A stretch of 64,000 nt of DNA, taken from the NCBI RefSeq assembly GCF_019186805.1, contig NZ_CP066783.1, positions 4,043,501 to 4,107,500 of the forward strand. The letters run 5' to 3'. The stretch comes from Comamonas fluminis. Lineage in GTDB: Bacteria > Pseudomonadota > Gammaproteobacteria > Burkholderiales > Burkholderiaceae_C. Positions within the stretch are counted from its first letter, which is position 1. Each line of letters begins with the position of its first letter. A model generated the notes under the pieces. The model searched no databases, was not told where the DNA came from, and worked only from the letters and a program-made list of their open reading frames with translations. Below are positions 1-64,000 of this stretch, in pieces. The position numbers and the translations under genes are program-made.

Positions 1-602
1 ACATCCTTGGTAAAGCCAAAGGTGCGGGCACGGGCAATATCGCGGGTGTAGTTATCCAGACCCATGTCGAACTCCACGCACTGCCCTGTGGAGTCCACAG
101 CCGGGTGGGCAAAGTCGATCTCAAAGCGCAGCTTGAAGCCGTGATAGGGGTCAAAGCGAGCCCACTTGAGGTTCTGGCCTTCGCCTTCACGCACCTCGAT
201 CGGGCTCTTGATGCGGATAAAGCGCTTGGGGGCCTTCTGCAGCTCAACACCCGCGCTCTGAAGCAGGAACACGAACGAAGAAGATGAGCCATCCAGAATC
301 GGCACTTCCTCTGCGGTAATGTCCACATAGAGGTTGTCGATGCCCAAGCCTGCGATGGCGGACATCAGATGCTCAACCGTATGTACCTTGGCACCACCAG
401 TGCCGATGGTCGAAGCCATGCGCGTATCGGTCACGGCTTCGGCGGAAATAGGAATATCCACAGGCTCAGGCAAATCCACCCGACGAAACACGATGCCGGT
501 ATCAGGCTGGGCAGGGCGCAGTGTCAACTCGACACGCTGGCCGCTGTGCAGACCCACGCCTACGGCACGGGAAATGGTCTTGATGGTGCGTTGCTGGAGC
601 AT
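1..602 (-). CDS. lpxC: UDP-3-O-acyl-N-acetylglucosamine deacetylase LpxC (partial, C-terminus off the left edge)
   Basis: LpxC is the zinc amidase that commits UDP-GlcNAc derivatives to lipid A synthesis in the cytoplasm. Reading the minus strand from the ATG at 602 gives MLQQRTIK, the standard LpxC N-terminus, followed further on by [12 protein letters not shown], which carries one of the zinc histidines and the usual catalytic surroundings. About 200 of roughly 305 residues are present; the rest, including the later HKxxD segment, lies outside the window. It is the last gene of the dcw cluster, downstream of ftsZ, as in most proteobacteria. Its 250-nt leader contains a 3'-end repeat belonging to ftsZ and a separate hairpin 18 nt before the start codon, so it may be transcribed partly on its own. 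Confidence 0.95.
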
Positions 603-619
603 GTCTCTATTTTAAATGG

Positions 620-657
620 GACAACCCCGAGAAGGCATACACCGACTCAGGGTTGTC
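620..657 (-). promoter_or_regulatory. Hairpin in the lpxC leader
   Basis: The arms at 620-631 and 646-657 are 12 nt each and pair with one mismatch (GACAACCCcGAG against CTCaGGGTTGTC), with a 14-nt loop. The hairpin ends 18 nt before the lpxC ATG on the coding strand. There is no T-run after it, so a classical terminator is unlikely. A leader structure affecting lpxC expression, or the end of the ftsZ transcript, are both possible. Confidence 0.45.
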
Positions 658-726
658 TTAATCACTGCGATACAGCGAACTGATGAAGGCCTCAGTGCTT
701 AACGCGCCAGAGGGCTTTGCGGCTGA

Positions 727-849
727 CTCTCAAATACTGGCGCTGCCAAATATCAGAGATGCCGAGCAAGAGCCGCCTCGCGGCGAAGGCATCGTCCCCC
801 TCCGGCGCAAAGCGCCAGAGAGGGGGAAGCGGCAAAGCCGCTCAGGGGG
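727..849 (-). repeat. 3'-end structured repeat, copy A (after ftsZ)
   Basis: First of five copies of a dispersed element of about 100-130 bp. Read on the minus strand it begins CCCCCTGAGCGGC 12 nt after the ftsZ stop. It then has a short hairpin (GCGGC-TTT-GCCGC), a second hairpin whose arms start and end with CCCCC/GGGGG, a third GC-rich palindrome around CGCCGCGAGGCGG, and a tail ending TTTGAGAG. Copies B-E lie at 20892, 30360, 32653 and 63499. It fills most of the ftsZ-lpxC gap. Confidence 0.85.
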
Positions 850-859
850 TGGCCGACAA

Positions 860-2065
860 TCAGTCGGCTTGTTTTCTCAGGAAGGCGGGAATCTCCACAT
901 CATCCATGCCGCCAGAAGCCAGAGCGCTCACTCGCTCAGAAGCCTGAGTGCGGTTGGTGCGCCAGACGCTAGGCACATTGGTGTTGGCCGTGCCGTAGTC
1001 CACGCCAACGCCCGCGCCCAGAGGAGGCAGGCCGCCAATGGTCATATTGTCAGTACCGGTACGCAGACCACCCTGCACCACCTGGATGTTCTGGCGACGT
1101 GCGTTGGGGCGCGACAGGCCGGTGGCCACCACGGTCACACGGATTTCGTCACCCAGGCTGTCATCGTAGGCTGCGCCGTAGATCACGTGCGCATCAGGAG
1201 AAGCGTAAGCATTGATAGTGGACATGGCCAGACGCGACTCGGACAGCTTGAGGCTGCCCTTGGCGGCGGTCACCAGCACCAGCACGCCCTTGGCGCCGGA
1301 CAGGTCAATACCTTCCAGCAGCGGACAGGCCACCGCTTGCTCGGCAGCGATACGGGCGCGGTCAGGGCCAGCAGCCTTGGCAGTGCCCATCATGGCCTTG
1401 CCGGGCTCGCCCATCACGGTGCGCACGTCTTCAAAGTCGACGTTCACATGGCCGTACTCGTTGATGATTTCGGCAATACCGCCCACGGCGTTCTTCAGAA
1501 CATCGTTGGCATGGGCAAAAGCCTCATCCTGGGAGATATCGTCACCCAGCACGTCGAGCAGCTTTTCGTTGAGCACAACGATCAGCGAGTCCACATTGGC
1601 TTCCAGCTCGGCCAGGCCGTTGTCTGCGTTGGCCATGCGACGACCACCTTCCCACTCGAAAGGCTTGGTCACCACACCCACCGTCAGAATGCCCATCTCC
1701 TTGGCCACACGCGCAATCACAGGAGCTGCGCCAGTGCCGGTACCACCACCCATGCCGGCAGTGATGAAGAGCATGTGAGCTCCTTCAATCGCGGCACGGA
1801 TGTCTTCCACAGCAACTTCAGCAGCTTCGCGCCCTTGATCAGGCTTGCTACCAGCACCCAGGCCGCTTTGACCCAGCTGAATGGTGCGATGCGCACGGCT
1901 GCGCAGCAGAGCTTGCGCGTCCGTATTGGCGGTGATGAACTCAACGCCCTGCACATTGCGTTCAATCATGTGGTCAACGGCATTGCCGCCGCCGCCGCCA
2001 ACGCCGATCACCTTGATCTGCGTGCCTTGGTTGAACTCTTCAACTTCAATCATGTCAATGGGCAT
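860..2065 (-). CDS. ftsZ: Cell division protein FtsZ
   Basis: FtsZ is the tubulin-like GTPase that polymerises into the Z ring at midcell. The 401-residue product has the N-terminal IKVIGVGGGGGNA nucleotide-binding loop (about residues 17-29) and the tubulin signature GGGTGTGAAPV near residue 107. A variable linker is followed by the C-terminal tail peptide DDVEIPAFLRKQAD, which docks on FtsA and ZipA-type partners. The start ATG is preceded by AGGAG at 7-nt spacing. It lies between ftsA and lpxC. A dispersed structured repeat begins 12 nt beyond the stop and probably forms the mRNA 3' end. Confidence 0.98.
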   Translation of the reverse strand: MPIDMIEVEEFNQGTQIKVIGVGGGGGNAVDHMIERNVQGVEFITANTDAQALLRSRAHRTIQLGQSGLGAGSKPDQGREAAEVAVEDIRAAIEGAHMLFITAGMGGGTGTGAAPVIARVAKEMGILTVGVVTKPFEWEGGRRMANADNGLAELEANVDSLIVVLNEKLLDVLGDDISQDEAFAHANDVLKNAVGGIAEIINEYGHVNVDFEDVRTVMGEPGKAMMGTAKAAGPDRARIAAEQAVACPLLEGIDLSGAKGVLVLVTAAKGSLKLSESRLAMSTINAYASPDAHVIYGAAYDDSLGDEIRVTVVATGLSRPNARRQNIQVVQGGLRTGTDNMTIGGLPPLGAGVGVDYGTANTNVPSVWRTNRTQASERVSALASGGMDDVEIPAFLRKQAD

Positions 2066-2211
2066 GGTGGTGCTCCTGTTCTTTAGTGGTGGTTTGTCGC
2101 TGCTGAGAAAAAGAAATCTGTGATTCGTGAGGCGGCCTCGGCCTTCGCCGCCTGAAACGCGCGAAGTCCATCATGGGTGGACCGGTGATGAACATGCGAT
2201 GTGTACTCATG
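2066..2211 (-). other. ftsA-ftsZ intergenic region
   Basis: This 146-nt gap is one of the larger ones inside the dcw cluster. It holds the ftsZ ribosome-binding site (AGGAG) and a GC-rich inverted repeat around 2132-2152 (GGCGG/CCGCC arms). An internal ftsZ promoter is plausible here because FtsZ is usually made in excess over FtsA, but I could not pick out convincing -35/-10 boxes. Confidence 0.3.
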
Positions 2212-3441
2212 TCAGAAGTTCCCCACGATAAAGTCCTTGAACCGGCCAAAGGCGGTCTTCATGGAGCCGCTCTTCTGGGCCACTTTGTAGCCACGCATGC
2301 GTGCCAGGCGCGCTTCATCGAGCAGGCCCATCACGGTGGCGGCACGGGGCTGGGCGACCATATCGGCCAGCGCACCCGAATACTTGGGAAGACCACGGCG
2401 CACAGGCTTGAGGAAGATGTCCTCGCCCAGCTCGATCATTCCCGGCATGACAGCACTGCCGCCCGTGAGCACGATGCCCGAGGACAGCACTTCTTCGTAG
2501 CCAGACTCGCGGATGACCTGCTGCACCAGCGAGAAGATTTCTTCAACGCGGGGCTCGATCACGCCAGCCAGTGCCTGCTTGCTGATCATGCGGGGGCTGC
2601 GGTCACCCAGACCAGGCACTTCGACCTGGGCATCGGGGTCAGCCAGCAACTGCTTGGCATAGCCGCTTTCCACCTTGATGTCTTCGGCATCCTTGGTGGG
2701 CGTGCGCAGCGCCATGGCGATATCGCTGGTGATCAGGTCACCGGCGATGGGAATCACGGCGGTGTGGCGAATCGCGCCGCCGGTGAAGATGGCCACATCG
2801 GTCGCGCCGGCGCCGATATCGACCACCGCCACACCGAGTTCACGCTCGTCATCGGTCAGCACGGCCTGTGCCGAAGCCAGCGGATTGAGCAGCAACTGCT
2901 CCACTTCCAGACCGCAGCGGCGCACGCATTTGATGATGTTCTCAGCCGCGCTCTGGGCGCCGGTCACGATATGAATCTTGGCCTCAAGACGGATGCCGCT
3001 CATGCCAATGGGCTCGCGCACTTCCTGACCGTCGATCACGAATTCCTGCGCTTCCACCAGCAGCAGACGCTGGTCGGACGAGATATTGATGGCCTTGGCG
3101 GTTTCCATCACGCGGGCCATGTCCGTGGCGGAGACTTCCTTGTCCTTGATCGCAACCATGCCGCTGGAGTTCAGACCTCGGATATGGCTGCCCGTAATAC
3201 CGGTGCACACGCGCTGAATCTTGCAGTCGGCCATCAACTCGGCTTCCTTCAAAGCCTGCTGAATGCTCTGCACTGTGGCATCGATATTCACGACCACGCC
3301 ACGCTTCAAGCCGTTGCTGGGCGCAACACCCAGGCCCGCCAGCTTGAGTTCACCGTTGGACATGACCTCGGCCACCACCGCCATGACCTTGGCCGTGCCG
3401 ATATCCAGCCCAACAATCACATCCTTGTATTCTCTTGCCAT
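2212..3441 (-). CDS. ftsA: Cell division protein FtsA
   Basis: FtsA is the actin-fold ATPase that tethers FtsZ filaments to the inner membrane and recruits later divisome proteins. The 409-residue protein starts MAREYKDVIVGLDIGTAKV, which holds the phosphate-1 loop of the actin/Hsp70 fold. It has the family-typical VVDIGAGATDVAIF phosphate-2 segment near residue 208. It ends with the short amphipathic membrane-targeting helix FGRFKDFIVGNF. Length and ends match the family. It sits between ftsQ (70-nt gap) and ftsZ. Confidence 0.97.
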   Translation of the reverse strand: MAREYKDVIVGLDIGTAKVMAVVAEVMSNGELKLAGLGVAPSNGLKRGVVVNIDATVQSIQQALKEAELMADCKIQRVCTGITGSHIRGLNSSGMVAIKDKEVSATDMARVMETAKAINISSDQRLLLVEAQEFVIDGQEVREPIGMSGIRLEAKIHIVTGAQSAAENIIKCVRRCGLEVEQLLLNPLASAQAVLTDDERELGVAVVDIGAGATDVAIFTGGAIRHTAVIPIAGDLITSDIAMALRTPTKDAEDIKVESGYAKQLLADPDAQVEVPGLGDRSPRMISKQALAGVIEPRVEEIFSLVQQVIRESGYEEVLSSGIVLTGGSAVMPGMIELGEDIFLKPVRRGLPKYSGALADMVAQPRAATVMGLLDEARLARMRGYKVAQKSGSMKTAFGRFKDFIVGNF

Positions 3442-3512
3442 ATCAGCATCCGCCCCCGGTAGGTTCTGTCTTGTCTTTGTGTGCGCCTTGCATAGGTCGT
3501 CCCCGTTCCTCT

Positions 3513-4322
3513 CTATCGCCGCGCCCGGGCAGGTGCTGCCGGTGCAGTGGAACCCGTGGTCACGCCCTTGAGTCGCAAGGCATAGCCGTCGTCGTAACGC
3601 AGGTCGGCCGACTCCAGAGCCTCCGCCGTGCGCTTGTATTGAGAAGTGATCTGAGGCAGCGTACGCACAAAGCGCTGCACGCGCAGCAGCACCTCGTCGG
3701 TGGTTCCACCGCCGAGCTTGACCTGCGCCTCGTTATCCAGCGTCATCTGCCAGCCACCGCGGTCATCCAGCGTCAGGTTGTCCAGGCTGACCTTGAGAGG
3801 CTCCAGCACGGGAGCCAGGGTGTGGTACATCTTCAGCACACGCTGAGCGGAGCCATCAGGGCCCTGCAGACGCGGCAGCCCTTCACGGTCGAGTTCTCCC
3901 AGGTTGGCCTCAAAGACCTCGCCGCTCTTGTCCACCAGACCGGTGCTGGTTTCCGGGCCCCAGAAGGCCTCGGCGACATGCTCCTTGAGCGCCACGCGCA
4001 GGCCATTCGGGTACTCGCGGCGCACCTGCGCCTCCTGCACCCAGGGCACTTGCTCGAATGCCTCCTGAGCCGCCTTGAGATCGACAGTAAAGAAATTGCC
4101 CTTGAGCACCGGCGCCACATTGGCACGCAGAGTCACGGCGTTGTTGTGCACCAGCTCGCCTTCCACCACGATACGGCCGATATTGAAGGCCGGAGTCCGC
4201 ATCAGCCACCAGCCCACAGCCGCCACGCACGCAGCCAAGCACCCCATGAACATCACCGTTGCAGTGATGTTCATGAGCTTGACGTCGAACGGGACGTTGG
4301 CGGTGGGCAGATTACGGTTCAT
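3513..4322 (-). CDS. ftsQ: Cell division protein FtsQ
   Basis: FtsQ is a bitopic inner-membrane divisome protein that links FtsL/FtsB to the early ring proteins. I chose the ATG at 4322 ([18 protein letters not shown], 269 residues) because it overlaps the ddlB stop as ATGA, the junction type used across the cluster; a longer frame up to 4373 would run into ddlB. A hydrophobic segment at about residues 18-38 is the membrane anchor. The POTRA-type FtsQ domain follows ([16 protein letters not shown]), then the conserved [17 protein letters not shown] segment. Confidence 0.95.
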
Positions 4323-5290
4323 GACTGCTCCGCTGCTCCGTCCAGGGTGCTCATGGCCAGAATGCCAAGGCACAGGTTTTCGTAGCTCACGCCAGAGGCG
4401 CGCGCAGCCATGGGGACGAGAGAATGCCCTGTCATGCCGGGAGAGGTATTGATCTCCAGCAAGAAAGGCTTGCGATCACTGCCGCGAATCATGATGTCGG
4501 CACGCGCCCAGCCTCGGCAGCCCAGCGTGCGGAAGGCTTTTTCCACAATGCGCTGGATCTCGGCTTCTTCATCCGCAGGTAGACCGCTTGGGCAGTGGTA
4601 CTGCGTGGTGTCGGTGAAGTACTTGTTCTGATAGTCGTAGTTGCCTTCAGGCGCCACGATGCGAATCACAGGCAGCGCACGAGCGCTGGCACCAGTGCCT
4701 AACACGGGGCAGGTGGTTTCGTCACCGGTGATGAATTCCTCGCACAGCACTTCTGCGTCGTACTTGGCAGCCAGTTCGTAGGCCTTGGCACATTCGTCAG
4801 CGTTCATGACCTTGGTCAGGCCAATGCTGGAGCCATCGCGTGCGGGCTTGACGATCATGGGCGCACCCAGTGCTGCAAAGGCTGCGCGGGTTTCATCGGC
4901 CGAAGCCACCATGCGCCAGTCAGGTGTGGGCAGTCCTTCAAAGCGCCAGATGCGCTTGGTCATGACCTTGTCCATGGCAATGCTGGAGGCCATCACACCG
5001 GATCCGGTATAGGGAATGTCCAGCAACTCCAGCGCGCCCTGCACTGTGCCATCTTCACCATAGCGGCCATGCAGCGCGATAAAGCAGCGATCAAAGCCTT
5101 GCACCTTGAGCTGGTCCAGACTTTGCTCTGCAGGATCGAACTTGTGCGCATCCACACCCTTGGACTGCAGTGCGGACAGCACACCGGCGCCGGACATCAG
5201 AGAGACCTCACGCTCGGACGAGCGGCCCCCCATCAGCACGGCAACCTTGCCCAGCGCCTTCACATCAATATCAGTGCCAAACTTGCTCAT
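4319..5290 (-). CDS. ddlB: D-alanine--D-alanine ligase DdlB
   Basis: This cytoplasmic ATP-grasp ligase makes the D-Ala-D-Ala dipeptide that MurF adds to the peptidoglycan precursor. The 323-residue product starts with the [17 protein letters not shown]-terminal domain. It contains the ATP-grasp [10 protein letters not shown] loop near residue 155 and ends with the Mg-binding [17 protein letters not shown] signature. Both ends overlap neighbours by ATGA (murC upstream, ftsQ downstream), so translational coupling is likely. Confidence 0.97.
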
Positions 5291-6723
5291 TGCGCTTGTC
5301 CTTTCTGCGCAGCCTGCTCACCATTCGAGAGCATCTCAACCAATTTACCGGGCACTGCACCAATGGAGCCAGCACCCATGCACAGCAGCACATCGCCCGC
5401 TTGTGCATTGCCCGCAATCGCTGCGGGCATATCGTTGATGTCTTCCACAAACACAGGTTCCACCTTGCCGGCCACGCGCAGCGCACGGGCCAGCGAACGG
5501 CCATCCGCCGCGACGATGGGTGACTCACCGGCCGCATAGACTTCGGTCAGCAGCACGGAATCTGCACTGCCGATGACTTTTACAAAGTCCTCAAAGCAAT
5601 CACGCGTGCGGCTGTAACGGTGCGGCTGGAACGCCAGCACCAGGCGCTGACCCGGGAAAGCGCCACGGGCCGCAGCCAGCGTGGCCGCCATTTCCACGGG
5701 GTGGTGGCCGTAGTCGTCAATGACGGTGAACGTGCCGCCGTTGCTGGCAGGCAAGTCGCCATAGCGCTGGAAGCGCCGGCCCACGCCCTTGAAACCATCC
5801 AGAGCGCGCAGCAGCGCTTCGTCGGAAATTTCAAGCTCCATGGCCACTACGACGGCAGACAGGGCATTGAGCACGTTGTGCTCGCCCGGCAGGCTGAGCA
5901 CCACATCCAGATCGGGGTAGACATGCTCACCCAGCTGACGCTTGACGGTAAAGCACATACGCCCAGCTTCGGCGCGCACATTGATGGCGCGCACCTGTGC
6001 ATCTTCGGCAAAGCCGTAAGTGGTCACAGGACGAGCGACCTGGGGCAGGATTTCGCGGATGGCAGGGCTGTCGATACACAGAATGGCACGGCCATAGAAG
6101 GGCATGCGGTGCAGAAAATCGACGAAGGCCTGCTTGAGACGGCCGAAGTCATGGCCGTAAGTTTCCATGTGGTCGGCGTCGATATTGGTAACGACGGCCA
6201 TCACAGGCAGCAGATTCAGGAAAGAGGCATCGGACTCATCAGCTTCAACCACGATGTAGTCGCCATGACCCAGCTTGGCATTCGCGCCTGCGCTGTTGAG
6301 CTTGCCACCAATCACAAAAGTCGGGTCCAGCCCGGCCTCTGCCAGCACGCTGGTGACCAGCGATGTGGTGGTGGTCTTGCCGTGCGCACCAGCAATGGCA
6401 ATGCCCTGCTTGAAGCGCATCAACTCGGCCAGCATCAGTGCCCGGGGCACGACGGGAATTTTCTTTTCGCGTGCGGCAATGACTTCGGGGTTGTCGCCAT
6501 GCACGGCGGTGGAGGTCACCACCGCATCAGCACCTGCAACGTTGTCGGCGGCATGGCCCACATATGTCTTGATACCCAGCCCCGCCAGGCGGCGCAGCGT
6601 GGTGCTGTCGGCCAGGTCAGAGCCCGAAATCACGTAGCCCAGGTTGTGCAGCACCTCTGCAATACCGCTCATGCCGGCGCCGCCAATGCCGACAAAGTGA
6701 ATGTGATGAATGGCGTGTTTCAT
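5287..6723 (-). CDS. murC: UDP-N-acetylmuramate--L-alanine ligase MurC
   Basis: MurC adds the first amino acid, L-alanine, to UDP-MurNAc using ATP. The 478-residue protein has the N-terminal Rossmann motif [17 protein letters not shown], the Mur-ligase ATP loop [12 protein letters not shown] near residue 115, and the central-domain [10 protein letters not shown] segment. A C-terminal domain includes [10 protein letters not shown] and FQPHRYSRT, both typical of MurC. ATGA overlaps join it to murG upstream and ddlB downstream. Confidence 0.98.
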
Positions 6724-7805
6724 GCGGCCAACTCCTCACAAGCGGCGACCACCTTCTGGGTGGCATCGATTTTTTGCATTTTTTTCGCTAGTTCAGCGCG
6801 CTCCAACAGCGTCGCACGCTGCATATTTTGTAGCATTTCAGCCAACCCTTGGGGGCTCAAAGTACTTTGTGGCTGCAACCAGCCAGCACCGGCATCCACC
6901 AGGAAGCGCGCATTGGTGGTCTGGTGGTCATCCACCGCTGATGGGAAGGGCACATAGACCGCCGCAGCACCGACTGCTGCGATCTCTGTCACCGTGCTGG
7001 CACCAGCACGGCAGACGATGATGTCGGCCTCGGCAAAGGCTTTGGCCGTGTCTTCGATGAAAGGCGTCAATTCAGCCTGCACACCCGCAGCCTGATAGTT
7101 GGCACGCAAGGCATCAATCTGGGCAGTGCCGCTCTGGTGCGTCACCGAGGGGCGTTGATCTGCAGGAATCAGGGCCAGCGCCTTGGGCACGATCTCGTTC
7201 AAAGCCCTGGCGCCCAGACTGCCGCCCACCACCAGCAATTTCAGCGGACCGGAGCGCCCGGCAAAACGCTGGGCGGGAGCCGCCTGCTCGATAAAGGCCT
7301 GACGCAGTGGGTTACCCACCCATTCGCCCTTGGCAAACACATTGGGGAAGGCGGTAAACACGCGCTTGGCCACCTTGGCGACGACCTTGTTGGCCATGCC
7401 AGCCACAGAGTTCTGCTCGTGCAGCACCACGGGCACGCCCGACAGGCTGGCCATCAGACCGCCTGGAACGGTCAGATAACCGCCCAGACCAATGACCACA
7501 TCCGGCTGCACACGCTTCATCACGGCACGCGCCTGAGAAAAAGCCTTGAGCAGCTTGAAAGGCAGCTGCAGCAGGGTCTTGGCGCCTTTGCCACGCACAC
7601 CGCCAAACTCGATCAGCTCCAGTGCAAAGCCTTGCGGCGGAACGATGCGCGACTCCATGGAGCCTGGCGCACCCAGCCAGTGCACATTCCAGCCGCGCAC
7701 GCGCAGCTCCTGGGCCACGGCCAGGCCGGGGAAGATATGGCCGCCAGTGCCGCCGGCCATCACCAGTGCGGTGCGTGGCTTGTTTTGCTGAACAGAAAGC
7801 GTCAT
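6720..7805 (-). CDS. murG: Undecaprenyl-PP-MurNAc-pentapeptide N-acetylglucosaminyltransferase MurG
   Basis: MurG transfers GlcNAc to lipid I to make lipid II on the cytoplasmic face of the membrane. The 361-residue GT-B enzyme has the N-terminal glycine-rich loop [16 protein letters not shown], the [13 protein letters not shown] segment near residue 130, and the UDP-GlcNAc-site [12 protein letters not shown] region. The last 40 residues are rich in Lys/Gln. Their DNA contains TAGC-flanked A/T stretches that resemble the small dispersed repeat discussed in the findings. ATGA overlaps join it to ftsW and murC. Confidence 0.98.
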
Positions 7806-9073
7806 GCGTGACCTCCCTTCATCAGCAGCTTGTTTTCATAATCGACTCGGAGCACCACAGCTATCGCAATCAAATTCATCAAAATGGCCGAACCGCCAAA
7901 ACTCATTAACGGCAAAGTCAGGCCCTTGGTTGGCAAGGCACCCAGATTCACGCCCATATTGATAAAGGCCTGGAAGCCCATCCAGATCGCTACGCCCTCC
8001 GCCACCAGTCCGGCAAAGACCCGGTCCAGCGCGATGGCCTGGCGGCCGATCAGCATGATGCGGCGAGTCAGCCAGAAGAAAACTGCAGCGATCAGCAGCA
8101 GGCCCACCAGGCCGAACTCTTCACCGATCACCGCCAGCAAGAAGTCGGTATGCGCCTCAGGCAACCAGTGCAGCTTTTCCACACTTCGGCCCAGGCCCAC
8201 ACCAAAGATCTCGCCACGGCCAATCGCAATCAACGCGTGCGAGAGCTGGTAGCCCTTGCCCAGGGCGTGCTTTTCATCCCAGGGATCGAGATAGGCAAAA
8301 ATGCGTTCACGACGCCATTCCGAGGTCGCAATAATCATTGCGAACGCCCCCACCACCAGCAGCGCGATGATGAAGAACATGCGCGCGTTCACGCCGCCCA
8401 GAAACAGAATGCCCATGGAGATCACCACGATCACCATGAAAGCACCCATGTCCGGCTCGGCAAGCAACAGCACCCCGACCACCACCACCGCAAGCCCCAT
8501 GGGGAGGACGGCGCGGAAGAACCGCTCTTTGACTTCCATCTTGCGCACCATGTAGTCGGCGGCATAGATCAGCACAGAGAATTTCGCCAGCTCGGATGGC
8601 TGGAAATTCATGATGCCCAGCGACAGCCAGCGCCGGGCGCCATTGACCACGGTGCCCACGTGCGGAATCAGCACCGCCACCAGAAGCACGATGGAGACGA
8701 TGAACATCTTGCGCGCCACGCGCTCCCAGACATTCATGGGCACCTGAAAAGCCAGCAGCGCCGCCACAAAAGCCATCCCGATCGACATGCTGTGGCGCAG
8801 CAGGAAGTGATAAGGCTCAATCTTGCCGAAACGGGGGTTATCCGGCATCGCAATCGAGGCCGAATACACCATGACCAGACTCCATGCCAGCAAACCGATG
8901 ACCACCCAGATCAATGCCTGATCCAGCCCCAGCACACTGGCAGGGGTACGGGTGGGTCGGTCGTACTGCGGCCCGCCTACGCGCACGGGCAGCACATCAA
9001 TGGGCTTGTCCTCCGCGCTGCGAAACAGCGAACGCATGCGTGTGGAGAGGCTGGTCATGAAGGAGGCTGTCAT
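7802..9073 (-). CDS. ftsW: Peptidoglycan glycosyltransferase FtsW
   Basis: FtsW is the SEDS-family lipid II polymerase of the septum, working with FtsI. The 423-residue protein has about 50 cytoplasmic residues followed by roughly ten hydrophobic segments. It shows the family loop with [14 protein letters not shown], the conserved [21 protein letters not shown] stretch (key residues W, P, S, E, K), and the C-terminal [16 protein letters not shown] motif. ATGA overlaps join it to murD upstream and murG downstream. Confidence 0.97.
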
Positions 9074-10974
9074 GCGCCCTCCTCCAGTTGCTGGCCGGCG
9101 TCGAGTGCCAGTTCACGCACCGCTTCCACAAACTGGTGAGCGCGGTCCGCATAGTCCTTGAACATGTCCATGCTTGCGCAGGCTGGCGAGAGCAGCACCG
9201 CATCATTGGCATGCGCCAGACGCGCTGCGTGCTGCACCGCTTCCTGCATGGAAGCGGCATCCACCAGCTTCACCCCGGTATCAGCCAACGCTTCTCGAAT
9301 CTGCGGCGCATCCTGACCGATCAGCACAGCAGCGCGCACATAGCGCGAGACGGGGGCAGCCAGCGGCGCAAAGTCCTGCCCTTTGCCCAGGCCACCCAGG
9401 ATCACCACGATGCGGTGATCGGGACCCAGTCCCATGAGGGCAGCGACCGTGGCGCCCACATTGGTGCCCTTGCTGTCGTCAAAGTATTCAACATCGCTGA
9501 CGCGTCCTACCGGCTGCACGCGGTGCGGCTCGCCACGGTATTCGCGCAGCCCATAGAGCAGCGGTGCCAGAGAGCAGCCCACACCCGTAGCCAATGCCAG
9601 CGCCGACAAGGCGTTGATAGCGTTATGACGGCCGCGAATGCGCAGTGCATCTGCTGGCATCAGGCGGGTAATGTGAAGGTCATCCACATTCTTGCTCTTG
9701 CTGGTTTCATCGGCCTCATGGGCACGTACCAACCATGTCATGCCGTTGACAACTTCCAGGCCAAAGTCACCGGGCTGGCGCGGCATGTCTCCGCCAAAAG
9801 TGACATGGGGGCGCTGGAAAGTCTTGCCGCGCTTGCCGGGCACAGGAACCGGTGCTGGCAGCATGGCCATGACCACAGGGTCTTCGCGGTTCAGCACCAT
9901 CAGGCCCTGCTCACCAAACACATGGGATTTGGCATCGGCATACGCCTTCATGCCACCATGCCAATCCAGATGGTCCTGAGTGATATTGAGCACTGTGGCC
10001 GCCGAAGGCTCAAAGCCGTGGCAGTCGTCCAACTGAAAACTGGACAGCTCCAGCACCCATGCCTGAGGCAAGGTTTGCGCATCAATGCGTTCAGACAAGG
10101 TATCAAGCAGCGAGGGGCCAATATTGCCAGCCACACCCACGCTCAAGCCCGCGTGCTCCAGCAGCTGACCGGTCAGCGAGGTCACTGTGGTCTTGCCATT
10201 CGTGCCGGTAATGCCCAGCACCTTGGGCGCATAGCCATGGGCTTCGCGCAGGCCTTTGAGGGCAAAGGCAAACAGATCCAGCTCACCACCTGTGGGCAAA
10301 CCAATACTGCGTGCCGCATTGAAGACGGGAGCCACGCTGGCGGGGCTCAGGCCTGGAGAGCGATAAACGGAGCTCAGGCTTTGACCATCGACCAGGGCGG
10401 CGGTGAATTCACCCGCCACAAAGCGCACGCTGGGCAACTCTGCCTGCAATGCGGGCAGGAAAGGCGGTGCTTCACGGGTATCTGCCACTGTCACATCAGC
10501 ACCTGCACGCACGCACCAGCGCGCCATGGCGATGCCAGAAATACCCAGACCCAGAATCAGCACTCGCTGACCCTGCAAATGCTGAGTCGCACCCTGAGGC
10601 CAGTGTGCAGGCACAGGCGGCAGCTCCACCACAGTCTCAAGCGGCTCTTCGGGCTGCTGCTCAGCAGCGGTCACCTCTGCATCCGCAGTATCAGAGACAC
10701 TGGGGTCCGCAAAAATCTGCGCCACAAAGGCTGCAGCATCCTTGGCTGCGGTCAGGGTAGAAATATCCGGAATAGGCTCTGCACCCAGAGCCTTCGCCAG
10801 ATCCACTGCTACAGCAGAATCTGTTGCTTGCTCTTCGACTGCTTCAATTTCAGAAGCAGTCACCGCTTGCTGTTCAACGACTTCAGCAGAATTTTCTTCT
10901 GAAACTGCGTGCACCGCTGCTTCAGACTCTTCCATCAGAGTCTGGGTCTTGGGCTGGAGGTCTTCGTCTTGCAT
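9070..10974 (-). CDS. murD: UDP-N-acetylmuramoyl-L-alanine--D-glutamate ligase MurD with acidic N-terminal extension
   Basis: MurD adds D-glutamate to UDP-MurNAc-L-Ala. I place the start at the ATG at 10974, preceded by GAGG overlapping the mraY stop; an in-frame upstream codon at 11016 lies inside mraY. The product is 634 residues, against about 450-500 for the family. Residues 1-132 are a low-complexity Glu/Ala/Val-rich acidic segment with no motif I recognise. The normal enzyme starts at [15 protein letters not shown] (about residue 133) and has the ATP loop [24 protein letters not shown] and DDSKGTN. No frameshift is needed for the extension, and it begins directly at a good ribosome-binding site. 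Confidence 0.95.
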
Positions 10975-10979
10975 GGCGA

Positions 10980-12158
10980 TTACCTCAGCTTCAGAGTCGA
11001 AAGACCCAGCAGGCACAGCAGCATGGTGATGATCCAGAAACGAATCACGACCTGCGTTTCCTTCCAGCCACTCTTTTCAAAGTGGTGGTGCAGCGGCGCC
11101 ATTTTCAGCAGACGGCGGCCTTCGCCGTAGCGCTTCTTGGTGTACTTGAAGTAAGTCACCTGCAGCATCACAGACACTGCCTCCGCCACAAAGATGCCGC
11201 CCATCACGGCCAGCACGATTTCCTGACGCACGATCACAGCAATCGTGCCCAGTGCCGCGCCCAGTGCCAGTGCGCCCACATCGCCCATGAAAACTTGCGC
11301 AGGGTGCGCGTTAAACCAGAGGAAGGCCAGACCTGCACCAGCAATAGCCCCGCAGAACACCATCAGCTCGCCCGTTCCGGGGATGCTGGGGAACAGCAGA
11401 TATTTGGCATAGGTCGCGTTGCCCGTCACATAGGCAAAAATGCCCAGCGCGGTACCCACCATGATGACGGGCATGATGGCCAGTCCATCCAGGCCATCCG
11501 TCAAATTCACGGCATTGCTGGTGCCCACAATCACGATGTAGGTCAGGATGATGAAGCCCAGCATGCCCAGCGGATAGCTGATTTCCTTGAAGAAGGGAAC
11601 AAGCAAGCCGGCCTTGGGCGGCAAGTCCATAGAAAAGCCAGACTGCACCCAGGAAATGAACAGCGCAAACACCTCAGAGTTGTTGTTCTCGGAAATGCAG
11701 AACACCAGATACAGCGCAGCCAGCAAACCAATGACGGATTGCCAGAAAAATTTCTCACCCGAGCGCATGCCCTCGGGATCTTTGTTCACAACCTTGCGCC
11801 AGTCATCTACCCAGCCAATGGCGCCAAAGCCCAGCGTGACCAGCAGCACAATCCAGACAAAGCGGTTGGACAGGTCAAACCACAGCAAGGTAGACACCGC
11901 AATCGAAAACAGAATCAGCACCCCGCCCATGGTGGGTGTGCCGCTTTTGACCAGGTGCGTTTCCATGCCATAACCGCGCACGGGCTGGCCGATCTTGAGT
12001 GCAGTCAGCATGCGAATGGCCTTGGGGCCCACCAGCAAACCAATCAACAGGGCAGTAAGCGCGGCCATCACGGCGCGCAGTGTTAGGTACTGAAAGACAC
12101 GCAGAAAACCAAATTCCGGCGAGATACTCTGCAACCATTGAGCCAGCATCAGCAGCAT
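10980..12158 (-). CDS. mraY: Phospho-N-acetylmuramoyl-pentapeptide-transferase MraY
   Basis: MraY moves phospho-MurNAc-pentapeptide to undecaprenyl phosphate, making lipid I in the inner membrane. The 392-residue protein has about ten hydrophobic segments. Visible motifs are GTPTMGG, the aspartate pair in GWVDDWRKV, the catalytic [10 protein letters not shown], and the C-terminal [12 protein letters not shown] loop. Its first codons overlap the end of murF by 10 nt, and its stop lies 5 nt before the murD start. Confidence 0.98.
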
Positions 12159-13579
12159 GTGGAGGCCTCCCCGCAGTTGCCCTGTTTGCCATCTGCGCAG
12201 GCCTCAATGCTCTGCACTACTTGCTCCATCTTCATGAACCGCGAACCCTTGACCAACACACTACCTACCTTGGGTAAAACTGCGCACACCGCCTGCTGAA
12301 GGGCGGTCATGCTCTCAAAATGCTGAGCACCGCTGCCAAAGGCAGTCGCTGCAAACCTGCTCTGTTCGCCCAGAGCAAAGAAATGGGCAATACCCGCCTG
12401 TCTGGCCAGCTCACCGGCTTCGGCATGAAACTGCGGGCCGTTATCACCCACCTCGCCCATATCGCCCAGCACCAGCAACTGGGGTGCGGGCAGCTCGGCC
12501 AGCACCGCAATCGCAGCCGCAACCGAGTCAGGATTGGCGTTATAGGTATCGTCCACCACCGTAACGCTCTGAGCATTGACCTGCACAGCCAGCGCACGCG
12601 AGCGACCTGTCACCGGCTCAAAGGCCGACAAGCCCCTGGCAATCGCCACCAGAGATACGCCAGCCGCATGGGCACTGGCTGCTGCAGCCAGCGCATTGCG
12701 TACGTTGTGACGGCCTGCAATATGCAACTGCACGGAAGCTGCGCCCTGCAGCGTGTTCAGTTGCAGGCTCCAGGCACCGCTGTCCCAGCGCACATCGCTG
12801 GCAAAGACCTGAGCCCCATCGGCTGCCTCGCCAAACATCAGGCAAGTGCGACCGGCCGCCAGTTGCATCCACAGCGGCGTGTATTCATCACCTGCGGGAA
12901 AAATGGCCACGCCATCCTGAGGCAGAAAACCCAGTACCGAACCGTTTTCGCGGGCAACGGCCTCCACCGTTCCCATGAATTCCTGATGCTCACGCTGGGC
13001 GTTATTCACCAGTGCCACTGTGGGCTGACCGATGGCAGCCAGCTCGGCGATTTCGCCGGGGTGGTTCATGCCCATCTCCAGCACGGCAATGCGATGCTCG
13101 CCGCTCATGCGCAGCAGATTCAGCGGCATGCCGATGGAGTTGTTGAAATTGCCGCGCGTGGCCAGTGCTGCATCACCTGGCCCCCCCACATGGGCACGCA
13201 GGATGGAAGCAATCATCTGTGTCACAGTGGTCTTGCCATTGCTGCCGGTCACGGCAATCAGTGGCAAATCAAACTGCGCGCGCCATGCACGGGCCAGAGC
13301 GCCCAGTGCCAGCAAGGTATCGGGCACTTCAATGCCGGACATGCCTGCAGCCTCCAGCCCATGACTGGCGATAGCAGCAACAGCCCCGGCTGCCTGCGCC
13401 TGGGGCAGGAATTCATGGGCGTCAAAACGCTCGCCCTTGAGAGCCACAAACAAATCCCCGTTCTGCAGCGTGCGTGTATCCGTGTGCACGCGCGCCACCT
13501 CCAGCTTGCCGTTACCGACCAGCCTGGCTTGGGGGATATGCGTCTGGATCAGCTCCAGCGCTTTTTCCAAGGTCATCAT
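12149..13579 (-). CDS. murF: UDP-N-acetylmuramoyl-tripeptide--D-alanyl-D-alanine ligase MurF
   Basis: MurF completes the pentapeptide by adding D-Ala-D-Ala from Ddl. The 476-residue protein has the small N-terminal Mur-ligase domain, the ATP loop [13 protein letters not shown] near residue 112, and [14 protein letters not shown]. Its C-terminal domain includes [11 protein letters not shown] and LGDMGEVGD. The C-terminal tail is Cys- and Gly-rich and ends STCC, in the part overlapping mraY. The start overlaps the murE stop as ATGA. Confidence 0.97.
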
Positions 13580-15081
13580 GACCGCATCTTTCCTTCGCGA
13601 ACTGACAGCGCCTTCTGCGCCTCGTCCATGTCGGAGAACGGATGGCGAACGCCCTTCGTCTCCTGATAATCTTCATGACCCTTGCCTGCAATCAGCACCA
13701 CATCGCGGGCATCCGCACGGGCAATGGCTTCGGCAATCGCGGCTGCGCGGTCGGCCTGCACATGCAAGGCGTCGCCCTGCTTCATGCCAGCCAGAATCTG
13801 GTCGATGATGGTTTCGGGCACTTCGCTGCGTGGGTTGTCGCTGGTGACATACACGCAGTCCGAATAGGTCTGCGCGGCCTGGCCCATCAAAGGGCGCTTG
13901 CTGTTGTCACGGTCGCCGCCGCAGCCAAACACGCACCACAGCTTGCCGCCGCGCTGCTGCGCTGCGGGCTGCAAGGCACGCAGGGCTTTTTCCAGCGCAT
14001 CGGGCGTATGTGCGTAGTCCACCGCAATCAGTGGCAGGTTGGCCTTGGCGATCTGCTGCATGCGGCCAGGAACAGGCTCCAGATGCGCGCAAGCTGCCAC
14101 GGCCTCATCCAGTGTCAGCCCCAGGCTGCGCAATGCAGCCAGCACCCCCAGCAGATTGGAGACGTTGTACTGCCCGACCAGGCGTGTGTTCATGCGCAGG
14201 CTGTGACCCGCTTCCAGCACGGTGAAGCTCAGGCCCTGCTCACCCTGACTGATGTCCTTGGCCTGCAGACGTGCAGGGCCTTGAATGGAAACACTCCAGA
14301 CATCCAGTTGCCTGGCTTGCAGCTTGGCCCAGAGCTTGGCGCCATGCGCGTCGTCAATATTGACCACCGCAGCCAGCAGCCCTGGCCAGTCAAACAGCTG
14401 AGCCTTGGCCTGCCAATAGGCTTCCATGCTGCCGTGATAGTCCAGATGGTCTTGCGTGAAATTGGTGAACAAGGCCACACGGATATGGCTACCGTCCAGA
14501 CGGTTCTCGACAATGCCAATCGATGACGCTTCAATCGCACAGGCCGCAAGACCCCGATCGGCATAGCTGCGAAACTCACGCTGCAGCAGCACAGGGTCCG
14601 GCGTGGTCATGCCGGTGGATTCCAGTGCAGGTGGAACGCCCACACCCAGAGTGCCCACCAGCGCACAGCCCATGCGCTCATTCAGCTTCACTTTTGATAG
14701 TGCATGAGCCAGCCACCAGGCTGTAGTGGTTTTGCCGTTGGTGCCAGTAACCGCCAGCACGTCAATCTCGGTGCTTGGGTGGCTAAACCACTCATCGGCA
14801 ATCAAGCCAGTTGCAGCCTTCAGACCCTTGAGGGCAGCGACTTTGTCGCTGTTCAGGCCAAACGCTTCCAGACCATCGGCCTCCACCAGCACGGCTGCAG
14901 CGCCCTGCTCCAGAGCCTTGGCGACATATGCGCGGCCATCGGTGGCGGCACCGGGCCAGGCAATAAAGGCATCGCCAGTCTTGACCTTGCGGCTGTCGGT
15001 CTGCAAGTCACCCTGCACGCGAGTACGCAGCCAGGCGACGGCCTCGGCTGCGTTGTTCAAAGTTTGAATAGGAGTGCTCAT
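13576..15081 (-). CDS. murE: UDP-N-acetylmuramoyl-L-alanyl-D-glutamate--2,6-diaminopimelate ligase MurE
   Basis: MurE adds meso-diaminopimelate as the third residue of the stem peptide. The 501-residue protein has the ATP loop [13 protein letters not shown] near residue 114 and NFTQDHLDYH. It also has the SDNPRSE motif, which in this family marks specificity for diaminopimelate rather than lysine. The stretch coding LSKVKLN near 14690 has DNA resembling the CTATCAAAA dispersed repeat, in frame and without disrupting the fold motifs. ATGA overlaps link it to ftsI and murF. Confidence 0.97.
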   Translation of the reverse strand: MSTPIQTLNNAAEAVAWLRTRVQGDLQTDSRKVKTGDAFIAWPGAATDGRAYVAKALEQGAAAVLVEADGLEAFGLNSDKVAALKGLKAATGLIADEWFSHPSTEIDVLAVTGTNGKTTTAWWLAHALSKVKLNERMGCALVGTLGVGVPPALESTGMTTPDPVLLQREFRSYADRGLAACAIEASSIGIVENRLDGSHIRVALFTNFTQDHLDYHGSMEAYWQAKAQLFDWPGLLAAVVNIDDAHGAKLWAKLQARQLDVWSVSIQGPARLQAKDISQGEQGLSFTVLEAGHSLRMNTRLVGQYNVSNLLGVLAALRSLGLTLDEAVAACAHLEPVPGRMQQIAKANLPLIAVDYAHTPDALEKALRALQPAAQQRGGKLWCVFGCGGDRDNSKRPLMGQAAQTYSDCVYVTSDNPRSEVPETIIDQILAGMKQGDALHVQADRAAAIAEAIARADARDVVLIAGKGHEDYQETKGVRHPFSDMDEAQKALSVREGKMRS

Positions 15082-16826
15082 AGCACAGGCTCCTCAGGTG
15101 GTGCAGCCACAATCTGAGGCTTGACTTCCTTGTCGGGCTGAACGCCCATGAAACGCAATGTCTGCTGGACCACGTCCGCAAAAACAGGGCCTGCCACCGT
15201 ACCGCCGTAGTAGGAGCCAGCAGTGGGCTCATCCACCATCACGGCCACGATGATGCGAGGCTTGTCGATGGGGGCGATGCCGGTGAACCACGCGCGGTAC
15301 TTGCCCGCGGCATAGTGGCGCCCCACCTGCTTGCGGGCCGTACCCGACTTGCCGCCAATGGTGTAGCCCTCGGCCTGAGCCCTCTGGCCTGTACCGCCGG
15401 GCCCGGCAGCCAGGCGCAGCATGTGCAGCACGGCGGCGGCATTTTCCTTGGAGATCACACGCACACCCACGGGCGGCTCTGAGGTCTTCAAAATCGTGGA
15501 CGGGATGACATTGCCGTCGTTAGAGAACACGGTATAGGAGCGCGCCATCTGGAACAGCGAAGCCGACAGGCCATAGCCGTAGGACATGGTGGCCTGCTCA
15601 ATCGGCTTCCAGGTTTTCCAGGCACGCAGGCGGCCCGAGACCGCACCGGGGAACTGGATTTGCGGCTTTTGCCCAAAGCCCAGTGCACTGAAGTACTCCC
15701 ACATTTCCTGCGGAGTCAGCTTTTGCGCCACCTTGGTCGCGCCCACGTTACTGGACTTCTGGATCACACCTTCCACCGTCAGCACGCCATAGTTATGGGT
15801 GTCGGTGATGGTGGCGCCGGTCACCGTATAGCGGCCGGGCGATGTATCAATAATGGTCGTGGGCTTGACGCGCTTGAGCTCCAGCGCCGCGGCCACGGTA
15901 ATCGGCTTCATGGTGGAGCCTGGCTCAAAGGTGTCGGTCAGCGCACGGTTACGCAGCTGCTCGCCCGTCAGATTCTTGCGGTGGCCAGGGTCATAGCTGG
16001 GGTAGTTCGCCAGTGCCAGCAGTTCACCCGTATGGGCATCCATCACCACCACACTGCCAGCCTTGGCCTTTTGCTCCTGCACCTGCTGCTTGAGCTTCTG
16101 GTAGGCGTAGTACTGAACCTTGCTGTCGATGGACAGCTGAATATCCTGGCCGTCCTGCGGCGGCACCTCGTCGCCCACACCTTCCACCACGCGGCCCAGA
16201 CGGTCCTTGATCACACGGCGTGAACCGGGCTTGCCCGCCAGATCCTTGTCAAACGCCAGCTCCATGCCTTCCTGGCCATGGTCTTCCACGTTGGTAAAAC
16301 CAACAATGTGAGCTGCCGATTCACCCTCGGGGTACTGGCGCTTGTATTCCTTGCGGTTGTAAATGCCCTTGATATTGAGGGCAACGATCTGCTGACCGAT
16401 ATCCCAGTCGAGCTGACGCTTGACCCAGACAAAGCTCTTGTCCTCGTCATCGAGCTTGTCCAGCAGCGCTGGCAGCGGCATCTCCATCAGCTTGGCGACC
16501 TGCTTGAGCTTTTGCTGAACTTCTGGGTCCTTGAGATCCACGTCTTCAGGAATGGCCCAGATGCTGGCGGCGGGAACGCTGGAGGCCAGAATCAGGCCAT
16601 TGCGGTCCAGCAGGCGACCGCGGTTGGCGGGCAGCTCCAGAGTTCGCGCAAAACGCACCAGCCCCTGGCGCTTGAAGAAATCATTGCCGAAGACCTGCAC
16701 ATAGGCCGCACGCGCACCCAGCCCGACAAAGCCCAGCGCCAGTGCCGCCACAATGAACTTGCTGCGCCACAGCGGCGTCTTGGACGCCAGCAGCGGACTG
16801 GTGGTGTAGAGCACGCTGCGTGTCAT
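15078..16826 (-). CDS. ftsI: Septal peptidoglycan transpeptidase FtsI (PBP3)
   Basis: FtsI cross-links septal peptidoglycan and partners with FtsW. The 582-residue protein has a single N-terminal membrane anchor (about residues 24-46) and a PBP dimerisation domain with the RGRLLDRNG segment. Its transpeptidase domain carries the catalytic FEPGSTMKP serine and lysine, the KSSNVG triad and GGKSGTAR. The C-terminus reaches the periplasm and ends in a Pro/Glu-rich tail. ATGA overlaps join it to ftsL and murE. Confidence 0.97.
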   Translation of the reverse strand: MTRSVLYTTSPLLASKTPLWRSKFIVAALALGFVGLGARAAYVQVFGNDFFKRQGLVRFARTLELPANRGRLLDRNGLILASSVPAASIWAIPEDVDLKDPEVQQKLKQVAKLMEMPLPALLDKLDDEDKSFVWVKRQLDWDIGQQIVALNIKGIYNRKEYKRQYPEGESAAHIVGFTNVEDHGQEGMELAFDKDLAGKPGSRRVIKDRLGRVVEGVGDEVPPQDGQDIQLSIDSKVQYYAYQKLKQQVQEQKAKAGSVVVMDAHTGELLALANYPSYDPGHRKNLTGEQLRNRALTDTFEPGSTMKPITVAAALELKRVKPTTIIDTSPGRYTVTGATITDTHNYGVLTVEGVIQKSSNVGATKVAQKLTPQEMWEYFSALGFGQKPQIQFPGAVSGRLRAWKTWKPIEQATMSYGYGLSASLFQMARSYTVFSNDGNVIPSTILKTSEPPVGVRVISKENAAAVLHMLRLAAGPGGTGQRAQAEGYTIGGKSGTARKQVGRHYAAGKYRAWFTGIAPIDKPRIIVAVMVDEPTAGSYYGGTVAGPVFADVVQQTLRFMGVQPDKEVKPQIVAAPPEEPVL

Positions 16827-17107
16827 TGGGCAACTCCTGCGGGATTGCCGTCCTGCACATACTGCGTAATGGCCTGCGAAGCCTGCTTCATCTGCAGCTT
16901 GTCGCGCGCCAGCGTTTCAATGCGCTGCGGCGTCGCCTGGGCACGCTTTTCCACTTGCAGCCGCTGCTGGTCTGTTGCCAGGCGGCGCGCTTCGTTTTCC
17001 GCACGGTCAAGCTCGGTAAACAGTTTGCGCGATTCGTACTGAGTGCCCACCAGAAAGAGAGCGCTCATCATCACAGCCAGCAGCAGCAGCAGATTTATGC
17101 GCAGCAT
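16823..17107 (-). CDS. ftsL: Cell division protein FtsL
   Basis: FtsL is a small bitopic divisome protein that forms a coiled-coil complex with FtsB and FtsQ and activates FtsWI. The 94-residue product begins with a short cytoplasmic end and one membrane span (LLLLLAVMMSALFLVG). A heptad-like periplasmic helix rich in Glu, Arg and Leu follows (FTELDRAENEARRLATD). Sequence similarity in this family is low, but length, topology and position between rsmH and ftsI are typical. The stop overlaps the ftsI start as ATGA. Confidence 0.95.
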   Translation of the reverse strand: MLRINLLLLLAVMMSALFLVGTQYESRKLFTELDRAENEARRLATDQQRLQVEKRAQATPQRIETLARDKLQMKQASQAITQYVQDGNPAGVAQ

Positions 17108-17150
17108 GGCAGGCCTTTCCCAGCCATGCTCAGCAAGGCATGGCTTTGCT

Positions 17151-18086
17151 TCATGCGGGCACCTCCGTGCGCTCAGCCACGCGCATCACGGCAGAGCGTG
17201 AACGCGCATTGCCATCCACTTCGGCAGCACTGGGCTTGATGCGCTCCAGCGCCTTCAGACGCATGGGTGTGGGCGCGGCAAACGGCGCACGGCGGTCATA
17301 GACCTCTTTGGAGTGCTTGGCAATGAATTGCTTGACGATGCGGTCTTCCAGCGAGTGAAAGCTGATGACCGCCAGACGCCCACCGGGCGCCAGCACACGC
17401 AGGCTGGCCTCTAGCGCTTGTTCAAGCTCCTGAAGCTCTGCATTGATGAAAATCCGAAAAGCCTGGAAGGTGCGTGTTGCCGGGTTTTGCCCAGCCTCGC
17501 GGGTCCGGACCTGGCCAGCCACGAGTTGGGCAAGCTCACCGGTGGTACGTAATGGCCCCTGGCTCTCGCGCCTAGCAACAATCGCCTTTGCAATGGGGCC
17601 AGCAAACCGTTCTTCGCCGTAGTCACGTATCACCTCCGCAATCTGATGCACTTCTGCATCTTCCAGCCACTCGGCTACGCTCTGCCCGCGCGTGGTGTCC
17701 ATGCGCATATCGAGCGGCCCATCGAAACGGAAGCTGAAGCCTCGGTCAGGATTGTCGATCTGGGGAGAACTCACCCCCAGGTCCATCAACACACCCTGAA
17801 TACTGCCTTCAGGCAAATCGCCGAGGTGACGAAACCCTTCATGCCGAATCGAAAAACGCGCATCGTTGATGCGCGCCGCTTCAGCGATTGCGTCCGGATC
17901 CTTGTCGAACGCAATCAGCCGGCCATCCGGCCCTAGTCGCTGCAAAATGAGCCGGGAATGTCCTCCGCGGCCGAACGTTGCATCCACCCAGTCACCCGCT
18001 GGCGGCTGGCTTGCGCCACCCAGCAAAGCGTCGACAGCTTCATCGAGCAGGACGGTGATATGTTGCAACGGCTGATTCACAAGCAC
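17151..18086 (-). CDS. rsmH: 16S rRNA (cytosine(1402)-N4)-methyltransferase RsmH
   Basis: RsmH (MraW) methylates N4 of C1402 in 16S rRNA using S-adenosylmethionine. The 311-residue protein starts [13 protein letters not shown] and has the SAM-binding motif [14 protein letters not shown] (about residues 37-50), [14 protein letters not shown], and the C-terminal [12 protein letters not shown], all hallmarks of the family. The start is GTG, with a second in-frame GTG two codons later that is slightly better spaced from the GGAAGAG Shine-Dalgarno. It follows mraZ by 8 nt. Confidence 0.97.
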
Positions 18087-18094
18087 GTCTCTTC

Positions 18095-18523
18095 CTAAAA
18101 AACAAAATCCTGGAAAGCTGCTGGCATTTCCTGCTGCATCGCTTCCACTTCACGCGCTTCATAAGTGGCTTTGTCCCAAAGCTCGAAGTGATCGCCCATG
18201 CCGAGCAACACCACTTCCTTGGTCAAACCCGCTCCCCCACGCAACTCGGGCGACACCAGCAAACGGCCAGTGCCATCCATCTCTGCATCCATGGCGTTAC
18301 CCAGAAAAATCCGCTTCCACCACTGAGCACTCATGGGAAGCTGGGCGATGCGCTCGCGGAACTTCAGCCACTCGGGGCGGGGAAACAGCATCAGGCAGCC
18401 ATGAGGGTGTTTGGTGAACGTCACCTGCCCCTCGGCCATGGACAACAGGGCGTCACGATGCCGGGTAGGCACTGAAAGCCTCCCCTTCCCATCGAGATTC
18501 AATGAAGACGCCCCTTGAAACAC
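18095..18523 (-). CDS. mraZ: Transcriptional regulator MraZ
   Basis: MraZ is a SpoVT/AbrB-like ring-forming DNA-binding protein that represses its own dcw promoter in bacteria where it has been studied. The 142-residue product has the duplicated AbrB-type fold: [22 protein letters not shown] at the N-terminus (given in part) and [15 protein letters not shown] in the second half. The start codon is GTG at 18523. It is the first gene of the cluster, and three tandem 10-bp GTG-containing repeats lie about 60-90 nt upstream, which fits autoregulation. Confidence 0.96.
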
Positions 18524-18583
18524 GGCCAGCTACTCCGGTCATCTGGAGCCACTCGCCTCCCGAAATTGGGCCGCGAGGGCAGT

Positions 18584-18613
18584 TTTCACCACTTAATTGC
18601 ACTTTTTTGCACT
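18584..18613 (-). promoter_or_regulatory. Candidate MraZ operator: three tandem 10-bp boxes
   Basis: On the minus strand three consecutive decamers read AGTGCAAAAA, AGTGCAATTA and AGTGGTGAAA, in exact 10-nt phase, 61-90 nt upstream of the mraZ GTG. Known MraZ sites are direct repeats of a short G-rich core with the same 10-nt period near the mraZ promoter. A GATACA hexamer directly upstream could be the -10 box. The match is by spacing, position and the shared GTG core, not by a motif search. Confidence 0.65.
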
Positions 18614-18835
18614 GTATCAGCAATTTCGCAGCTCACCAAACCCGAAGGAACAATTATTTGCAATGAAATCAATCACTTAGAGCATTTCAAAAAGCCCCGT
18701 AAAAGCAAAATACCTTTCCTTTACAAGCACTTAGCAAAGTCTGTGCAAGTTACGCCTTAATAGAAAGCATCAATTGAAACCATTCAATTCAATGGAAAGA
18801 ACGTATTTATCAAACGAACTTTTCCTACAAATACA
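18614..18835. other. A/T-rich intergenic region upstream of mraZ
   Basis: The 220 nt between the MraZ boxes and the hslU terminator are visibly richer in A and T than the flanking genes. They probably hold the upstream part of the dcw promoter. I see several A/T tracts but no open reading frame, RNA gene or repeat from the two families described here. Confidence 0.4.
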
Positions 18836-18859
18836 AACTGCCCGCACAGGCGGGCAGTT
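18836..18859 (-). terminator. Terminator after hslU
   Basis: A GC-rich hairpin with arms AACTGCCCGC and GCGGGCAGTT and a very short loop lies 22 nt after the hslU stop on the coding strand, followed by TTGTATTTG. It separates the hslVU operon from the dcw promoter region. Confidence 0.8.
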
Positions 18860-18880
18860 CGCTGGAGAGCGCGCAAAAAC

Positions 18881-20200
18881 TCAAAGAATGAAGCGCGACA
18901 GGTCTTCGTCCTTGCTCAGCACCTGCAGGCGCTGATCGACATAGTCTGCATCTATCACTACCGTCTGCCCGGAGAGCCTGGCGGCGTCAAAGCTGACTTC
19001 ATCCAGCAAGCGCTCCATGACAGTAGACAGACGGCGGGCACCGATGTTTTCGGTACTTTCATTGACATCAAAGGCAATCGAGGCCAGCCGTGTAATACCT
19101 TCCGGCTTGAAATCCAGTGTCACGCCTTCTGTTTCCAGCAGTGCCTGGTACTGCTTGACCAAGGAGGCGTGAGTCTGCATGAGAATCGCCTCAAAGTCCT
19201 GCACCGAGAGCGAATCCAACTCCACCCGAATGGGGAAGCGGCCTTGCAGCTCAGGAATCAGATCGCTGGGCTTGGACAGGTGAAACGCGCCCGAAGCGAT
19301 GAAGAGAATGTGATCGGTCTTCACCACACCGTACTTGGTGGAAACCGATGTACCTTCCACCAGCGGCAGCAGATCGCGCTGCACACCCTGACGGGAAACG
19401 TCGGAGCCGCTGGTTTCCTGGCGGGTGGCCACCTTGTCGATTTCGTCGATGAAGACAATGCCGTTTTGCTCGGCATTCGCTATGGCGCGGGTCTTGACGT
19501 CTTCGTCGTTGACCATCTTGGAAGCTTCCTCGTCGGTCAGCAGCTTCAGCGCCTCACCAATCTTGAGCTTGCGCGTCTTGCGCTTTTCCTGCCCCATGTG
19601 GCTGAACATGCCGCGCAGCTGCTCGGCCATCTCTTCCATGCCTTGCGGGCCCATGATCTGCATCTGGGGCAGTTGCTCGGCAATGTCGATTTCGATTTCC
19701 TTGTCGTCCAGCTGACCTTCGCGCAGTTTTTTGCGGAAAACCTGGCGCGCCGTGTTGTCAGCAGTGACTTCGCCGGTACGTGCCTGCGGCACCAGCACGT
19801 CAAGGATGCGATCCTCGGCGGCATCTTCGGCACGGGCACGCATTTTCTTCATGTCCGACTCTCGCGTCTGCTTGACAGCGACTTCGGCCAGGTCACGGAT
19901 GATGGCGTCCACATCCTTGCCCACATAGCCCACTTCGGTGAACTTGGTGGCTTCGACCTTGATGAAAGGCGCATCCGCCAGCTTGGCCAGGCGGCGCGCA
20001 ATTTCGGTCTTGCCCACACCTGTGGGGCCAATCATCAGAATATTCTTGGGCGTGATTTCGTGGCGCAGGCCTTCGGCTACCTGCTGACGGCGCCAGCGAT
20101 TGCGCAGCGCAATGGCCACGGCGCGCTTGGCACCGTTCTGGCCAACAATGTGCTTGTCCAGTTCGGAGACGATCTCCTGGGGAGTCATGGCAGAGGACAT
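18881..20200 (-). CDS. hslU: ATP-dependent protease ATPase subunit HslU
   Basis: HslU (ClpY) is the AAA+ unfoldase of the two-component HslVU protease. The 439-residue protein has Walker [10 protein letters not shown] (about residues 57-65) and the pore-loop-containing [10 protein letters not shown]. It then has the inserted I-domain with charged helices (about 110-240), Walker [11 protein letters not shown], and the C-terminal EDLSRFIL tail, which inserts into HslV. It lies 77 nt downstream of hslV, and that gap carries a 23-nt palindromic hairpin from a dispersed repeat. Heat-shock control is expected from the hslV promoter. Confidence 0.98.
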
Positions 20201-20225
20201 GTGAATTCTCAGTCAAATTCGCCCC

Positions 20226-20278
20226 TAGCGCTTGAATATCAAGCGCTAGCAGCTATCAATTTCGATGATTGCAGCGCT
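20226..20278. repeat. AGCTATCA-type dispersed repeat between hslV and hslU
   Basis: A perfect inverted repeat with arms TAGCGCTTGA and TCAAGCGCTA around a 3-nt centre (20226-20248) is followed by GCAGCTATCAATTTC and a GATTGCAGC tail. Related sequences lie at 25075-25130, 42575-42635 and 46305-46350, and, in coding sequence, in dapF, murE and sbcD. As an operon-internal hairpin it could affect hslU expression relative to hslV. Confidence 0.65.
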
Positions 20279-20823
20279 TACAGCGTCTCAATCGTGTGAT
20301 TCATATTGGTGTAGATGCAGAGCTCGCCAGCAATCGCCAGCGACTTACGCACCACCTCTTCGGCCGACAACTCGGTGTTGTTGATCAGCGCCTTGGCCGC
20401 TGAGTGCGCATACGCGCCGCCCGAACCAATGGCCACAATGCCCTGCTCCGGCTCCAGCACATCGCCGTTACCTGTGATGATGAGAGAGGTTGTGGCATCG
20501 GCCACGGCCAGCATGGCTTCGAGCTTGCGCAGCACGCGGTCGGTGCGCCACTCCTTGGTCAGTTCGATGGCCGCGCGGGTGAGATTGCCCTGGTGCTTTT
20601 CCAGCTTGGCTTCAAAGCGCTCAAACAGCGTGAAGGCATCAGCGGTAGCGCCCGCAAAGCCCGCCAGCACCTTGCCGTGATAGAGCTTGCGCACCTTGCG
20701 CGCTGTGCCCTTGATGACGATGTGACCCAATGTGACCTGACCATCACCACCGATGGCGACTTGCACGCCCTCGGGAGTCTGGCGGCGCACGCTCAAAATG
20801 GTGGTGCCGTGAAACTGTTCCAT
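20278..20823 (-). CDS. hslV: ATP-dependent protease proteolytic subunit HslV
   Basis: HslV (ClpQ) is the threonine protease ring that pairs with HslU. The 181-residue product begins [14 protein letters not shown], in which the first Thr is the catalytic N-terminal residue exposed by removal of a six-residue propeptide. GGDGQVTLG and the [13 protein letters not shown] segment follow, as in the family. Only 7 nt separate the start codon from the CCCCATCT -10 box of a sigma-32-type promoter, so the mRNA may have almost no leader, and no Shine-Dalgarno is visible. Confidence 0.97.
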
Positions 20824-20830
20824 CTCTTGC

Positions 20831-20859
20831 AGATGGGGACACTAAAGCACAAGCTCAAG
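20831..20859 (-). promoter_or_regulatory. Sigma-32 (heat-shock) promoter of hslVU
   Basis: On the minus strand CTTGAGC (20859-20853) is followed after exactly 14 nt by CCCCATCT (20838-20831). The sigma-32 consensus is CTTGAAA, 13-14 nt, CCCCATNT, so the -10 box is a full match and the -35 box matches at 5 of 7. Transcription would start within a few bases of the hslV ATG at 20823. Confidence 0.85.
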
Positions 20860-20891
20860 AGCACAAAAAAAGAAAATTTAGAGAAGATCGC

Positions 20892-21007
20892 CTCTCAAAA
20901 ACTGGCGCAACCCATCTCAGAGACGCCAGGCAAGAGCCGCCTCGCGGCGATGGCGTCGTCCCCCTCCGCGAAGCAGAGAGGGGGAAGCGGCGCAGCCGCT
21001 CAGGGGG
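20892..21007 (-). repeat. 3'-end structured repeat, copy B
   Basis: This copy starts (CCCCCTGAGCGGC on the minus strand) 2 nt after the TAG of the STAS-domain gene. It has the same three-hairpin order as copy A and the same TTTGAGAG tail. Its distal end lies about 30 nt upstream of the hslV heat-shock promoter, so it may insulate hslV from read-through. Confidence 0.85.
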
Positions 21008-21009
21008 AG

Positions 21010-22743
21010 CTAGTCTCGTCGTGGTATCACCTGCGCATGCTCCTGAATGCCCACGACATTGAAGAACACCGCCACCAGTTGGTGCAACTGGCTGAACTGC
21101 AGCACATGCCCCAGCGATTGCATCTCGGCCGCCCAGTTCAGCACCGAACCTGCCGCGGCAAAGTCCATGCGCACCAGACGCGAGCAATCAATGGCAATGG
21201 CTTCGCCCAGCTTGGCCTTTTCCTGCACCTCGGCCAGCCAGGGAAGTGCATCGCCATCAATCACGCCTTGCAGAGCAAAGCGCGGGGCTTTTTCACGCCA
21301 CAAAGCCTCTGGAGGGAGGGAGTCGGGGCCAAAAATTGAATTCTTATAGGCTTCAGTGGCTCTTTGCCCCTCTTGCAGGAACTGGCTGAGCGGCTCCACC
21401 CATGAGGGAGGAGAAAGCTCGTAAGTCACGCAGTAGTCCAGCGCAATCAGCTCGAAATCATCCTGCAAATGCATGAGACGCAGCAAGGCCAGGCGCAGAT
21501 GCCACCAGTCCTGCCCCACATCGCCCTGACCGGACGGGCAGTGCTTGCCCATGACGGACAGAAGGCGTTCATGGCCAGCAAAGATCAGCTCGCCCTTTTC
21601 ATTGCTCCACTGCTGCACGCTTGCCAGCATCAAGGGCAGCACTGCCGCCTCGATCTCTTCCAGCGCGCTCCAGTCCATGGTCCAGGGGCCAGGGCTGCGG
21701 GCCTTGCTTGCCAGCAGCGCCTTGAAGCTGGATTCACCCAGCGAGACAGGCGCCTGCCAGCGAAACCCAATCACTGCTGCAGCGCTGTCGCCAGCCGTAT
21801 CGCGCAACTGGCCTGCTTCCTGCGGCATAGCAAACCATTGCGGTGCCGAGCGACCAAAACGCGAGGCAAAGTCCATGCCTGCATCGTCAAAACGATCCTG
21901 CCAGCCTGCTGCACGGTATAGATCCAGCAACGCCAGCCACAGCGGCAGCTGCGCTGGTGCATCCTGGCTGCGCCGCTCAATCAAGCCCTTGAGGCTCAGT
22001 TCCGCACCTTCCACATCGCCATTGGCAAACACGATGGCGGGCTCTTCCAGCGCAGCATCGTGCTCGAAGCGGATGAACGAAGGCGGCACCATACTGACCG
22101 ATGCGGGGGCAGAGACTTCCGTGGGCGCAAAGCCCGGGGAAAAATCGGTATCGCCACGCATGCTGGTCAGCCCCGGAATTCCGGTGCCCGTAATCAGGGG
22201 GGGCTGCTGATGACCCGGCAGCTTCAAGTCGCTGGGCAAAGCATCGCTGAGCAAGGGAGGGGAGCTGCCAGGCGGTGGGGAGCGAAACGAGGACGGCAGC
22301 GCATTGCCGCCTTCCGGCAATTGCAGCGGCATGGTGGCGGCATCGGAGGCCTGTTTGCCACGCCACCACTGCTGCGCCATCTGCGCTTCGATCTCATCAA
22401 TCTTCTTGATCGTGTCCGCGCGCTCTCCGTGCTCACCGCTGTGCACGGTCTGCATGAAGGACGTACCACCAACAGGAGCGGGCTGAGTCTGCCCGGCGCC
22501 CGGCTTGGCAGACTGCGCCAGTTGCGACTGGCGCAGCTTGCGCAGAGTGTCGAACTCACGTTTGCGCACAAAGTCGTTCTGGCGCTTGCGCTCCAGCATT
22601 TCCTTGAGCGCCTGCTTGCTGTACTGGCTCTCTTCGCTGTCCTGGCTCAGATGATCCAGCTCAGACCAATTGACCGTCGGGTGGCGCACAAAACGCACCA
22701 CCTTGGACAACAAGCCACCAGATTTATTCTCTTCTTTTGCCAT
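21010..22743 (-). CDS. STAS/MlaB-like domain protein of unknown function
   Basis: I recognise no assigned function. The ATG at 22743 is used; the longer frame starts with TTG. The 577-residue protein begins with a charged segment (KVVRFVRHPTVNWSELD, then Lys/Arg-rich helices to about residue 75). A Pro/Gly/Ser-rich linker containing a WWRGK motif follows. The middle part resembles a helical-repeat or degenerate STAS unit (WTMDWSALEEIEAAVLPLM). The C-terminal 90 residues look like an MlaB-type STAS domain (AIAIDCSRLVRMDFAAAGSVL, then VVGIQEHA). No signal peptide or membrane span is visible, so it is probably cytoplasmic. It follows dksA by 46 nt and may be co-transcribed with it. Confidence 0.75.
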   Translation of the reverse strand: MAKEENKSGGLLSKVVRFVRHPTVNWSELDHLSQDSEESQYSKQALKEMLERKRQNDFVRKREFDTLRKLRQSQLAQSAKPGAGQTQPAPVGGTSFMQTVHSGEHGERADTIKKIDEIEAQMAQQWWRGKQASDAATMPLQLPEGGNALPSSFRSPPPGSSPPLLSDALPSDLKLPGHQQPPLITGTGIPGLTSMRGDTDFSPGFAPTEVSAPASVSMVPPSFIRFEHDAALEEPAIVFANGDVEGAELSLKGLIERRSQDAPAQLPLWLALLDLYRAAGWQDRFDDAGMDFASRFGRSAPQWFAMPQEAGQLRDTAGDSAAAVIGFRWQAPVSLGESSFKALLASKARSPGPWTMDWSALEEIEAAVLPLMLASVQQWSNEKGELIFAGHERLLSVMGKHCPSGQGDVGQDWWHLRLALLRLMHLQDDFELIALDYCVTYELSPPSWVEPLSQFLQEGQRATEAYKNSIFGPDSLPPEALWREKAPRFALQGVIDGDALPWLAEVQEKAKLGEAIAIDCSRLVRMDFAAAGSVLNWAAEMQSLGHVLQFSQLHQLVAVFFNVVGIQEHAQVIPRRD

Positions 22744-22789
22744 GGTCAACTACTTTGAAGCCAAGTGCACAGTCAGCGCTTGATGCAAA

Positions 22790-23548
22790 TCAATCGCCGT
22801 ACATCTTCTGTTTGAGTTCGCGGCGTTGTTGCGCTTCCAGCGACAGCGTAGCCGTGGGACGAGCCAGCAGGCGGCCAACGCCGATGGGCTCGCCCGTCTC
22901 GTCGCAGTAGCCGTAGTCGCCAGCATCAATGCGGGCGATGGACTGGTCGATCTTCTTGAGCAGCTTGCGCTCGCGGTCGCGGGTGCGCAGCTCCAGAGCG
23001 TGCTCTTCTTCGATGGTTGCACGGTCGGCAGGATCGGGCACCACCACGGTGTCTTCACGCAGGTTTTCCGCAGTTTCACCCGCGTTGACATGCATGTCGT
23101 TCTTGAGCGTCACCAGCTTGCGACGGAAGAATGCCAGCTGGGCATCATTCATATAGTCGTCATCAGACATGGCCAGCACGTCCGCATCGGTCAACTCCTC
23201 CACCGACTTGGTCTTCCAGGCATTGGCCAGCTTGGGATCCTTCTTGGTCGCAGCTTGCTTTGTGTTGGTCATAGCTTTCGTTTCGCTCTCGGTTGCCGCT
23301 TCGCTGGCCTGAATAGGGGCCAGCGGCGGAACTGTCGTTTTAGGCTGCCGCGCAGGAGGCTTTGCAGAACGTTGGTTTTGGGACGCTACAGATGCCTTGC
23401 GCGTTGCGCCAGTCACCAGCTCGGGGCTGCCCTCAGCTGCGTCCACCAAAGAGGTCTTGGCGCTGCTTTTAGCGCTGCGATTACGCGAAGCGGTCCCTGC
23501 AGCTTTGGTGGCTGCAGTCATGGGCTTGTTGGTTTTCACAGCGTTCAC
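22790..23548 (-). CDS. dksA: RNA polymerase-binding transcription factor DksA with long N-terminal extension
   Basis: DksA binds the RNA polymerase secondary channel and acts with ppGpp. The GTG at 23548 is chosen because it has AGGAG 8 nt upstream; the internal ATG at 23272 has only weak upstream signal but would give the usual size of about 160 residues. The resulting 252-residue protein has a Lys/Ala/Ser/Thr-rich disordered tail (residues 1-92). The coiled coil follows with the tip motif DPADRA, then the C-terminal globule. The zinc finger is degenerate: CDET in place of CxxC, and LSLEA without Cys, so it probably folds without zinc, as in DksA2-type proteins. This is common in Burkholderiales as far as I know. 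Confidence 0.9.
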   Translation of the reverse strand: MNAVKTNKPMTAATKAAGTASRNRSAKSSAKTSLVDAAEGSPELVTGATRKASVASQNQRSAKPPARQPKTTVPPLAPIQASEAATESETKAMTNTKQAATKKDPKLANAWKTKSVEELTDADVLAMSDDDYMNDAQLAFFRRKLVTLKNDMHVNAGETAENLREDTVVVPDPADRATIEEEHALELRTRDRERKLLKKIDQSIARIDAGDYGYCDETGEPIGVGRLLARPTATLSLEAQQRRELKQKMYGD

Positions 23549-23617
23549 GTCCTGTCTCCTCACAGTACGGTGCACATTGCAGGGCTGGATTGCTCCAACC
23601 ACCTCTTTAGGGGCGGC

Positions 23618-23645
23618 ATTGTAGCCATGCAGCTTCCCCTGTCCC
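23618..23645 (-). promoter_or_regulatory. Candidate sigma-70 promoter of dksA
   Basis: On the minus strand GGGACA (23645-23640), a 16-nt spacer and TACAAT (23623-23618) form a plausible promoter. Transcription would start near 23610, about 60 nt upstream of the GTG used for dksA. The -35 box matches the consensus at four of six positions. Confidence 0.45.
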
Positions 23646-23721
23646 CTATGCGTTGTACATACCCCACAAAAGCGAGGTTGGTCTCTTCACCAAGAGTGGC
23701 AGTTTGCGAGAGTTATCGGAC

Positions 23722-23748
23722 AAAAAAACGGCCTGCTTTGCAGGCCGT
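23722..23748 (-). terminator. Terminator after the G3E GTPase gene
   Basis: A perfect 9-bp stem (ACGGCCTGC/GCAGGCCGT, 2-nt AA loop) is followed by seven T on the minus strand, 36 nt after the GTPase stop. It is one of the clearest intrinsic terminators in the window. Confidence 0.92.
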
Positions 23749-23783
23749 CAGTCATTGTCAGCAATGAGAAAGTCAGTGGGCAA

Positions 23784-24908
23784 TTACACCAGACACTGAT
23801 CCAGCCCCTGCTTGAAGATGTCCTGCGGCAGGTCGATGCCAATGAAGACCATCTTGCTCATTCGCTTTTCATCGGCTTCCCATTCGGGGCCCAGATCGCT
23901 GCCCATGAGCTGGTGCACGCCCTGGAAGATGACCTTGCGGCTGGTGCCCTTCATGTCGAGCACGCCCTTGTAGCGCAGCATCTTGGGGCCATAAATATTC
24001 ACAATTGCGCCCAGGAAATCCTCCAGCTTGGCAGGGTCGAAGGCGCGCTCGGCGCGATAGACAAAGCTCTTTACATCATCGTCGTAGTGATGGTGGTGGG
24101 GGTGGTTGCAGTGCTCGCCATGCTCGTGGTCGTGGTGCTCATGACCGCAGTGTTCGTCGTGCTTGTGCTCATGGCCGTGATCGTGTGCGTGGTCATGATC
24201 GTGCTCGCACTTGCCGTGGTCGTGGTCGCAATGGCTGTGGTCGTGCTCATCTTCCTTGAGGAAGTCGGGGTCGATGTCCAGCTTGGCGTTCAGATTGAAG
24301 CCACGCAGGTCAAACACATCCTTGAGGGGCACATCGCCAAAGTGCACCGCCGTGATGGGTGCACGCGGGTTCATGTGCTTGAGGCGATGGATCAGCGCGT
24401 CTTTTTCAGCATCCGTCACCAAGTCGGTCTTGGACAGGAAGATCTGATCGGCAAAGCCCACCTGACGGCGCGCTTCCTGGCGGTCTTCCAGTTGCTGGTT
24501 GGCGTGCTTGGCATCCACCAGGGTGATGATGGAGTCGATCAGATAGGTCTCGGCAATCTCATCGTCCATGAAGAAGGTCTGAGCCACAGGGCCGGGGTCG
24601 GCCAAACCGGTGGTTTCGATGACGATGCGGTCAAAGTCCACCAGGCCCTTGCGGCGCTTGGCCGCCAGCAGTTGCAGGGCTTCGCGCAGGTCTTCACGGA
24701 TGGTGCAGCAGATGCAGCCGTTGCTCATCTGCAGAATCTGCTCTTTGGATTCGGTCTTGAGAATGTCGGTGTCGATGTTTTCCTCACCGAACTCGTTCTC
24801 GATCACGGCAATCTTCATGCCGTGGGATTCGTGCAGCACGCGCTTGAGCAGCGTGGTTTTGCCCGAGCCCAGAAAGCCCGTGAGGATAGTGACTGGAATG
24901 AGAGCCAT
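23784..24908 (-). CDS. G3E family (CobW/ZNG1-like) GTPase with histidine-rich metal-binding region
   Basis: G3E GTPases deliver metals, often zinc, to client proteins. The ATG at 24908 follows AGAGG at 9-nt spacing, giving 374 residues; the frame extends 18 codons further without a good start signal. Seen are Walker A LTGFLGSGKTTLL, the metal-site GCICC motif after NG, the switch ETTGLADPGPV and the guanine-specificity SKTDLV. Between about residues 205 and 260 lies a stretch with about 30 His alternating with Asp/Glu, followed by the CobW C-terminal domain. A perfect 18-nt inverted repeat lies 78 nt upstream. A zinc-related role is likely but not proven. Confidence 0.9.
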   Translation of the reverse strand: MALIPVTILTGFLGSGKTTLLKRVLHESHGMKIAVIENEFGEENIDTDILKTESKEQILQMSNGCICCTIREDLREALQLLAAKRRKGLVDFDRIVIETTGLADPGPVAQTFFMDDEIAETYLIDSIITLVDAKHANQQLEDRQEARRQVGFADQIFLSKTDLVTDAEKDALIHRLKHMNPRAPITAVHFGDVPLKDVFDLRGFNLNAKLDIDPDFLKEDEHDHSHCDHDHGKCEHDHDHAHDHGHEHKHDEHCGHEHHDHEHGEHCNHPHHHHYDDDVKSFVYRAERAFDPAKLEDFLGAIVNIYGPKMLRYKGVLDMKGTSRKVIFQGVHQLMGSDLGPEWEADEKRMSKMVFIGIDLPQDIFKQGLDQCLV

Positions 24909-24985
24909 GCTTTGAAACCTCTTGCTGCGGTCTGTCGCCTGATGCGCCAGCCCTGAAAACATGCGCGGCGCCGTAGCACCGCCTT

Positions 24986-25003
24986 GGAACGTGGAGACGT
25001 TCC
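24986..25003. promoter_or_regulatory. Perfect inverted repeat upstream of the G3E GTPase gene
   Basis: GGAACGT-GGAG-ACGTTCC is a perfect 7-4-7 palindrome located 78-95 nt before the GTPase start. Its position suits an operator. It does not resemble the AT-rich Zur box known from proteobacteria, so the regulator is unknown. Confidence 0.4.
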
Positions 25004-25074
25004 CATAACAGCTGGGGAGTGTAGCGGCGCTTTCAAGCGCTTATCGGCAGCAGGGCTGCCCGGAAAATCAATTC

Positions 25075-25130
25075 AAAACAGCCTGAACCCATTAAAGGTA
25101 AAACGCTGTCAGCTATCAAATCAGGAATTC
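25075..25130. repeat. AGCTATCA-type dispersed repeat after xerC
   Basis: CAGCTATCAAATCAGG preceded by AAAACGCTG and an AACAGCCTGAA arm resembles the copies at 20226 and 42575. It lies directly against the xerC stop codon in the gap before the GTPase gene. Confidence 0.5.
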
Positions 25131-25131
25131 T

Positions 25132-26199
25132 CTAATCTTCAGCATCTCGCCCCTGCCCGCGTTTGGAGGCTGGCTTGTCGCCGCCTTCCTGCCGCCGGGC
25201 ACGCGGATGGGCGTTTTCATAGGCCTGGGCCAGATGCTGAAAGTCCAGCCGGGTATAGATCTGCGTGGTGGTGATGCTGGAGTGCCCCAGCAGCTCCTGC
25301 ACCGCCCGCAAATCGCCACTGGACTGCAGCATGTGGCTGGCAAAGGAGTGGCGCAGCACATGCGGATGCACGCCTGATGCCAGGCCCGCCTGCTGCCCGC
25401 GCAGCTTAAGCCGCGCCCAGATGGACTGGGTGCTGAGCCGCTCTCCGCGGCGGCCAATGAACAGTGCGCTTTCCTGCTGTGCCTTGGCCTGCACCGCCCC
25501 TGCCAGAGCACTGCTGCGCTGGGCCAGCCATGCCTGCAGCGCCTGCACCGCCATGCGCCCCACGGGCACAATGCGGCGCTTGCTGCCCTTGCCCTGCACA
25601 TGGGCATCGCCCGCTTCCAGATCTATCCAGCCATGCCCCAGCTGCAGGGTTTGCGAATCAGGCCGCACATCCAGGCCCGCCAGCTCGGCCGCACGCAGGC
25701 CACAGCTGTAGAGCAGCTCTGTCATGGCCGCATCCCGCGCTTCAATCCACGGATCGGCATCGGCGTTATGGAAGCTGGCCAGTTGCACAGCATCGTCCAC
25801 CCCCAGCGCCTTGGGCAAGGGCTTGGGCGCCTTGGGGCCGCGCACGCCTTCCACCGGGTTGAAGGGCACCAGCTCCTGCTGCGCCGCCCAGCGAAAAAAG
25901 CTGCGCCAGCCAGAAAGAATCAGCGCAATACCGCGTGGGCTGCGTCCTGCGCTATGCATTTGCGCAGCAAAGCGGCGGATATGAGCGGGCTGCAGGCCCA
26001 GCAGCCCTTCTGCCCCCTGCTGCCCGGCCTGCTGGGCAAATTGCTGCAGCTTGATCAAGTCCAGCGCATACAGCGTGTGCGTGCGTTCGGCCAGCCGCTT
26101 TTGCACATGCACATGCTCCAGATAGCGGTGAGCCACTTCTGGCAGCTGTGCAAGCTGCTCCTCAAACGAGAGCTGCTCACCCTCTTGCGGCAAGCCCAT
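25132..26199 (-). CDS. xerC: Site-specific tyrosine recombinase XerC
   Basis: XerC resolves chromosome dimers at dif together with XerD. The 355-residue protein has the N-terminal SAM-like DNA-binding domain (HRYLEHVHVQKRLAERTHTLY). The catalytic domain has the first Arg in YSCGLRAAELAGL, HVLRHSFASHML with His and the second Arg, LGHSSITTTQIYT with the last His, and the nucleophilic Tyr. The 25-residue basic C-terminal tail is longer than usual. It is 8 nt downstream of the DUF484 gene, matching the dapF-DUF484-xerC order of other proteobacteria. Confidence 0.95.
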   Translation of the reverse strand: MGLPQEGEQLSFEEQLAQLPEVAHRYLEHVHVQKRLAERTHTLYALDLIKLQQFAQQAGQQGAEGLLGLQPAHIRRFAAQMHSAGRSPRGIALILSGWRSFFRWAAQQELVPFNPVEGVRGPKAPKPLPKALGVDDAVQLASFHNADADPWIEARDAAMTELLYSCGLRAAELAGLDVRPDSQTLQLGHGWIDLEAGDAHVQGKGSKRRIVPVGRMAVQALQAWLAQRSSALAGAVQAKAQQESALFIGRRGERLSTQSIWARLKLRGQQAGLASGVHPHVLRHSFASHMLQSSGDLRAVQELLGHSSITTTQIYTRLDFQHLAQAYENAHPRARRQEGGDKPASKRGQGRDAED

Positions 26200-26207
26200 G
26201 CGCGTGA

Positions 26208-26921
26208 TTACCCGTGCGCCAGAGTCAGGGCAGGCAAGCGCATGCGCGACAGCGAGGCGCTGGCCAGCTCGGCAATGCGCGAGAGGAATTCCGTGCCCAT
26301 CGTGGCATCAAAGCGATGCGCATCGGCGGAGCCCAGCACCAGCATGCCAAAGCTGTTGGAGGTGCTGTCCATGGCTCCGTCATGCAGGGTCAGCAGCGCC
26401 ACAGACTGCACCGCGTTGGGGCTGGGCAACCAGTTGACGGGCTCAAACCCCATGTTCGGGCCGCAAAACGGCATGGTCAGCGATGCGGCAAAGGCCTTTG
26501 CATCCTCGCTCACACCCATGGTGTACACCGTGCCTGAATGCGCACCGGCCACATTCCACAGGCGCAGCGCGACCTGAGGCACATCGAAAATATGCTGCAG
26601 ACTGGCCGTCAGCGCATGGGGTAGCTCGCGCAGGTCCTGCACCTTGACCAGCGCATGCGTCCACTGGTGAATCTTGTTGGCAATGGCCGCGTTCTCGCTG
26701 CCGTTGCGCATCATGTCCATGATGCGGTGCTCCAGCCCCTTGATCTTTTCGCGCAGCATCTCGGCCTGGCGCTCCTGCAGGCTCACGGCACGCGGGCCGT
26801 GACCGCTGACCAGGCGCGCGCCATTCAGCATCTCGGCATGACGCTCGAAAAACTCGGGGTTTTGCTGGAGGTAGTCGGCTATCGACTCTTCGGTCACTGC
26901 AATATCGGTCAAGCTGTTCAT
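26208..26921 (-). CDS. DUF484 family protein (YigA-like)
   Basis: The 237-residue protein starts with the family-typical [19 protein letters not shown] segment. A coiled region ([16 protein letters not shown]) and a GAF-like domain follow (VALRLWNV to [27 protein letters not shown]). The biochemical role of DUF484 is not established. It overlaps the end of dapF by 4 nt and precedes xerC, so it is in one operon with them. A cytoplasmic sensor or scaffold role is only a guess from the GAF-like fold. Confidence 0.9.
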
Positions 26922-27796
26922 AGCGTCTCGGGTATGTCGATCTGGCCTTCAAAAACAAATTCTGCGGGGCCGGTCATGCGCACACGATCCTGCGCACCAC
27001 CTGCCCATTCAATGGTCAGCAAGCCGCCGCGGGTGTGCACATCCACTCGTGAATCCAGCAGCCCCCAGCCAATGCCTGCCACCACAGCGGCGCAGGCACC
27101 TGTGCCGCAGGCCAGTGTCTCGCCCGCGCCGCGTTCATAGACGCGCAGCTTCACTTCGCCACGGTTGATGATCTGCATGAAACCGGCATTCACGCGCTGC
27201 GGAAAACGCGCATGGCGCTCAATCAGCGGGCCATGCAGCTCGACGGGGGCGGTGTTTACGTCCTCCACAGTCTGCACGGCATGGGGGTTGCCCATGGAAA
27301 CAGGTGCTATCCATACAGTAGCAGCCTGCGCACCATCATCAAGGGCCAGAGGCCACTTTTGCGCAGATCCCAGCAATTCAGGCTGCAAGCTTTCGCTATT
27401 GAAAGGCACCTTGGCGGGGTTCAGCTCGGGCGCGCCCATATCGACGGTCACGCGGCCATTGCCATGAATTTCGGGGGCAATGACGCCCGACAGGGTCTGA
27501 ACCTTGATCACGCGCTTGTCGGTCAGCCCCTTGTCATGCACATAGCGGGCAAAGCAGCGCGCGCCATTGCCGCACTGCTCCACCTCGCCACCGTCGGCGT
27601 TGTGAATCACATATTCAAAGTCCAGCCCTTCGGCTGGCGCCGGGCGCACAGTCAGAATCTGGTCGGCACCCACACCGAAATGGCGGTTGGCCAGATAACG
27701 GTACTGAGCGGCGCTCAACCCCAGGCGGCCCTGTGTTTCGTCGAGCACGACAAAGTCATTGCCCGCGCCCTGCATCTTGGTAAAGCGAATCTGCAT
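26918..27796 (-). CDS. dapF: Diaminopimelate epimerase DapF
   Basis: DapF converts LL- to meso-diaminopimelate for lysine and peptidoglycan, the substrate of MurE in this window. I use the ATG at 27796 ([19 protein letters not shown], 292 residues); an ATG four codons earlier and a GTG at 27826 are alternatives. The catalytic cysteines are in [13 protein letters not shown] and [13 protein letters not shown], and VSMGNPHAV is present. The segment [19 protein letters not shown] is encoded by DNA that aligns with the AGCTATCA-type dispersed repeat, suggesting that an inserted repeat became coding sequence without breaking the frame. Confidence 0.97.
27300..27372. repeat. AGCTATCA-type repeat absorbed into dapF
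   Basis: On the coding strand the segment includes CCTCTGGCCCTTGATGATGG, then GCGCAGGCTGCTACTG and GGATAGCACC. This aligns with the intergenic copy at 20226 (CCCCTAGCGCTTGA, then GCGCTAGCAGCTATCA), with scattered substitutions. It lies in a variable surface part of DapF before VSMGNPH. The alignment was made by eye, and the repeat's usual form is from memory of related genomes. Confidence 0.5.
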
Positions 27797-27909
27797 GATG
27801 CCGGACATTATCGACGTATCCCGCACATCTGAGCAGCCTCATTACGCGGGCTGTGGCTGATTCAGCACCCTCTGCGTGCTGCTGCCGCACCTGTAGGCCT
27901 TGCCATTCC

Positions 27910-28437
27910 TCAGCGATAGAGTTTTTGCAGCAGGGCCATCAATTGCGCCTGCTCTTCAGCGCTGAGGTGGCTGAGCGAGGCCTGCTCGCTGGCCTTGAGC
28001 TGAGGCTCGGCCTGATCAACCAGCGCCCGCCCCTGCTCCGTCAGGTACAGGCCCATGGCGCGCCCGTCGTGCGGGTGGCGGCGGCGCTCCAGAAAGCCAC
28101 GCCGCATCATGGCGTCGATCATGCCCACCATATTGGGCGGCAGCACATCAAGCTGCTGACACAGCTGGCGCGAGGTGATGCCGGGGTTGCTGCCCACTAG
28201 CGAGAGCAGGGAAAACTCCACGATCTTGAGATCAAAGCCTTCCATGCATTTGACGAACACCCCCACCAGCGACAGCGATGCGCGGCGTGCGTTGTAGCCC
28301 AGCAAGGACTCCAGAAAGCTGGCATTGACCTGCTCTACCGCAAAGACCTCGGCCTCCTGCGCGTCAGGCAGGACGCGCTTGCGGCGCGTAGTGGTGACTT
28401 TGGGGGCGGCGGTTCCGACAGGCTGACGAGCGGGCAT
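27910..28437 (-). CDS. MarR family transcriptional regulator
   Basis: The 175-residue protein (ATG at 28437; a TTG-initiated frame extends 25 residues further) has a Lys/Arg-rich N-terminus. A winged-helix domain follows: LKIVEFSLLSLVGSNPGITSRQ in part, LPPNMVGMIDAM, then the wing RRRHPHDGRAMGLYLTEQG, which holds the MarR DxR-type signature. It is the last gene of the minus-strand catabolic cluster that starts at 36327. MarR proteins of hydroxycinnamate clusters such as HcaR and FerR act as repressors released by CoA thioesters, so this one is a candidate controller of the palindrome at 36351. The target is inferred. Confidence 0.9.
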   Translation of the reverse strand: MPARQPVGTAAPKVTTTRRKRVLPDAQEAEVFAVEQVNASFLESLLGYNARRASLSLVGVFVKCMEGFDLKIVEFSLLSLVGSNPGITSRQLCQQLDVLPPNMVGMIDAMMRRGFLERRRHPHDGRAMGLYLTEQGRALVDQAEPQLKASEQASLSHLSAEEQAQLMALLQKLYR

Positions 28438-28518
28438 GGAGGGCTTCAACTTCAGGAGCAAGAGATCGTTATCTTTGCTAGATTTTGCCGCTTTCGCGCG
28501 TTTTATGGGCAAAAATCG

Positions 28519-30282
28519 TCAATTCGCAGGTGTGAACGCCTGATTGCCGTGCACCAGTGACGCCTGCGTCCACTGCGCTTTCATCAGGTTCATGCGCCAG
28601 TCCATCTCGGGCAGGATGCGCTGCAGCACCTGCTTCAAAGGCCCCTGCCAGCGCGGTTGATCAGTGCCCGCTGTAGCTCCAATCTGCGCCCAGGCCCAGC
28701 CCATCAGCACCACGGCGATGCAGCGCAGATAGTCATCGGCCACACGCCAGGCCAGGGTATCGTCTTCCTTGCAGGCCTGCGCCAGCAGGGTGGTGAAGTA
28801 ACGCAACTGCGCCAGGCAGCGCAGCACTTCGGCGTCCAGCTGGCGGCCTGCATCCAGACTCTTGCGCAAAAGCAGCAGCCACTGGCCCATGGACTGCCCT
28901 CCATCGGGCAGCACCTTGCGCACCAGCAGGTCAATGGCCTGAATTTCGTTCGTGCCCTCATAAATCATGGCCACACGCGAGTCACGCACGATTTGCTCAA
29001 TGCCCCATTCGCGGATATAGCCGTGGCCGCCAAAGACCTGCAGGCAGGCGCTGGCACCTTCAAAAGCCTGCTGCGTCCATGCGGCCTTGAGCACGGGGGT
29101 GATGAGGCTACACCACTGCTGGGCCTGTTCACGCTCTCTGGCTGTTTCGGCGTGACGCGCCACGTCCAGATAGATGCCGGTCTGATAGGCCAGCACGCGG
29201 CCACCATCCACCCAGGCACGCTGCACATCCAGCGTGCGGGCAATGGCGGGATGTTCGATGATCAAATCCGCAGCATCGCCCGCGCCACGCGAGGCAGGCA
29301 CTGCGCCCGGGGCGCGCATCTGGCGGCGCTCCAGCGCATAGGCATGGGCTTTTTGCCAGGCGGCATCCAGCAGGCCAATGCCTTGCAGCGCCACATGCAG
29401 GCGCGCCGCATTCATCATCACAAACATGGCGTTCAGGCCCGCACCGGGCTTGCCAATCAGCCAGCCTGTGGCGGCGTCAAAGCGCATCACGCAGGTGGGG
29501 CTGCCATGCAGGCCCATTTTTTCCTCGATGCGTTCGCAGACCACGGTGTTGCGCGCTCCATCCGGCAGCACCTTGGGCACCAGAAACAGCGACAAGCCCT
29601 TGGGGCCAGCCGGTGCACCGGGCAGGCGGGCCAGCACCAGATGAACAATGTTCTCGGTCAAGTCATGCTCGCCGCCCGAGATAAAAATCTTGCCGCCAGT
29701 GATCTGGTAGCGCTCGCCCAGCGCGGATTCACCCGCAGAAACAGCCTGCGTGCGCACCATACCCAGATCGCTGCCCGCATGCGCTTCCGTCAGGCACATG
29801 GTGGCCAGCCATTCGCCACTGGCAACTTTAGGCAGATAAGCCGCCTTCAGCGCATCGCTGCCATGGTGCTTGAGGCACTCATACGCACCATGCAGCAGGC
29901 CTGGCGCCATGGTCCAGCCATGGTTGGCCGCACTCAGCCATTCGTAGAGCACGCCTTCCAGCACCCAGGGCAGGCCCTGACCGCCATCTTCCTCAGCGCA
30001 AGCCAGTGCGGGCCAGCCTGCCTGCCAGAAGTCCTGGTAAGCCGCAGCAAAACCCGGCGGCACGGTCACCTTGCCTGCTGCAAACTGCGCGCCCACCTCA
30101 TCGCCTTCACGCGACAGCGGAGCCACCACATCGCCCACCCACTTGCCCGCCTCGTCCAGCACCTGCTGCATCAAAGCCTTGTCGGTGGCGGCGTGCGCTG
30201 GCAAATGCTGCAGCTGCTCATCAGCCTTGAGCACATCGAAAAGAAGAAACGCGTTATCGGCACTGGTAGGCAAATAGGACAT
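28519..30282 (-). CDS. Acyl-CoA dehydrogenase (long form with C-terminal extension)
   Basis: This is a flavin-dependent dehydrogenase introducing an alpha-beta double bond into an acyl-CoA. I use the ATG at 30282 (MSYLPTSADNAFLLFDVL, 587 residues); the open frame upstream runs through a repeat and is not likely coding. Motifs are MCLTEAHAGSDLGMVRT (FAD contact), KIFISGGEHDLTENIVH, GLHGSPTCVMRFD, and the C-terminal-domain QVFGGHGYIREWGIEQIVRD followed by RVAMIYEGTNEIQ. The extra 100-residue C-terminus matches the long subfamily that includes DmdC-type enzymes. In the cluster it could oxidise a dihydro-phenylpropenoyl-CoA, as HcaD does. The substrate is inferred from context. Confidence 0.92.
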   Translation of the reverse strand: MSYLPTSADNAFLLFDVLKADEQLQHLPAHAATDKALMQQVLDEAGKWVGDVVAPLSREGDEVGAQFAAGKVTVPPGFAAAYQDFWQAGWPALACAEEDGGQGLPWVLEGVLYEWLSAANHGWTMAPGLLHGAYECLKHHGSDALKAAYLPKVASGEWLATMCLTEAHAGSDLGMVRTQAVSAGESALGERYQITGGKIFISGGEHDLTENIVHLVLARLPGAPAGPKGLSLFLVPKVLPDGARNTVVCERIEEKMGLHGSPTCVMRFDAATGWLIGKPGAGLNAMFVMMNAARLHVALQGIGLLDAAWQKAHAYALERRQMRAPGAVPASRGAGDAADLIIEHPAIARTLDVQRAWVDGGRVLAYQTGIYLDVARHAETAREREQAQQWCSLITPVLKAAWTQQAFEGASACLQVFGGHGYIREWGIEQIVRDSRVAMIYEGTNEIQAIDLLVRKVLPDGGQSMGQWLLLLRKSLDAGRQLDAEVLRCLAQLRYFTTLLAQACKEDDTLAWRVADDYLRCIAVVLMGWAWAQIGATAGTDQPRWQGPLKQVLQRILPEMDWRMNLMKAQWTQASLVHGNQAFTPAN

Positions 30283-30359
30283 AAAAAAACCGCGACAGCA
30301 ATCAAAGATAGGAGAAGGGGGCAACCGAATAAGCACTGACGTATGCCATCGGGGAATCG

Positions 30360-30459
30360 GGGGCGCCCAGCAAGGGCCGCCCCGCAGCGATGGCGCCGTC
30401 CCCCTCCCGCATTGCGAAGCAAAGCGAGAGAGGGGGAAGCCGCGAAGCGGCTCAGGGGG
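30360..30459 (-). repeat. 3'-end structured repeat, copy C
   Basis: Starts CCCCCTGAGCCGCTTCGCGGCTTCC on the minus strand (first 13 bases shared with other copies) 9 nt after the stop of the first Bug gene. The first hairpin has different bases from copies A and B but keeps pairing (GAGCCGC/GCGGCTT). It lies between the Bug gene and the acyl-CoA dehydrogenase gene. Confidence 0.85.
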
Positions 30460-30467
30460 TGACTCGA

Positions 30468-31475
30468 TCAACTCTCTGCAGTAAAGCCGATTTGCTTGAC
30501 CAGCGGCCCCCAGCGCTCAAACTCTGCCTGCTGCGAGCGGGCCATTTCCTCTGGCGTGGAGCTGGTGGCAATCAGGCCCACCACACCCACGCTTTCCTTG
30601 AGCGCATCGCTCTTGAGCGCTGCTGTGATGGCCGCATGGGCACGCTGGCGCACCTCCAGTGGCGTCTTGGCGTTGGCGTAGAAGCCAAACCACTCTTCAG
30701 CCGTCAGGTCGGCAAAGCCCTGCTCGGAAAACGTGGGTACATTGGGCAGATAGGGGTTGCGCTGTGGGCCGCTGGTGGCCAGCACGCGCAGCTTGCCTGC
30801 CTTGTAGTAGCTCAGGAAGTCACCGCTTGGGCCCATGACGGCGGCAATCTGGCCACCGGCCAGATCAGACACCGCAGGCGCCGTGCCGCGATACGGCACA
30901 TGGCTAAGCTTGATGCCCGAGCGCAGGCTGAGCAGCGAGCCCAGCAGGTGCGGCTGCGTACCCGCGCCGGGGCTGCCAAAGCTGGCCTTGTCGAGGTTGT
31001 TCTTGCACCAGGCCAGAAAGTCCTTGAGCGTCTTGACCTCGGCAGGCACAGCCGGGCCTACCGCCAGGCCGTGGTGCATGATGGCACCGATTGAAATCGG
31101 CTCGAAGTCCTTTGCCTGATAGGTCAGCTTGCTATAGATATGGGGGTAGATGGAGAAGGCCGACACCTGCGACAGCACGATGACCGAGCCATCACCCACA
31201 GCGTTGCGCAAGCTTTCCAGCGCGATACGGCCACCAGCGCCGGGCTTGTTTTCCACCACGCCCATGTTCTTGGTATAGCTGGTGCCACCCATTTTTTCGG
31301 CCACACGGCGAGCCACCGAGTCACCCGCGCTGCCTGCCGGGAAGCCGTACAGAATGCGCACCTGCTCCAGCGGGCCACCGCCCTGTGCGTAGGCGCTGCG
31401 GCTGGCGATGCCGCCGAAGGCAGCCAGCGCGGCACCAGCACTCAGGCTTTTGACGAAATTACGACGATCTTGCAT
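30468..31475 (-). CDS. Bug/TctC-type extracytoplasmic solute receptor (copy 1)
   Basis: This is a periplasmic binding protein of the tripartite tricarboxylate transporter family. The 335-residue protein has a twin-arginine-like export signal (MQDRRNFVKSLSAG then ASRSAYAQ as the cleavage region). The mature protein has the family motifs RILYGFPAGSAGDSVARR, NKPGAGGRIALE, and VPYRGTAPAVSDLAGGQI. The start follows AGAGGAGACAAAC. It is about 90 percent identical, with no gaps by my alignment, to the gene directly upstream. No TctA/TctB membrane genes are nearby, as is usual for orphan Bug receptors. Uptake of a carboxylic or aromatic acid for the cluster is inferred. Confidence 0.93.
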   Translation of the reverse strand: MQDRRNFVKSLSAGAALAAFGGIASRSAYAQGGGPLEQVRILYGFPAGSAGDSVARRVAEKMGGTSYTKNMGVVENKPGAGGRIALESLRNAVGDGSVIVLSQVSAFSIYPHIYSKLTYQAKDFEPISIGAIMHHGLAVGPAVPAEVKTLKDFLAWCKNNLDKASFGSPGAGTQPHLLGSLLSLRSGIKLSHVPYRGTAPAVSDLAGGQIAAVMGPSGDFLSYYKAGKLRVLATSGPQRNPYLPNVPTFSEQGFADLTAEEWFGFYANAKTPLEVRQRAHAAITAALKSDALKESVGVVGLIATSSTPEEMARSQQAEFERWGPLVKQIGFTAES

Positions 31476-31584
31476 GTTTGTCTCCTCTAGATTTTTTGAA
31501 ATGCAGGCTACGGCCTGTCTTGAAATTCTCAGCCCCTGCCACCTGACCGGGGACTGAAGTGTGCACGCGATTCAGCCCTTGATT

Positions 31585-32592
31585 TCAGGAGTCGCCGGTA
31601 AAGCCGATTTGCTTGACCAATGCGCCCCAGCGCTCGTACTCAGCCTGCTGCGAGCGCGCCATTTCCTCGGGGGTTGAGCTGGTAGCAATCAGGCCCACCA
31701 CCCCCAGACTTTCCTTGAGCGCATCGCTCTTGAGAGCCGTCGTGATCGCCGCATGGGCACGCTGGCGCACCTCTGCAGGTGTCTTGGCATTGGCATAGAA
31801 GCCAAACCACTCCTCAGCTGTCAGATCGGCAAAACCCTGCTCGGCAAACGTGGGAACACTCTGCAGATAGGGATTGCGCTGTGGGCCACTGGTGGCCAGT
31901 ACACGCAGCTTGCCCGCCTTGTGATAACTCAGATAGTCGCCGCAAGGGCCCATGATGGCGGCAATCTGGCCGCCAGCCACGTCCGAGACCCCGGGCGCCA
32001 TCCCCCGATACGGCGCATGGCTGAGCTTGACGCCCGAGCGCAGGCTCAGCAGCGCGCCCAGCAAATGGGGCTGGCTGCCTGCACCGGGGCTGCCAAAGCT
32101 GGCCTTATCGGGGTTGCTCTTGCACCATGCCAGAAAATCCTTGAGCGTCTTGACATCGGCAGGCACAGCAGGCCCTACGGCCAGACCGTGGTGCATGATG
32201 GCGCCAATCGAAATCGGCTCGAAGTCCTTGGCCTGATAGCTGAGCTTGCTATAGATATGGGGATAGATGGAAAAAGCCGAGACCTGTGACAGCGCAATCA
32301 CCGAGCCATCGCTCGCGGCGTTGCGCAAGCTTTCCAGCGCGATGCGGCCACCGGCGCCGGGCTTGTTTTCCACCACGCCCATGTTCTTGGTGTAGCTGCT
32401 GCCTCCGATTTTTTCAGACACACGGCGCGCAACCGAATCTCCCGCGCTCCCCGCAGGGAAGCCGTACAGAATGCGCACCTGATCCAGCGGACCAGCGCCC
32501 TGTGCATAGGCGCTGCGGCTGGCGATGCCGCCGAACGCTGCCAGCGCAGCGCCAGCACTCAGGCTTTTGACGAAATTGCGACGACCTTGCAT
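31585..32592 (-). CDS. Bug/TctC-type extracytoplasmic solute receptor (copy 2)
   Basis: This is a tandem paralogue of the gene downstream. The ATG at 32592 is chosen because it follows GAGGAG and lines up with the start of copy 1; the longer frame reaches into a repeat. The 335-residue protein has the same signal (MQGRRNFVKSLSAG) and the same motifs. By my count it has about 34 substitutions against copy 1, mostly conservative, spread along the protein, including S to C in MGPCGD and Y to H in SYHKAGK. The two may bind related ligands such as differently substituted aromatic acids; that is inference. Confidence 0.93.
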   Translation of the reverse strand: MQGRRNFVKSLSAGAALAAFGGIASRSAYAQGAGPLDQVRILYGFPAGSAGDSVARRVSEKIGGSSYTKNMGVVENKPGAGGRIALESLRNAASDGSVIALSQVSAFSIYPHIYSKLSYQAKDFEPISIGAIMHHGLAVGPAVPADVKTLKDFLAWCKSNPDKASFGSPGAGSQPHLLGALLSLRSGVKLSHAPYRGMAPGVSDVAGGQIAAIMGPCGDYLSYHKAGKLRVLATSGPQRNPYLQSVPTFAEQGFADLTAEEWFGFYANAKTPAEVRQRAHAAITTALKSDALKESLGVVGLIATSSTPEEMARSQQAEYERWGALVKQIGFTGDS

Positions 32593-32652
32593 GACTTGTC
32601 TCCTCTTAGGAATAGGCGGACTCTGCGGTCCTGTGAAATCAATCAATACCTG

Positions 32653-32786
32653 TCTCAATCTTTGGCGCCGCCCCGGCTCTGGCACTCTCCAAGCCAGAGA
32701 CACCAAGCAAGGGCCGCCCCGCAGCGATGGTGTCGTCCCCCTCAGGGGGAAGGCGCGGGGCCGCCCAGGCGGAGCGCCTCAGGGGG
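32653..32786 (-). repeat. 3'-end structured repeat, copy D
   Basis: Starts CCCCCTGAGGCGC on the minus strand 3 nt after the SDR stop. The first stem is longer than in the other copies and enclosed by GGCGC/GCGCC arms, and the second is CCCCCTGAGGGGG. The tail GCCAAAGATTGAGACA corresponds to GCCAGTTTTTGAGAG in copy B. It lies between the SDR gene and the second Bug gene. Confidence 0.85.
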
Positions 32787-32789
32787 CAC

Positions 32790-33557
32790 TCATCTAGGAC
32801 TCATCCGCAGCGCCCCATCCAGACGAATCACTTCGCCATTGAGGTGATCGTTGTGCACGATATGTACGGCCAGATCGGCAAACTCCGAAGGCTTGCCCAG
32901 TCGCGACGGGAAGGGAATCGATGCTGCCAGCGACTGCTGCACAGGCTCAGGCAATTCCTGCATCAGTGGCGTGGCAAACAGCCCCGGCGCCACGGTGCAG
33001 ACACGAATGCCGTGCTGGGCCAGGTCGCGTGCCATGGGCAGCGTCATGCCCACCAGCCCACCCTTGGATGCGCTGTACGCCTGCTGGCCCACCTGTCCAT
33101 CAAACGCGGCCACCGATGCGGTGTAGAGAATCACGCCACGCGCACCGTCTTCCAGACCGGGCAGCTTGGCGCAACGTGCGGCAAACAGGCGGGTCATGTT
33201 GTAGCTGCCGATCAGGTTGACGCGAATCACGCGCTCAAAATCTTCCAGCGGCGCGGGCTCGCCATCACGGCCAATCACGCGCTTGGCCGTGCCAATGCCA
33301 GCCACATTCATCAAAATGCGCGCATCGCCGCCCCAGTGCGAGCGGATGGCATCCAGCGCCGCTGTCACGCTGGATGTGTCGCAGATATCGCATTCCAGCG
33401 CCAGCCCGCCAATGTCCGCAGCCACGGCTTTGGCCTTGTCCAGTTGGCGGTCCAGCACCGCCACTCTGGCGCCCGCAGCGGCCAGCGCCCGGGCCGTGGC
33501 CTCGCCCAGCCCGGAGGCGCCGCCGGTGACAATGGCAATCTGTTCCTGAACTTGCAT
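32790..33557 (-). CDS. SDR family oxidoreductase (3-hydroxyacyl-CoA dehydrogenase-like)
   Basis: This is an NAD(P)-dependent short-chain dehydrogenase of 255 residues. The nucleotide loop is VTGGASGLGEATARAL (about residues 10-25), with DR after the second strand suggesting NAD preference. The catalytic residues are in SVAAFDGQVGQQAYSASKGG (Ser, Tyr, Lys). The overall pattern resembles HSD10/type II 3-hydroxyacyl-CoA dehydrogenases. With the crotonase and acyl-CoA dehydrogenase of the cluster it would supply the third beta-oxidation step. It lies 44 nt downstream of fcs. Confidence 0.9.
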   Translation of the reverse strand: MQVQEQIAIVTGGASGLGEATARALAAAGARVAVLDRQLDKAKAVAADIGGLALECDICDTSSVTAALDAIRSHWGGDARILMNVAGIGTAKRVIGRDGEPAPLEDFERVIRVNLIGSYNMTRLFAARCAKLPGLEDGARGVILYTASVAAFDGQVGQQAYSASKGGLVGMTLPMARDLAQHGIRVCTVAPGLFATPLMQELPEPVQQSLAASIPFPSRLGKPSEFADLAVHIVHNDHLNGEVIRLDGALRMSPR

Positions 33558-33601
33558 TTCGCTATCCTTTTAAAAGCTTCTCGCGCTTATTGGTATTGCG
33601 C

Positions 33602-35506
33602 TTAGGCCAGATTTGGCTTCAAAACATGGGGCAGGTTTTCGGCATACAGCCCCTGCACCACATCGGCACGGTGCTGCAGCACGGCGCGCTGATTGATGGA
33701 GCCTTTGTCCGTCACCTCACCCAGATCCAGAGAAGGTGCGCGGGTGGATGCCACGGCACGCGCAATGCGTGTGGCGCTGCCGGTGGCGGTTTGCGCCAGC
33801 TGGTTGAGCACGGCTTGCAGATGCTGCTGCACAGGCGCGCTGTGCATGATCTGCTCCAGCGTGGCATCTGAGCCCAGGCCGCTGAGCGCAGCGCAGGCAG
33901 GCGTGCCAAAGATGATGGCGCCCACTTCCTTGCGGTCCAGACCGGTCACCACCACGTCCTGGATATAGGGCGCACCAGCGTGAATGATCCTGGCGCGCAG
34001 CGGCCCTACGTTGACAAAGGTGCCTGTGGCCAGCTTGAAGTCTTCGGCAATGCGGCCATCAAAACGCAGGCCCTGATGGTGGTCCTGCACATCACGCCAC
34101 TGCACAGCATCACCAGTGCGGAAAAAGCCTTCTTCGTCAAAAGCCTCGGCCGTGGCCTCAGGTGCGCGCCAGTAGCCGGGCGTGACATTGGGGCCGCGAT
34201 AACGCACTTCCAGCTTGCCATCGACAGGCGCCAGCTTCAGCTCCAGCCCCGGCACGGGCACCCCCAGATCGCCAGAGCGCACGTCGGTGCGGTTGATGAA
34301 CAGGGCCGATGGCGAGGACTCCGTCATACCCAGGCCCGTGCCCATCACAATACGCTCGCCACATTCGACCTCCTGCGTGCGATGCAGGCTGTCCCACACC
34401 GGCTGCGCCAGCGAGGCCCCGGCATAGAAGAACATCTTGACCTTCTTGAGCAGGCTGGCGCGCAGCACGGCGTCCTCTTCCATGGCGCGGGCAATGTATT
34501 CAAAGCCCGTGGGCACGTTGAAGTACACGGTGGGCGAGATTTCGCGCAGATTGCGCAGCGTCTCAGCAATGCCTGCAGCGGTGGGCTTGCCTTCGTCGAT
34601 ATAGACCGTGCCGCCGTGGTACAGCGCCAGACCAATGTTCTTGTTGCCACCAAAAGTGTGGTTCCACGGCAGCCAGTCCACCAGCACGGGCGGGCCTTTG
34701 ACCATATCGGGCATGGTCTGTGCAATCTGCTGCTGGTTGGCGCACCACATGCCATGGGTGTTGATGACGGCCTTGGGCAGCTTGGTCGAGCCCGAGGTAA
34801 ACAGAAATTTGGTGATGGTGTCCGGCCCCGTGGCCTGCATGGCAGCATCGGCCTCGGGTGTGGGTTGCGTGGCCAGCAAATCGGCCATCAGCGTATGCGC
34901 TGTCGCATCCGCTGCACCTTTGCGATAGACCACTTCGCAGCCCGCAGGCAGAACGGCCCGCACAGCCTTGTCGTAGCGTGCGGCATCGCTGGCAAAGATC
35001 AGGCCAGGGGTCAGCGTATTCACCACATGGCGCAGCTTGGCGTAGTCGGAGCTGACCAGCGAGTACGCGGTCGAGGCCGAGCAGTAAGGCACACCGGCAT
35101 ACAGACAGCCCATGGCCAGCATGGCGTGGTCCAGATCGTTTTCGCTGAGGATGATGACTGGGCGCTCTGCCGACAGTTTTCTCTCCACCAGCGCCTGCGC
35201 AATGCTGCGTGCGGCGGCCAGCGTCTGGGCATAGCTGATGTGCTTCCAGTCGCCCGTGCTGCCATCGGCCAGGCGCACGCGCTGGGCGATAAAGGTTTGA
35301 TCGGGCGTGGCCTGCGCCCAGTGCACCAGCCTGTCCGTCATGCGCTGCGCATGGGGGGCCAGATCCTGATCGGCGCGGGCGTAGAAAACGCCGCCCTCTC
35401 CCTCGCTCACCAGGATGTGGGCCACCCCAAATTCCAGCGCACGGTACCTGGGGCTTGTGCCCTCTTCTGTCTGCTCAACCCGCATGGCTGTGTCTGTCTC
35501 CTGCAT
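33602..35506 (-). CDS. fcs: Feruloyl-CoA synthase (hydroxycinnamate--CoA ligase)
   Basis: This enzyme activates ferulate, coumarate or a similar phenylpropenoic acid to its CoA thioester with ATP. I use the ATG at 35506, which has GGAG upstream; the open frame continues into the crotonase gene but without support. The 634-residue protein has the AMP-binding loop FTSGSTKLPKAVINTHG, WLPWNHTFGG, YFNVPTGFE, the adenylate-site GTGLGMTESSP, and a C-terminal region with GEVTDKGSINQRAVL, typical of Fcs rather than of general acyl-CoA ligases. The exact aromatic substrate cannot be read from sequence. Confidence 0.88.
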   Translation of the reverse strand: MQETDTAMRVEQTEEGTSPRYRALEFGVAHILVSEGEGGVFYARADQDLAPHAQRMTDRLVHWAQATPDQTFIAQRVRLADGSTGDWKHISYAQTLAAARSIAQALVERKLSAERPVIILSENDLDHAMLAMGCLYAGVPYCSASTAYSLVSSDYAKLRHVVNTLTPGLIFASDAARYDKAVRAVLPAGCEVVYRKGAADATAHTLMADLLATQPTPEADAAMQATGPDTITKFLFTSGSTKLPKAVINTHGMWCANQQQIAQTMPDMVKGPPVLVDWLPWNHTFGGNKNIGLALYHGGTVYIDEGKPTAAGIAETLRNLREISPTVYFNVPTGFEYIARAMEEDAVLRASLLKKVKMFFYAGASLAQPVWDSLHRTQEVECGERIVMGTGLGMTESSPSALFINRTDVRSGDLGVPVPGLELKLAPVDGKLEVRYRGPNVTPGYWRAPEATAEAFDEEGFFRTGDAVQWRDVQDHHQGLRFDGRIAEDFKLATGTFVNVGPLRARIIHAGAPYIQDVVVTGLDRKEVGAIIFGTPACAALSGLGSDATLEQIMHSAPVQQHLQAVLNQLAQTATGSATRIARAVASTRAPSLDLGEVTDKGSINQRAVLQHRADVVQGLYAENLPHVLKPNLA

Positions 35507-35544
35507 GGTCTTTGTCTCCACCTCTTGGTTGTGATGCGCCAGGT

Positions 35545-36327
35545 TCAGTCTTTGCTGACTTTGGCGGCCCGCCCGGCCAGAAATTCCTGCAAGCGGAACT
35601 TGGCCTCGGGGGCGCTTTGCGCCACGGCGGCCATCAGGGCTTCGGTCATCAGGCCCTGATCGGCAGGCTGATCGGCGATGCGAGGCAGCGCATGCATCAG
35701 CGCGTAATTGGTCATGGGCGCGTTCTCGGCAATGCGCAGCGCCAGCTCTACCGCCTTGTCCAGCGCCTGACCTTCGGGCACCAGGTATTGCGACAGGCCA
35801 ATGCGCTCGCCCTCTTCGGCCTTGTAAACACGGCCGGTGAACATCATGTCGGCCATGCGCGCAGCACCAATCAGGCGCGGAATGCGCACCGAGCCGCCAC
35901 CGCCCACAAAAATGCCGCGAGAGCCTTCGGGCAGTGCATAGAAAGTGCTGCTGTCGGCCACGCGAATGTGGCAGGCGCTGGCCAGCTCCAGCCCGCCGCC
36001 CACCACGGCGCCGTGCAGGGCCGCCACCACGGGCACGGCACCAAACTGCACCTGGCGCAAGGCCTCGTGCCACATGCGCGAGTGCAGCACGCCCTGCGCG
36101 GCATCCCGCTCGCTCAGTTCGCTCAGGTCAAGCCCGGCGCAGAAATGCGGGCCGTCACCATCCACCACCGCTGCACGCACGCTGGCGGGCAGGTTCATGA
36201 ACACATCGCGCAAGCCCAGCACCAGGCCGTCAGACAAGGCATTGCGCTTGGTGGCGCGCATCAGTCGAATGACCGCAACCTGCTGGGCATCACCACGAAA
36301 TTCAACTGCAATTTCTTTATGAGTCAT
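35545..36327 (-). CDS. Enoyl-CoA hydratase/isomerase family protein (crotonase), first gene of the fcs cluster
   Basis: This is a crotonase-fold enzyme of 260 residues. The ATG at 36327 follows AGGA at close spacing; a TTG six codons earlier is unlikely. Oxyanion-hole segments are HFCAGLDLSEL and HGAVVGGGLELASACH, followed by ALPEGSRGIFVGGGGSVRIPRL. It could hydrate the phenylpropenoyl-CoA made by Fcs and either split it to an aldehyde or pass it to the SDR; it does not show the N-terminal signature I associate with feruloyl-CoA hydratase-lyase. A candidate MarR operator lies 24-38 nt upstream. Confidence 0.88.
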   Translation of the reverse strand: MTHKEIAVEFRGDAQQVAVIRLMRATKRNALSDGLVLGLRDVFMNLPASVRAAVVDGDGPHFCAGLDLSELSERDAAQGVLHSRMWHEALRQVQFGAVPVVAALHGAVVGGGLELASACHIRVADSSTFYALPEGSRGIFVGGGGSVRIPRLIGAARMADMMFTGRVYKAEEGERIGLSQYLVPEGQALDKAVELALRIAENAPMTNYALMHALPRIADQPADQGLMTEALMAAVAQSAPEAKFRLQEFLAGRAAKVSKD

Positions 36328-36350
36328 AACCATTCCTTTGCGCAATTATT

Positions 36351-36365
36351 GTTATTTCACATAAC
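36351..36365. promoter_or_regulatory. Candidate MarR operator in front of the fcs cluster
   Basis: GTTAT-TTCAC-ATAAC is a perfect 5-5-5 inverted repeat 24-38 nt before the crotonase start, in an A/T-rich divergent promoter region. It overlaps a plausible minus-strand promoter (TTGATT, 18 nt, AATAAT). Its size and place fit a MarR-family site, and the cluster encodes one MarR protein. Confidence 0.5.
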
Positions 36366-36485
36366 TAAAATCAAGCACTCAAACAAGGTTTGCGCTCAGT
36401 GCTTTCCCCAGTCTTTGTCATCTCTGCGCTGCACAAACACAGGCAGAACATGGATTGCAGGCCGCAACTTCGCATAATGCTGAGC

Positions 36486-38177
36486 ATGAACCCACGTCCC
36501 AGCCAGCTCCTGAATCCGCAGCGCGAACCTGCCGCCGTGCGCGACGCCTCCACCATCTTGCTGCTGCGCGACTGCGCAGACGGCCAGGGCTACGAGATAC
36601 TGATGACGCGCCGTGCCAATCAGGGCAACTTCGCCAATGCCTATGTATTCCCCGGTGGCGGGCTGGAAGCGCAGGATGCCGACCCTGCCAACCACGCACT
36701 GGCCCGCGTGCGCCAGACCATGCTGGACGCCGCAGGTGAAGCGGGCAAGACACGCATCACCCAGGCGCTGGCGGGCATTCGCGAGACGTTTGAAGAGCTG
36801 GGCATTCTTCTGGCCTATGACGAGACGGGTAACTCCGTCACACCCGCACAGGTGCAGCAGCTCGATCGCAAAGCCTCGCTGTACGAGCAATGCCGAGAAC
36901 GCGGCTGGACGCTGGCCGTCGATCAGCTCTGGTATCTGGCGCACTGGACGGCAGCGCGTGATATTCCCAAGCGCTTTAACGTGCCATTTTTTGTGGCGCG
37001 CATGCCCGAAGGCCAGACCCCTGAGGCCGATGAAACCGAGCAGTTCGAGCCCACCTGGATTCGCCCGCAGGACGCGCTGCAGCGCTTTGCCGAAAAAAGC
37101 CTGTTCATCGTCTTCCCAACCGAGCGCACGCTGCAGCGCATGGTCGGCTACGCCAGCACGCAAGCTGTGATTGATGCTCTCAAAAGTGAGAAGCGCCTGT
37201 GGCGCAGCTGCCCGCGCACCGGCTACCTGAAAGGGGAAGACACCCGCCATATGGAAAGCGATATGGCGTATGGCGAGCTGGAAATGGTGCACCCCGATGG
37301 CCAGGCCGGACACCACCTGGACTGGCAGTTTGAAAAAGCCGTGCCTCTACGCAAAAACCTGATGCGCCTGACGGCCCCCAACCCCGGCATGATGACCGGC
37401 CCCGGCACCAATACCTATCTGATTGGCGATGCCAGCAGCGGCTATATCGTCATCGACCCCGGCCCGGACGAGCCCGTGCACCTGCAGCGCCTGCATGACG
37501 CCACGGACGGCGATATTCGCTACATCGTCTGCACCCACTCCCACCCCGACCATTCACCCGGCGCCGCGCCGCTGCAGGCGCTGGTCGTGCAGTCCGGCCA
37601 TGCCAAGCCGCCCATCATGGGCCTGCCATCCGCCCCCACTGCGCGTGCCTACAGCCGCTTCAAACCAGAAGTGACGCTACAGGATGGAGAGCGCATTACG
37701 CTGACCAGTCAAGGGCCAGAAGGCGAAATCACGCATACCCTGCAAGCCATCTTCACCCCCGGCCATGCGGCCAACCATCTGTGCTTTTTGCTGGAAGAAG
37801 ATGCGTTGCTGTTCAGCGGCGACCACATCCTCAACGGCAGCACCACCGTCATCAGCCCGCCTGACGGCAACATGATCGACTACATGGATTCGCTGGACCG
37901 GCTCACCGAGCTATGCGGTGAATTTGGCGTGAGCTACATCCTGCCCGCCCACGGCTATGTACTGGGATTTGCCCGCCAGCAGATTGCCAAGCTGAAAAGC
38001 CACCGTCTGGCCCGCGAAGCCAAGGTGCATGCCGCCATGCGCAGCAAACCCGACGGCAATATTCAGGACTGGGTGGCCATTGCCTATGCCGACACCCCGC
38101 CCGCGCTGTGGCCCGTGGCAGAACGATCACTGCTGGCCCATGTGGAGCGCATTCAGAAGCTGTGCCTGGGACGGTAG
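36486..38177 (+). CDS. NUDIX hydrolase - metallo-beta-lactamase fold fusion protein
   Basis: This is a 563-residue two-domain protein. Residues 1-240 are a NUDIX domain: ILMTRRANQGNFANAYVFPG, GGGLE, a 35-residue insertion, then RETFEELG, so the Nudix box is split as in NUDT19/RP2-type enzymes. Residues 280-560 are a metallo-beta-lactamase fold of the LACTB2 type: GTNTYLIG, IDPGPDEP, THSHPDHSPGA (HxHxDH), FTPGHAANHLCF, and SGDHILNGSTTVI. The start is ambiguous among ATGs at 36477 and 36486. A CoA- or nucleotide-linked hydrolase paired with a thioesterase or nuclease-like hydrolase is possible; the substrate is unknown. It is divergent from the fcs cluster. Confidence 0.88.
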   Translation: MNPRPSQLLNPQREPAAVRDASTILLLRDCADGQGYEILMTRRANQGNFANAYVFPGGGLEAQDADPANHALARVRQTMLDAAGEAGKTRITQALAGIRETFEELGILLAYDETGNSVTPAQVQQLDRKASLYEQCRERGWTLAVDQLWYLAHWTAARDIPKRFNVPFFVARMPEGQTPEADETEQFEPTWIRPQDALQRFAEKSLFIVFPTERTLQRMVGYASTQAVIDALKSEKRLWRSCPRTGYLKGEDTRHMESDMAYGELEMVHPDGQAGHHLDWQFEKAVPLRKNLMRLTAPNPGMMTGPGTNTYLIGDASSGYIVIDPGPDEPVHLQRLHDATDGDIRYIVCTHSHPDHSPGAAPLQALVVQSGHAKPPIMGLPSAPTARAYSRFKPEVTLQDGERITLTSQGPEGEITHTLQAIFTPGHAANHLCFLLEEDALLFSGDHILNGSTTVISPPDGNMIDYMDSLDRLTELCGEFGVSYILPAHGYVLGFARQQIAKLKSHRLAREAKVHAAMRSKPDGNIQDWVAIAYADTPPALWPVAERSLLAHVERIQKLCLGR

Positions 38178-38232
38178 ACTGGCGCTAGACCTGTAGGCCA
38201 CTAGGACATGGCGGCGGGTTTAAGCTCTCGCC

Positions 38233-39000
38233 ATGTCTGAATCTCTGCCTGAACAAGAAAGCATTCGCCTGGCCAAGCGCTTGGCGATGCAAGAACAATG
38301 CTCGCGCCGCGAGGCCGAACTCTATATCGAAGCGGGCAACGTCCAGGTGGACGGCAAAGTCGTGCTGGTGCCTGAGTCCCGCGTCACGCCCGATCAGGTC
38401 GTAACGCTGCGCAAGGGCGCCAAGCCCGAGGCCATTCCGCCCGTCACCATCCTGATGAACAAGCCAGCGGGCTACACCCAGGGCCCCGCCTATGGCCGCA
38501 CCCGCAGCGCCCATTCGCTGCTCAATGAATCCACCAAGGCGGTGCTGGACACGCCCATGCCTCAGCTGGTGCTGGACCATCACTTCAAGAATCTGGAATC
38601 GTTTCTGACGATTCCCCTGCCCGCCAGCGGCCTCATCGTCTATACGCAGGACAAGCGCGTGGCACGCAAGCTGGCCGAAGAAGGCATGTGGCTGGAGCAG
38701 GAAATCATCGTCGGCGTGGAAGGCCAGATGGTGGAAGACGGCCTGGACATCCTGTACGAAGGCCTGCCCATTCCCGGTGGCAACGGCCACCGCCGCATGC
38801 CGCCCTGCCATGTGAGCTGGCAGAACGAAAGCCATCTGCGCTTTGCGCTCAAGGGCATTGCGCCTGAGGAGATTGAACGCATGTGCGCCGCCATCGGTCT
38901 GCAGGTGACCAGCATGCGCCGCCTGCGCATCGGCCGCGTGGCCATGGCCAAGGTGCCTGAAGGCCAGTGGCGTTATCTGATGCCCTGGGAACGCTTCTAA
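38233..39000 (+). CDS. S4-domain pseudouridine synthase homologue lacking catalytic residues
   Basis: The 255-residue protein has an N-terminal S4 RNA-binding domain (KRLAMQEQCSRREAELYIEAG in part, then VQVDGKVV) and an RsuA/RluF-like body (ILMNKPAGYTQG). In active enzymes a GRLDxxxxGL motif holds the essential Asp. Here the aligned stretch is TIPLPASGLIVYTQD, so the Asp is Pro. The usual KEYLV Tyr segment reads EQEIIV. It therefore probably binds RNA without making pseudouridine. The frame is intact and codon use looks normal, so it is not a pseudogene by appearance. Confidence 0.85.
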   Translation: MSESLPEQESIRLAKRLAMQEQCSRREAELYIEAGNVQVDGKVVLVPESRVTPDQVVTLRKGAKPEAIPPVTILMNKPAGYTQGPAYGRTRSAHSLLNESTKAVLDTPMPQLVLDHHFKNLESFLTIPLPASGLIVYTQDKRVARKLAEEGMWLEQEIIVGVEGQMVEDGLDILYEGLPIPGGNGHRRMPPCHVSWQNESHLRFALKGIAPEEIERMCAAIGLQVTSMRRLRIGRVAMAKVPEGQWRYLMPWERF

Positions 39001-39013
39001 GCCATTTACTATC

Positions 39014-39062
39014 AAAAAAAGAGCTGCAGGTCATTGATTAACATAGACCTACAGCTCTTTTT
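39014..39062. terminator. Bidirectional terminator between the pseudouridine-synthase homologue and rnpB
   Basis: The arms are A-rich followed by GAGCTGCAGGTC (39021-39032) and GACCTACAGCTC followed by T-rich (39046-39062). The 12-bp stem has one mismatch, and A and T tracts on either side allow function in both directions. It ends the plus-strand gene at 39000 and the minus-strand RNase P RNA. Confidence 0.88.
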
Positions 39063-39075
39063 CATGGGAATAAGT

Positions 39076-39413
39076 GTGAAGTGCGCCGATAAGCCGGATT
39101 CTGTGCACAACGGTTGCCCGCCATGTGACCGCCATTAATCTTGGCCATCAGTCGCCTGATGGCTCGGTGCTACCTACCCGCACACTCCGGGGGCCCCGTC
39201 AACGTGTGCCTACTTGGTATTGCTGCGCGTAGAGATTGCCCGTTTCACCCCCGGTGGTCTACCTTGCGGCACTCCCCCGGGACTCGTCTCTGTTGCTCTG
39301 ATCCTCACCTCACGGTGGACAGCTGTTAGCTGCTACGCCGCCCTATGCAGTCCGGACGTTCCTCCAGTACGGCTTTTCAGCACTTGTACCAGCGGCGGTC
39401 TGGCGCACTTCAC
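39076..39413 (-). ncRNA. rnpB: RNase P RNA (M1-like, type A)
   Basis: This is the catalytic RNA of RNase P, which matures tRNA 5' ends. On the minus strand the 5' end GTGAAGTGCGCC pairs perfectly with the 3' end GGCGCACTTCAC, forming helix P1. Diagnostic conserved blocks are GAGGAACGTCCGGAC, CCGTGAGGTGAGGATCAG nearby, GAGTGCCGCAAGG, GGTGAAACGGGCAATC, GCACCGAGCC and the 3' CAGAATCCGGCTTATCGG. Length is about 338 nt. No protein is coded in the region. The ends are set from P1 pairing and could shift by several bases. Confidence 0.97.
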
Positions 39414-39420
39414 GGCGCGC

Positions 39421-39426
39421 ATTATC
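39421..39426 (-). promoter_or_regulatory. Candidate -10 box of rnpB
   Basis: GATAAT on the minus strand lies 7-8 nt upstream of the rnpB 5' end, the right place for a sigma-70 -10 box. No strong -35 box is visible at 16-18 nt; TGTGCA is the best candidate and falls within the last codons of the upstream araC-type gene. Confidence 0.5.
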
Positions 39427-39432
39427 CCGCGT

Positions 39433-40245
39433 TCACAAAGAGCTTGCACAGAACTCGCGCCGAAACTGCTCGGGCGGCAGGCCTGATTCACGCTGAAACA
39501 TGGCAATAAAGGCCGATGGCGAGCTGTAACCCAGGTCATAGGCAATGCGCTGCACAGTGTGCCCAGCCTCCAGCGCATCGATGGCACGCAGGTATCGCAT
39601 GCGCTGGCGCCACTCGCCCAGACTCATGCCCAGCTCGTTCTGGCAGTGGCGGGCCAGCGTGCGCTCGGTCATGTGCACGGTCTGCGCCCATTCGCTCAGA
39701 CTGCGGTGATCGTCCGGGCTGGCCTGCATGGCGTCCAGCACCTGCACCAACGCCGGGTGCTGGGCCACGGGCAGAAAGCTCAGCTCCAGCGGCGTGGCGC
39801 ACAGCTGGTCGTGCACCACCTGCGCCAGCCGCAGGTCTTGCGCCGTTTGCGGCACCTGCACGCCACGGCTGCCAAAGTCCAGCAAGATGGCTTTGATGAT
39901 GCCGCCTATGGGCATGCAGCCTGCCACCGTGGGCAGTTGCCGGCACATCTCGGGGGCCAGATAGACAGAGCGGTACTGCACGGCATGGCGCAGATAGCAG
40001 CTATGCACCACGCCGGGCGGAATCCACACCCCGTGCTGGGGCGGGCACAGGATGTTGCCCGTGGGCACATCCATGCTCAGGCTGCCGTGCGATGCGTAAT
40101 TCAGATGCCCCCAGCGGTGGCTGTGCGGCGGCGCCTCGCTGTGGGCACCGAATTCGTCATAGCGAAAGTAGTAGCTGCCCTGGACTTTTTCAGTATCCAG
40201 AATGGCAACTGGCTGGCGTTGGGCGGCGGGGGCACTGGCATTCAT
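39433..40245 (-). CDS. AraC family transcriptional regulator
   Basis: The 270-residue protein has an N-terminal cupin sensing domain: the PPHSHRWGHLNYASHG metal-like His motif, and PPQHGVWIPPGVVHSCYLR. The C-terminal part has two helix-turn-helix units: LSEWAQTVHMTERTLARHCQNE in part, and VQRIAYDLGYSSPSAFIAMFQRE, the AraC signature. It is transcribed away from an EamA-type exporter gene across 94 nt holding two direct ATCAGAT repeats, a layout typical of a regulator and its transporter target. Its ligand is unknown. Confidence 0.93.
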   Translation of the reverse strand: MNASAPAAQRQPVAILDTEKVQGSYYFRYDEFGAHSEAPPHSHRWGHLNYASHGSLSMDVPTGNILCPPQHGVWIPPGVVHSCYLRHAVQYRSVYLAPEMCRQLPTVAGCMPIGGIIKAILLDFGSRGVQVPQTAQDLRLAQVVHDQLCATPLELSFLPVAQHPALVQVLDAMQASPDDHRSLSEWAQTVHMTERTLARHCQNELGMSLGEWRQRMRYLRAIDALEAGHTVQRIAYDLGYSSPSAFIAMFQRESGLPPEQFRREFCASSL

Positions 40246-40266
40246 GGGTTTCGTCCGGCTTGCGCT

Positions 40267-40287
40267 ATCAGATGTCTGAAATCAGAT
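40267..40287. promoter_or_regulatory. Direct repeats in the araC-eamA divergent region
   Basis: ATCAGAT occurs at 40267-40273 and 40281-40287, 14 nt apart, about 55-75 nt upstream of the eamA-type start and 22-42 nt upstream of the araC-type start. AraC-family proteins usually bind direct half-sites, so this is a plausible operator. Confidence 0.4.
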
Positions 40288-40339
40288 ATGCACCTCAAAA
40301 GCGTCAGGCGCATGATAAATCCAGTCTAGGAGATGCATC

Positions 40340-41257
40340 ATGGGTTCTTATTTACTGCCATTGGGCGCGGTTCTGATCTGGTCGGTCAACACCGTGGTCA
40401 GCAAGCTGGCGGCAGGCAGCATCAGCGCCGCCGAGATCGGCTTTTTTCGCTGGGCCGTGGCAGCCGCCCTGTTCACGCCTTTTGTGCTGCCCGGCATCTG
40501 GCGCCTGCGTGCGGCCATCAAACCGCTGCTGGGCCGCATCGTCATACTGGGCGTGCTGGGCATGGTCATCTACCAGAGCCTGGCCTACTACGCGGCGCAC
40601 TACACCACGGCTACACATATGGGCATCATCGGCTCGCTCACGCCCATGATGGTGCTGGCCCTGGCCGTGTTTTTGCTGGGCCAGCCGCTGACGCGCGGCG
40701 GAGTCTGGGGCTCGCTGCTGGCGATTGTGGGTGTGGCGCTGGTGGTGTCTTCGGGTCAGCTCAGCCATCTGGCGTCCGAAGGCCTGAATCTGGGCGACGC
40801 CATGATGCTGCTGGCCATGCTGGCCTATGCCATCTACAACATCTTGCTCAAGCGCTGGCCCATGCCCGCCCTCAAGACCGTGCAGCTGCTGTACCTGCAG
40901 ATTCTGGTGGCGGTGGTGGTGCAGTTGCCGCTGTATCTGTTCTCGCCCAAGACGGGGCTGAACGCCAGCAACCTGGGTCTGGTGGCCTACGCCGGCATCA
41001 TGGCCTCGATTGCCGCGCCATTGCTGTGGATGAAAGCCGTGCAGACGCTGGGCCCGGGCCGCTCCAGCATGTTCTTCAACCTGATTCCGGTGTTCACCGC
41101 GCTGGTGGCCTTTGTCTGGCTGAACGAGCCACTGGCGCTCTATCACCTTGTGGGCGGTGTGATGACGGTTGCCGGCCTGCTGATGGCCGAGCTGTGGAAA
41201 ACGCCGCTGCTGCGCCCCAGCGCCATGCAGCCCTCGCGGCCTAGCTCAGCAGATTGA
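40340..41257 (+). CDS. EamA/DMT family transporter
   Basis: This inner-membrane drug/metabolite transporter has 305 residues and about ten hydrophobic segments arranged as two EamA repeats. The first is MGSYLLPLGAVLIWSVNTVV to about residue 140, with FFRWAVAAALFTPF. The second begins near GDAMMLLAMLAYAIYNILLKRW and ends with PVFTALVAFVWLNEPLALYH. The start follows AGGAG at 8 nt. Its 3' end overlaps the convergent small-membrane-protein gene by 17 nt. Substrates in this family range from amino acids to metabolites and are not predictable here. Confidence 0.93.
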   Translation: MGSYLLPLGAVLIWSVNTVVSKLAAGSISAAEIGFFRWAVAAALFTPFVLPGIWRLRAAIKPLLGRIVILGVLGMVIYQSLAYYAAHYTTATHMGIIGSLTPMMVLALAVFLLGQPLTRGGVWGSLLAIVGVALVVSSGQLSHLASEGLNLGDAMMLLAMLAYAIYNILLKRWPMPALKTVQLLYLQILVAVVVQLPLYLFSPKTGLNASNLGLVAYAGIMASIAAPLLWMKAVQTLGPGRSSMFFNLIPVFTALVAFVWLNEPLALYHLVGGVMTVAGLLMAELWKTPLLRPSAMQPSRPSSAD

Positions 41258-41405
41258 CGATGGAGTAACTCATCAGCGACAGCAGCCCCACCACGGCCAC
41301 CAGCATGACCCAGGGGCCCCAGCGCTTTTCGCGTGCGGAAAAGCCCACCAGCAAAGTAACGCAGCTGATGGCCAGCAGCACCATGGTTGCATTGAAAGAC
41401 AGCAT
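41241..41405 (-). CDS. Small two-span membrane protein (54 residues), function unknown
   Basis: The ATG at 41405 is preceded by GGGAGG at 4-nt spacing, a strong start signal; an upstream in-frame ATG at 41459 lacks one. The product MLSFNATMVLLAISC... has two hydrophobic stretches (about residues 4-21 and 31-50) separated by the charged turn SAREKRWG, so both ends probably face the same side of the inner membrane. It converges with the EamA gene and overlaps its last 17 nt. I recognise no family. Confidence 0.7.
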   Translation of the reverse strand: MLSFNATMVLLAISCVTLLVGFSAREKRWGPWVMLVAVVGLLSLMSYSIVNLLS

Positions 41406-41494
41406 GAACCCTCCCCCCTGAAAACTCGTTGCGTCCATTGTTCCCATCATTGGTGACACATTGGCAACTGTTCGCCCCGGTCTTGATCTGAGGC

Positions 41495-41506
41495 AAGAAT
41501 ATTCTT
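41495..41506. promoter_or_regulatory. Palindrome in the cysK upstream region
   Basis: AAGAATATTCTT is a perfect 12-bp palindrome followed by ATTCC, about 85-97 nt before the cysK start, in an otherwise GC-rich area. CysB-type LysR regulators bind A/T-rich sites at such distances, but the sequence alone does not identify the regulator. Confidence 0.35.
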
Positions 41507-41591
41507 ATTCCAACCAGGCAGATCAACTGCGCCACAATGGGTGTTTTGGGCCACTTATTACATCCGGCCCTTGTCCACGCCCGGAGGCTTC

Positions 41592-42512
41592 ATGAAGTTC
41601 GACAACGTTCTGCAAACCATTGGCAACACGCCCGTCATTCACATCAATCGCCTGTTTGGCGACAACACCCAGGTGTGGATCAAGTCCGAGCGCGGTAACC
41701 CCGGCGGCTCCATCAAGGACCGCATTGCGCAGGCCATGGTGGAAGACGCGGAAAAGTCCGGCGCCCTCAAGCCCGGCGGCACCATCATCGAGCCCACCAG
41801 CGGCAACACCGGCGTGGGTCTGGCCTTGGTCGCGGCGGTCAAAGGCTACAAGCTGATTCTGGTCATGCCCGAGAGCATGAGCATTGAGCGCCGCCGCCTG
41901 ATGCTGGCCTATGGCGCATCGTTTGACCTGACCCCCAAGGAAAAGGGCATGAAGGGCGCCATTGCCCGTGCCCAGGAACTGGCCGAGCAGACACCCGGCG
42001 CCTGGATTCCCCAGCAGTTTGAAAACCCCGCCAACGTGGCCGTGCACGCTGCCACCACCGCTCAGGAAATTCTGGCCGACTTCCCCGATGGACTGGACGC
42101 CTTCATCACCGGCGTGGGCACGGGCGGCCACCTGTCTGGCGTGGCCAAGGTGCTCAAGGCCAAGTTCCCCAACCTCAAGGTCTATGCGGTGGAGCCCAGC
42201 CAGTCGCCCGTGATCTCGGGCGGCGCCCCTGCGCCCCACCCCATTCAGGGCATTGGCGCTGGCTTTGTGCCCAAGAACTTGGACACCGGCTTGCTGGACG
42301 GCGTGATTCAGGTCGAAGCCGAACCCGCCCGCGAATACGCCCGCCGCATGGCGCGTGAAGAAGGTCTGCTGGTCGGTATCTCGTCCGGCGCCACGCTGGC
42401 GGCCATTGCACAAAAGCTGCCCGAGCTGCCTGCGGGCGCCAAGGTGCTGGGCTTTGCCTATGACACGGGCGAGCGTTACCTGTCCGTCGAAGGCTTCCTG
42501 CCCAACGCCTGA
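41592..42512 (+). CDS. cysK: Cysteine synthase (O-acetylserine sulfhydrylase)
   Basis: This PLP enzyme makes cysteine from O-acetylserine and sulfide in the cytoplasm. The ATG at 41592 follows GGAGG; a frame start 17 codons upstream has none. The 306-residue protein has [14 protein letters not shown] with the PLP lysine, PTSGNTG substrate loop, [10 protein letters not shown] phosphate-binding glycines, and the C-terminal SSGATLAA. It could be the CysK or CysM paralogue; the loop is closer to CysK. A strong terminator follows 16 nt after the stop. Confidence 0.93.
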
Positions 42513-42527
42513 TTGCCACCGCGCATG

Positions 42528-42557
42528 AAAAACGCCGCTGATTCAGCGGCGTTTTTT
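42528..42557 (+). terminator. Terminator after cysK
   Basis: AACGCCGCTGA and TCAGCGGCGTT form a perfect 11-bp stem followed by a T tract (TTTTTATT). A preceding run of A could give weak function in the other direction. Confidence 0.92.
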
Positions 42558-42574
42558 ATTCAAATACTGCCAAA

Positions 42575-42635
42575 GCCCATCAGACACATGCGCTTTCAGC
42601 TATCAATTTCATTGCAAACCAATAGCAATCCAGGC
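42575..42635. repeat. AGCTATCA-type dispersed repeat between cysK and a DUF3617-like gene
   Basis: ATGCGCTTTCAGCTATCAAT is followed by CATTGCAAACCAATAGCAATCC. The CAGCTATCAATTTC block is identical to the copy at 20226. It lies between two convergent genes. Confidence 0.6.
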
Positions 42636-43187
42636 CTACCAGGGGCAATCATCCAGCCGCACATATTCCTGTACCACCGTCAATTCAGACCCCGGCTTTT
42701 TGGCAGATACCTTGCCTGAGCCACTCTTGCTGCTGACCTGAAAACTGGTGTTGGAAAAGCGCCTGACTTCGATCAGCGTCGGCGCGGACTTCAGCAGGCT
42801 TTCCTCCACCGAAAGCTTCTGCCTTGAAGGCTGTGGCTGCGGGCAAATGACCTGCAGCACCGCCAGCTCATCGGTGTTGGCCTGCAGCACGCCCTTGCAG
42901 CTCATTCCGTCTTCCTGAGACAGAAAAGCACGCAAGTCCTCGGCCACGTTCTGAGAGCTCAGGCAGCCCTGATCTGGCTGCTGGCGCATTGCACCAGCCT
43001 TGGGTGCGGGCTCCATGCGGGTGCTGACCTGCCACAGCCCCGACTCAATGGATTGCAGCACCTTGAGTTGCTCCAAAGACGCGCCGCCGGTCGCCGCATC
43101 CGCCGTCTGCGCACACACAGCGCCTGCGCTGCAAAGTCCGGCGCCAAGCACAAGGGCAGGAAGAAGTCGCAAAGAGATGGTGAACAT
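42636..43187 (-). CDS. DUF3617-like exported protein
   Basis: The 183-residue product has a Sec signal peptide (LRLLPALVLGAGLCSAG ending AVCAQ). The mature protein contains the SGLWQVSTRMEP strand and paired cysteines (CLSSQNVAEDL and SCKGV) that resemble DUF3617 proteins, whose function is not known. It is likely periplasmic. It precedes the convergent cysK terminator and lies 35 nt downstream of an exported M28 peptidase gene, so the two could be one transcript. Confidence 0.7.
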   Translation of the reverse strand: MFTISLRLLPALVLGAGLCSAGAVCAQTADAATGGASLEQLKVLQSIESGLWQVSTRMEPAPKAGAMRQQPDQGCLSSQNVAEDLRAFLSQEDGMSCKGVLQANTDELAVLQVICPQPQPSRQKLSVEESLLKSAPTLIEVRRFSNTSFQVSSKSGSGKVSAKKPGSELTVVQEYVRLDDCPW

Positions 43188-43222
43188 GCTGGAAGTCTAG
43201 GCCAGTGCGCTCTTGATCCGCG

Positions 43223-44335
43223 TCATCCTTTATCCAGCGCCACTGCAGCCAGCATGCGCACCACCTGCGCCATGCGCTGGTAGTCCAGCCGGTCCCAGGT
43301 ATCGGTGCTCTGGTGGTAGTGCGGGTTGCGCATGAAAGAGGTGTCGGTAACCATGATGGCCGGGTAGCCCAGCCGCCAGTAATTGAGGTGATCGGAAAAA
43401 TCCACACCCTGCACAAAGCGCGGCGAGTTCAGCGAATACACGCCCAGCGGCTGGCTTTCATCGCTGGATGCCCGCATCAGCGCCTTGGTGTGGCGCATGG
43501 CGCCAAAGTTTTTCATCTCGCCAATCAGCGCAATGAAGTTGGCCTGATCGGGGTAGAACCAGCCCAGCGGGGCCAGTGGATAACTCTGGCTGCCCGGCGC
43601 ATCGCTGTAGTAGCCAATCATCTCCACCGACAGCATCAGGCGCACGGCGCGGCCACTGTCCTGCAGCGACTTGGCATGGCGATAGCTGCCCATATCGTCA
43701 GAGCGAAAGTTGGGCGGCTCCTCTAGCGTGTAGAACACCAGCTCCACGGGCTGCGTGGGCGGGCTGGCGGCAAGCACGCGGGCCAGTTCCAGCAGGCCTG
43801 CCACACCGCTGGCGTTATCGTCTGCGCCGGGGGTGTGGGTCTGCGGCGTCGGTTTTGCGCCTGCCGAAACGGCAGCGCCATGGTCGTGTTCAGTCAGTGC
43901 ACTGTCGTAATGCGCGCCCATCACCAGCAGCGGCGCACTGCTGTCCACAGGGCCAAAGCGCACGATCAGGTTCTCATAGCTGCGGCCATCCACCTCAAAG
44001 CGCTGGCGCTCGGCCTTCAGGCCCGACTGAGCCAGCTCGGCAGCGATGTACTCCGCCGCTTTTTGCAGGGTCTCGGGCTGGTCAAAGCTGCGGCCCAGAA
44101 AATCCTCGCTCAGCGCCCGCACATGACTCTGCAGGCGCTGGGGCGATATCTGCAAGCTTGCAGGCATATCCAGCGGCACTTTCTTCGATGCCACTGGCTG
44201 GGCCAACACGCAGCCACTGATACCGGTCACAGCAGCCAGCGCACCCGTCAAAAGAGCCGCCCCCATCCATTTGCGGTATGTGCGCGCGGCGCTGCTGGGC
44301 GAGGATGTCGTACTGGGTTGAATCATTTGCGGCAT
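43223..44335 (-). CDS. Exported M28 family zinc aminopeptidase-like protein
   Basis: The 370-residue protein (ATG at 44335; an ATG at 44326 is equally possible) has an N-terminal hydrophobic signal ending GISGCVLAQ, which could be a lipobox. M28 metal ligands are visible in order: GAHYDSA (His), GADDNASGVAGLLELAR (Asp), TLEEPPNF (Glu pair), SVEMIGYYSD (Glu/Asp position) and HYHQSTDTWDRLDYQRM (His). It probably removes N-terminal residues from peptides in the periplasm or on the outer membrane. It is divergent from an ABC exporter gene. Confidence 0.87.
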   Translation of the reverse strand: MPQMIQPSTTSSPSSAARTYRKWMGAALLTGALAAVTGISGCVLAQPVASKKVPLDMPASLQISPQRLQSHVRALSEDFLGRSFDQPETLQKAAEYIAAELAQSGLKAERQRFEVDGRSYENLIVRFGPVDSSAPLLVMGAHYDSALTEHDHGAAVSAGAKPTPQTHTPGADDNASGVAGLLELARVLAASPPTQPVELVFYTLEEPPNFRSDDMGSYRHAKSLQDSGRAVRLMLSVEMIGYYSDAPGSQSYPLAPLGWFYPDQANFIALIGEMKNFGAMRHTKALMRASSDESQPLGVYSLNSPRFVQGVDFSDHLNYWRLGYPAIMVTDTSFMRNPHYHQSTDTWDRLDYQRMAQVVRMLAAVALDKG

Positions 44336-44465
44336 GAAAGTAGTGTGTCCCGGTTCAAGAACCCATTGCATAAGCGGTCATCCGCGCAACTTTGCACCAA
44401 CTGACGCCACTCCCCTACCATCGGCGCAACAAGTGCCACAAGCATGTACCGGGAGTATTGCCATC

Positions 44466-46304
44466 GTGTTCCGATTCTTTGAAAAACAGGTTCCCCCCTA
44501 CCCTGCGCAGGAGCCCAGAGTTCCCCCCAAAGGCTTTTTTGCCTTTGTCTGGGCCTGCACCCAGGGCATGCGCGGCTGGATTGGGCTGATGACGCTGACA
44601 TCGGCCCTGCTGGCCGTGTATGAAGCCGTGCTTTTTGCCATCATGGGCCGCGTGGTCGACTGGCTGGGCACGGTCACGCCCGCCACCTTCTGGGATGAGC
44701 AGCGCGGCATGCTGCTGGGCATTGCGGGCATTTTGCTGAGCAGCGTGCTGCTGCTGGCCCTGCACACCACCGTCATGCACCAGGTGCTGGCCATCAACTT
44801 TCCCATGCGGCTGCGCTGGGTGTTTCACAAGCTGATGCTGGGCCAGAGCATGTCGTTCTATGCCGACGAATTTGCCGGCCGCATCACCACCAAGATCATG
44901 CAGACCGCGCTGTCGGTGCGCGAAGTGGTCTTTATGGTGGTGGACGTGTTTGTGGGCGTGGGCGTCTACATGATCGGCATTCTGATTCTGGCCGCAAGCT
45001 TTGAATGGCGGCTGATGATTCCGTTTGCGCTCTGGTTCATTGCCTACACCGCTGCCTGTTTCTATTTTGTGCCGCGCCTGGGCAAGATCGGCAAGGAACA
45101 GGCCGATGCGCGATCGATGATGACCGGCCGCGTGACCGATGCGTACACCAACATCGCCACCGTCAAGCTGTTCGCCCACACCCGCCGCGAAGCCGAATAT
45201 GCGCGCAACGCCATGGAGTCCTTCAAGGCCACGGGCTATGCACAGATGCGCCTGGTCAGCCTGTTTGAGATCACCAACCATTTGATGATTGCCCTGCTGC
45301 TGCTGGGCAGCGGCGGCACGGCTCTGTATCTGTGGACGCAAGGCCAGGCCAGCGCAGGCGTAGTGGCCGCCGTGATCGCCATGGCGCTGCGCCTGATGGG
45401 CTACTCGCACTGGGTGATGTGGCAGATGACAGGTCTGTTTGAAAACGTGGGCACCATTCAGGACGGCATCACCACGCTGACCAAGCCGCGCACCATCGTC
45501 GATGCGCCTGAAGCCAAGCCGCTGCAGATTACACAGGGCGGCATTGCCTTCGAGGATGTGAGCTTTGGCTATAAGGCTGATGGCAAAAAGGTGATGGACC
45601 ACCTGAACCTGCACATCCGCCCCGGCGAGCGCATTGGCCTGATCGGCCGCTCGGGCGCGGGCAAGTCCACGCTGGTCAACCTGCTGCTGCGCTTTCACGA
45701 GGTGCAGGGCGGGCGCATCACCATCGACGGCCAGGACATCCGCAATGTCACGCAGGACAGCCTGCGCGGCGCCATCGGCATGGTGACGCAAGACACCTCG
45801 CTCTTGCACCGCTCCATGCGCGACAACATCCTCTATGGCCGCCCCGATGCCAGCGAAGAAGCCATGCGTGCCGCCGCCGACAAGGCCGAGGCCTCGGACT
45901 TCATCGCCACGCTGACCGACCTGAAAGGCCGCAGCGGCTACGACGCCCAGGTGGGCGAACGCGGCGTCAAGCTCTCGGGCGGCCAGCGTCAGCGCGTGGC
46001 CATTGCGCGTGTGATGCTCAAAGACGCGCCCATCTTGCTGCTGGACGAAGCCACCAGCGCGCTGGACAGCGAGGTGGAAGCCGCCATCCAGCAAAGCCTG
46101 GACGGGCTGATGCACGGCAAGACCGTGATCGCCATTGCCCACCGCCTCTCGACCATCGCCGCCATGGACCGCCTGATCGTGATGAACGAGGGCCATATCG
46201 TGGAAGAAGGCACGCACCAGCAACTGCTGGCCAAGGGCGGTATCTACGCCAAGCTGTGGGCCCACCAAAGCGGCGGCTTTCTGGCTGAACCCTCAGACCA
46301 CTAA
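44466..46304 (+). CDS. ABC exporter, fused permease and ATPase (MsbA-like)
   Basis: This inner-membrane half-transporter has 612 residues, started at the GTG at 44466 after GGGAG; the open frame runs further upstream into the divergent peptidase leader. The N-terminal part has six hydrophobic helices (about residues 35-320). The ATPase has Walker A GRSGAGKSTLVN, MVTQDTSLLHRS, signature VKLSGGQRQR, Walker B ILLLDEATSALD and the switch IAHRLSTI. It resembles MsbA and other lipid or drug exporters, but the substrate is not readable from sequence. A copy of the AGCTATCA repeat follows within 1 nt of the stop. Confidence 0.92.
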   Translation: MFRFFEKQVPPYPAQEPRVPPKGFFAFVWACTQGMRGWIGLMTLTSALLAVYEAVLFAIMGRVVDWLGTVTPATFWDEQRGMLLGIAGILLSSVLLLALHTTVMHQVLAINFPMRLRWVFHKLMLGQSMSFYADEFAGRITTKIMQTALSVREVVFMVVDVFVGVGVYMIGILILAASFEWRLMIPFALWFIAYTAACFYFVPRLGKIGKEQADARSMMTGRVTDAYTNIATVKLFAHTRREAEYARNAMESFKATGYAQMRLVSLFEITNHLMIALLLLGSGGTALYLWTQGQASAGVVAAVIAMALRLMGYSHWVMWQMTGLFENVGTIQDGITTLTKPRTIVDAPEAKPLQITQGGIAFEDVSFGYKADGKKVMDHLNLHIRPGERIGLIGRSGAGKSTLVNLLLRFHEVQGGRITIDGQDIRNVTQDSLRGAIGMVTQDTSLLHRSMRDNILYGRPDASEEAMRAAADKAEASDFIATLTDLKGRSGYDAQVGERGVKLSGGQRQRVAIARVMLKDAPILLLDEATSALDSEVEAAIQQSLDGLMHGKTVIAIAHRLSTIAAMDRLIVMNEGHIVEEGTHQQLLAKGGIYAKLWAHQSGGFLAEPSDH

Positions 46305-46354
46305 CCATGAAATCGGGCTAAAGCCTAGATCCATCAATCGTAAGCAGCTATGAC
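46305..46354. repeat. AGCTATCA-type dispersed repeat forming the DUF2164 start region
   Basis: AAATCGGGCTAAAGCCTAG then ATCCATCAATCGTAAGCAGCTATGA is a diverged copy. The ATG of the DUF2164 gene at 46350 lies in its terminal GCAGCTATGA block, where other copies read GCAGCTATCA. No separate Shine-Dalgarno is visible. Confidence 0.5.
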
Positions 46355-46616
46355 TATTGAACTACCCAAGCACGCCCAGCAACAGGCCATCACCTCCATC
46401 GAACGCTATTTCCGCGAGAACATGGACGAGCCCATTGGCAATATGCAATCGGGTGCGCTGCTGCAGTTCTTTCTGACCGAAATCGGCCCCAGCATCTACA
46501 ACAAGGCCGTGGCCGATGTGCAGGAAAACCTGCAGGCCCGCCTGCAGGAGCTGGACTATGAAGTGGGCAAGGAAGAGTTTGGCTACTGGACAGCCAAGCG
46601 CACGGCTCGCCGCTAG
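46350..46616 (+). CDS. DUF2164 family protein
   Basis: The 88-residue acidic protein matches the DUF2164 pattern as I know it: KHAQQQAITSIERYFRENMDE at the N-terminus in part, then IGNMQSGALLQFFLTEIGPSIYN and a C-terminal ELDYEVGKEEFGYW. No function is known for the family. No signal peptide or membrane span. Its start codon appears to derive from a dispersed repeat, and it is followed by another small gene and sbcDC on the same strand. Confidence 0.85.
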   Translation: MTIELPKHAQQQAITSIERYFRENMDEPIGNMQSGALLQFFLTEIGPSIYNKAVADVQENLQARLQELDYEVGKEEFGYWTAKRTARR

Positions 46617-46639
46617 GCACTTCCAATCTCCACTGAGCC

Positions 46640-46909
46640 ATGACACCCAGCCACCGCCTGCAAGCTGCGCTGCAATCGCAATCGCCCGCACGGGCCGTTG
46701 CTGCGCTGGCCCGCGCACTGCGCGATGAAGGCATGCCCCAGGTCGCGCTCTACCGGCTGTACCTGGCCGCGCATGTGCGCAGCGATCTTTCCGAGCCGCA
46801 GCGCGATGCACTGGCCGACGCCATGGATCTGATCTGGGGCGGCGGCTGGGCCAAGGGCCATGCCTTGTTTGCGCAGACTCTGACGCAAGAGCGGCTCGAC
46901 AGCGAATAA
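46640..46909 (+). CDS. Small conserved-looking protein of unknown function
   Basis: The 89-residue product is mostly helical by composition (Ala, Leu, Arg, Gln) with a conserved-looking C-terminal segment DAMDLIWGGGWAKGHALF. I recognise no family. It lies 23 nt after the DUF2164 gene and 50 nt before sbcD on the same strand, which suggests co-transcription. The start at 46640 has no clear Shine-Dalgarno. Confidence 0.65.
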   Translation: MTPSHRLQAALQSQSPARAVAALARALRDEGMPQVALYRLYLAAHVRSDLSEPQRDALADAMDLIWGGGWAKGHALFAQTLTQERLDSE

Positions 46910-46959
46910 GAACAGCGCACGCGCCCTGTCAGCCCTTCTGTCTGACATACCATCACCGC

Positions 46960-48210
46960 ATGCGTCTTCTTCACACCTCCGACTGGCATCTGGGCCAGCA
47001 TTTCATGGGCCAGAGCCGCCAGGCCGAACACCAGGCGCTGATCGACTGGCTGCTGCAGCAGGTTCAAATCCATCAGGTTGATGCCGTGCTGATTGCCGGC
47101 GATGTGTTCGACACCGGCGCACCCGCCAGCTATGCGCGTGAGCTGTACAACCAGTTGATTGCACGCTTGCACCAGGCGGGCGTTGCCCTCCTGATTCTGG
47201 GCGGCAACCATGACTCGGTCAGCGTGCTGGACGAAAGCCGCGATCTGCTGCGCCATCTGGGCACGCAGGTGATTGCCTCCACTGGCGCACCGCAGCAGCA
47301 TGCCGTCACCCTGGCGCTGCGCGGCTCCGGCCAGCCCGGCTGCATCGTCTGCGCCCTGCCCTTTATCCGCGCCCGCGATGTGCAGCAAAGTCAGGCGGGC
47401 CAGAGCGCACAAGACAAACAACAGGCGCTGCAAACCGCTATCCAGAACACTTATCAACAGGTCTATGCCGCCGCACAGGTTTTGCAGCAAGAGCTGCAAG
47501 CCACGCTGGGCCGCAAGCTGCCCATCATCGCCACCGGCCACCTGACCACCGTGGGCGCCAGCAGCAATGAATCGGTGCGCGAGATTTATGTGGGCTCGCT
47601 CGAAGCCTTTCCCACCAATGCCTTCCCGCCTGCCGACTACATCGCGCTGGGCCATATCCACCAGCCACAGAAAGTGGGTGGCTTTGACCATATTCGCTAC
47701 AGCGGCTCGCCCATCGCCTTGGGTTTTGATGAGGCACGCCAGACCAAACAGGTGCTGCTGGTTGACCTGAACGAGAACGGGCTGCAGGCCATTGAGTCGC
47801 TGCCCGTTCCGGTCTTTCAAACGCTGGCGGCCGTGCGCTGCAGCCTGAAGGATTTGCCAGAAACTCTCAAAACCATAGCTACCAGCGCAAACCCAGAACG
47901 CGCTAGCTGGCTGGATGTCACGATTATTGAAGACGACTACTTGGCTGACCTGCCCGCCCGCGTGCAGGCGCTGGCCGATGGCTTGCCCGTGCAAGTGCTG
48001 CGCATCAAGCGCCAGCGCGGCACTGCTGCTGCACAACTGCAGAGCGAAGCCATGGAGTCGCTGGACGAGCTGACGCCGCAAGACGTGTTTGCACGCCGCC
48101 TGGCACTTGAAACGCTGGAGCCACCGCTGCAACAGGCGCTGACCGAGCGCTACCAGAGCGTGGTCGAATCGCTGAGCCACACCGAAAACATCTCTGGGGG
48201 GGCCGCATGA
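46960..48210 (+). CDS. sbcD: Nuclease SbcCD subunit D
   Basis: SbcD is the Mre11-type manganese nuclease of the SbcCD complex, which opens DNA hairpins and processes blocked ends. The 416-residue protein starts MRLLHTSDWHLGQHF (phosphodiesterase motif I) and continues with LIAGDVFDTGAP, LILGGNHDS, and ALGHIHQPQ. A C-terminal capping region contains ETLKTIATSANPERASW, coded by DNA resembling the AGCTATCA repeat (47862-47915). It overlaps sbcC by ATGA. Confidence 0.96.
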   Translation: MRLLHTSDWHLGQHFMGQSRQAEHQALIDWLLQQVQIHQVDAVLIAGDVFDTGAPASYARELYNQLIARLHQAGVALLILGGNHDSVSVLDESRDLLRHLGTQVIASTGAPQQHAVTLALRGSGQPGCIVCALPFIRARDVQQSQAGQSAQDKQQALQTAIQNTYQQVYAAAQVLQQELQATLGRKLPIIATGHLTTVGASSNESVREIYVGSLEAFPTNAFPPADYIALGHIHQPQKVGGFDHIRYSGSPIALGFDEARQTKQVLLVDLNENGLQAIESLPVPVFQTLAAVRCSLKDLPETLKTIATSANPERASWLDVTIIEDDYLADLPARVQALADGLPVQVLRIKRQRGTAAAQLQSEAMESLDELTPQDVFARRLALETLEPPLQQALTERYQSVVESLSHTENISGGAA

Positions 48211-51200
48211 AAATCCTCAAGCTGCGCCTCAAGAATCTCAACTCGCTCAAGGGCGAATGGGAAGTCGATTTCAGCGCCCCCCCCTTTGCGGGCAACAGCC
48301 TGTTTGCCATCACTGGCCCCACAGGGGCGGGCAAATCCACGCTGCTCGATGCCATCTGCCTGGCGCTCTACCACCAGACGCCGCGCCTTTCCACCATCAG
48401 CGCCAGCAGCAACGATTTGATGACGCGGCACACCGCCGACTGTCTGGCCGAGGTGGAGTTCGAAGTCAAAGGCGTGACCTACCGCGCCTTCTGGAGCCAG
48501 CGCCGCGCCCGCGACAAGGCCAGCGGCACACTGCAGGCCCCCAAGGTAGAACTGGCGCGAGTGGCCGACGGCCATATCCTCAGCAACCACAGCAGTGAAA
48601 AGCTCAAGCAGATGGCCCAGATCACCGGGCTGGACTTTGCGCGCTTTACCAAATCCATGCTGCTGGCCCAAGGCGGCTTTGCGGCCTTTTTGCAAGCCAG
48701 CGCCAACGAACGCGCCGAGCTGCTGGAAGAACTCACCGGCACCGACATCTACAGCCAGATTTCTCAAACCGTGTTCGAACGCGCACGCGATGCACGCCAG
48801 GCGCTGGAGAAAAACAAGGCCCATGCCGATGGCATGCAGCTGCTGACCGAGCAAGAGCGCCAGCAACTGCAAACCGAAGCAGACCAGCTGCAAGCCCAGG
48901 TGGGCGAGATGCAAACCCGCCACAGCGCATTGCAAACGCTGCAGCGCTGGCAGGAGCAAACAGCGCAGGCCGAACAAGCGCAGTCACAAGCCCTGCACTC
49001 GCACACCCAAGCCCAGCAAGCGCTGCAGGCCGCTGCCCCTGAATTGCAGCGCCTGCAGGCCCACGCCCCGGCGCAAGCCATAGCCCCGCTGCATGAGCGC
49101 TGGCAGCAAGCGCAGACCCATTGCACGGCGGCAAATACGCAGCTCTCGCAATTGCAAACAGCGCTGCAACAAGCACGTGTGCAGCAGTGGCAGCTTCACC
49201 ACCATGCCAGCAGTCTGGCAACACAATCGCTACAAAAAGCAGAGCTGCGTGCGCATGATCTGAAAGCGCAGCAGGCCGATTTAACCCAATGGCAACAACA
49301 AAATGCCGCCCATGCACAACTAGGCGAGCACCTGAGCGGCTGGCGCGAACAGTTGGAGCAAAGCCAGCAACAACAACTGCAGCTGCAGCGCGAACAGGCC
49401 GAGCTGGAGACAAGCCAGCAGCAAGCCCAGAAACTGCAGCAGCAAAACACTGCGCAAGCCACTGTGGTGCAGCAAGCGCAGGCCGCACTGCAACACACCC
49501 AGAGCGCTGCAGAGCAAGCGGCACAAACCCAGCACACGCTGCTGGCCGCCCATGGCGGCAGCCTGACCCAGTTGCGCACACACTGGCAAACTGCGCAGCA
49601 GCAAATGCAGGCCCTGCAGCAACTACAGCAGCACGCCAGCCAGCGCGATGCGCTGCAGCAGCAAGAGCAATCGCTGCGCACCGATCTGCAGGCCTGTAGC
49701 GAACGACTGCAGCAGCAAAGCACCGCACTTGTCAGCCTGCGCAGCCAGTACGCACAGCAAAGAGAAAAAGTCAGCGACAAACAAAAAATACTGGCGCAAG
49801 AGCAGCGCATTCAAAGCCTGGAAGCCCACCGCCACGCATTGCAAGCTGGTGAAGCCTGCCCGCTGTGCGGATCGCGGGAACACCCCGCCATCACCGCCTA
49901 TGCCGCGCTGGATATCTCCGCAAGCGAAGCGGCGCTGCAAAGCGCCAGGGCCGAGCTCGAAGTGCTGGAGCAGCAAGGCAGCCAGCTCAAAGCCGATTAC
50001 GCGGCCAGCACCACACAGCAGACCAGCCTGCAAAAGCAGCTGGACACGACAGCCGCCCACATCCAGCAATGGCAAACACGCTGGAACACATTACGACAAG
50101 CCTGCTCGGCCACACTGGCCGCTGATGCCTGGAGCCAGCCTGATGCACTGACGGCGCTGCAGCAGCAAAGTACGCAGCAGGCCCACACCCTGCAGCGGTT
50201 GCTGAACGACGCGGAAGCGGGTGAGCGCAGTGCACAAACCGCCAAAGATGCCGCCCAAGTTGCCGCGCAAAACCTGCAAAGCGCACAGCACCGGCAAGAG
50301 CGTGTGCAGCAAGTGCAGCACGACAATACGGCCTTGCAGCAGCGCCTGAGTCATGCCGTGCAAACGCTGCAAGACAGCACCGCTGCCGTAGATGCCCAGC
50401 TGCAGGCCGCCATAACGCAGGCTGGCTGGACGGTGCCCGATGCAGCGCACAGCAGCGCCTGGCTGCAGCAGCGCCAGCAAGACTGGCAGCAGTGGCAGCA
50501 GCACAGCACCGAGCAGCAGGCGCTAAGTCAGCAACTGCTGCTGCAGCAGCGCCAGGTAGAGCAAGCCACTCAAGACGCCCAGCACTGGCAGCAGGGCGCG
50601 GCACAGTTGCAGGCCATCGATGCCCCCGCGTCACCCTCGTCACCCTCGTCACCCACCTCCCCGCTGCCCGGCAATCTGGCCGAATGCGCTGCACAGCTTG
50701 ATCGCACGGTGCAGCAACTGGCCAGCCTGCAAGGTCAGGCCCAGCAACTTGGCAACCAACTGGCCCAGTTGCAGCAAGCCAGCGCAAAAGCCCAAGCCGC
50801 CTGGAATGCCGCGCTGCAAGCCAGCCCGTTTGCCGATGTCACCGCTTTTACCCACGCCCTGCTTACAGCGGCCGAGCTGCAGCGCCTGTCCCAGCTCAGC
50901 GACCAGTTGCACCAAGCCGCGCAGCGCGCCAGCACCTTGCTGGCCGAAGCAACAGCGCACCACGCGCAATTGCAAGCACAGGCCTTGACGGATGAAGACC
51001 CCGCAGCCATCGCCCAGCAATTGCAATTACTGGAGGCCGAGCGCAGCACCACCACCGAGCAACTGGGTGCACAGCGGGCACGCCTGGCAGACGATGCGCA
51101 GCGCCGCACCGGCCAGCAGGCGCTGCTGGCCCAAATTGCCGCGCAGGAGCAGGACTGCGATCTTTGGCAGCGACTGGACAGCCTGATCGGATCAGCCAAA

Positions 51201-51659
51201 GGCGACAAATTCCGTAAATTTGCGCAGGGGCTGACGCTGGACCATTTGCTGCTGCTGGCCAACCGCCACCTCACGCGATTGCATGGCCGCTATCTGCTGC
51301 AGCGCAAGCCCACGGGCGAGCTGGAGCTGGACATTGTGGACAGCTGGCAGGGCGATGTGGCGCGTGACACGCGCACGCTGTCTGGGGGCGAGGCGTTTCT
51401 GGTCAGCCTGGCGCTGGCCCTGGCGCTGTCTGATCTGGTCAGCAGCAAAACCTCCATCGACTCGCTCTTCCTAGACGAAGGCTTTGGCACACTGGACGGC
51501 GACACGCTGGAAGTGGCTCTGGCCGCGCTCGATGCGCTCAACGCCAGCGGCAAGATGATTGGCATCATCAGCCATGTGGAAGCGCTCAAGGAGCGCATCC
51601 CCGCCCAGATTCGCGTGGAAAAAGGCGCGGGGGTCGGTTACTCAAGACTGGTGATCTGA
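48207..51659 (+). CDS. sbcC: Nuclease SbcCD subunit C
   Basis: SbcC is the Rad50-like ATPase of SbcCD. The 1150-residue protein begins with Walker A GPTGAGKSTLLDA (about residue 36). The two long coiled arms flank the zinc hook CPLCGSREHP near residue 552. The signature is RTLSGGEAFLVSLALAL near residue 1057, and Walker B is SLFLDEGFGTLD. The coils are extremely rich in Gln, Ala and His (long CAG/CAA-rich DNA). One loop near residue 810 contains a short Ser-Pro repeat (SPSSPSSPTSPLPG) coded by tandem CACCCTCGT units. The stop lies 5 nt from the convergent dioxygenase gene. Confidence 0.96.
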   Translation: MKILKLRLKNLNSLKGEWEVDFSAPPFAGNSLFAITGPTGAGKSTLLDAICLALYHQTPRLSTISASSNDLMTRHTADCLAEVEFEVKGVTYRAFWSQRRARDKASGTLQAPKVELARVADGHILSNHSSEKLKQMAQITGLDFARFTKSMLLAQGGFAAFLQASANERAELLEELTGTDIYSQISQTVFERARDARQALEKNKAHADGMQLLTEQERQQLQTEADQLQAQVGEMQTRHSALQTLQRWQEQTAQAEQAQSQALHSHTQAQQALQAAAPELQRLQAHAPAQAIAPLHERWQQAQTHCTAANTQLSQLQTALQQARVQQWQLHHHASSLATQSLQKAELRAHDLKAQQADLTQWQQQNAAHAQLGEHLSGWREQLEQSQQQQLQLQREQAELETSQQQAQKLQQQNTAQATVVQQAQAALQHTQSAAEQAAQTQHTLLAAHGGSLTQLRTHWQTAQQQMQALQQLQQHASQRDALQQQEQSLRTDLQACSERLQQQSTALVSLRSQYAQQREKVSDKQKILAQEQRIQSLEAHRHALQAGEACPLCGSREHPAITAYAALDISASEAALQSARAELEVLEQQGSQLKADYAASTTQQTSLQKQLDTTAAHIQQWQTRWNTLRQACSATLAADAWSQPDALTALQQQSTQQAHTLQRLLNDAEAGERSAQTAKDAAQVAAQNLQSAQHRQERVQQVQHDNTALQQRLSHAVQTLQDSTAAVDAQLQAAITQAGWTVPDAAHSSAWLQQRQQDWQQWQQHSTEQQALSQQLLLQQRQVEQATQDAQHWQQGAAQLQAIDAPASPSSPSSPTSPLPGNLAECAAQLDRTVQQLASLQGQAQQLGNQLAQLQQASAKAQAAWNAALQASPFADVTAFTHALLTAAELQRLSQLSDQLHQAAQRASTLLAEATAHHAQLQAQALTDEDPAAIAQQLQLLEAERSTTTEQLGAQRARLADDAQRRTGQQALLAQIAAQEQDCDLWQRLDSLIGSAKGDKFRKFAQGLTLDHLLLLANRHLTRLHGRYLLQRKPTGELELDIVDSWQGDVARDTRTLSGGEAFLVSLALALALSDLVSSKTSIDSLFLDEGFGTLDGDTLEVALAALDALNASGKMIGIISHVEALKERIPAQIRVEKGAGVGYSRLVI

Positions 51660-51664
51660 ACGCA

Positions 51665-52657
51665 TCAGACGCCCGGTGGTGGTGGCGGCATCATGCCCGG
51701 ACGCGGTGGGCGGCCACCCGGGCGTGGGCCACCGGGGCCGCCAGGCCCACCAGGCCCACCAGGAGGCATCGAGCCTTTGACCTGACACAGCTTGTCCTGC
51801 AGGTTGTTGCGCACCACCACGGTTTTACTGGCCAGCATGACGCCACCCACGTTCTGCACATCAAACAGATAAGGCGACTTGTCGGGCTCCTGCCCCACCA
51901 CGTTGTCCACCGCCAGTTGCGTATCGGGCTGGCCTTTGTCCTTGTAAAACTGCGCCTGAGTGAAGATTTGCGCATTCAACGCATCGCTGAACAGCAACTG
52001 ACTGGTCAGCCACGATGCAGCCCTGTCTGCTGGGTCATAACTGCCTTGCAAAATGCGAAAGTGCACATGCACGGCACGGCCCCGGTACCAACCGGGGTAG
52101 CAGCTATCAAAACGGGCAATACCGTCCTTGTCCGTGCGCTGGTAGCCACGGAAGAACTGCTTGTCCAGGTCCGCCTGGCTGTTGTTGCACATGCGTTGAA
52201 TCTGCCCCGAATAGCCGCCTGTGTGGTTGGTGTGCCAGATTTCCACAATCGTGTCTGGTACGGGTTCGCAGCGTTCATTCACCACACGAATCTGCATGTG
52301 CACGGGAAGACCGTCCCAGCCATCGCTGACGTCAGATCGCTCGGGTGACAAGGTGTGGCAGGGGCCAATCGTCGCCTCACAGGTCAGGCGGCAACTGCCC
52401 GCCAGCCCCACTGCTGTAAACGGGTTCAGCCCGCGCACGGCAGCGGCAATGGCCTTGGTGCCGCCGCTGAGCCAGGGGCTTGCACCAGTGACACCGGTGG
52501 CACCGGTGGTGGCTGCTGCAGCCGCTGTTTCCGCCGACGTGGAGCAGCCCAGCAAAGGCAGGACGGGCAGCAGCCCAAGCATGGCGGCTGATTGCTGCAA
52601 CCAGCTGCGGCGTGAAGCAGAGGTCAGACTTTGAGGTTCAATCAGTGGTGTGCGCAT
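51665..52657 (-). CDS. Exported intradiol-dioxygenase-like protein with Gly-Pro-rich tail
   Basis: The 330-residue protein (ATG at 52657) has a twin-arginine-type signal with a lipobox-like end (SRRSWLQQSAAMLGLL, LLGCSTS), so it is probably an exported lipoprotein. The body has the intradiol (protocatechuate 3,4-dioxygenase) fold: EIWHTNHTGGYSG with a Tyr ligand, RTDKDGIARFDSCYPGWY, and GRAVHVHFRI with the His-x-His ligands. Residues 297-330 are Pro/Gly-rich with PGG repeats. Extracytoplasmic members of this family have unclear substrates. Iron binding looks possible; catechol cleavage is unproven. Confidence 0.85.
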   Translation of the reverse strand: MRTPLIEPQSLTSASRRSWLQQSAAMLGLLPVLPLLGCSTSAETAAAAATTGATGVTGASPWLSGGTKAIAAAVRGLNPFTAVGLAGSCRLTCEATIGPCHTLSPERSDVSDGWDGLPVHMQIRVVNERCEPVPDTIVEIWHTNHTGGYSGQIQRMCNNSQADLDKQFFRGYQRTDKDGIARFDSCYPGWYRGRAVHVHFRILQGSYDPADRAASWLTSQLLFSDALNAQIFTQAQFYKDKGQPDTQLAVDNVVGQEPDKSPYLFDVQNVGGVMLASKTVVVRNNLQDKLCQVKGSMPPGGPGGPGGPGGPRPGGRPPRPGMMPPPPPGV

Positions 52658-52904
52658 GGTGCGAGACCTTATTGCAGGTAATCCAGAAACTGCGCCCATG
52701 CTAACCACGCAGCCCAGCTGGCGGTGCGCTGTGCAGGCAACTTTACCCTTGCGAAACAAATCAGGCGCTTGCGCTTGATGGGAGAGCGCTGTGCGCTATG
52801 TTTTTTGAATTTTCCAAGCAAGCCCCAAGGTCACCCCCGCCGTACCTGGGCTGCCGGGCGGGCTTTGGCTTACCATCCAAGCCCTTGCTTGATAGGTACA
52901 AGCC
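52658..52904. other. Divergent promoter region between the dioxygenase-like and FAD genes
   Basis: These 247 nt separate two genes transcribed outward. I see a GC-rich palindromic patch around 52836-52872 (GCCCGGC-like arms near GGGCTGCCGGGCGGGC) and a TTTTTTGAATTTTCC A/T stretch near 52800 that could contain a promoter. No open reading frame or RNA gene is convincing. Confidence 0.35.
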
Positions 52905-54689
52905 ATGATCCGGATCGCAGAACTCAAACTTCCCCTCTCGCAGGTTGAATACGACCCCGAGAACCACACCGAATTTCACCCCACGGAAAAGCTCACGCAA
53001 CTGGCGGCAGAGCGTCTGGGGATTGCAGCGCAGGCCATTGCCAGCCTGCAGGTTTACAAGCGCAGCTTTGACGCACGCAAGAGCGAACTGCTGGCGGTCT
53101 ATATCGCTGACATCACGCTGAGCAATGAAAAGCAGGAAGCGGCCCTGCTGGAAAAATTTGCCGACAACTCCCACGTCAACCCCACACCCGACCAGAGCTG
53201 GAAACCCATAGGCCAGGCCCCGGCGGATCTGGACGAGCGCCCCGTAGTGGTGGGCTTTGGCCCCTGCGGCATGTTTGCCGGCCTGGTGCTGGCCCAGATG
53301 GGTTTCAAGCCTATCGTGCTGGAGCGCGGCAAGACCGTGCGTGAGCGCACCAAGGACACCTGGCGCCTGTGGCGCAAGCGCGAGCTGACGCCCGAGTCCA
53401 ATGTGCAGTATGGCGAAGGCGGTGCAGGCACTTTCTCGGATGGCAAGCTCTACAGCCAGATCAAGGACCCGCGCCATCTGGGCCGCAAGGTGCTGACCGA
53501 GTTCGTGACCTATGGCGCACCGCCCGAGATTCTGTACGCCGCCCACCCCCATATCGGCACCTTCAAGCTGGTCAAGCTGGTGGAAGGCATTCGTGAGGAA
53601 ATCGTGCGTCTGGGTGGCGAGATCCGCTTCGAGCAGCGTGTGACCGATGTACAGATTGAGGAAGTGAACGGCCAGCGCCAGCTGACCAGCCTGCAGGTGC
53701 TGAACCAGGCCACGGGCGAGAGCTACACCCTGCCCACCCACCACGCGGTGATGGCACTGGGCCACAGCTCACGCGACACCTTTGCCATGTTTTATGAGCG
53801 CGGCGTGGCCATGGAGGCCAAGCCTTTCTCCGTGGGCTTTCGTATCGAGCACCCGCAAAGCGTGATTGACCGCGCCCGCTGGGGCAAGGATGCAGGCCAC
53901 CCGCTACTGGGCGCCGCCGATTACAAGCTGGTGCACCATGCCAAGAATGGCCGCGCTGTTTACAGCTTTTGTATGTGCCCCGGCGGCACCGTGGTGGCCG
54001 CGACCAGCGAGCCAGAACGCGTGGTGACCAATGGCATGAGCCAGTATTCACGGGCCGAGCGCAATGCCAATGCAGGCATGGTCTGCGCCATCAGCCCCGA
54101 AGACTATCCGCAAGATGCCGAGAGCTTTGCCTGGGCCTTTGACGGCAAGACGCTGGGGGCCGAAAAGCTCAAAAAAGGTGAGCACCATCCGCTTTCTGGT
54201 GTTGTGCTGCAGCGCCAGCTGGAATCCAAAGCCTACCAACTGGGTGGCCAGAACTACAGTGCGCCCGGTCAGCTCGTGGGCGACTTTGTGGCAGGCAAGC
54301 CATCGACCGAATTTGGTGAAGTGCAGCCCTCCTACAAGCCCGGCATCAGCCTGGGCGATCTGCACCAGGCCCTGCCCGCCTATGCGATTGAAGCCATGCG
54401 CGAAGCCCTGCCCGCCTTTGGCAAAAAGATTCGCGGCTACGACATGAAGGACGCTGTGCTGACCGGTGTGGAAACCCGCACCTCATCGCCCGTCAAGATT
54501 GGCCGTGGCGCAGACTTCCAGAGCGATAACACACGCGGCCTGTACCCCGCCGGCGAAGGCGCAAGCTACGCGGGCGGCATTTTGTCGGCAGGTGTGGACG
54601 GCATCAAGGTCGGCGAAGCCGTGGCCTGCGCCATTCTGGGCGTTGCAGTTCCCGAATCGGGTTCACGCGGCTCGGGCGGCGCGCTGTAA
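52905..54689 (+). CDS. FAD-dependent oxidoreductase (NAD(P)/FAD-binding family)
   Basis: The 594-residue cytoplasmic protein has a small N-terminal ferredoxin-like domain (MIRIAELKLPLSQVEY, YKRSFDARKSELLAVY). A Rossmann FAD loop reads VVVGFGPCGMFAGLVLAQMG, with the acidic end LERG. Later come the YGEGGAGTFSDGKLYS and CMCPGGTVVAATSE segments and a C-terminal GLYPAGEGASYAGGILSAGVDG FAD motif (given in part). The pattern matches uncharacterised FAD-binding proteins sometimes annotated as dehydrogenases. The substrate is unknown. Confidence 0.88.
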   Translation: MIRIAELKLPLSQVEYDPENHTEFHPTEKLTQLAAERLGIAAQAIASLQVYKRSFDARKSELLAVYIADITLSNEKQEAALLEKFADNSHVNPTPDQSWKPIGQAPADLDERPVVVGFGPCGMFAGLVLAQMGFKPIVLERGKTVRERTKDTWRLWRKRELTPESNVQYGEGGAGTFSDGKLYSQIKDPRHLGRKVLTEFVTYGAPPEILYAAHPHIGTFKLVKLVEGIREEIVRLGGEIRFEQRVTDVQIEEVNGQRQLTSLQVLNQATGESYTLPTHHAVMALGHSSRDTFAMFYERGVAMEAKPFSVGFRIEHPQSVIDRARWGKDAGHPLLGAADYKLVHHAKNGRAVYSFCMCPGGTVVAATSEPERVVTNGMSQYSRAERNANAGMVCAISPEDYPQDAESFAWAFDGKTLGAEKLKKGEHHPLSGVVLQRQLESKAYQLGGQNYSAPGQLVGDFVAGKPSTEFGEVQPSYKPGISLGDLHQALPAYAIEAMREALPAFGKKIRGYDMKDAVLTGVETRTSSPVKIGRGADFQSDNTRGLYPAGEGASYAGGILSAGVDGIKVGEAVACAILGVAVPESGSRGSGGAL

Positions 54690-54727
54690 ACCGCTGCCTG
54701 CCTTTCCCCAAAGGCACGATGGCCCTT

Positions 54728-54764
54728 GCTGAGTGAAGGCTGCTGCAGACTGCCCTCACTCAGC
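54728..54764 (+). terminator. Hairpin after the FAD oxidoreductase gene
   Basis: GCTGAGTGA and TCACTCAGC (outer 9 bp), with further GGC/GCC pairing inside, form a strong stem 39 nt after the stop. The usual T tract is missing, so it is a weak terminator candidate or an mRNA-stabilising end. Confidence 0.5.
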
Positions 54765-54791
54765 CGCGTCGACTTCAAGCCTGCACTTTTT

Positions 54792-55337
54792 ATGAACCAC
54801 CGCTTCGTCAAAGCCACACGCCATCAGTTCATGCTCGCCGTATTGAGCATGGGCGTGGTGGTGCTGGCGTCCAACATCCTGGTTCAGTACACCATCAACG
54901 ACTGGCTTACCTGGGGCGCCATCACCTACCCGTTTGCGTTTCTGGTCAGCGAGCTGGTCAACCGGCGCTTTGGCCCGGGCGAGGCCAGACATGTGGCCTG
55001 GTTTGGCTTTGCCGTGGCCGTTGCCGCCTCTGCGGTGCTGGCGCCTGCGCGCATTGCTGCGGCATCCGGCATGGCTTTTGTCTGCTCTCAGATGCTGGAC
55101 ATCTATGTGTTTGACAAACTGCGCCACAGCCGCTGGTGGCAGGCCCCGCTGATAGCCACCGTGCTGGCGGCCTGCCTTGATACCGCCGTGTTCTGGAGCA
55201 TTGGATTTACCGGGGAAAACCTGCCCTGGGTCAGCCTGGCACTGGGTGATCTGGGCGTCAAACTGGTGCTGGGCATCTTCCTGCTGCTGCCCTTCCGCCT
55301 GTTGATGGGCCGCAGCAACAGTCTGCGCAGTTTTTAA
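54792..55337 (+). CDS. VUT/YhhQ family membrane protein (queuosine precursor transporter type)
   Basis: The 181-residue inner-membrane protein (ATG at 54792, MNHRFVKATRHQFM) has about five to six hydrophobic segments and the family-like segments ITYPFAFLVSELVNRRFG and ASGMAFVCSQMLDIYVFDKLR, followed by a DTAVFWSIGF helix. In E. coli YhhQ imports the queuosine precursor preQ0. Specificity here is inferred from family resemblance only. Confidence 0.85.
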   Translation: MNHRFVKATRHQFMLAVLSMGVVVLASNILVQYTINDWLTWGAITYPFAFLVSELVNRRFGPGEARHVAWFGFAVAVAASAVLAPARIAAASGMAFVCSQMLDIYVFDKLRHSRWWQAPLIATVLAACLDTAVFWSIGFTGENLPWVSLALGDLGVKLVLGIFLLLPFRLLMGRSNSLRSF

Positions 55338-55412
55338 AGCGTTGTCGTCTCATTCTGACAAGGCGTAAGCCTGCGCATGGCTACGCTGGTGGCTCTGCCG
55401 GAACGCCTTGCC

Positions 55413-55973
55413 ATGATGAAATCTCTGCCCTCTTCCGTAAGCCACACCCTTGCCGCACTGGCGGTGCTCTGCACGCTGGCCCCTGCCGCCCATGCACAAG
55501 CCGCTGATGCGCCTGCCAGCGAAAAGCCGTCAGCACTTTCAGGCTGGATGTTTGGCTACGCCCCTTTCGACTGGCATTTTTCCGATGCCAAAAAGGAAAA
55601 CGACTGGGAGCCCGACCAGCAAAAACATGCCTATGTGTGGCTGGTTCAGGCAGAAAAAGAGCTGGATGAGCGCCATATTGCAGGCTTTGCCTATTTCAAG
55701 AATTCATTCGGCCAGCCCAGCCAATATGCGTACTACGGCTGGCGTTTCAGGCCTTTTGACAGCATGCCGGGCCTGTTTTTCAAGCTCACCGGCGGCGTCA
55801 TTCACGGCTACAAGTTTCCCTACAACAAGAAGATTCCGTTCAATAACAAACACGGCTGGGGGCTGACTGCCATCCCGGCCGTGGGTTATGACTTCAACAA
55901 GAACTGGGGCGGCCAGATCAATGTGCTGGGCAATGCGGGCGTGATGTTTCAGCTCAACTACACCGTGCGCTGA
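55413..55973 (+). CDS. Exported beta-rich protein, probably outer-membrane or periplasmic
   Basis: The 186-residue product (ATG at 55413 or 55416) has a Sec signal peptide (TLAALAVLCTLAPAAHAQ). The mature part alternates aromatic and hydrophobic residues (GWMFGYAPFDWHFS, YAYYGWRF, KLTGGVIHGYKFPYN, NVLGNAGVMFQLNYTVR) in a way typical of a small beta-barrel ending in an aromatic-rich strand. Related proteins are sometimes annotated as sn-glycerol-3-phosphate transporters, which the sequence does not support. Function unknown. Confidence 0.7.
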   Translation: MMKSLPSSVSHTLAALAVLCTLAPAAHAQAADAPASEKPSALSGWMFGYAPFDWHFSDAKKENDWEPDQQKHAYVWLVQAEKELDERHIAGFAYFKNSFGQPSQYAYYGWRFRPFDSMPGLFFKLTGGVIHGYKFPYNKKIPFNNKHGWGLTAIPAVGYDFNKNWGGQINVLGNAGVMFQLNYTVR

Positions 55974-55988
55974 CCGCGCGCCGCCCGT

Positions 55989-56786
55989 TTACGACTGGCT
56001 GCGCAGGCGAACATAGTCGGGCGCGCGCTTGTCCAGAAATGCGCCAATGCCTTCGCGCGATTCCTCGCTTCCCTGTGCCTCCACCATGTATTCGGCTTCC
56101 TGCTCCAGCTGCTGCTGCAGCGATTGATGCTGGGCCGAATGGCACAGGGTCTTGATGCGCGCCATGGCGTGCGCCGGACCTGTGGATAACTGCCCAGCCA
56201 GCGCCATGGCCGCCGCCAGTGCACCACCTGGCTCAGTCAGGCGGTTGACGCAGCCCAGCTGATGCATGCGCTCCCCGCTGACGCGCTCGCCCGTCAGGCA
56301 CAGCTCGGTCAGAACCTGGCGCGAGACAAATTCAGACAGAAACGCCGTTGCGCCGCCATCAGGCGTCAGGCCCACTTTCACATAGGCCACCGAAAACACG
56401 GCATTGCGCGCCGCCACCAGCATGTCGCAGGCCATGGCCAGAGAAAGACCGGCACCGGCAGCCGCCCCCTCTACCGCGGCAATCACCGGCTTAGGGCAGT
56501 CTCGAATGGCGCGGATGAAGTGGTTGAGGTCTTCCAGCCGCTCGCGCCTTTGTGCAACAGACAGGTCACGGCGCTTGGCCAGCTGCCGCAGATCGCCGCC
56601 CGCACAAAAGTGCCCACCTTCACCAGTGAGGATGATGGCGGCAATCGACGCATCCGCAGCCGCATCGCGCAAGCCGTCCATCACCGCGTGGTAATACTCG
56701 GGCGACAGCGCATTGCGCGCATCCGGGTTGTTATTGGAAAGAATGAGAACCGCGCCATCGCGGCGTGTGATGAGTGCAGGATTCAC
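55989..56786 (-). CDS. Enoyl-CoA hydratase/isomerase family protein (second crotonase)
   Basis: This 265-residue crotonase starts at GTG 56786 with AGGAGG 6 nt upstream. Oxyanion-hole motifs are HFCAGGDLRQLAK and EGAAAGAGLSLAMACD, followed by VAYVKVGLTPDGGATAFL with the Asp position of PaaG/isomerase-like members. It is distinct from the crotonase of the fcs cluster, lies alone and could act in fatty-acid, phenylacetate or general beta-oxidation. The exact step is not determined. Confidence 0.88.
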   Translation of the reverse strand: MNPALITRRDGAVLILSNNNPDARNALSPEYYHAVMDGLRDAAADASIAAIILTGEGGHFCAGGDLRQLAKRRDLSVAQRRERLEDLNHFIRAIRDCPKPVIAAVEGAAAGAGLSLAMACDMLVAARNAVFSVAYVKVGLTPDGGATAFLSEFVSRQVLTELCLTGERVSGERMHQLGCVNRLTEPGGALAAAMALAGQLSTGPAHAMARIKTLCHSAQHQSLQQQLEQEAEYMVEAQGSEESREGIGAFLDKRAPDYVRLRSQS

Positions 56787-56892
56787 AGCAAGCCTCCTGC
56801 AGACAATGTAGCGGCCAGCCCGCTCTGCGCCTAGCGGGGCAGCACGGGCTGGCCGATATTTCTGTCACATGTGCAGCATGTTCACACCTCGA

Positions 56893-57267
56893 TCAGCGGC
56901 GCGGCCCCCAGTGGCCACCACCGCCACGCCAGCCACGGGGGCCGTGGTTCCAGCCACCGCCGTGCCATGCATAGCCCGGACGTGGCGGCATGGCCCAGCG
57001 ACCGGGGCGCCAGTTGTAACGACCGCCACCCCAGCCCCAGGAGCCGCCGATCCAGACATAGGCGGGCGAAGGTGCCACAGGAATGATCTCTGTCTGCAGC
57101 GGAGGCGGCGCCATGGGCGCATAGACATCGCCTGCCACCATATCGCCGCCATAGCTTGCATAACCGGGATAAGGAGCCACCACGCAGCCAGTCAGCATGG
57201 CGGCAGCGCCACCCAGCACCAGGGCGGGCAGCATGCGGCGAGAAAAAGTTTGAGCGAGCAAGGACAT
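56893..57267 (-). CDS. Small Gly/Trp-rich lipoprotein (YXWGXW-like)
   Basis: The 124-residue protein starts at ATG 57267 with AGGAG 5 nt upstream. It has a lipoprotein signal (LPALVLGGAAAMLTGC, Cys as the acylated residue). The mature region is rich in Pro, Tyr, Trp and Gly with WIGGSWGWGGGRYNWRPG and repeated GGxW/GPRGW units near the C-terminus, resembling YXWGXW repeat proteins. It is probably anchored in the outer membrane. No activity is known. Confidence 0.82.
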   Translation of the reverse strand: MSLLAQTFSRRMLPALVLGGAAAMLTGCVVAPYPGYASYGGDMVAGDVYAPMAPPPLQTEIIPVAPSPAYVWIGGSWGWGGGRYNWRPGRWAMPPRPGYAWHGGGWNHGPRGWRGGGGHWGPRR

Positions 57268-57300
57268 CACAACTCCTGAAGTCTTGTCTCTACAACGCGA

Positions 57301-57329
57301 AAGCCCCGGCCAGTTGTTGACAGGGGCTT
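57301..57329 (-). terminator. Candidate terminator after htpX
   Basis: AAGCCCC and GGGGCTT form a 7-bp stem around a 15-nt loop, followed by TTCG on the minus strand, about 47 nt beyond the htpX stop. The T tract is short, so it is only moderately convincing. Confidence 0.45.
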
Positions 57330-57376
57330 GTGAAGCGTGGGTAAAGACAGGCGGCTGTCGTTTACATATTCACCGC

Positions 57377-58249
57377 TCAGCGTGCGTTTTGCAGCGCAGC
57401 AATACGCTCTTCAATCGGAGGGTGGGTAGAAAACAGCTTGCCGATACCACCGGCAATGCCCATGGCTGCCACACTCTTGGGCAGCTCACCAGGATGCATG
57501 CCACCCAGACGGGCCAGCGCATTCACCATGGGCTGGCGGTTACCCATGAGCTGTGCCGCACCTGCGTCGGCACGGAATTCACGCTGACGCGAGAACCAGG
57601 CCACGATCATGGAGGCCAGGAAGCCCAGCAGCACATCCAGCACCAGAGTGGTAATCATGTAACCGATGCCGGGGCCGGAGCTGTTTTCATCGTTCTTGCG
57701 CAAAAAGCTGTCCACAGCGTAGCCAATCAGGCGCGACAGGAAGACCACAAAGGTGTTCATCACGCCCTGAATCAGGGTCATGGTCACCATGTCGCCATTG
57801 GCCACGTGAGCCACTTCGTGGCCAATCACGGCTTCCACTTCTTCGCGGGTCATGCCTTCGAGCAGGCCTGTGGACACTGCCACCAGAGCAGAATTTTTGA
57901 AAGCTCCCGTGGCAAAAGCATTGGGCTCGCCCTCATAGATGCCGACTTCGGGCATGCCAATGCCTGCTTTTTCAGCAAAGCCACGCACGGTGTTGACGAT
58001 CCAGGCCTCATCGGCGTTGCGCGGCTCGTTGATGACCTGCACGCCCGAGGTCCACTTGGCCATGGGTTTGGAAATCAGCAGCGAGATGATGGCGCCGCCA
58101 AAACCCATGATGAAGGCAAAGCCCAGCAGGGCGCCCAGATTCAGGCCGTTGGCAGTGAGATAGCGGTTGACGCCCAGCAAACTGGCGACAATGCCCAACA
58201 CCGCCACCACGGCGATATTGGTCAGAAGAAATAAGGCAATACGTTTCAT
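57377..58249 (-). CDS. htpX: Membrane zinc protease HtpX
   Basis: HtpX degrades misfolded inner-membrane proteins. The ATG at 58249 gives 290 residues ([17 protein letters not shown]). Two N-terminal membrane spans are followed by the cytoplasmic catalytic motif [13 protein letters not shown], two further hydrophobic segments ([14 protein letters not shown]), then [15 protein letters not shown] with the third zinc ligand. The C-terminus ends [13 protein letters not shown]. The upstream region has no clear sigma-32 promoter, unlike hslV. Confidence 0.95.
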
Positions 58250-58357
58250 CGAGGATGTTCTCCACACAGGGGGACAAAATGACCAAGACACCCTGATACA
58301 CCGCCTGTGCTTGGCGAGTGCTGATCCAGCCAGGTCTCTTTCTGGCAGTACCTGTTG

Positions 58358-59191
58358 TTATGTTGCTTGTACGGTACGTGGGGCTCGGAAAACTAGAGAG
58401 TCATCATAGAAGGAAAAGTTCTGGTTTTCATGGCACCAGCCCGGGATTCCTAATATGGGAATAGGTAGATAGGGCTTGGATGCCAGATTGCAAGATGCGC
58501 CTTGAATCAAGGTGCTCAGCCATGCATCGGCTTCATCGTGCGACCTGGGCAGGGCCTGCGAATGCATCTGCTCCAGCGGCCAGCAAATGACATGAGCCGT
58601 AATCGCCTTGCGCGGCTGCACCAGCTTTTCCAGCAAAGCATGACCGATGGGCAGAAACTGTGCCTGCGCCCACAGCGCTCTATCCTGCACGAACAAATCC
58701 TGCCAGCGCTTTTCACGCAGTGCATCGCACAGCACTTGCGGCGCCAGCAGCAGGCCTCCGTTTTCATCCAGCACCGTGATGGCGTCCCGCAGCCGCCCGC
58801 GCTGCGCCCCTACGCCCTGGCGCGCAATCTCCGTGGCTTGCAGATGATTGAGCTGCTGCTTGAGCTGCGGCCAGTGCAGCCAGATGAGGCCATTGAAAAA
58901 GTCGTGCAGATTGTCACGCGTGGGTATGCAGCGCTGGGCGTGGATAAAGGCCTCATAGGCCATTCCCGGCGCCAGTTGCTGCTGATCGACAAAGCGCCAG
59001 CCCGGCAGCAGCCCGTGCGCCTTGGCTGTAGCCTGCAAAGCATTGGCCACGCTCGCGCCTTCCTGCACCCGTGCATGCGCCTGCTGCCCCAGATGCCGCA
59101 CCGAAGTCAGCCACGGTGCATTCCAGTCCATCTGCCAGACCGCCTGCCAGGCCGCCTGCGACGCCCCGGCCTGTGCGCATGCTTCGCTCAA
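58358..59191 (-). CDS. DUF3025 family protein
   Basis: The 277-residue protein has the motif IPTRDNLHDFFNGLIWLHWP, which characterises DUF3025, and a C-terminal segment with PLEQMHSQALPRSHDEADAW in part. No signal peptide or membrane span is visible. The family has no established function. Its start overlaps the stop of the NYN-domain gene as ATGA, so the two are likely translated from one mRNA. Confidence 0.85.
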   Translation of the reverse strand: MSEACAQAGASQAAWQAVWQMDWNAPWLTSVRHLGQQAHARVQEGASVANALQATAKAHGLLPGWRFVDQQQLAPGMAYEAFIHAQRCIPTRDNLHDFFNGLIWLHWPQLKQQLNHLQATEIARQGVGAQRGRLRDAITVLDENGGLLLAPQVLCDALREKRWQDLFVQDRALWAQAQFLPIGHALLEKLVQPRKAITAHVICWPLEQMHSQALPRSHDEADAWLSTLIQGASCNLASKPYLPIPILGIPGWCHENQNFSFYDDSLVFRAPRTVQAT

Positions 59192-60078
59192 TGCCCACCT
59201 TCATCGTGCACGGCGCGCAAATCACGAACGGCCACACGGGGCGATCCTTCATCGCGCAATTCAAAGGCCTGCGTGGCGGCCATCAGCCGGGTCAGCGATG
59301 CATAGCCGTAGTTGCGCGCATCGAACGAGAGCTTGTTGCCAATATGCGTGCCCACTGCCGCCACACGCGCCCAGCCTGCCTCATCCTGCGTGGCCTTCAC
59401 AGCGTCGCGCAGCATGGCAATCAGCTGCTTATCCTCGCGCAGCAGGTGCGTGGGAACGCGCAGCGTGGTGCATGCCGGTATGGCCGCGCCCGTGCCACCA
59501 GCCACCTTGCCGTTGCCATTAGCGTTGGTAGCGCTGGCGGCACTACCGCCCTGCGGCGCCGCCGCCGCATTGCGCTGTGCTGCCTCGCCATCCTGCAGCT
59601 CACGGCGCTCGGCGCGGCTGGTAATGCCATCGCCCAGCTCCAGCAAGGCATCGAAATACAGAAAGCGCGAGCACGCGTTGACAAAGGCGCGGGGCGTTTG
59701 CGCAGCCCCAAAGCCATAGACCGCAGCCCCCTTGGCACGCAAATGCATGACCAGCGGGGTGAAGTCCGCGTCCGAGGAAACAATGCCGAATGCGTCCGGC
59801 TGCTCGGTATAGAGCAGCTCCATCGCATCCACCGTCATGGCCATGTCGGTGGCGTTTTTACCTTTGGAGTAATCAAACTGCTGCATGGGCCGCACGGCAT
59901 ATTCCAGCAGCTTGCTTTGCCAGCCGTGCAGACCGGGCTTGGTCCAGTTGCCATAGGCGCGGCGCACATTGATGAGGCCGAAGGTGGAAAGCTCGGTCAG
60001 GATCTCGTCGATCATCTCTGCGGGCGCATTGTCCGCATCAATCAGCAAGGCGATACGGGGCTGGGCATCGGTGGGCAT
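59188..60078 (-). CDS. NYN-domain (PIN-like) protein with C-terminal OST-HTH/LOTUS-like region
   Basis: The 296-residue protein starts at ATG 60078 with AGGAG 6 nt upstream. The NYN domain runs from IALLIDADNAPAEMID through YSKGKNATDMAMTVDAMELL to IVSSDADFTPLVMHLRAKG and carries the acidic residues of PIN-like ribonucleases (D in LLIDADN, D in ATDMA, D in SDADF). A Gly/Ala/Asn-rich linker is followed by a LOTUS-like helix-turn-helix region (LLREDKQLIAMLRDAV to YGYASLTRLMAATQAFELR). An RNA-binding nuclease is likely. Cellular role unknown. Confidence 0.88.
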   Translation of the reverse strand: MPTDAQPRIALLIDADNAPAEMIDEILTELSTFGLINVRRAYGNWTKPGLHGWQSKLLEYAVRPMQQFDYSKGKNATDMAMTVDAMELLYTEQPDAFGIVSSDADFTPLVMHLRAKGAAVYGFGAAQTPRAFVNACSRFLYFDALLELGDGITSRAERRELQDGEAAQRNAAAAPQGGSAASATNANGNGKVAGGTGAAIPACTTLRVPTHLLREDKQLIAMLRDAVKATQDEAGWARVAAVGTHIGNKLSFDARNYGYASLTRLMAATQAFELRDEGSPRVAVRDLRAVHDEGGH

Positions 60079-60137
60079 GCAATCTCCTGAACATTTCAAG
60101 TGCACAAGACTAACCGAGCTGCCGCGCATCACAAAAT

Positions 60138-60167
60138 AAAAAAGGGAGCAGCTTGCGCAACTCCCTT
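60138..60167 (-). terminator. Terminator after pyrC
   Basis: On the minus strand AAGGGAG and CTCCCTT form a stem with inner GC pairing, followed by TTTTATTTTG. It lies about 60 nt downstream of the pyrC stop. Confidence 0.85.
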
Positions 60168-60228
60168 CTTGATTTCAGACACAAAGTACTTGCAACCAAA
60201 GCAAACACCAGCGCTATCAGCTCACTTT

Positions 60229-61266
60229 TTAATCCTGCATCTTCCAGGGCAGTGTTTCGCCAAAGCGCAGCGGCTTCAGTTGAGCGCCTTCGCCATATTC
60301 AAAGCTCACGGGCGGCATCCAGCTTTCCTTGACCAGAGTGATGGTGTCGGTATTGCGGGGCAGGCCATAGAAATCTGCGCCATTGAACGAGGCAAAGGCT
60401 TCGAGCTTGTCCAGCGCGCCAACGCCGTCGAACACTTCGGCATACATCTCGATAGCGGCATGGGCGCTGTAGCAGCCTGCGCAGCCGGTGGCTGCTTCCT
60501 TCAGGTGGGCAGCATGGGGGGCGCTGTCTGTACCCAGGAAGAACTTCTTGCTGCCGCTGGTCGCCGCCTGCACCAGGGCCAGACGGTGGGTTTCACGCTT
60601 CAGAACCGGCAGGCAGTAGAAATGCGGGCGCACACCGCCCAGGAAGATGGCGTTGCGGTTGAACAGCAAGTGCTGGGGCGTGATGGTGGCAGCCAGAAAG
60701 TCATCGGCGGCGGCCACGTATTCGGCGGCCTCCTTGGTCGTCACGTGTTCCATGACGATCTTCAGCGCGGGGAAATCCTTGCGCAGCGGCTTGAGCTGCT
60801 GCTCGATAAACACGGCTTCGCGGTCGAACAGGTCAATGCTCTGGTCGGTCACTTCACCGTGCACCAGCAGCACCAGGCCTTCACGCTGCATGGCTTCGAG
60901 TGTGGGGTAAATCTTGCGCAGATCCGTCACGCCATGGTCGCTGTTGGTGGTGGCACCAGCGGGATAGAGCTTGCAGGCCACCACGCCGGCGGCCTTGGCT
61001 CGCACGATCTCGTCAGGGCCCAGCTTGTCCGTCAGGTACAGCGTCATCAGCGGCTGAAACTTGCTGCCTGCCGGCACGGCAGACAGAATGCGCTCGCGGT
61101 AGGCGATGGCCATCTCTGCCGTTGTCACAGGCGGCTTGAGGTTGGGCATGATGATGGCACGGCCCATCTGGCGGGCGGTGTGAGGGACTACGCAGTGCAT
61201 GGCATCGCCATCGCGCACGTGCAGGTGCCAGTCATCGGGGCGGGCGATCGTGAGGGTCTGAGTCAT
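60229..61266 (-). CDS. pyrC: Dihydroorotase PyrC
   Basis: PyrC cyclises carbamoyl aspartate to dihydroorotate in pyrimidine synthesis. The 345-residue protein matches the class II (monofunctional) type: [13 protein letters not shown] with the zinc His pair, [29 protein letters not shown] with the carboxylated Lys, [17 protein letters not shown], and [13 protein letters not shown]. The start is divergent from the ornithine cyclodeaminase gene, with 154 nt between. Confidence 0.96.
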
Positions 61267-61420
61267 GACGGGTATTGTCCCATCAACCCCGATTACCCAG
61301 AACTGCCTTCAGTCACCCCAGCGGGCATTGTGCCTCGCACCCGCGCAGACAGCCTCGGCACTTTCCTGCACTGGCCCGCCGGTGCAAACTCCTGAAAAAT
61401 GGCGGCAAGGAGGATGCCCC

Positions 61421-62527
61421 ATGTCTATTCCTCAAACACAGGCTGCTGCTCAGTTGCAGACCGACTTTCTCAGCGCCAGCGATGCAGCCCGGCTGGTCAT
61501 GCGCACAGGTATCACCCAGGTACTGCGCCTGATGAGTGAAGCCATAGAGGCTGATTTCATGCGCTGGCAGGACTTCGACAAAAGCGCTCGCACCGCCGCC
61601 CACTCGGCCAGTGGCGTGATCGAGCTGATGCCGGTGGCAGATGCGCAGGACTACGCCTTCAAATATGTCAACGGCCACCCGCACAATCCACAGCTGGGCT
61701 TGCCCACGGTGATGGCCTTTGGCGCGCTGGCCGATGTCGCCACCGGCATGCCGCGCTTTGTCAGCGAACTGACGCTGACCACCGCCCTGCGCACCGCCGC
61801 CACCTCAGCCATGGCCGCAAAGCACCTGGCCCGCAAGGACAGCCGCAGCATGGCGCTGATCGGCAATGGCTCACAAAGCGAATTTCAGGCGCTGGCTTTC
61901 ATGGAGCTGCTGGATGTGCGCGAGCTGCGCCTGTTCGATATCGACCCCGCTGCATCGCAAAAGCTGCTGCGCAATCTGCAGCCGTTTCTGGCGCAGTTCG
62001 GTGCCAGCGTCAGCATTGCAGCCAGCGCGGCAGATGCAGTGAAAGACGCAGACATTGTGACCACCGCCACGGCTGACAAGACCCGCGCCACCATCATCCA
62101 TGCGCCTCTGCTGCAGCCCGGAATGCATCTGAATGCCGTGGGCGGCGACTGCCCGGGCAAGACCGAGCTTGCCGCCGCCGTTCTGCACCGTGCCAGCGTC
62201 TTTGTGGAATACGAGCCGCAAACCCGCATGGAGGGGGAGTTGCAGCAAATGCCTGCAGACTTCGCCGTCACAGAGCTGTGGCGCGTGCTGCAAAAGCAAG
62301 CACCTGGCCGCACGAGCGCTGAGGAGATCACGCTGTTCGACTCCGTAGGCTTTGCACTGGAAGACTACTCGGCCCTGCGCACCATGCACCGCCTTGCGCG
62401 CCAGGCGGGCCTGCTGTCTCAGATTGAGCTGATACCCTCTCTGCCAGACCCCAAGGATTTGTTTGCCCTGCTGATGCAATCTCACCGCGCACAGGTCATT
62501 CAACTCTCTGGCCGCCAGACCGCCTGA
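61421..62527 (+). CDS. Ornithine cyclodeaminase
   Basis: This NAD-dependent enzyme of the mu-crystallin family converts ornithine to proline and ammonia. The ATG at 61421 follows AAGGAGG at 6 nt, giving 368 residues; the frame extends further without support. The N-terminal substrate domain has VMRTGITQVLRLMSEAIEADF in part, GVIELMPVADAQDYAFKYVNGHP in part, the NAD loop LIGNGSQSEFQALAFM, and HLNAVGGDCPGKTEL with the catalytic Asp. Its partner arginase lies 13 nt downstream, so together they turn arginine into proline. Confidence 0.92.
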   Translation: MSIPQTQAAAQLQTDFLSASDAARLVMRTGITQVLRLMSEAIEADFMRWQDFDKSARTAAHSASGVIELMPVADAQDYAFKYVNGHPHNPQLGLPTVMAFGALADVATGMPRFVSELTLTTALRTAATSAMAAKHLARKDSRSMALIGNGSQSEFQALAFMELLDVRELRLFDIDPAASQKLLRNLQPFLAQFGASVSIAASAADAVKDADIVTTATADKTRATIIHAPLLQPGMHLNAVGGDCPGKTELAAAVLHRASVFVEYEPQTRMEGELQQMPADFAVTELWRVLQKQAPGRTSAEEITLFDSVGFALEDYSALRTMHRLARQAGLLSQIELIPSLPDPKDLFALLMQSHRAQVIQLSGRQTA

Positions 62528-62540
62528 TGGAGATAGAGCA

Positions 62541-63506
62541 ATGAAGACCCAATCGTCCCCACCTGTGTCCAAGCGCTTGACGCAAGCCACCCTGATCGGC
62601 CTGCCCACCGATGTCGGCGCCTCGCGTCTGGGCGCAGCCATGGGGCCTGACGCACTGCGCGTGGCCCAGCTGGCACCAGCGCTGGAGCGGCTTGGCGTGC
62701 GCGTCAACGATCTTGGCAATCTATCCGGGCCACCCAATCCGCGTGGTGCACGCGATATGCAGGGCCTGCGTAATCTGGCGGAGTGCCTGCGCTGGAATCA
62801 GATGGCGCACGATGCCGTGCTGCAGGTGCTGGAGCAAAACCGCCTGCCCATCATGCTGGGCGGTGACCATACGCTGGCCACAGGCTCCATCAGCGCCATT
62901 GCCAGACATTGCCGCACCACCGGCAAGCAATTGCGGGTGCTGTGGCTTGATGCCCATTCGGACTGCAACACGCCAGCAAGTTCCCCCACCGGCAATCTGC
63001 ACGGCATGCCCGTCTCCAGCCTGTGCGGGCTGGGCCCGTCGGAACTGGCCTCTCTGTCGGGCAGTACACCCGCCCTTCCCGCATCTGCTTTTTGCCAGAT
63101 TGGCCTGCGCAGCGTGGACGAAAGCGAAAAGCACATGATTCGCGAGCTGGGGCTTGAGGTCTATGACATGCGAGCCATTGACGAGCTGGGCATGCGCGAA
63201 GTCATGCGCCGTGCGCTGACTGGCCTGTTTGACGAAGACGGCAAGGATATTCACCTGCATCTGAGCTTTGATGTGGATTTTCTGGACCCCGACATTGCCC
63301 CCGGCACCGGAACCCCTGTACGCGGCGGCCCCACCTACCGCGAAGCGCAGCTGTGCATGGAAATGATTGCCGACACGGGGCGCCTGGCCTCACTCGATAT
63401 TGTGGAACTGAACCCTGCGCTGGACATACGCAACCAGACCGCAGAGCTGGTGGTGGACCTAGTGCAAAGCCTGTTTGGGCAAAGTGTTTTGATACGTTCC
63501 CCCTGA
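62541..63506 (+). CDS. rocF: Arginase
   Basis: Arginase splits arginine to ornithine and urea with two manganese ions. The 321-residue protein has the metal motifs GGDHTLATGS, WLDAHSDCNTP, and SFDVDFLDPDIAPGTGTPV, and SLDIVELNPALD near the end, all classic for the family. The last codons read VLIRSP and the stop TGA lies inside a structured dispersed repeat (CCCCCTGAG), so the repeat supplies the final codons. It is translationally close to the cyclodeaminase gene upstream. The gene product feeds ornithine to it. Confidence 0.93.
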   Translation: MKTQSSPPVSKRLTQATLIGLPTDVGASRLGAAMGPDALRVAQLAPALERLGVRVNDLGNLSGPPNPRGARDMQGLRNLAECLRWNQMAHDAVLQVLEQNRLPIMLGGDHTLATGSISAIARHCRTTGKQLRVLWLDAHSDCNTPASSPTGNLHGMPVSSLCGLGPSELASLSGSTPALPASAFCQIGLRSVDESEKHMIRELGLEVYDMRAIDELGMREVMRRALTGLFDEDGKDIHLHLSFDVDFLDPDIAPGTGTPVRGGPTYREAQLCMEMIADTGRLASLDIVELNPALDIRNQTAELVVDLVQSLFGQSVLIRSP

Positions 63507-63600
63507 GGCGCTTTGCGCCTTCCCCCAGAGGGGGACGACAGCATCGCTGCGGGGCGGCCCTTGCTTGCTGCCTCTGGGTTGTACCTCGCCGGTTTCAGGC
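63499..63600 (+). repeat. 3'-end structured repeat, copy E, overlapping the arginase stop
   Basis: Starts CCCCCTGAGGCGC on the plus strand, so it is inverted relative to copies A-D but has the same orientation relative to its gene. The first hairpin is GGCGC-TTT-GCGCC, the second CCCCC-AGA-GGGGG style, then the CATCGCTGCGGGGCGGCCC block shared with copy D. The arginase TGA is part of the element. Confidence 0.85.
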
Positions 63601-63602
63601 AT

Positions 63603-63632
63603 AAAAAAGGCGCTCTTTCGAGCGCCTTTTTT
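63603..63632. terminator. Bidirectional terminator between arginase and the ABC ATPase gene
   Basis: GGCGCTC and GAGCGCC with a 4-nt loop form the stem, flanked by six A and six T, which allows termination from both convergent genes. Confidence 0.93.
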
Positions 63633-63647
63633 GGACAATCTACAGCA

Positions 63648-64000
<353 letters not shown>

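What the first reader, a model, noticed from the sequence alone, without database searches (positions are those of the whole stretch)
63499..63600. A structured repeat family that sits directly at gene 3' ends, one copy supplying the stop codon
Five copies (727-849, 20892-21007, 30360-30459, 32653-32786, 63499-63600) begin 0-12 nt after a stop codon and always in the same orientation relative to the gene; in arginase the CCCCCTGAG core contains the TGA itself. Stems keep pairing while bases change (GCGGC/GCCGC, GGCGC/GCGCC), which points to selection on RNA structure. None sits in a 5' region in the same orientation. It may be a comamonad element that acts as terminator, 3' stabiliser or a protein-binding site.
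Basis: partly seen in the sequence, partly recalled or inferred. Interest (0 to 1): 0.7.

Follow-up and report, generated by a model that had tools for sequence, protein, structure and literature searches.

The report
Mobile repeat locked behind stop codons
A roughly 100-base, hairpin-rich repeat present in 150 or more copies in this bacterium sits, almost always in one orientation, directly behind the stop codons of genes; it looks more like a mobile repeat that lands at gene ends than a conserved RNA switch.

Summary
Of 155 distinct copies examined, 132 start -8 to +15 nt from a called same-strand stop codon (6.8% expected at random intergenic positions of the window). In syntenic blocks of six genomes it is 31 of 31. 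Relatives with other hairpins on the same scaffold occur in 15 other named Burkholderiales genera.
The stems covary strongly, but this does not point to RNA selection: G.U is no commoner than A.C in the stems (19:22 in 118 own copies; RNase P control 56:12), and near-invariant stem and unpaired columns drift equally (3.1% each). No copy of 143 tested holds an intrinsic terminator; 98 of 155 precede a co-directional gene.
Best reading: a non-autonomous mobile palindromic repeat, REP-like and probably the published Beta-proteobacterial repeat element (BRE), inserted with fixed polarity behind stop codons. What mobilises it is unknown. Effects on the terminating ribosome remain possible. Searches showed no report of this locking in comamonads.

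The parts
735..849 (-). copy 1, starting 10 nt after the ftsZ stop (gene 860-2065 -); long apical extension of hairpin 2
   Evidence: (86.7 bits); present in all six syntenic genomes
20900..21007 (-). copy 2, starting 2 nt after the stop of a STAS-domain gene (21010-22749 -)
   Evidence: 90.2 bits; orthologous copy in G062 and G072, decayed by my reading in G019 and G021, gone in G030
30341..30459 (-). copy 3, starting 8 nt after the stop of a TctC-type receptor gene (30468-31475 -)
   Evidence: 76.9 bits; shared by 15 congeners with changed stems, not seen in 6 more distant ones
32677..32786 (-). copy 4, starting 3 nt after the stop of a short-chain dehydrogenase gene (32790-33557 -), in front of a second TctC gene
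   Evidence: 95.0 bits; absent from G017, G028, G002 and G003, decayed in G016 and G035
63499..63594 (+). copy 5, the compact form, behind arginase
   Evidence: 106.4 bits
63499..63506 (+). CCCCCTGA: 5' end of copy 5, overlapping the end of arginase with its TGA stop (63504-63506)
63507..63519 (+). hairpin 1 (GGCGC TTT GCGCC)
63521..63535 (+). hairpin 2 (TCCCCC/GGGGGA with a short loop; 12-31 nt apical inserts in many other copies)
63537..63572 (+). hairpin 3 (GACRGC...GCYGYC with inner GNG/CNC and a TT bulge; one A.C mismatch in this copy)
63573..63594 (+). loosely conserved tail, in most copies ending near GCCAGTTT
63603..63632 (+). native intrinsic terminator of arginase, left in place downstream; also present in several element-free orthologs

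Best explanation
The element is a non-autonomous, dispersed palindromic repeat (about 96 nt in compact form, up to about 134 nt with apical inserts), probably a branch of the Beta-proteobacterial repeat element (BRE) and analogous to REP sequences. SHOWN: scaffold C5-TGAG, hairpin 1, C5-loop-G5 hairpin 2, a bulged hairpin 3, and a tail ending near GCCAGTTTT; 150 or more chromosomal copies; position locked -8 to +11 nt from stop codons in the gene's orientation for most copies; presence, absence and decay at orthologous sites; no intrinsic terminator inside. INFERRED: copies spread by a trans-acting DNA mechanism that recognises the fold as a DNA hairpin and inserts with fixed polarity immediately behind stop codons (or insertions elsewhere are quickly lost). 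Pairing is kept by copying from paired source elements and by DNA-level events (template switching, exchange between copies), not by selection on the mRNA fold of each resident copy. Once inserted, a copy is transcribed as the first part of the 3' UTR, sometimes carries the stop, and may mildly affect the terminating ribosome or 3' decay.
For: Copy number: 150 of 150 scored candidates accepted, none on the small contig. Position: 132 of 155 with a called same-strand stop at -8..+15 (130 at -8..+11); 139 of 155 by a caller-free test (ORF of at least 60 aa) against 31 of 155 for the opposite strand at the 3' end; random intergenic expectation 6.8%. Distances found are -8, 0 to 11, and 14. 31 of 31 in synteny blocks, and a 32nd, weaker copy also abuts a stop. 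21 of 22 scored copies in other genera of the family. Mobility: G072 has a copy between two co-directional genes where G062 has a 24-nt gap; copy 2 and copy 4 sites are polymorphic with decayed remnants; G002 arginase keeps a CCCCCTGA stub and has an element 12 nt on. DNA level: GU:AC 19:22 against 56:12 in RNase P, Fisher p 1e-4; drift 0.0308 in stem and 0.0312 in unpaired near-invariant columns. Not a terminator: 0 of 143. Template switching as a source of compensatory changes is published (PMC8794818; abstract and start of introduction seen).
Against: No mobilising enzyme was found; only Y1_Tnp was searched for. No target-site duplication or strong target motif was seen; only C at -2 in 51% and A at -1 in 45% of 74 copies. 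The copy-3 site is shared by 15 congeners, so some copies are old and kept, as a useful element would be. Empty sites do not give clean insertion edges. The GU:AC test uses paralogous, non-independent copies and, for A5 and A6, alignments fitted to the model. Two of five covariation measures do not beat shuffles in A4 and one does not in A3.
Confidence: 0.6

Rival explanations
1. Selected 3'-UTR regulator: hairpins within about 15 nt of the stop stall or slow the terminating ribosome and lower or tune expression, as reported for E. coli REPs; position and polarity are kept by selection.
For: 132 of 155 copies lie within the 15-nt range in which E. coli REPs are reported to act (passages of PMC12306157, citing an earlier study not read here). 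Fixed polarity; the copy-3 site kept in 15 congeners; a copy behind ftsZ in all six syntenic genomes.
Against: No wobble preference and no stem constraint in resident copies. Orthologous copies decay or vanish at copy-2 and copy-4 sites. Weak fold z-scores for 3 of 5 window copies.
Confidence: 0.25
2. Transcription terminator or Rho-related 3' end former that replaces or backs up native terminators.
For: Hairpins at gene 3' ends; 45 of 155 copies lie before a convergent gene; the tail ends in a short T run.
Against: 0 of 143 copies hold a hairpin followed by a T-tract by my own strict test. 98 of 155 precede a co-directional gene. Native terminators persist behind copies.
Confidence: 0.08
3. 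Duplex protein-binding site (gyrase or nucleoid protein, as recalled for E. coli BIMEs) that relieves supercoiling behind genes.
For: High copy number, all 150 listed copies on the large contig, downstream of genes, covariation without wobble preference.
Against: Strict polarity and 0-11 nt spacing are not needed by such a site; no binding data.
Confidence: 0.05

Closest known systems
Beta-proteobacterial repeat element (BRE; Hot et al. 2011, PMC3110155)
   Same: About 90 bp, GC-rich, dispersed in Alcaligenaceae and Comamonadaceae (Polaromonas, Delftia, Acidovorax, Rhodoferax), tandem arrays at some loci, mobile-like. Tandem arrays also seen here in unnamed f4 genomes.
   Different: That paper counts at most 29 copies per genome at its threshold, describes no stop-codon locking, and says repeats are usually intergenic, some overlapping ORF ends and some within genes. 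Its sequence is not in the text, so identity was not tested.
REP elements (GTAG and CGTC families; Di Nocera et al. 2013, PMC3733652)
   Same: Many-copy palindromes, often close (<20 bp) to gene 3' ends; GTAG termini that often provide a stop codon.
   Different: REPs are 20-40 bp with a GTAG or CGTC head and often paired head to head; here a three-hairpin polar unit of about 96 nt whose conserved 5' end is CCCCCTGAG.
REP-RAYT systems (Nunvar et al. 2010, PMC2817692)
   Same: A single Y1_Tnp gene exists in this genome.
   Different: It is not flanked by the element and does not co-vary with it.
Intrinsic terminators
   Same: GC-rich hairpins behind genes.
   Different: No T-tract after any stem in 143 copies.

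Membership tests
BRE | sequence identity >70% to the B. pertussis consensus copy | not testable with these tools
   Sequence is only in a figure and the supplement; the text gives coordinates
BRE | length about 75-91 bp, GC-rich, mostly intergenic, chromosomal | tested here: met
   Model of 96 positions, GC 0.60-0.77 in own and congener copies; large contig only. Longer forms reach 134 nt, outside the BRE range
BRE | tandem, variable-number arrays | tested here: inconclusive
   Arrays in G168 and G306 and one Variovorax locus, L256; in the list the closest pair is about 150 nt apart in opposite orientation
BRE | copy between lexA and its neighbour, as in three Bordetella genomes | tested here: inconclusive
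   Three f4 genomes: no element beside lexA; they are unnamed and may not be Bordetella
REP (GTAG/CGTC) | 20-40 bp palindrome with GTAG or CGTC head | tested here: not met
   Conserved 5' end CCCCCTGAG, about 96 nt, three hairpins
REP-RAYT | RAYT gene flanked by two inverted copies | tested here: not met
   No element match in the 3.3 kb held around the only Y1_Tnp gene, even at E 1000
Intrinsic terminator | hairpin followed directly by a T-tract | tested here: not met
   0 of 143 copies with score of at least 45
Rfam RNA families | match to a curated model | tested here: not met
   Only RNase P in the window at gathering cut-offs; in seven loci up to E 0.5 only one hit, away from the element
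RNA-selected cis element | wobble-tolerant covariation on the transcribed strand | tested here: not met
   GU:AC 19:22 against 56:12 in RNase P

The most novel reading that the evidence does not exclude
A Burkholderiales mobile DNA whose insertion is coupled to translation termination or to the DNA just behind stop codons, so that copies land with fixed polarity 0-11 nt after the stop and can even donate the stop, with hairpins maintained at the DNA level.
Probability: 0.25. Interest if true: 0.85.

Novelty: new variant of a known kind. Interest (0 to 1): 0.55.

Why it matters
Strict polarity and spacing to the stop codon in more than 130 of 155 copies is unusual for a dispersed repeat: for E. 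coli REPs one survey puts 446 of 4,072 within 15 nt of a stop, and the earlier study it cites 260 of 496. If the locking reflects insertion, it implies an unknown stop-codon-directed mobile process; if it reflects selection, it is a genome-wide 3'-UTR control layer. The GU against AC test with an RNase P control also shows how strong covariation can mislead: paired changes alone would have been read as a functional RNA.

Tried and rejected
RAYT as mobiliser: one Y1_Tnp gene, not flanked, no co-variation. Rfam: nothing at the element. Plasmids: one weak partial hit in a Comamonas plasmid; phages: none. Intrinsic terminator: not supported (13 of 143 copies have one within 120 nt downstream). First gene caller chose antisense ORFs and was replaced. 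Pseudoknot idea for the GNG/CNC pairs: dropped by reasoning only, the loops would be too short. BRE identity through the lexA neighbourhood: no result. Integron attC: considered from memory, not tested. R2 (Variovorax-type right half) hits 9 of 300 order genomes but not the own genome (in one search copy 4 alone gives 20 bits), so the two types are linked by scaffold and position, not by one model; 7 of 82 pattern matches could not be placed, 13 of the 75 placed had no ORF of at least 100 aa ending nearby (in some the second C5 run was taken as start), and the opposite-strand control gave 29 of 75, so that set is weaker evidence than the own genome; 22 of 30 loci scored (2 mislocated, 6 unlabelled); the one miss, L229, has TGA beside the element but no called gene there; 16 of 155 fail the caller-free test; four look like start-register errors (L149, L151, L155, one in L136), two have a stop at 16 and 21 nt, ten remain as exceptions. 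RNase P control: 23 of the 30 fetched loci used, seven longer ones left out.

Full report
CHECK OF THE OBSERVATION. The five copies are one family. A covariance model R1, built from 27 own-genome copies, finds these five in the window at 76.9 to 106.4 bits; the next hit has 17.3 bits. In the whole genome (4.9 Mb) it accepts 150 of 150 scored candidates, all on the large contig; the number is a lower bound because scoring stops at 150.

POSITION AND POLARITY. Flanks of these matches were fetched and genes called with a codon model trained on the window. An nhmmer search of the held sequence gave 155 distinct copies. 132 of 155 start -8 to +15 nt from a called same-strand stop; a caller-free test (same-strand ORF of at least 60 aa) gives 139 of 155, the mirrored control on the opposite strand at the 3' end gives 31 of 155, and a random intergenic base and strand in the window gives 6.8%. 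In the caller-free test the distances are 0 to 11 nt (122 copies), -8, where the TGA of CCCCCTGA is the stop (15 copies), and 14 (two copies). Of the 16 misses four look like start-register errors, two have a stop at 16 and 21 nt, and ten remain; misses by score quartile, best first, are 5, 1, 0 and 10, so the least diverged copies are already mostly at stops but not more strictly than the middle ones. In 80-kb syntenic blocks of five congeners plus the window, 31 of 31 copies found by nhmmer lie -8 to +10 nt from a same-strand stop; one weaker copy that only the model found (L194:6227-6347) starts directly behind a stop.

CONTEXT. 98 of 155 copies are followed by a co-directional gene, 63 of these with a called start within 60 nt of the element end, and 45 by a convergent gene (17 of the called starts overlap the element and are probably called too early). 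In G072 a copy lies between two co-directional genes that in G062 are 24 nt apart without an element. No copy of 143 contains a hairpin plus T-tract; 13 of 143 have one within 120 nt downstream.

STRUCTURE. RNAalifold gives three hairpins, with compensatory changes in 8 of 22 pairs. Pair counting: 97.6% of cells paired, covariation score 0.239 against 0.080 in shuffles, 0 of 500 as high; the number of pair types does not exceed shuffles. The Variovorax-type alignment behaves alike on cells paired and score, but not on pairs with double change or pair types. Of 105 copies that a regular expression could place, 49 have a 1-5 nt loop in hairpin 2 and 56 an insert of 12-31 nt; one insert module occurs in 20 copies at different loci. 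MFE z-scores of the five window copies, in the order 5, 4, 2, 1, 3: -0.33, -1.54, -1.14, -2.98, -4.43.

IS IT RNA SELECTION? If the mRNA fold were kept, G.U should be tolerated more than A.C. In 118 own-genome copies (A5) it is 19 against 22; in A6 21:39, of which 35 further own copies 7:14 and congeners 14:25; in the Variovorax-type A4 (hairpin 2 left out) 3:11; in the sequence-only alignment A3, a subset of the own copies, 1:7. RNase P RNA from 23 genomes of the same bacterial family, aligned by MAFFT and folded by RNAalifold, gives 56:12 at pairs whose commonest state is Watson-Crick (Fisher p 1e-4 for A5 alone, 3e-9 for A5+A6+A4). Near-invariant stem columns (32 of 44) differ from their majority in 3.08% of copies, near-invariant unpaired core columns (22 of 27) in 3.12%. 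So resident copies drift without visible regard to pairing, and the paired changes probably predate insertion or arise by DNA events such as template switching (PMC8794818; abstract and start of introduction seen). Limits: copies are not independent, and A5 and A6 were fitted to the model.

ORTHOLOGS. The copy-3 site carries an element in 15 congeners, with changed stems, and none in six more distant ones; at copy 4, G017, G028, G002 and G003 have other sequence and G016 and G035 hold what I read as decayed copies. Copy 1 is in all six syntenic genomes; copy 2 is intact in three, decayed in G019 and G021, gone in G030. At arginase (30 orthologs), own and four congeners have the element or its remains and end (S/T)P-stop; three element-free congeners also end P-stop, the rest end otherwise; G002 keeps the CCCCCTGA stub with an element 12 nt on. 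I read this as gain, decay and renewed insertion at one spot.

RANGE. R1 matches 49 of 53 genomes of the genus (own included), 17 of 19 other genera of the family, and 2 of 48 genomes of other families, both weakly. Searching twelve of these genomes again gave 30 loci; 22 were scored and 21 start -8 to +13 nt from a same-strand stop. Some genera have a different hairpin 1 and a CCGGC-AAA-GCCGG tip in hairpin 3 on the same scaffold. Model R2 of this type hits 9 of 300 order genomes, three of them in family f4; there 16 of 26 copies have an ORF of at least 80 aa ending 19-45 nt before the R2 hit, that is within about 25 nt of the element start, and the other 10 lie behind another copy or part of one (the last by my reading).

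WHAT IT IS LIKE. BRE (PMC3110155; section on the element read in full) matches in size, hosts, GC content and tandem arrays, but its sequence is not in the text. REPs (PMC3733652; abstract, two sections and passages) often lie near gene 3' ends and can supply stops. E. coli REPs lower translation only within 15 nt of the stop according to passages of PMC12306157. RAYT genes are said to be always flanked by REPs (PMC2817692; passages); the one Y1_Tnp gene here is not flanked by the element, and presence of Y1_Tnp does not track it across 120 genomes.

CONCLUSION. A REP-like, probably BRE-class, mobile palindromic repeat with unusually strict stop-codon locking. Insertion machinery and any effect on translation or mRNA decay are not shown. 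Searches showed no report of this locking for Comamonadaceae; the library holds open-access papers only.

Noticed in passing
30471-31475 and 31588-32706 (-): Tandem TctC-type receptor genes (PF03401), 87% identical over 300 nt; one is followed by copy 3, the other preceded by copy 4.
   Followed up: partly
39074-39411 (-): RNase P RNA (RF00010); relatives of it were used as covariation control.
   Followed up: yes
L009:1471-2178: Single Y1_Tnp gene with a 7-bp inverted repeat just upstream; that hairpin pattern is found nowhere else in the own-genome sequence held.
   Followed up: partly
L359 (G002 arginase): A CCCCCTGA stub as stop codon and an element 12 nt downstream: apparent repeated insertion at one stop codon.
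   Followed up: partly
L430 (G306:C15): Four tandem copies with a 124-nt period behind one gene in an unnamed Burkholderiales genome.
   Followed up: no
own-genome copies (L024, L027, L029 and others): Apical module TCTCTACGCGCT... shared by 20 copies at different loci, suggesting exchange between copies or subfamily spread.
   Followed up: partly
L259: A copy of the Variovorax-type repeat in a contig labelled Stagnimonas, recalled as a gammaproteobacterium; misbinning or transfer.
   Followed up: no
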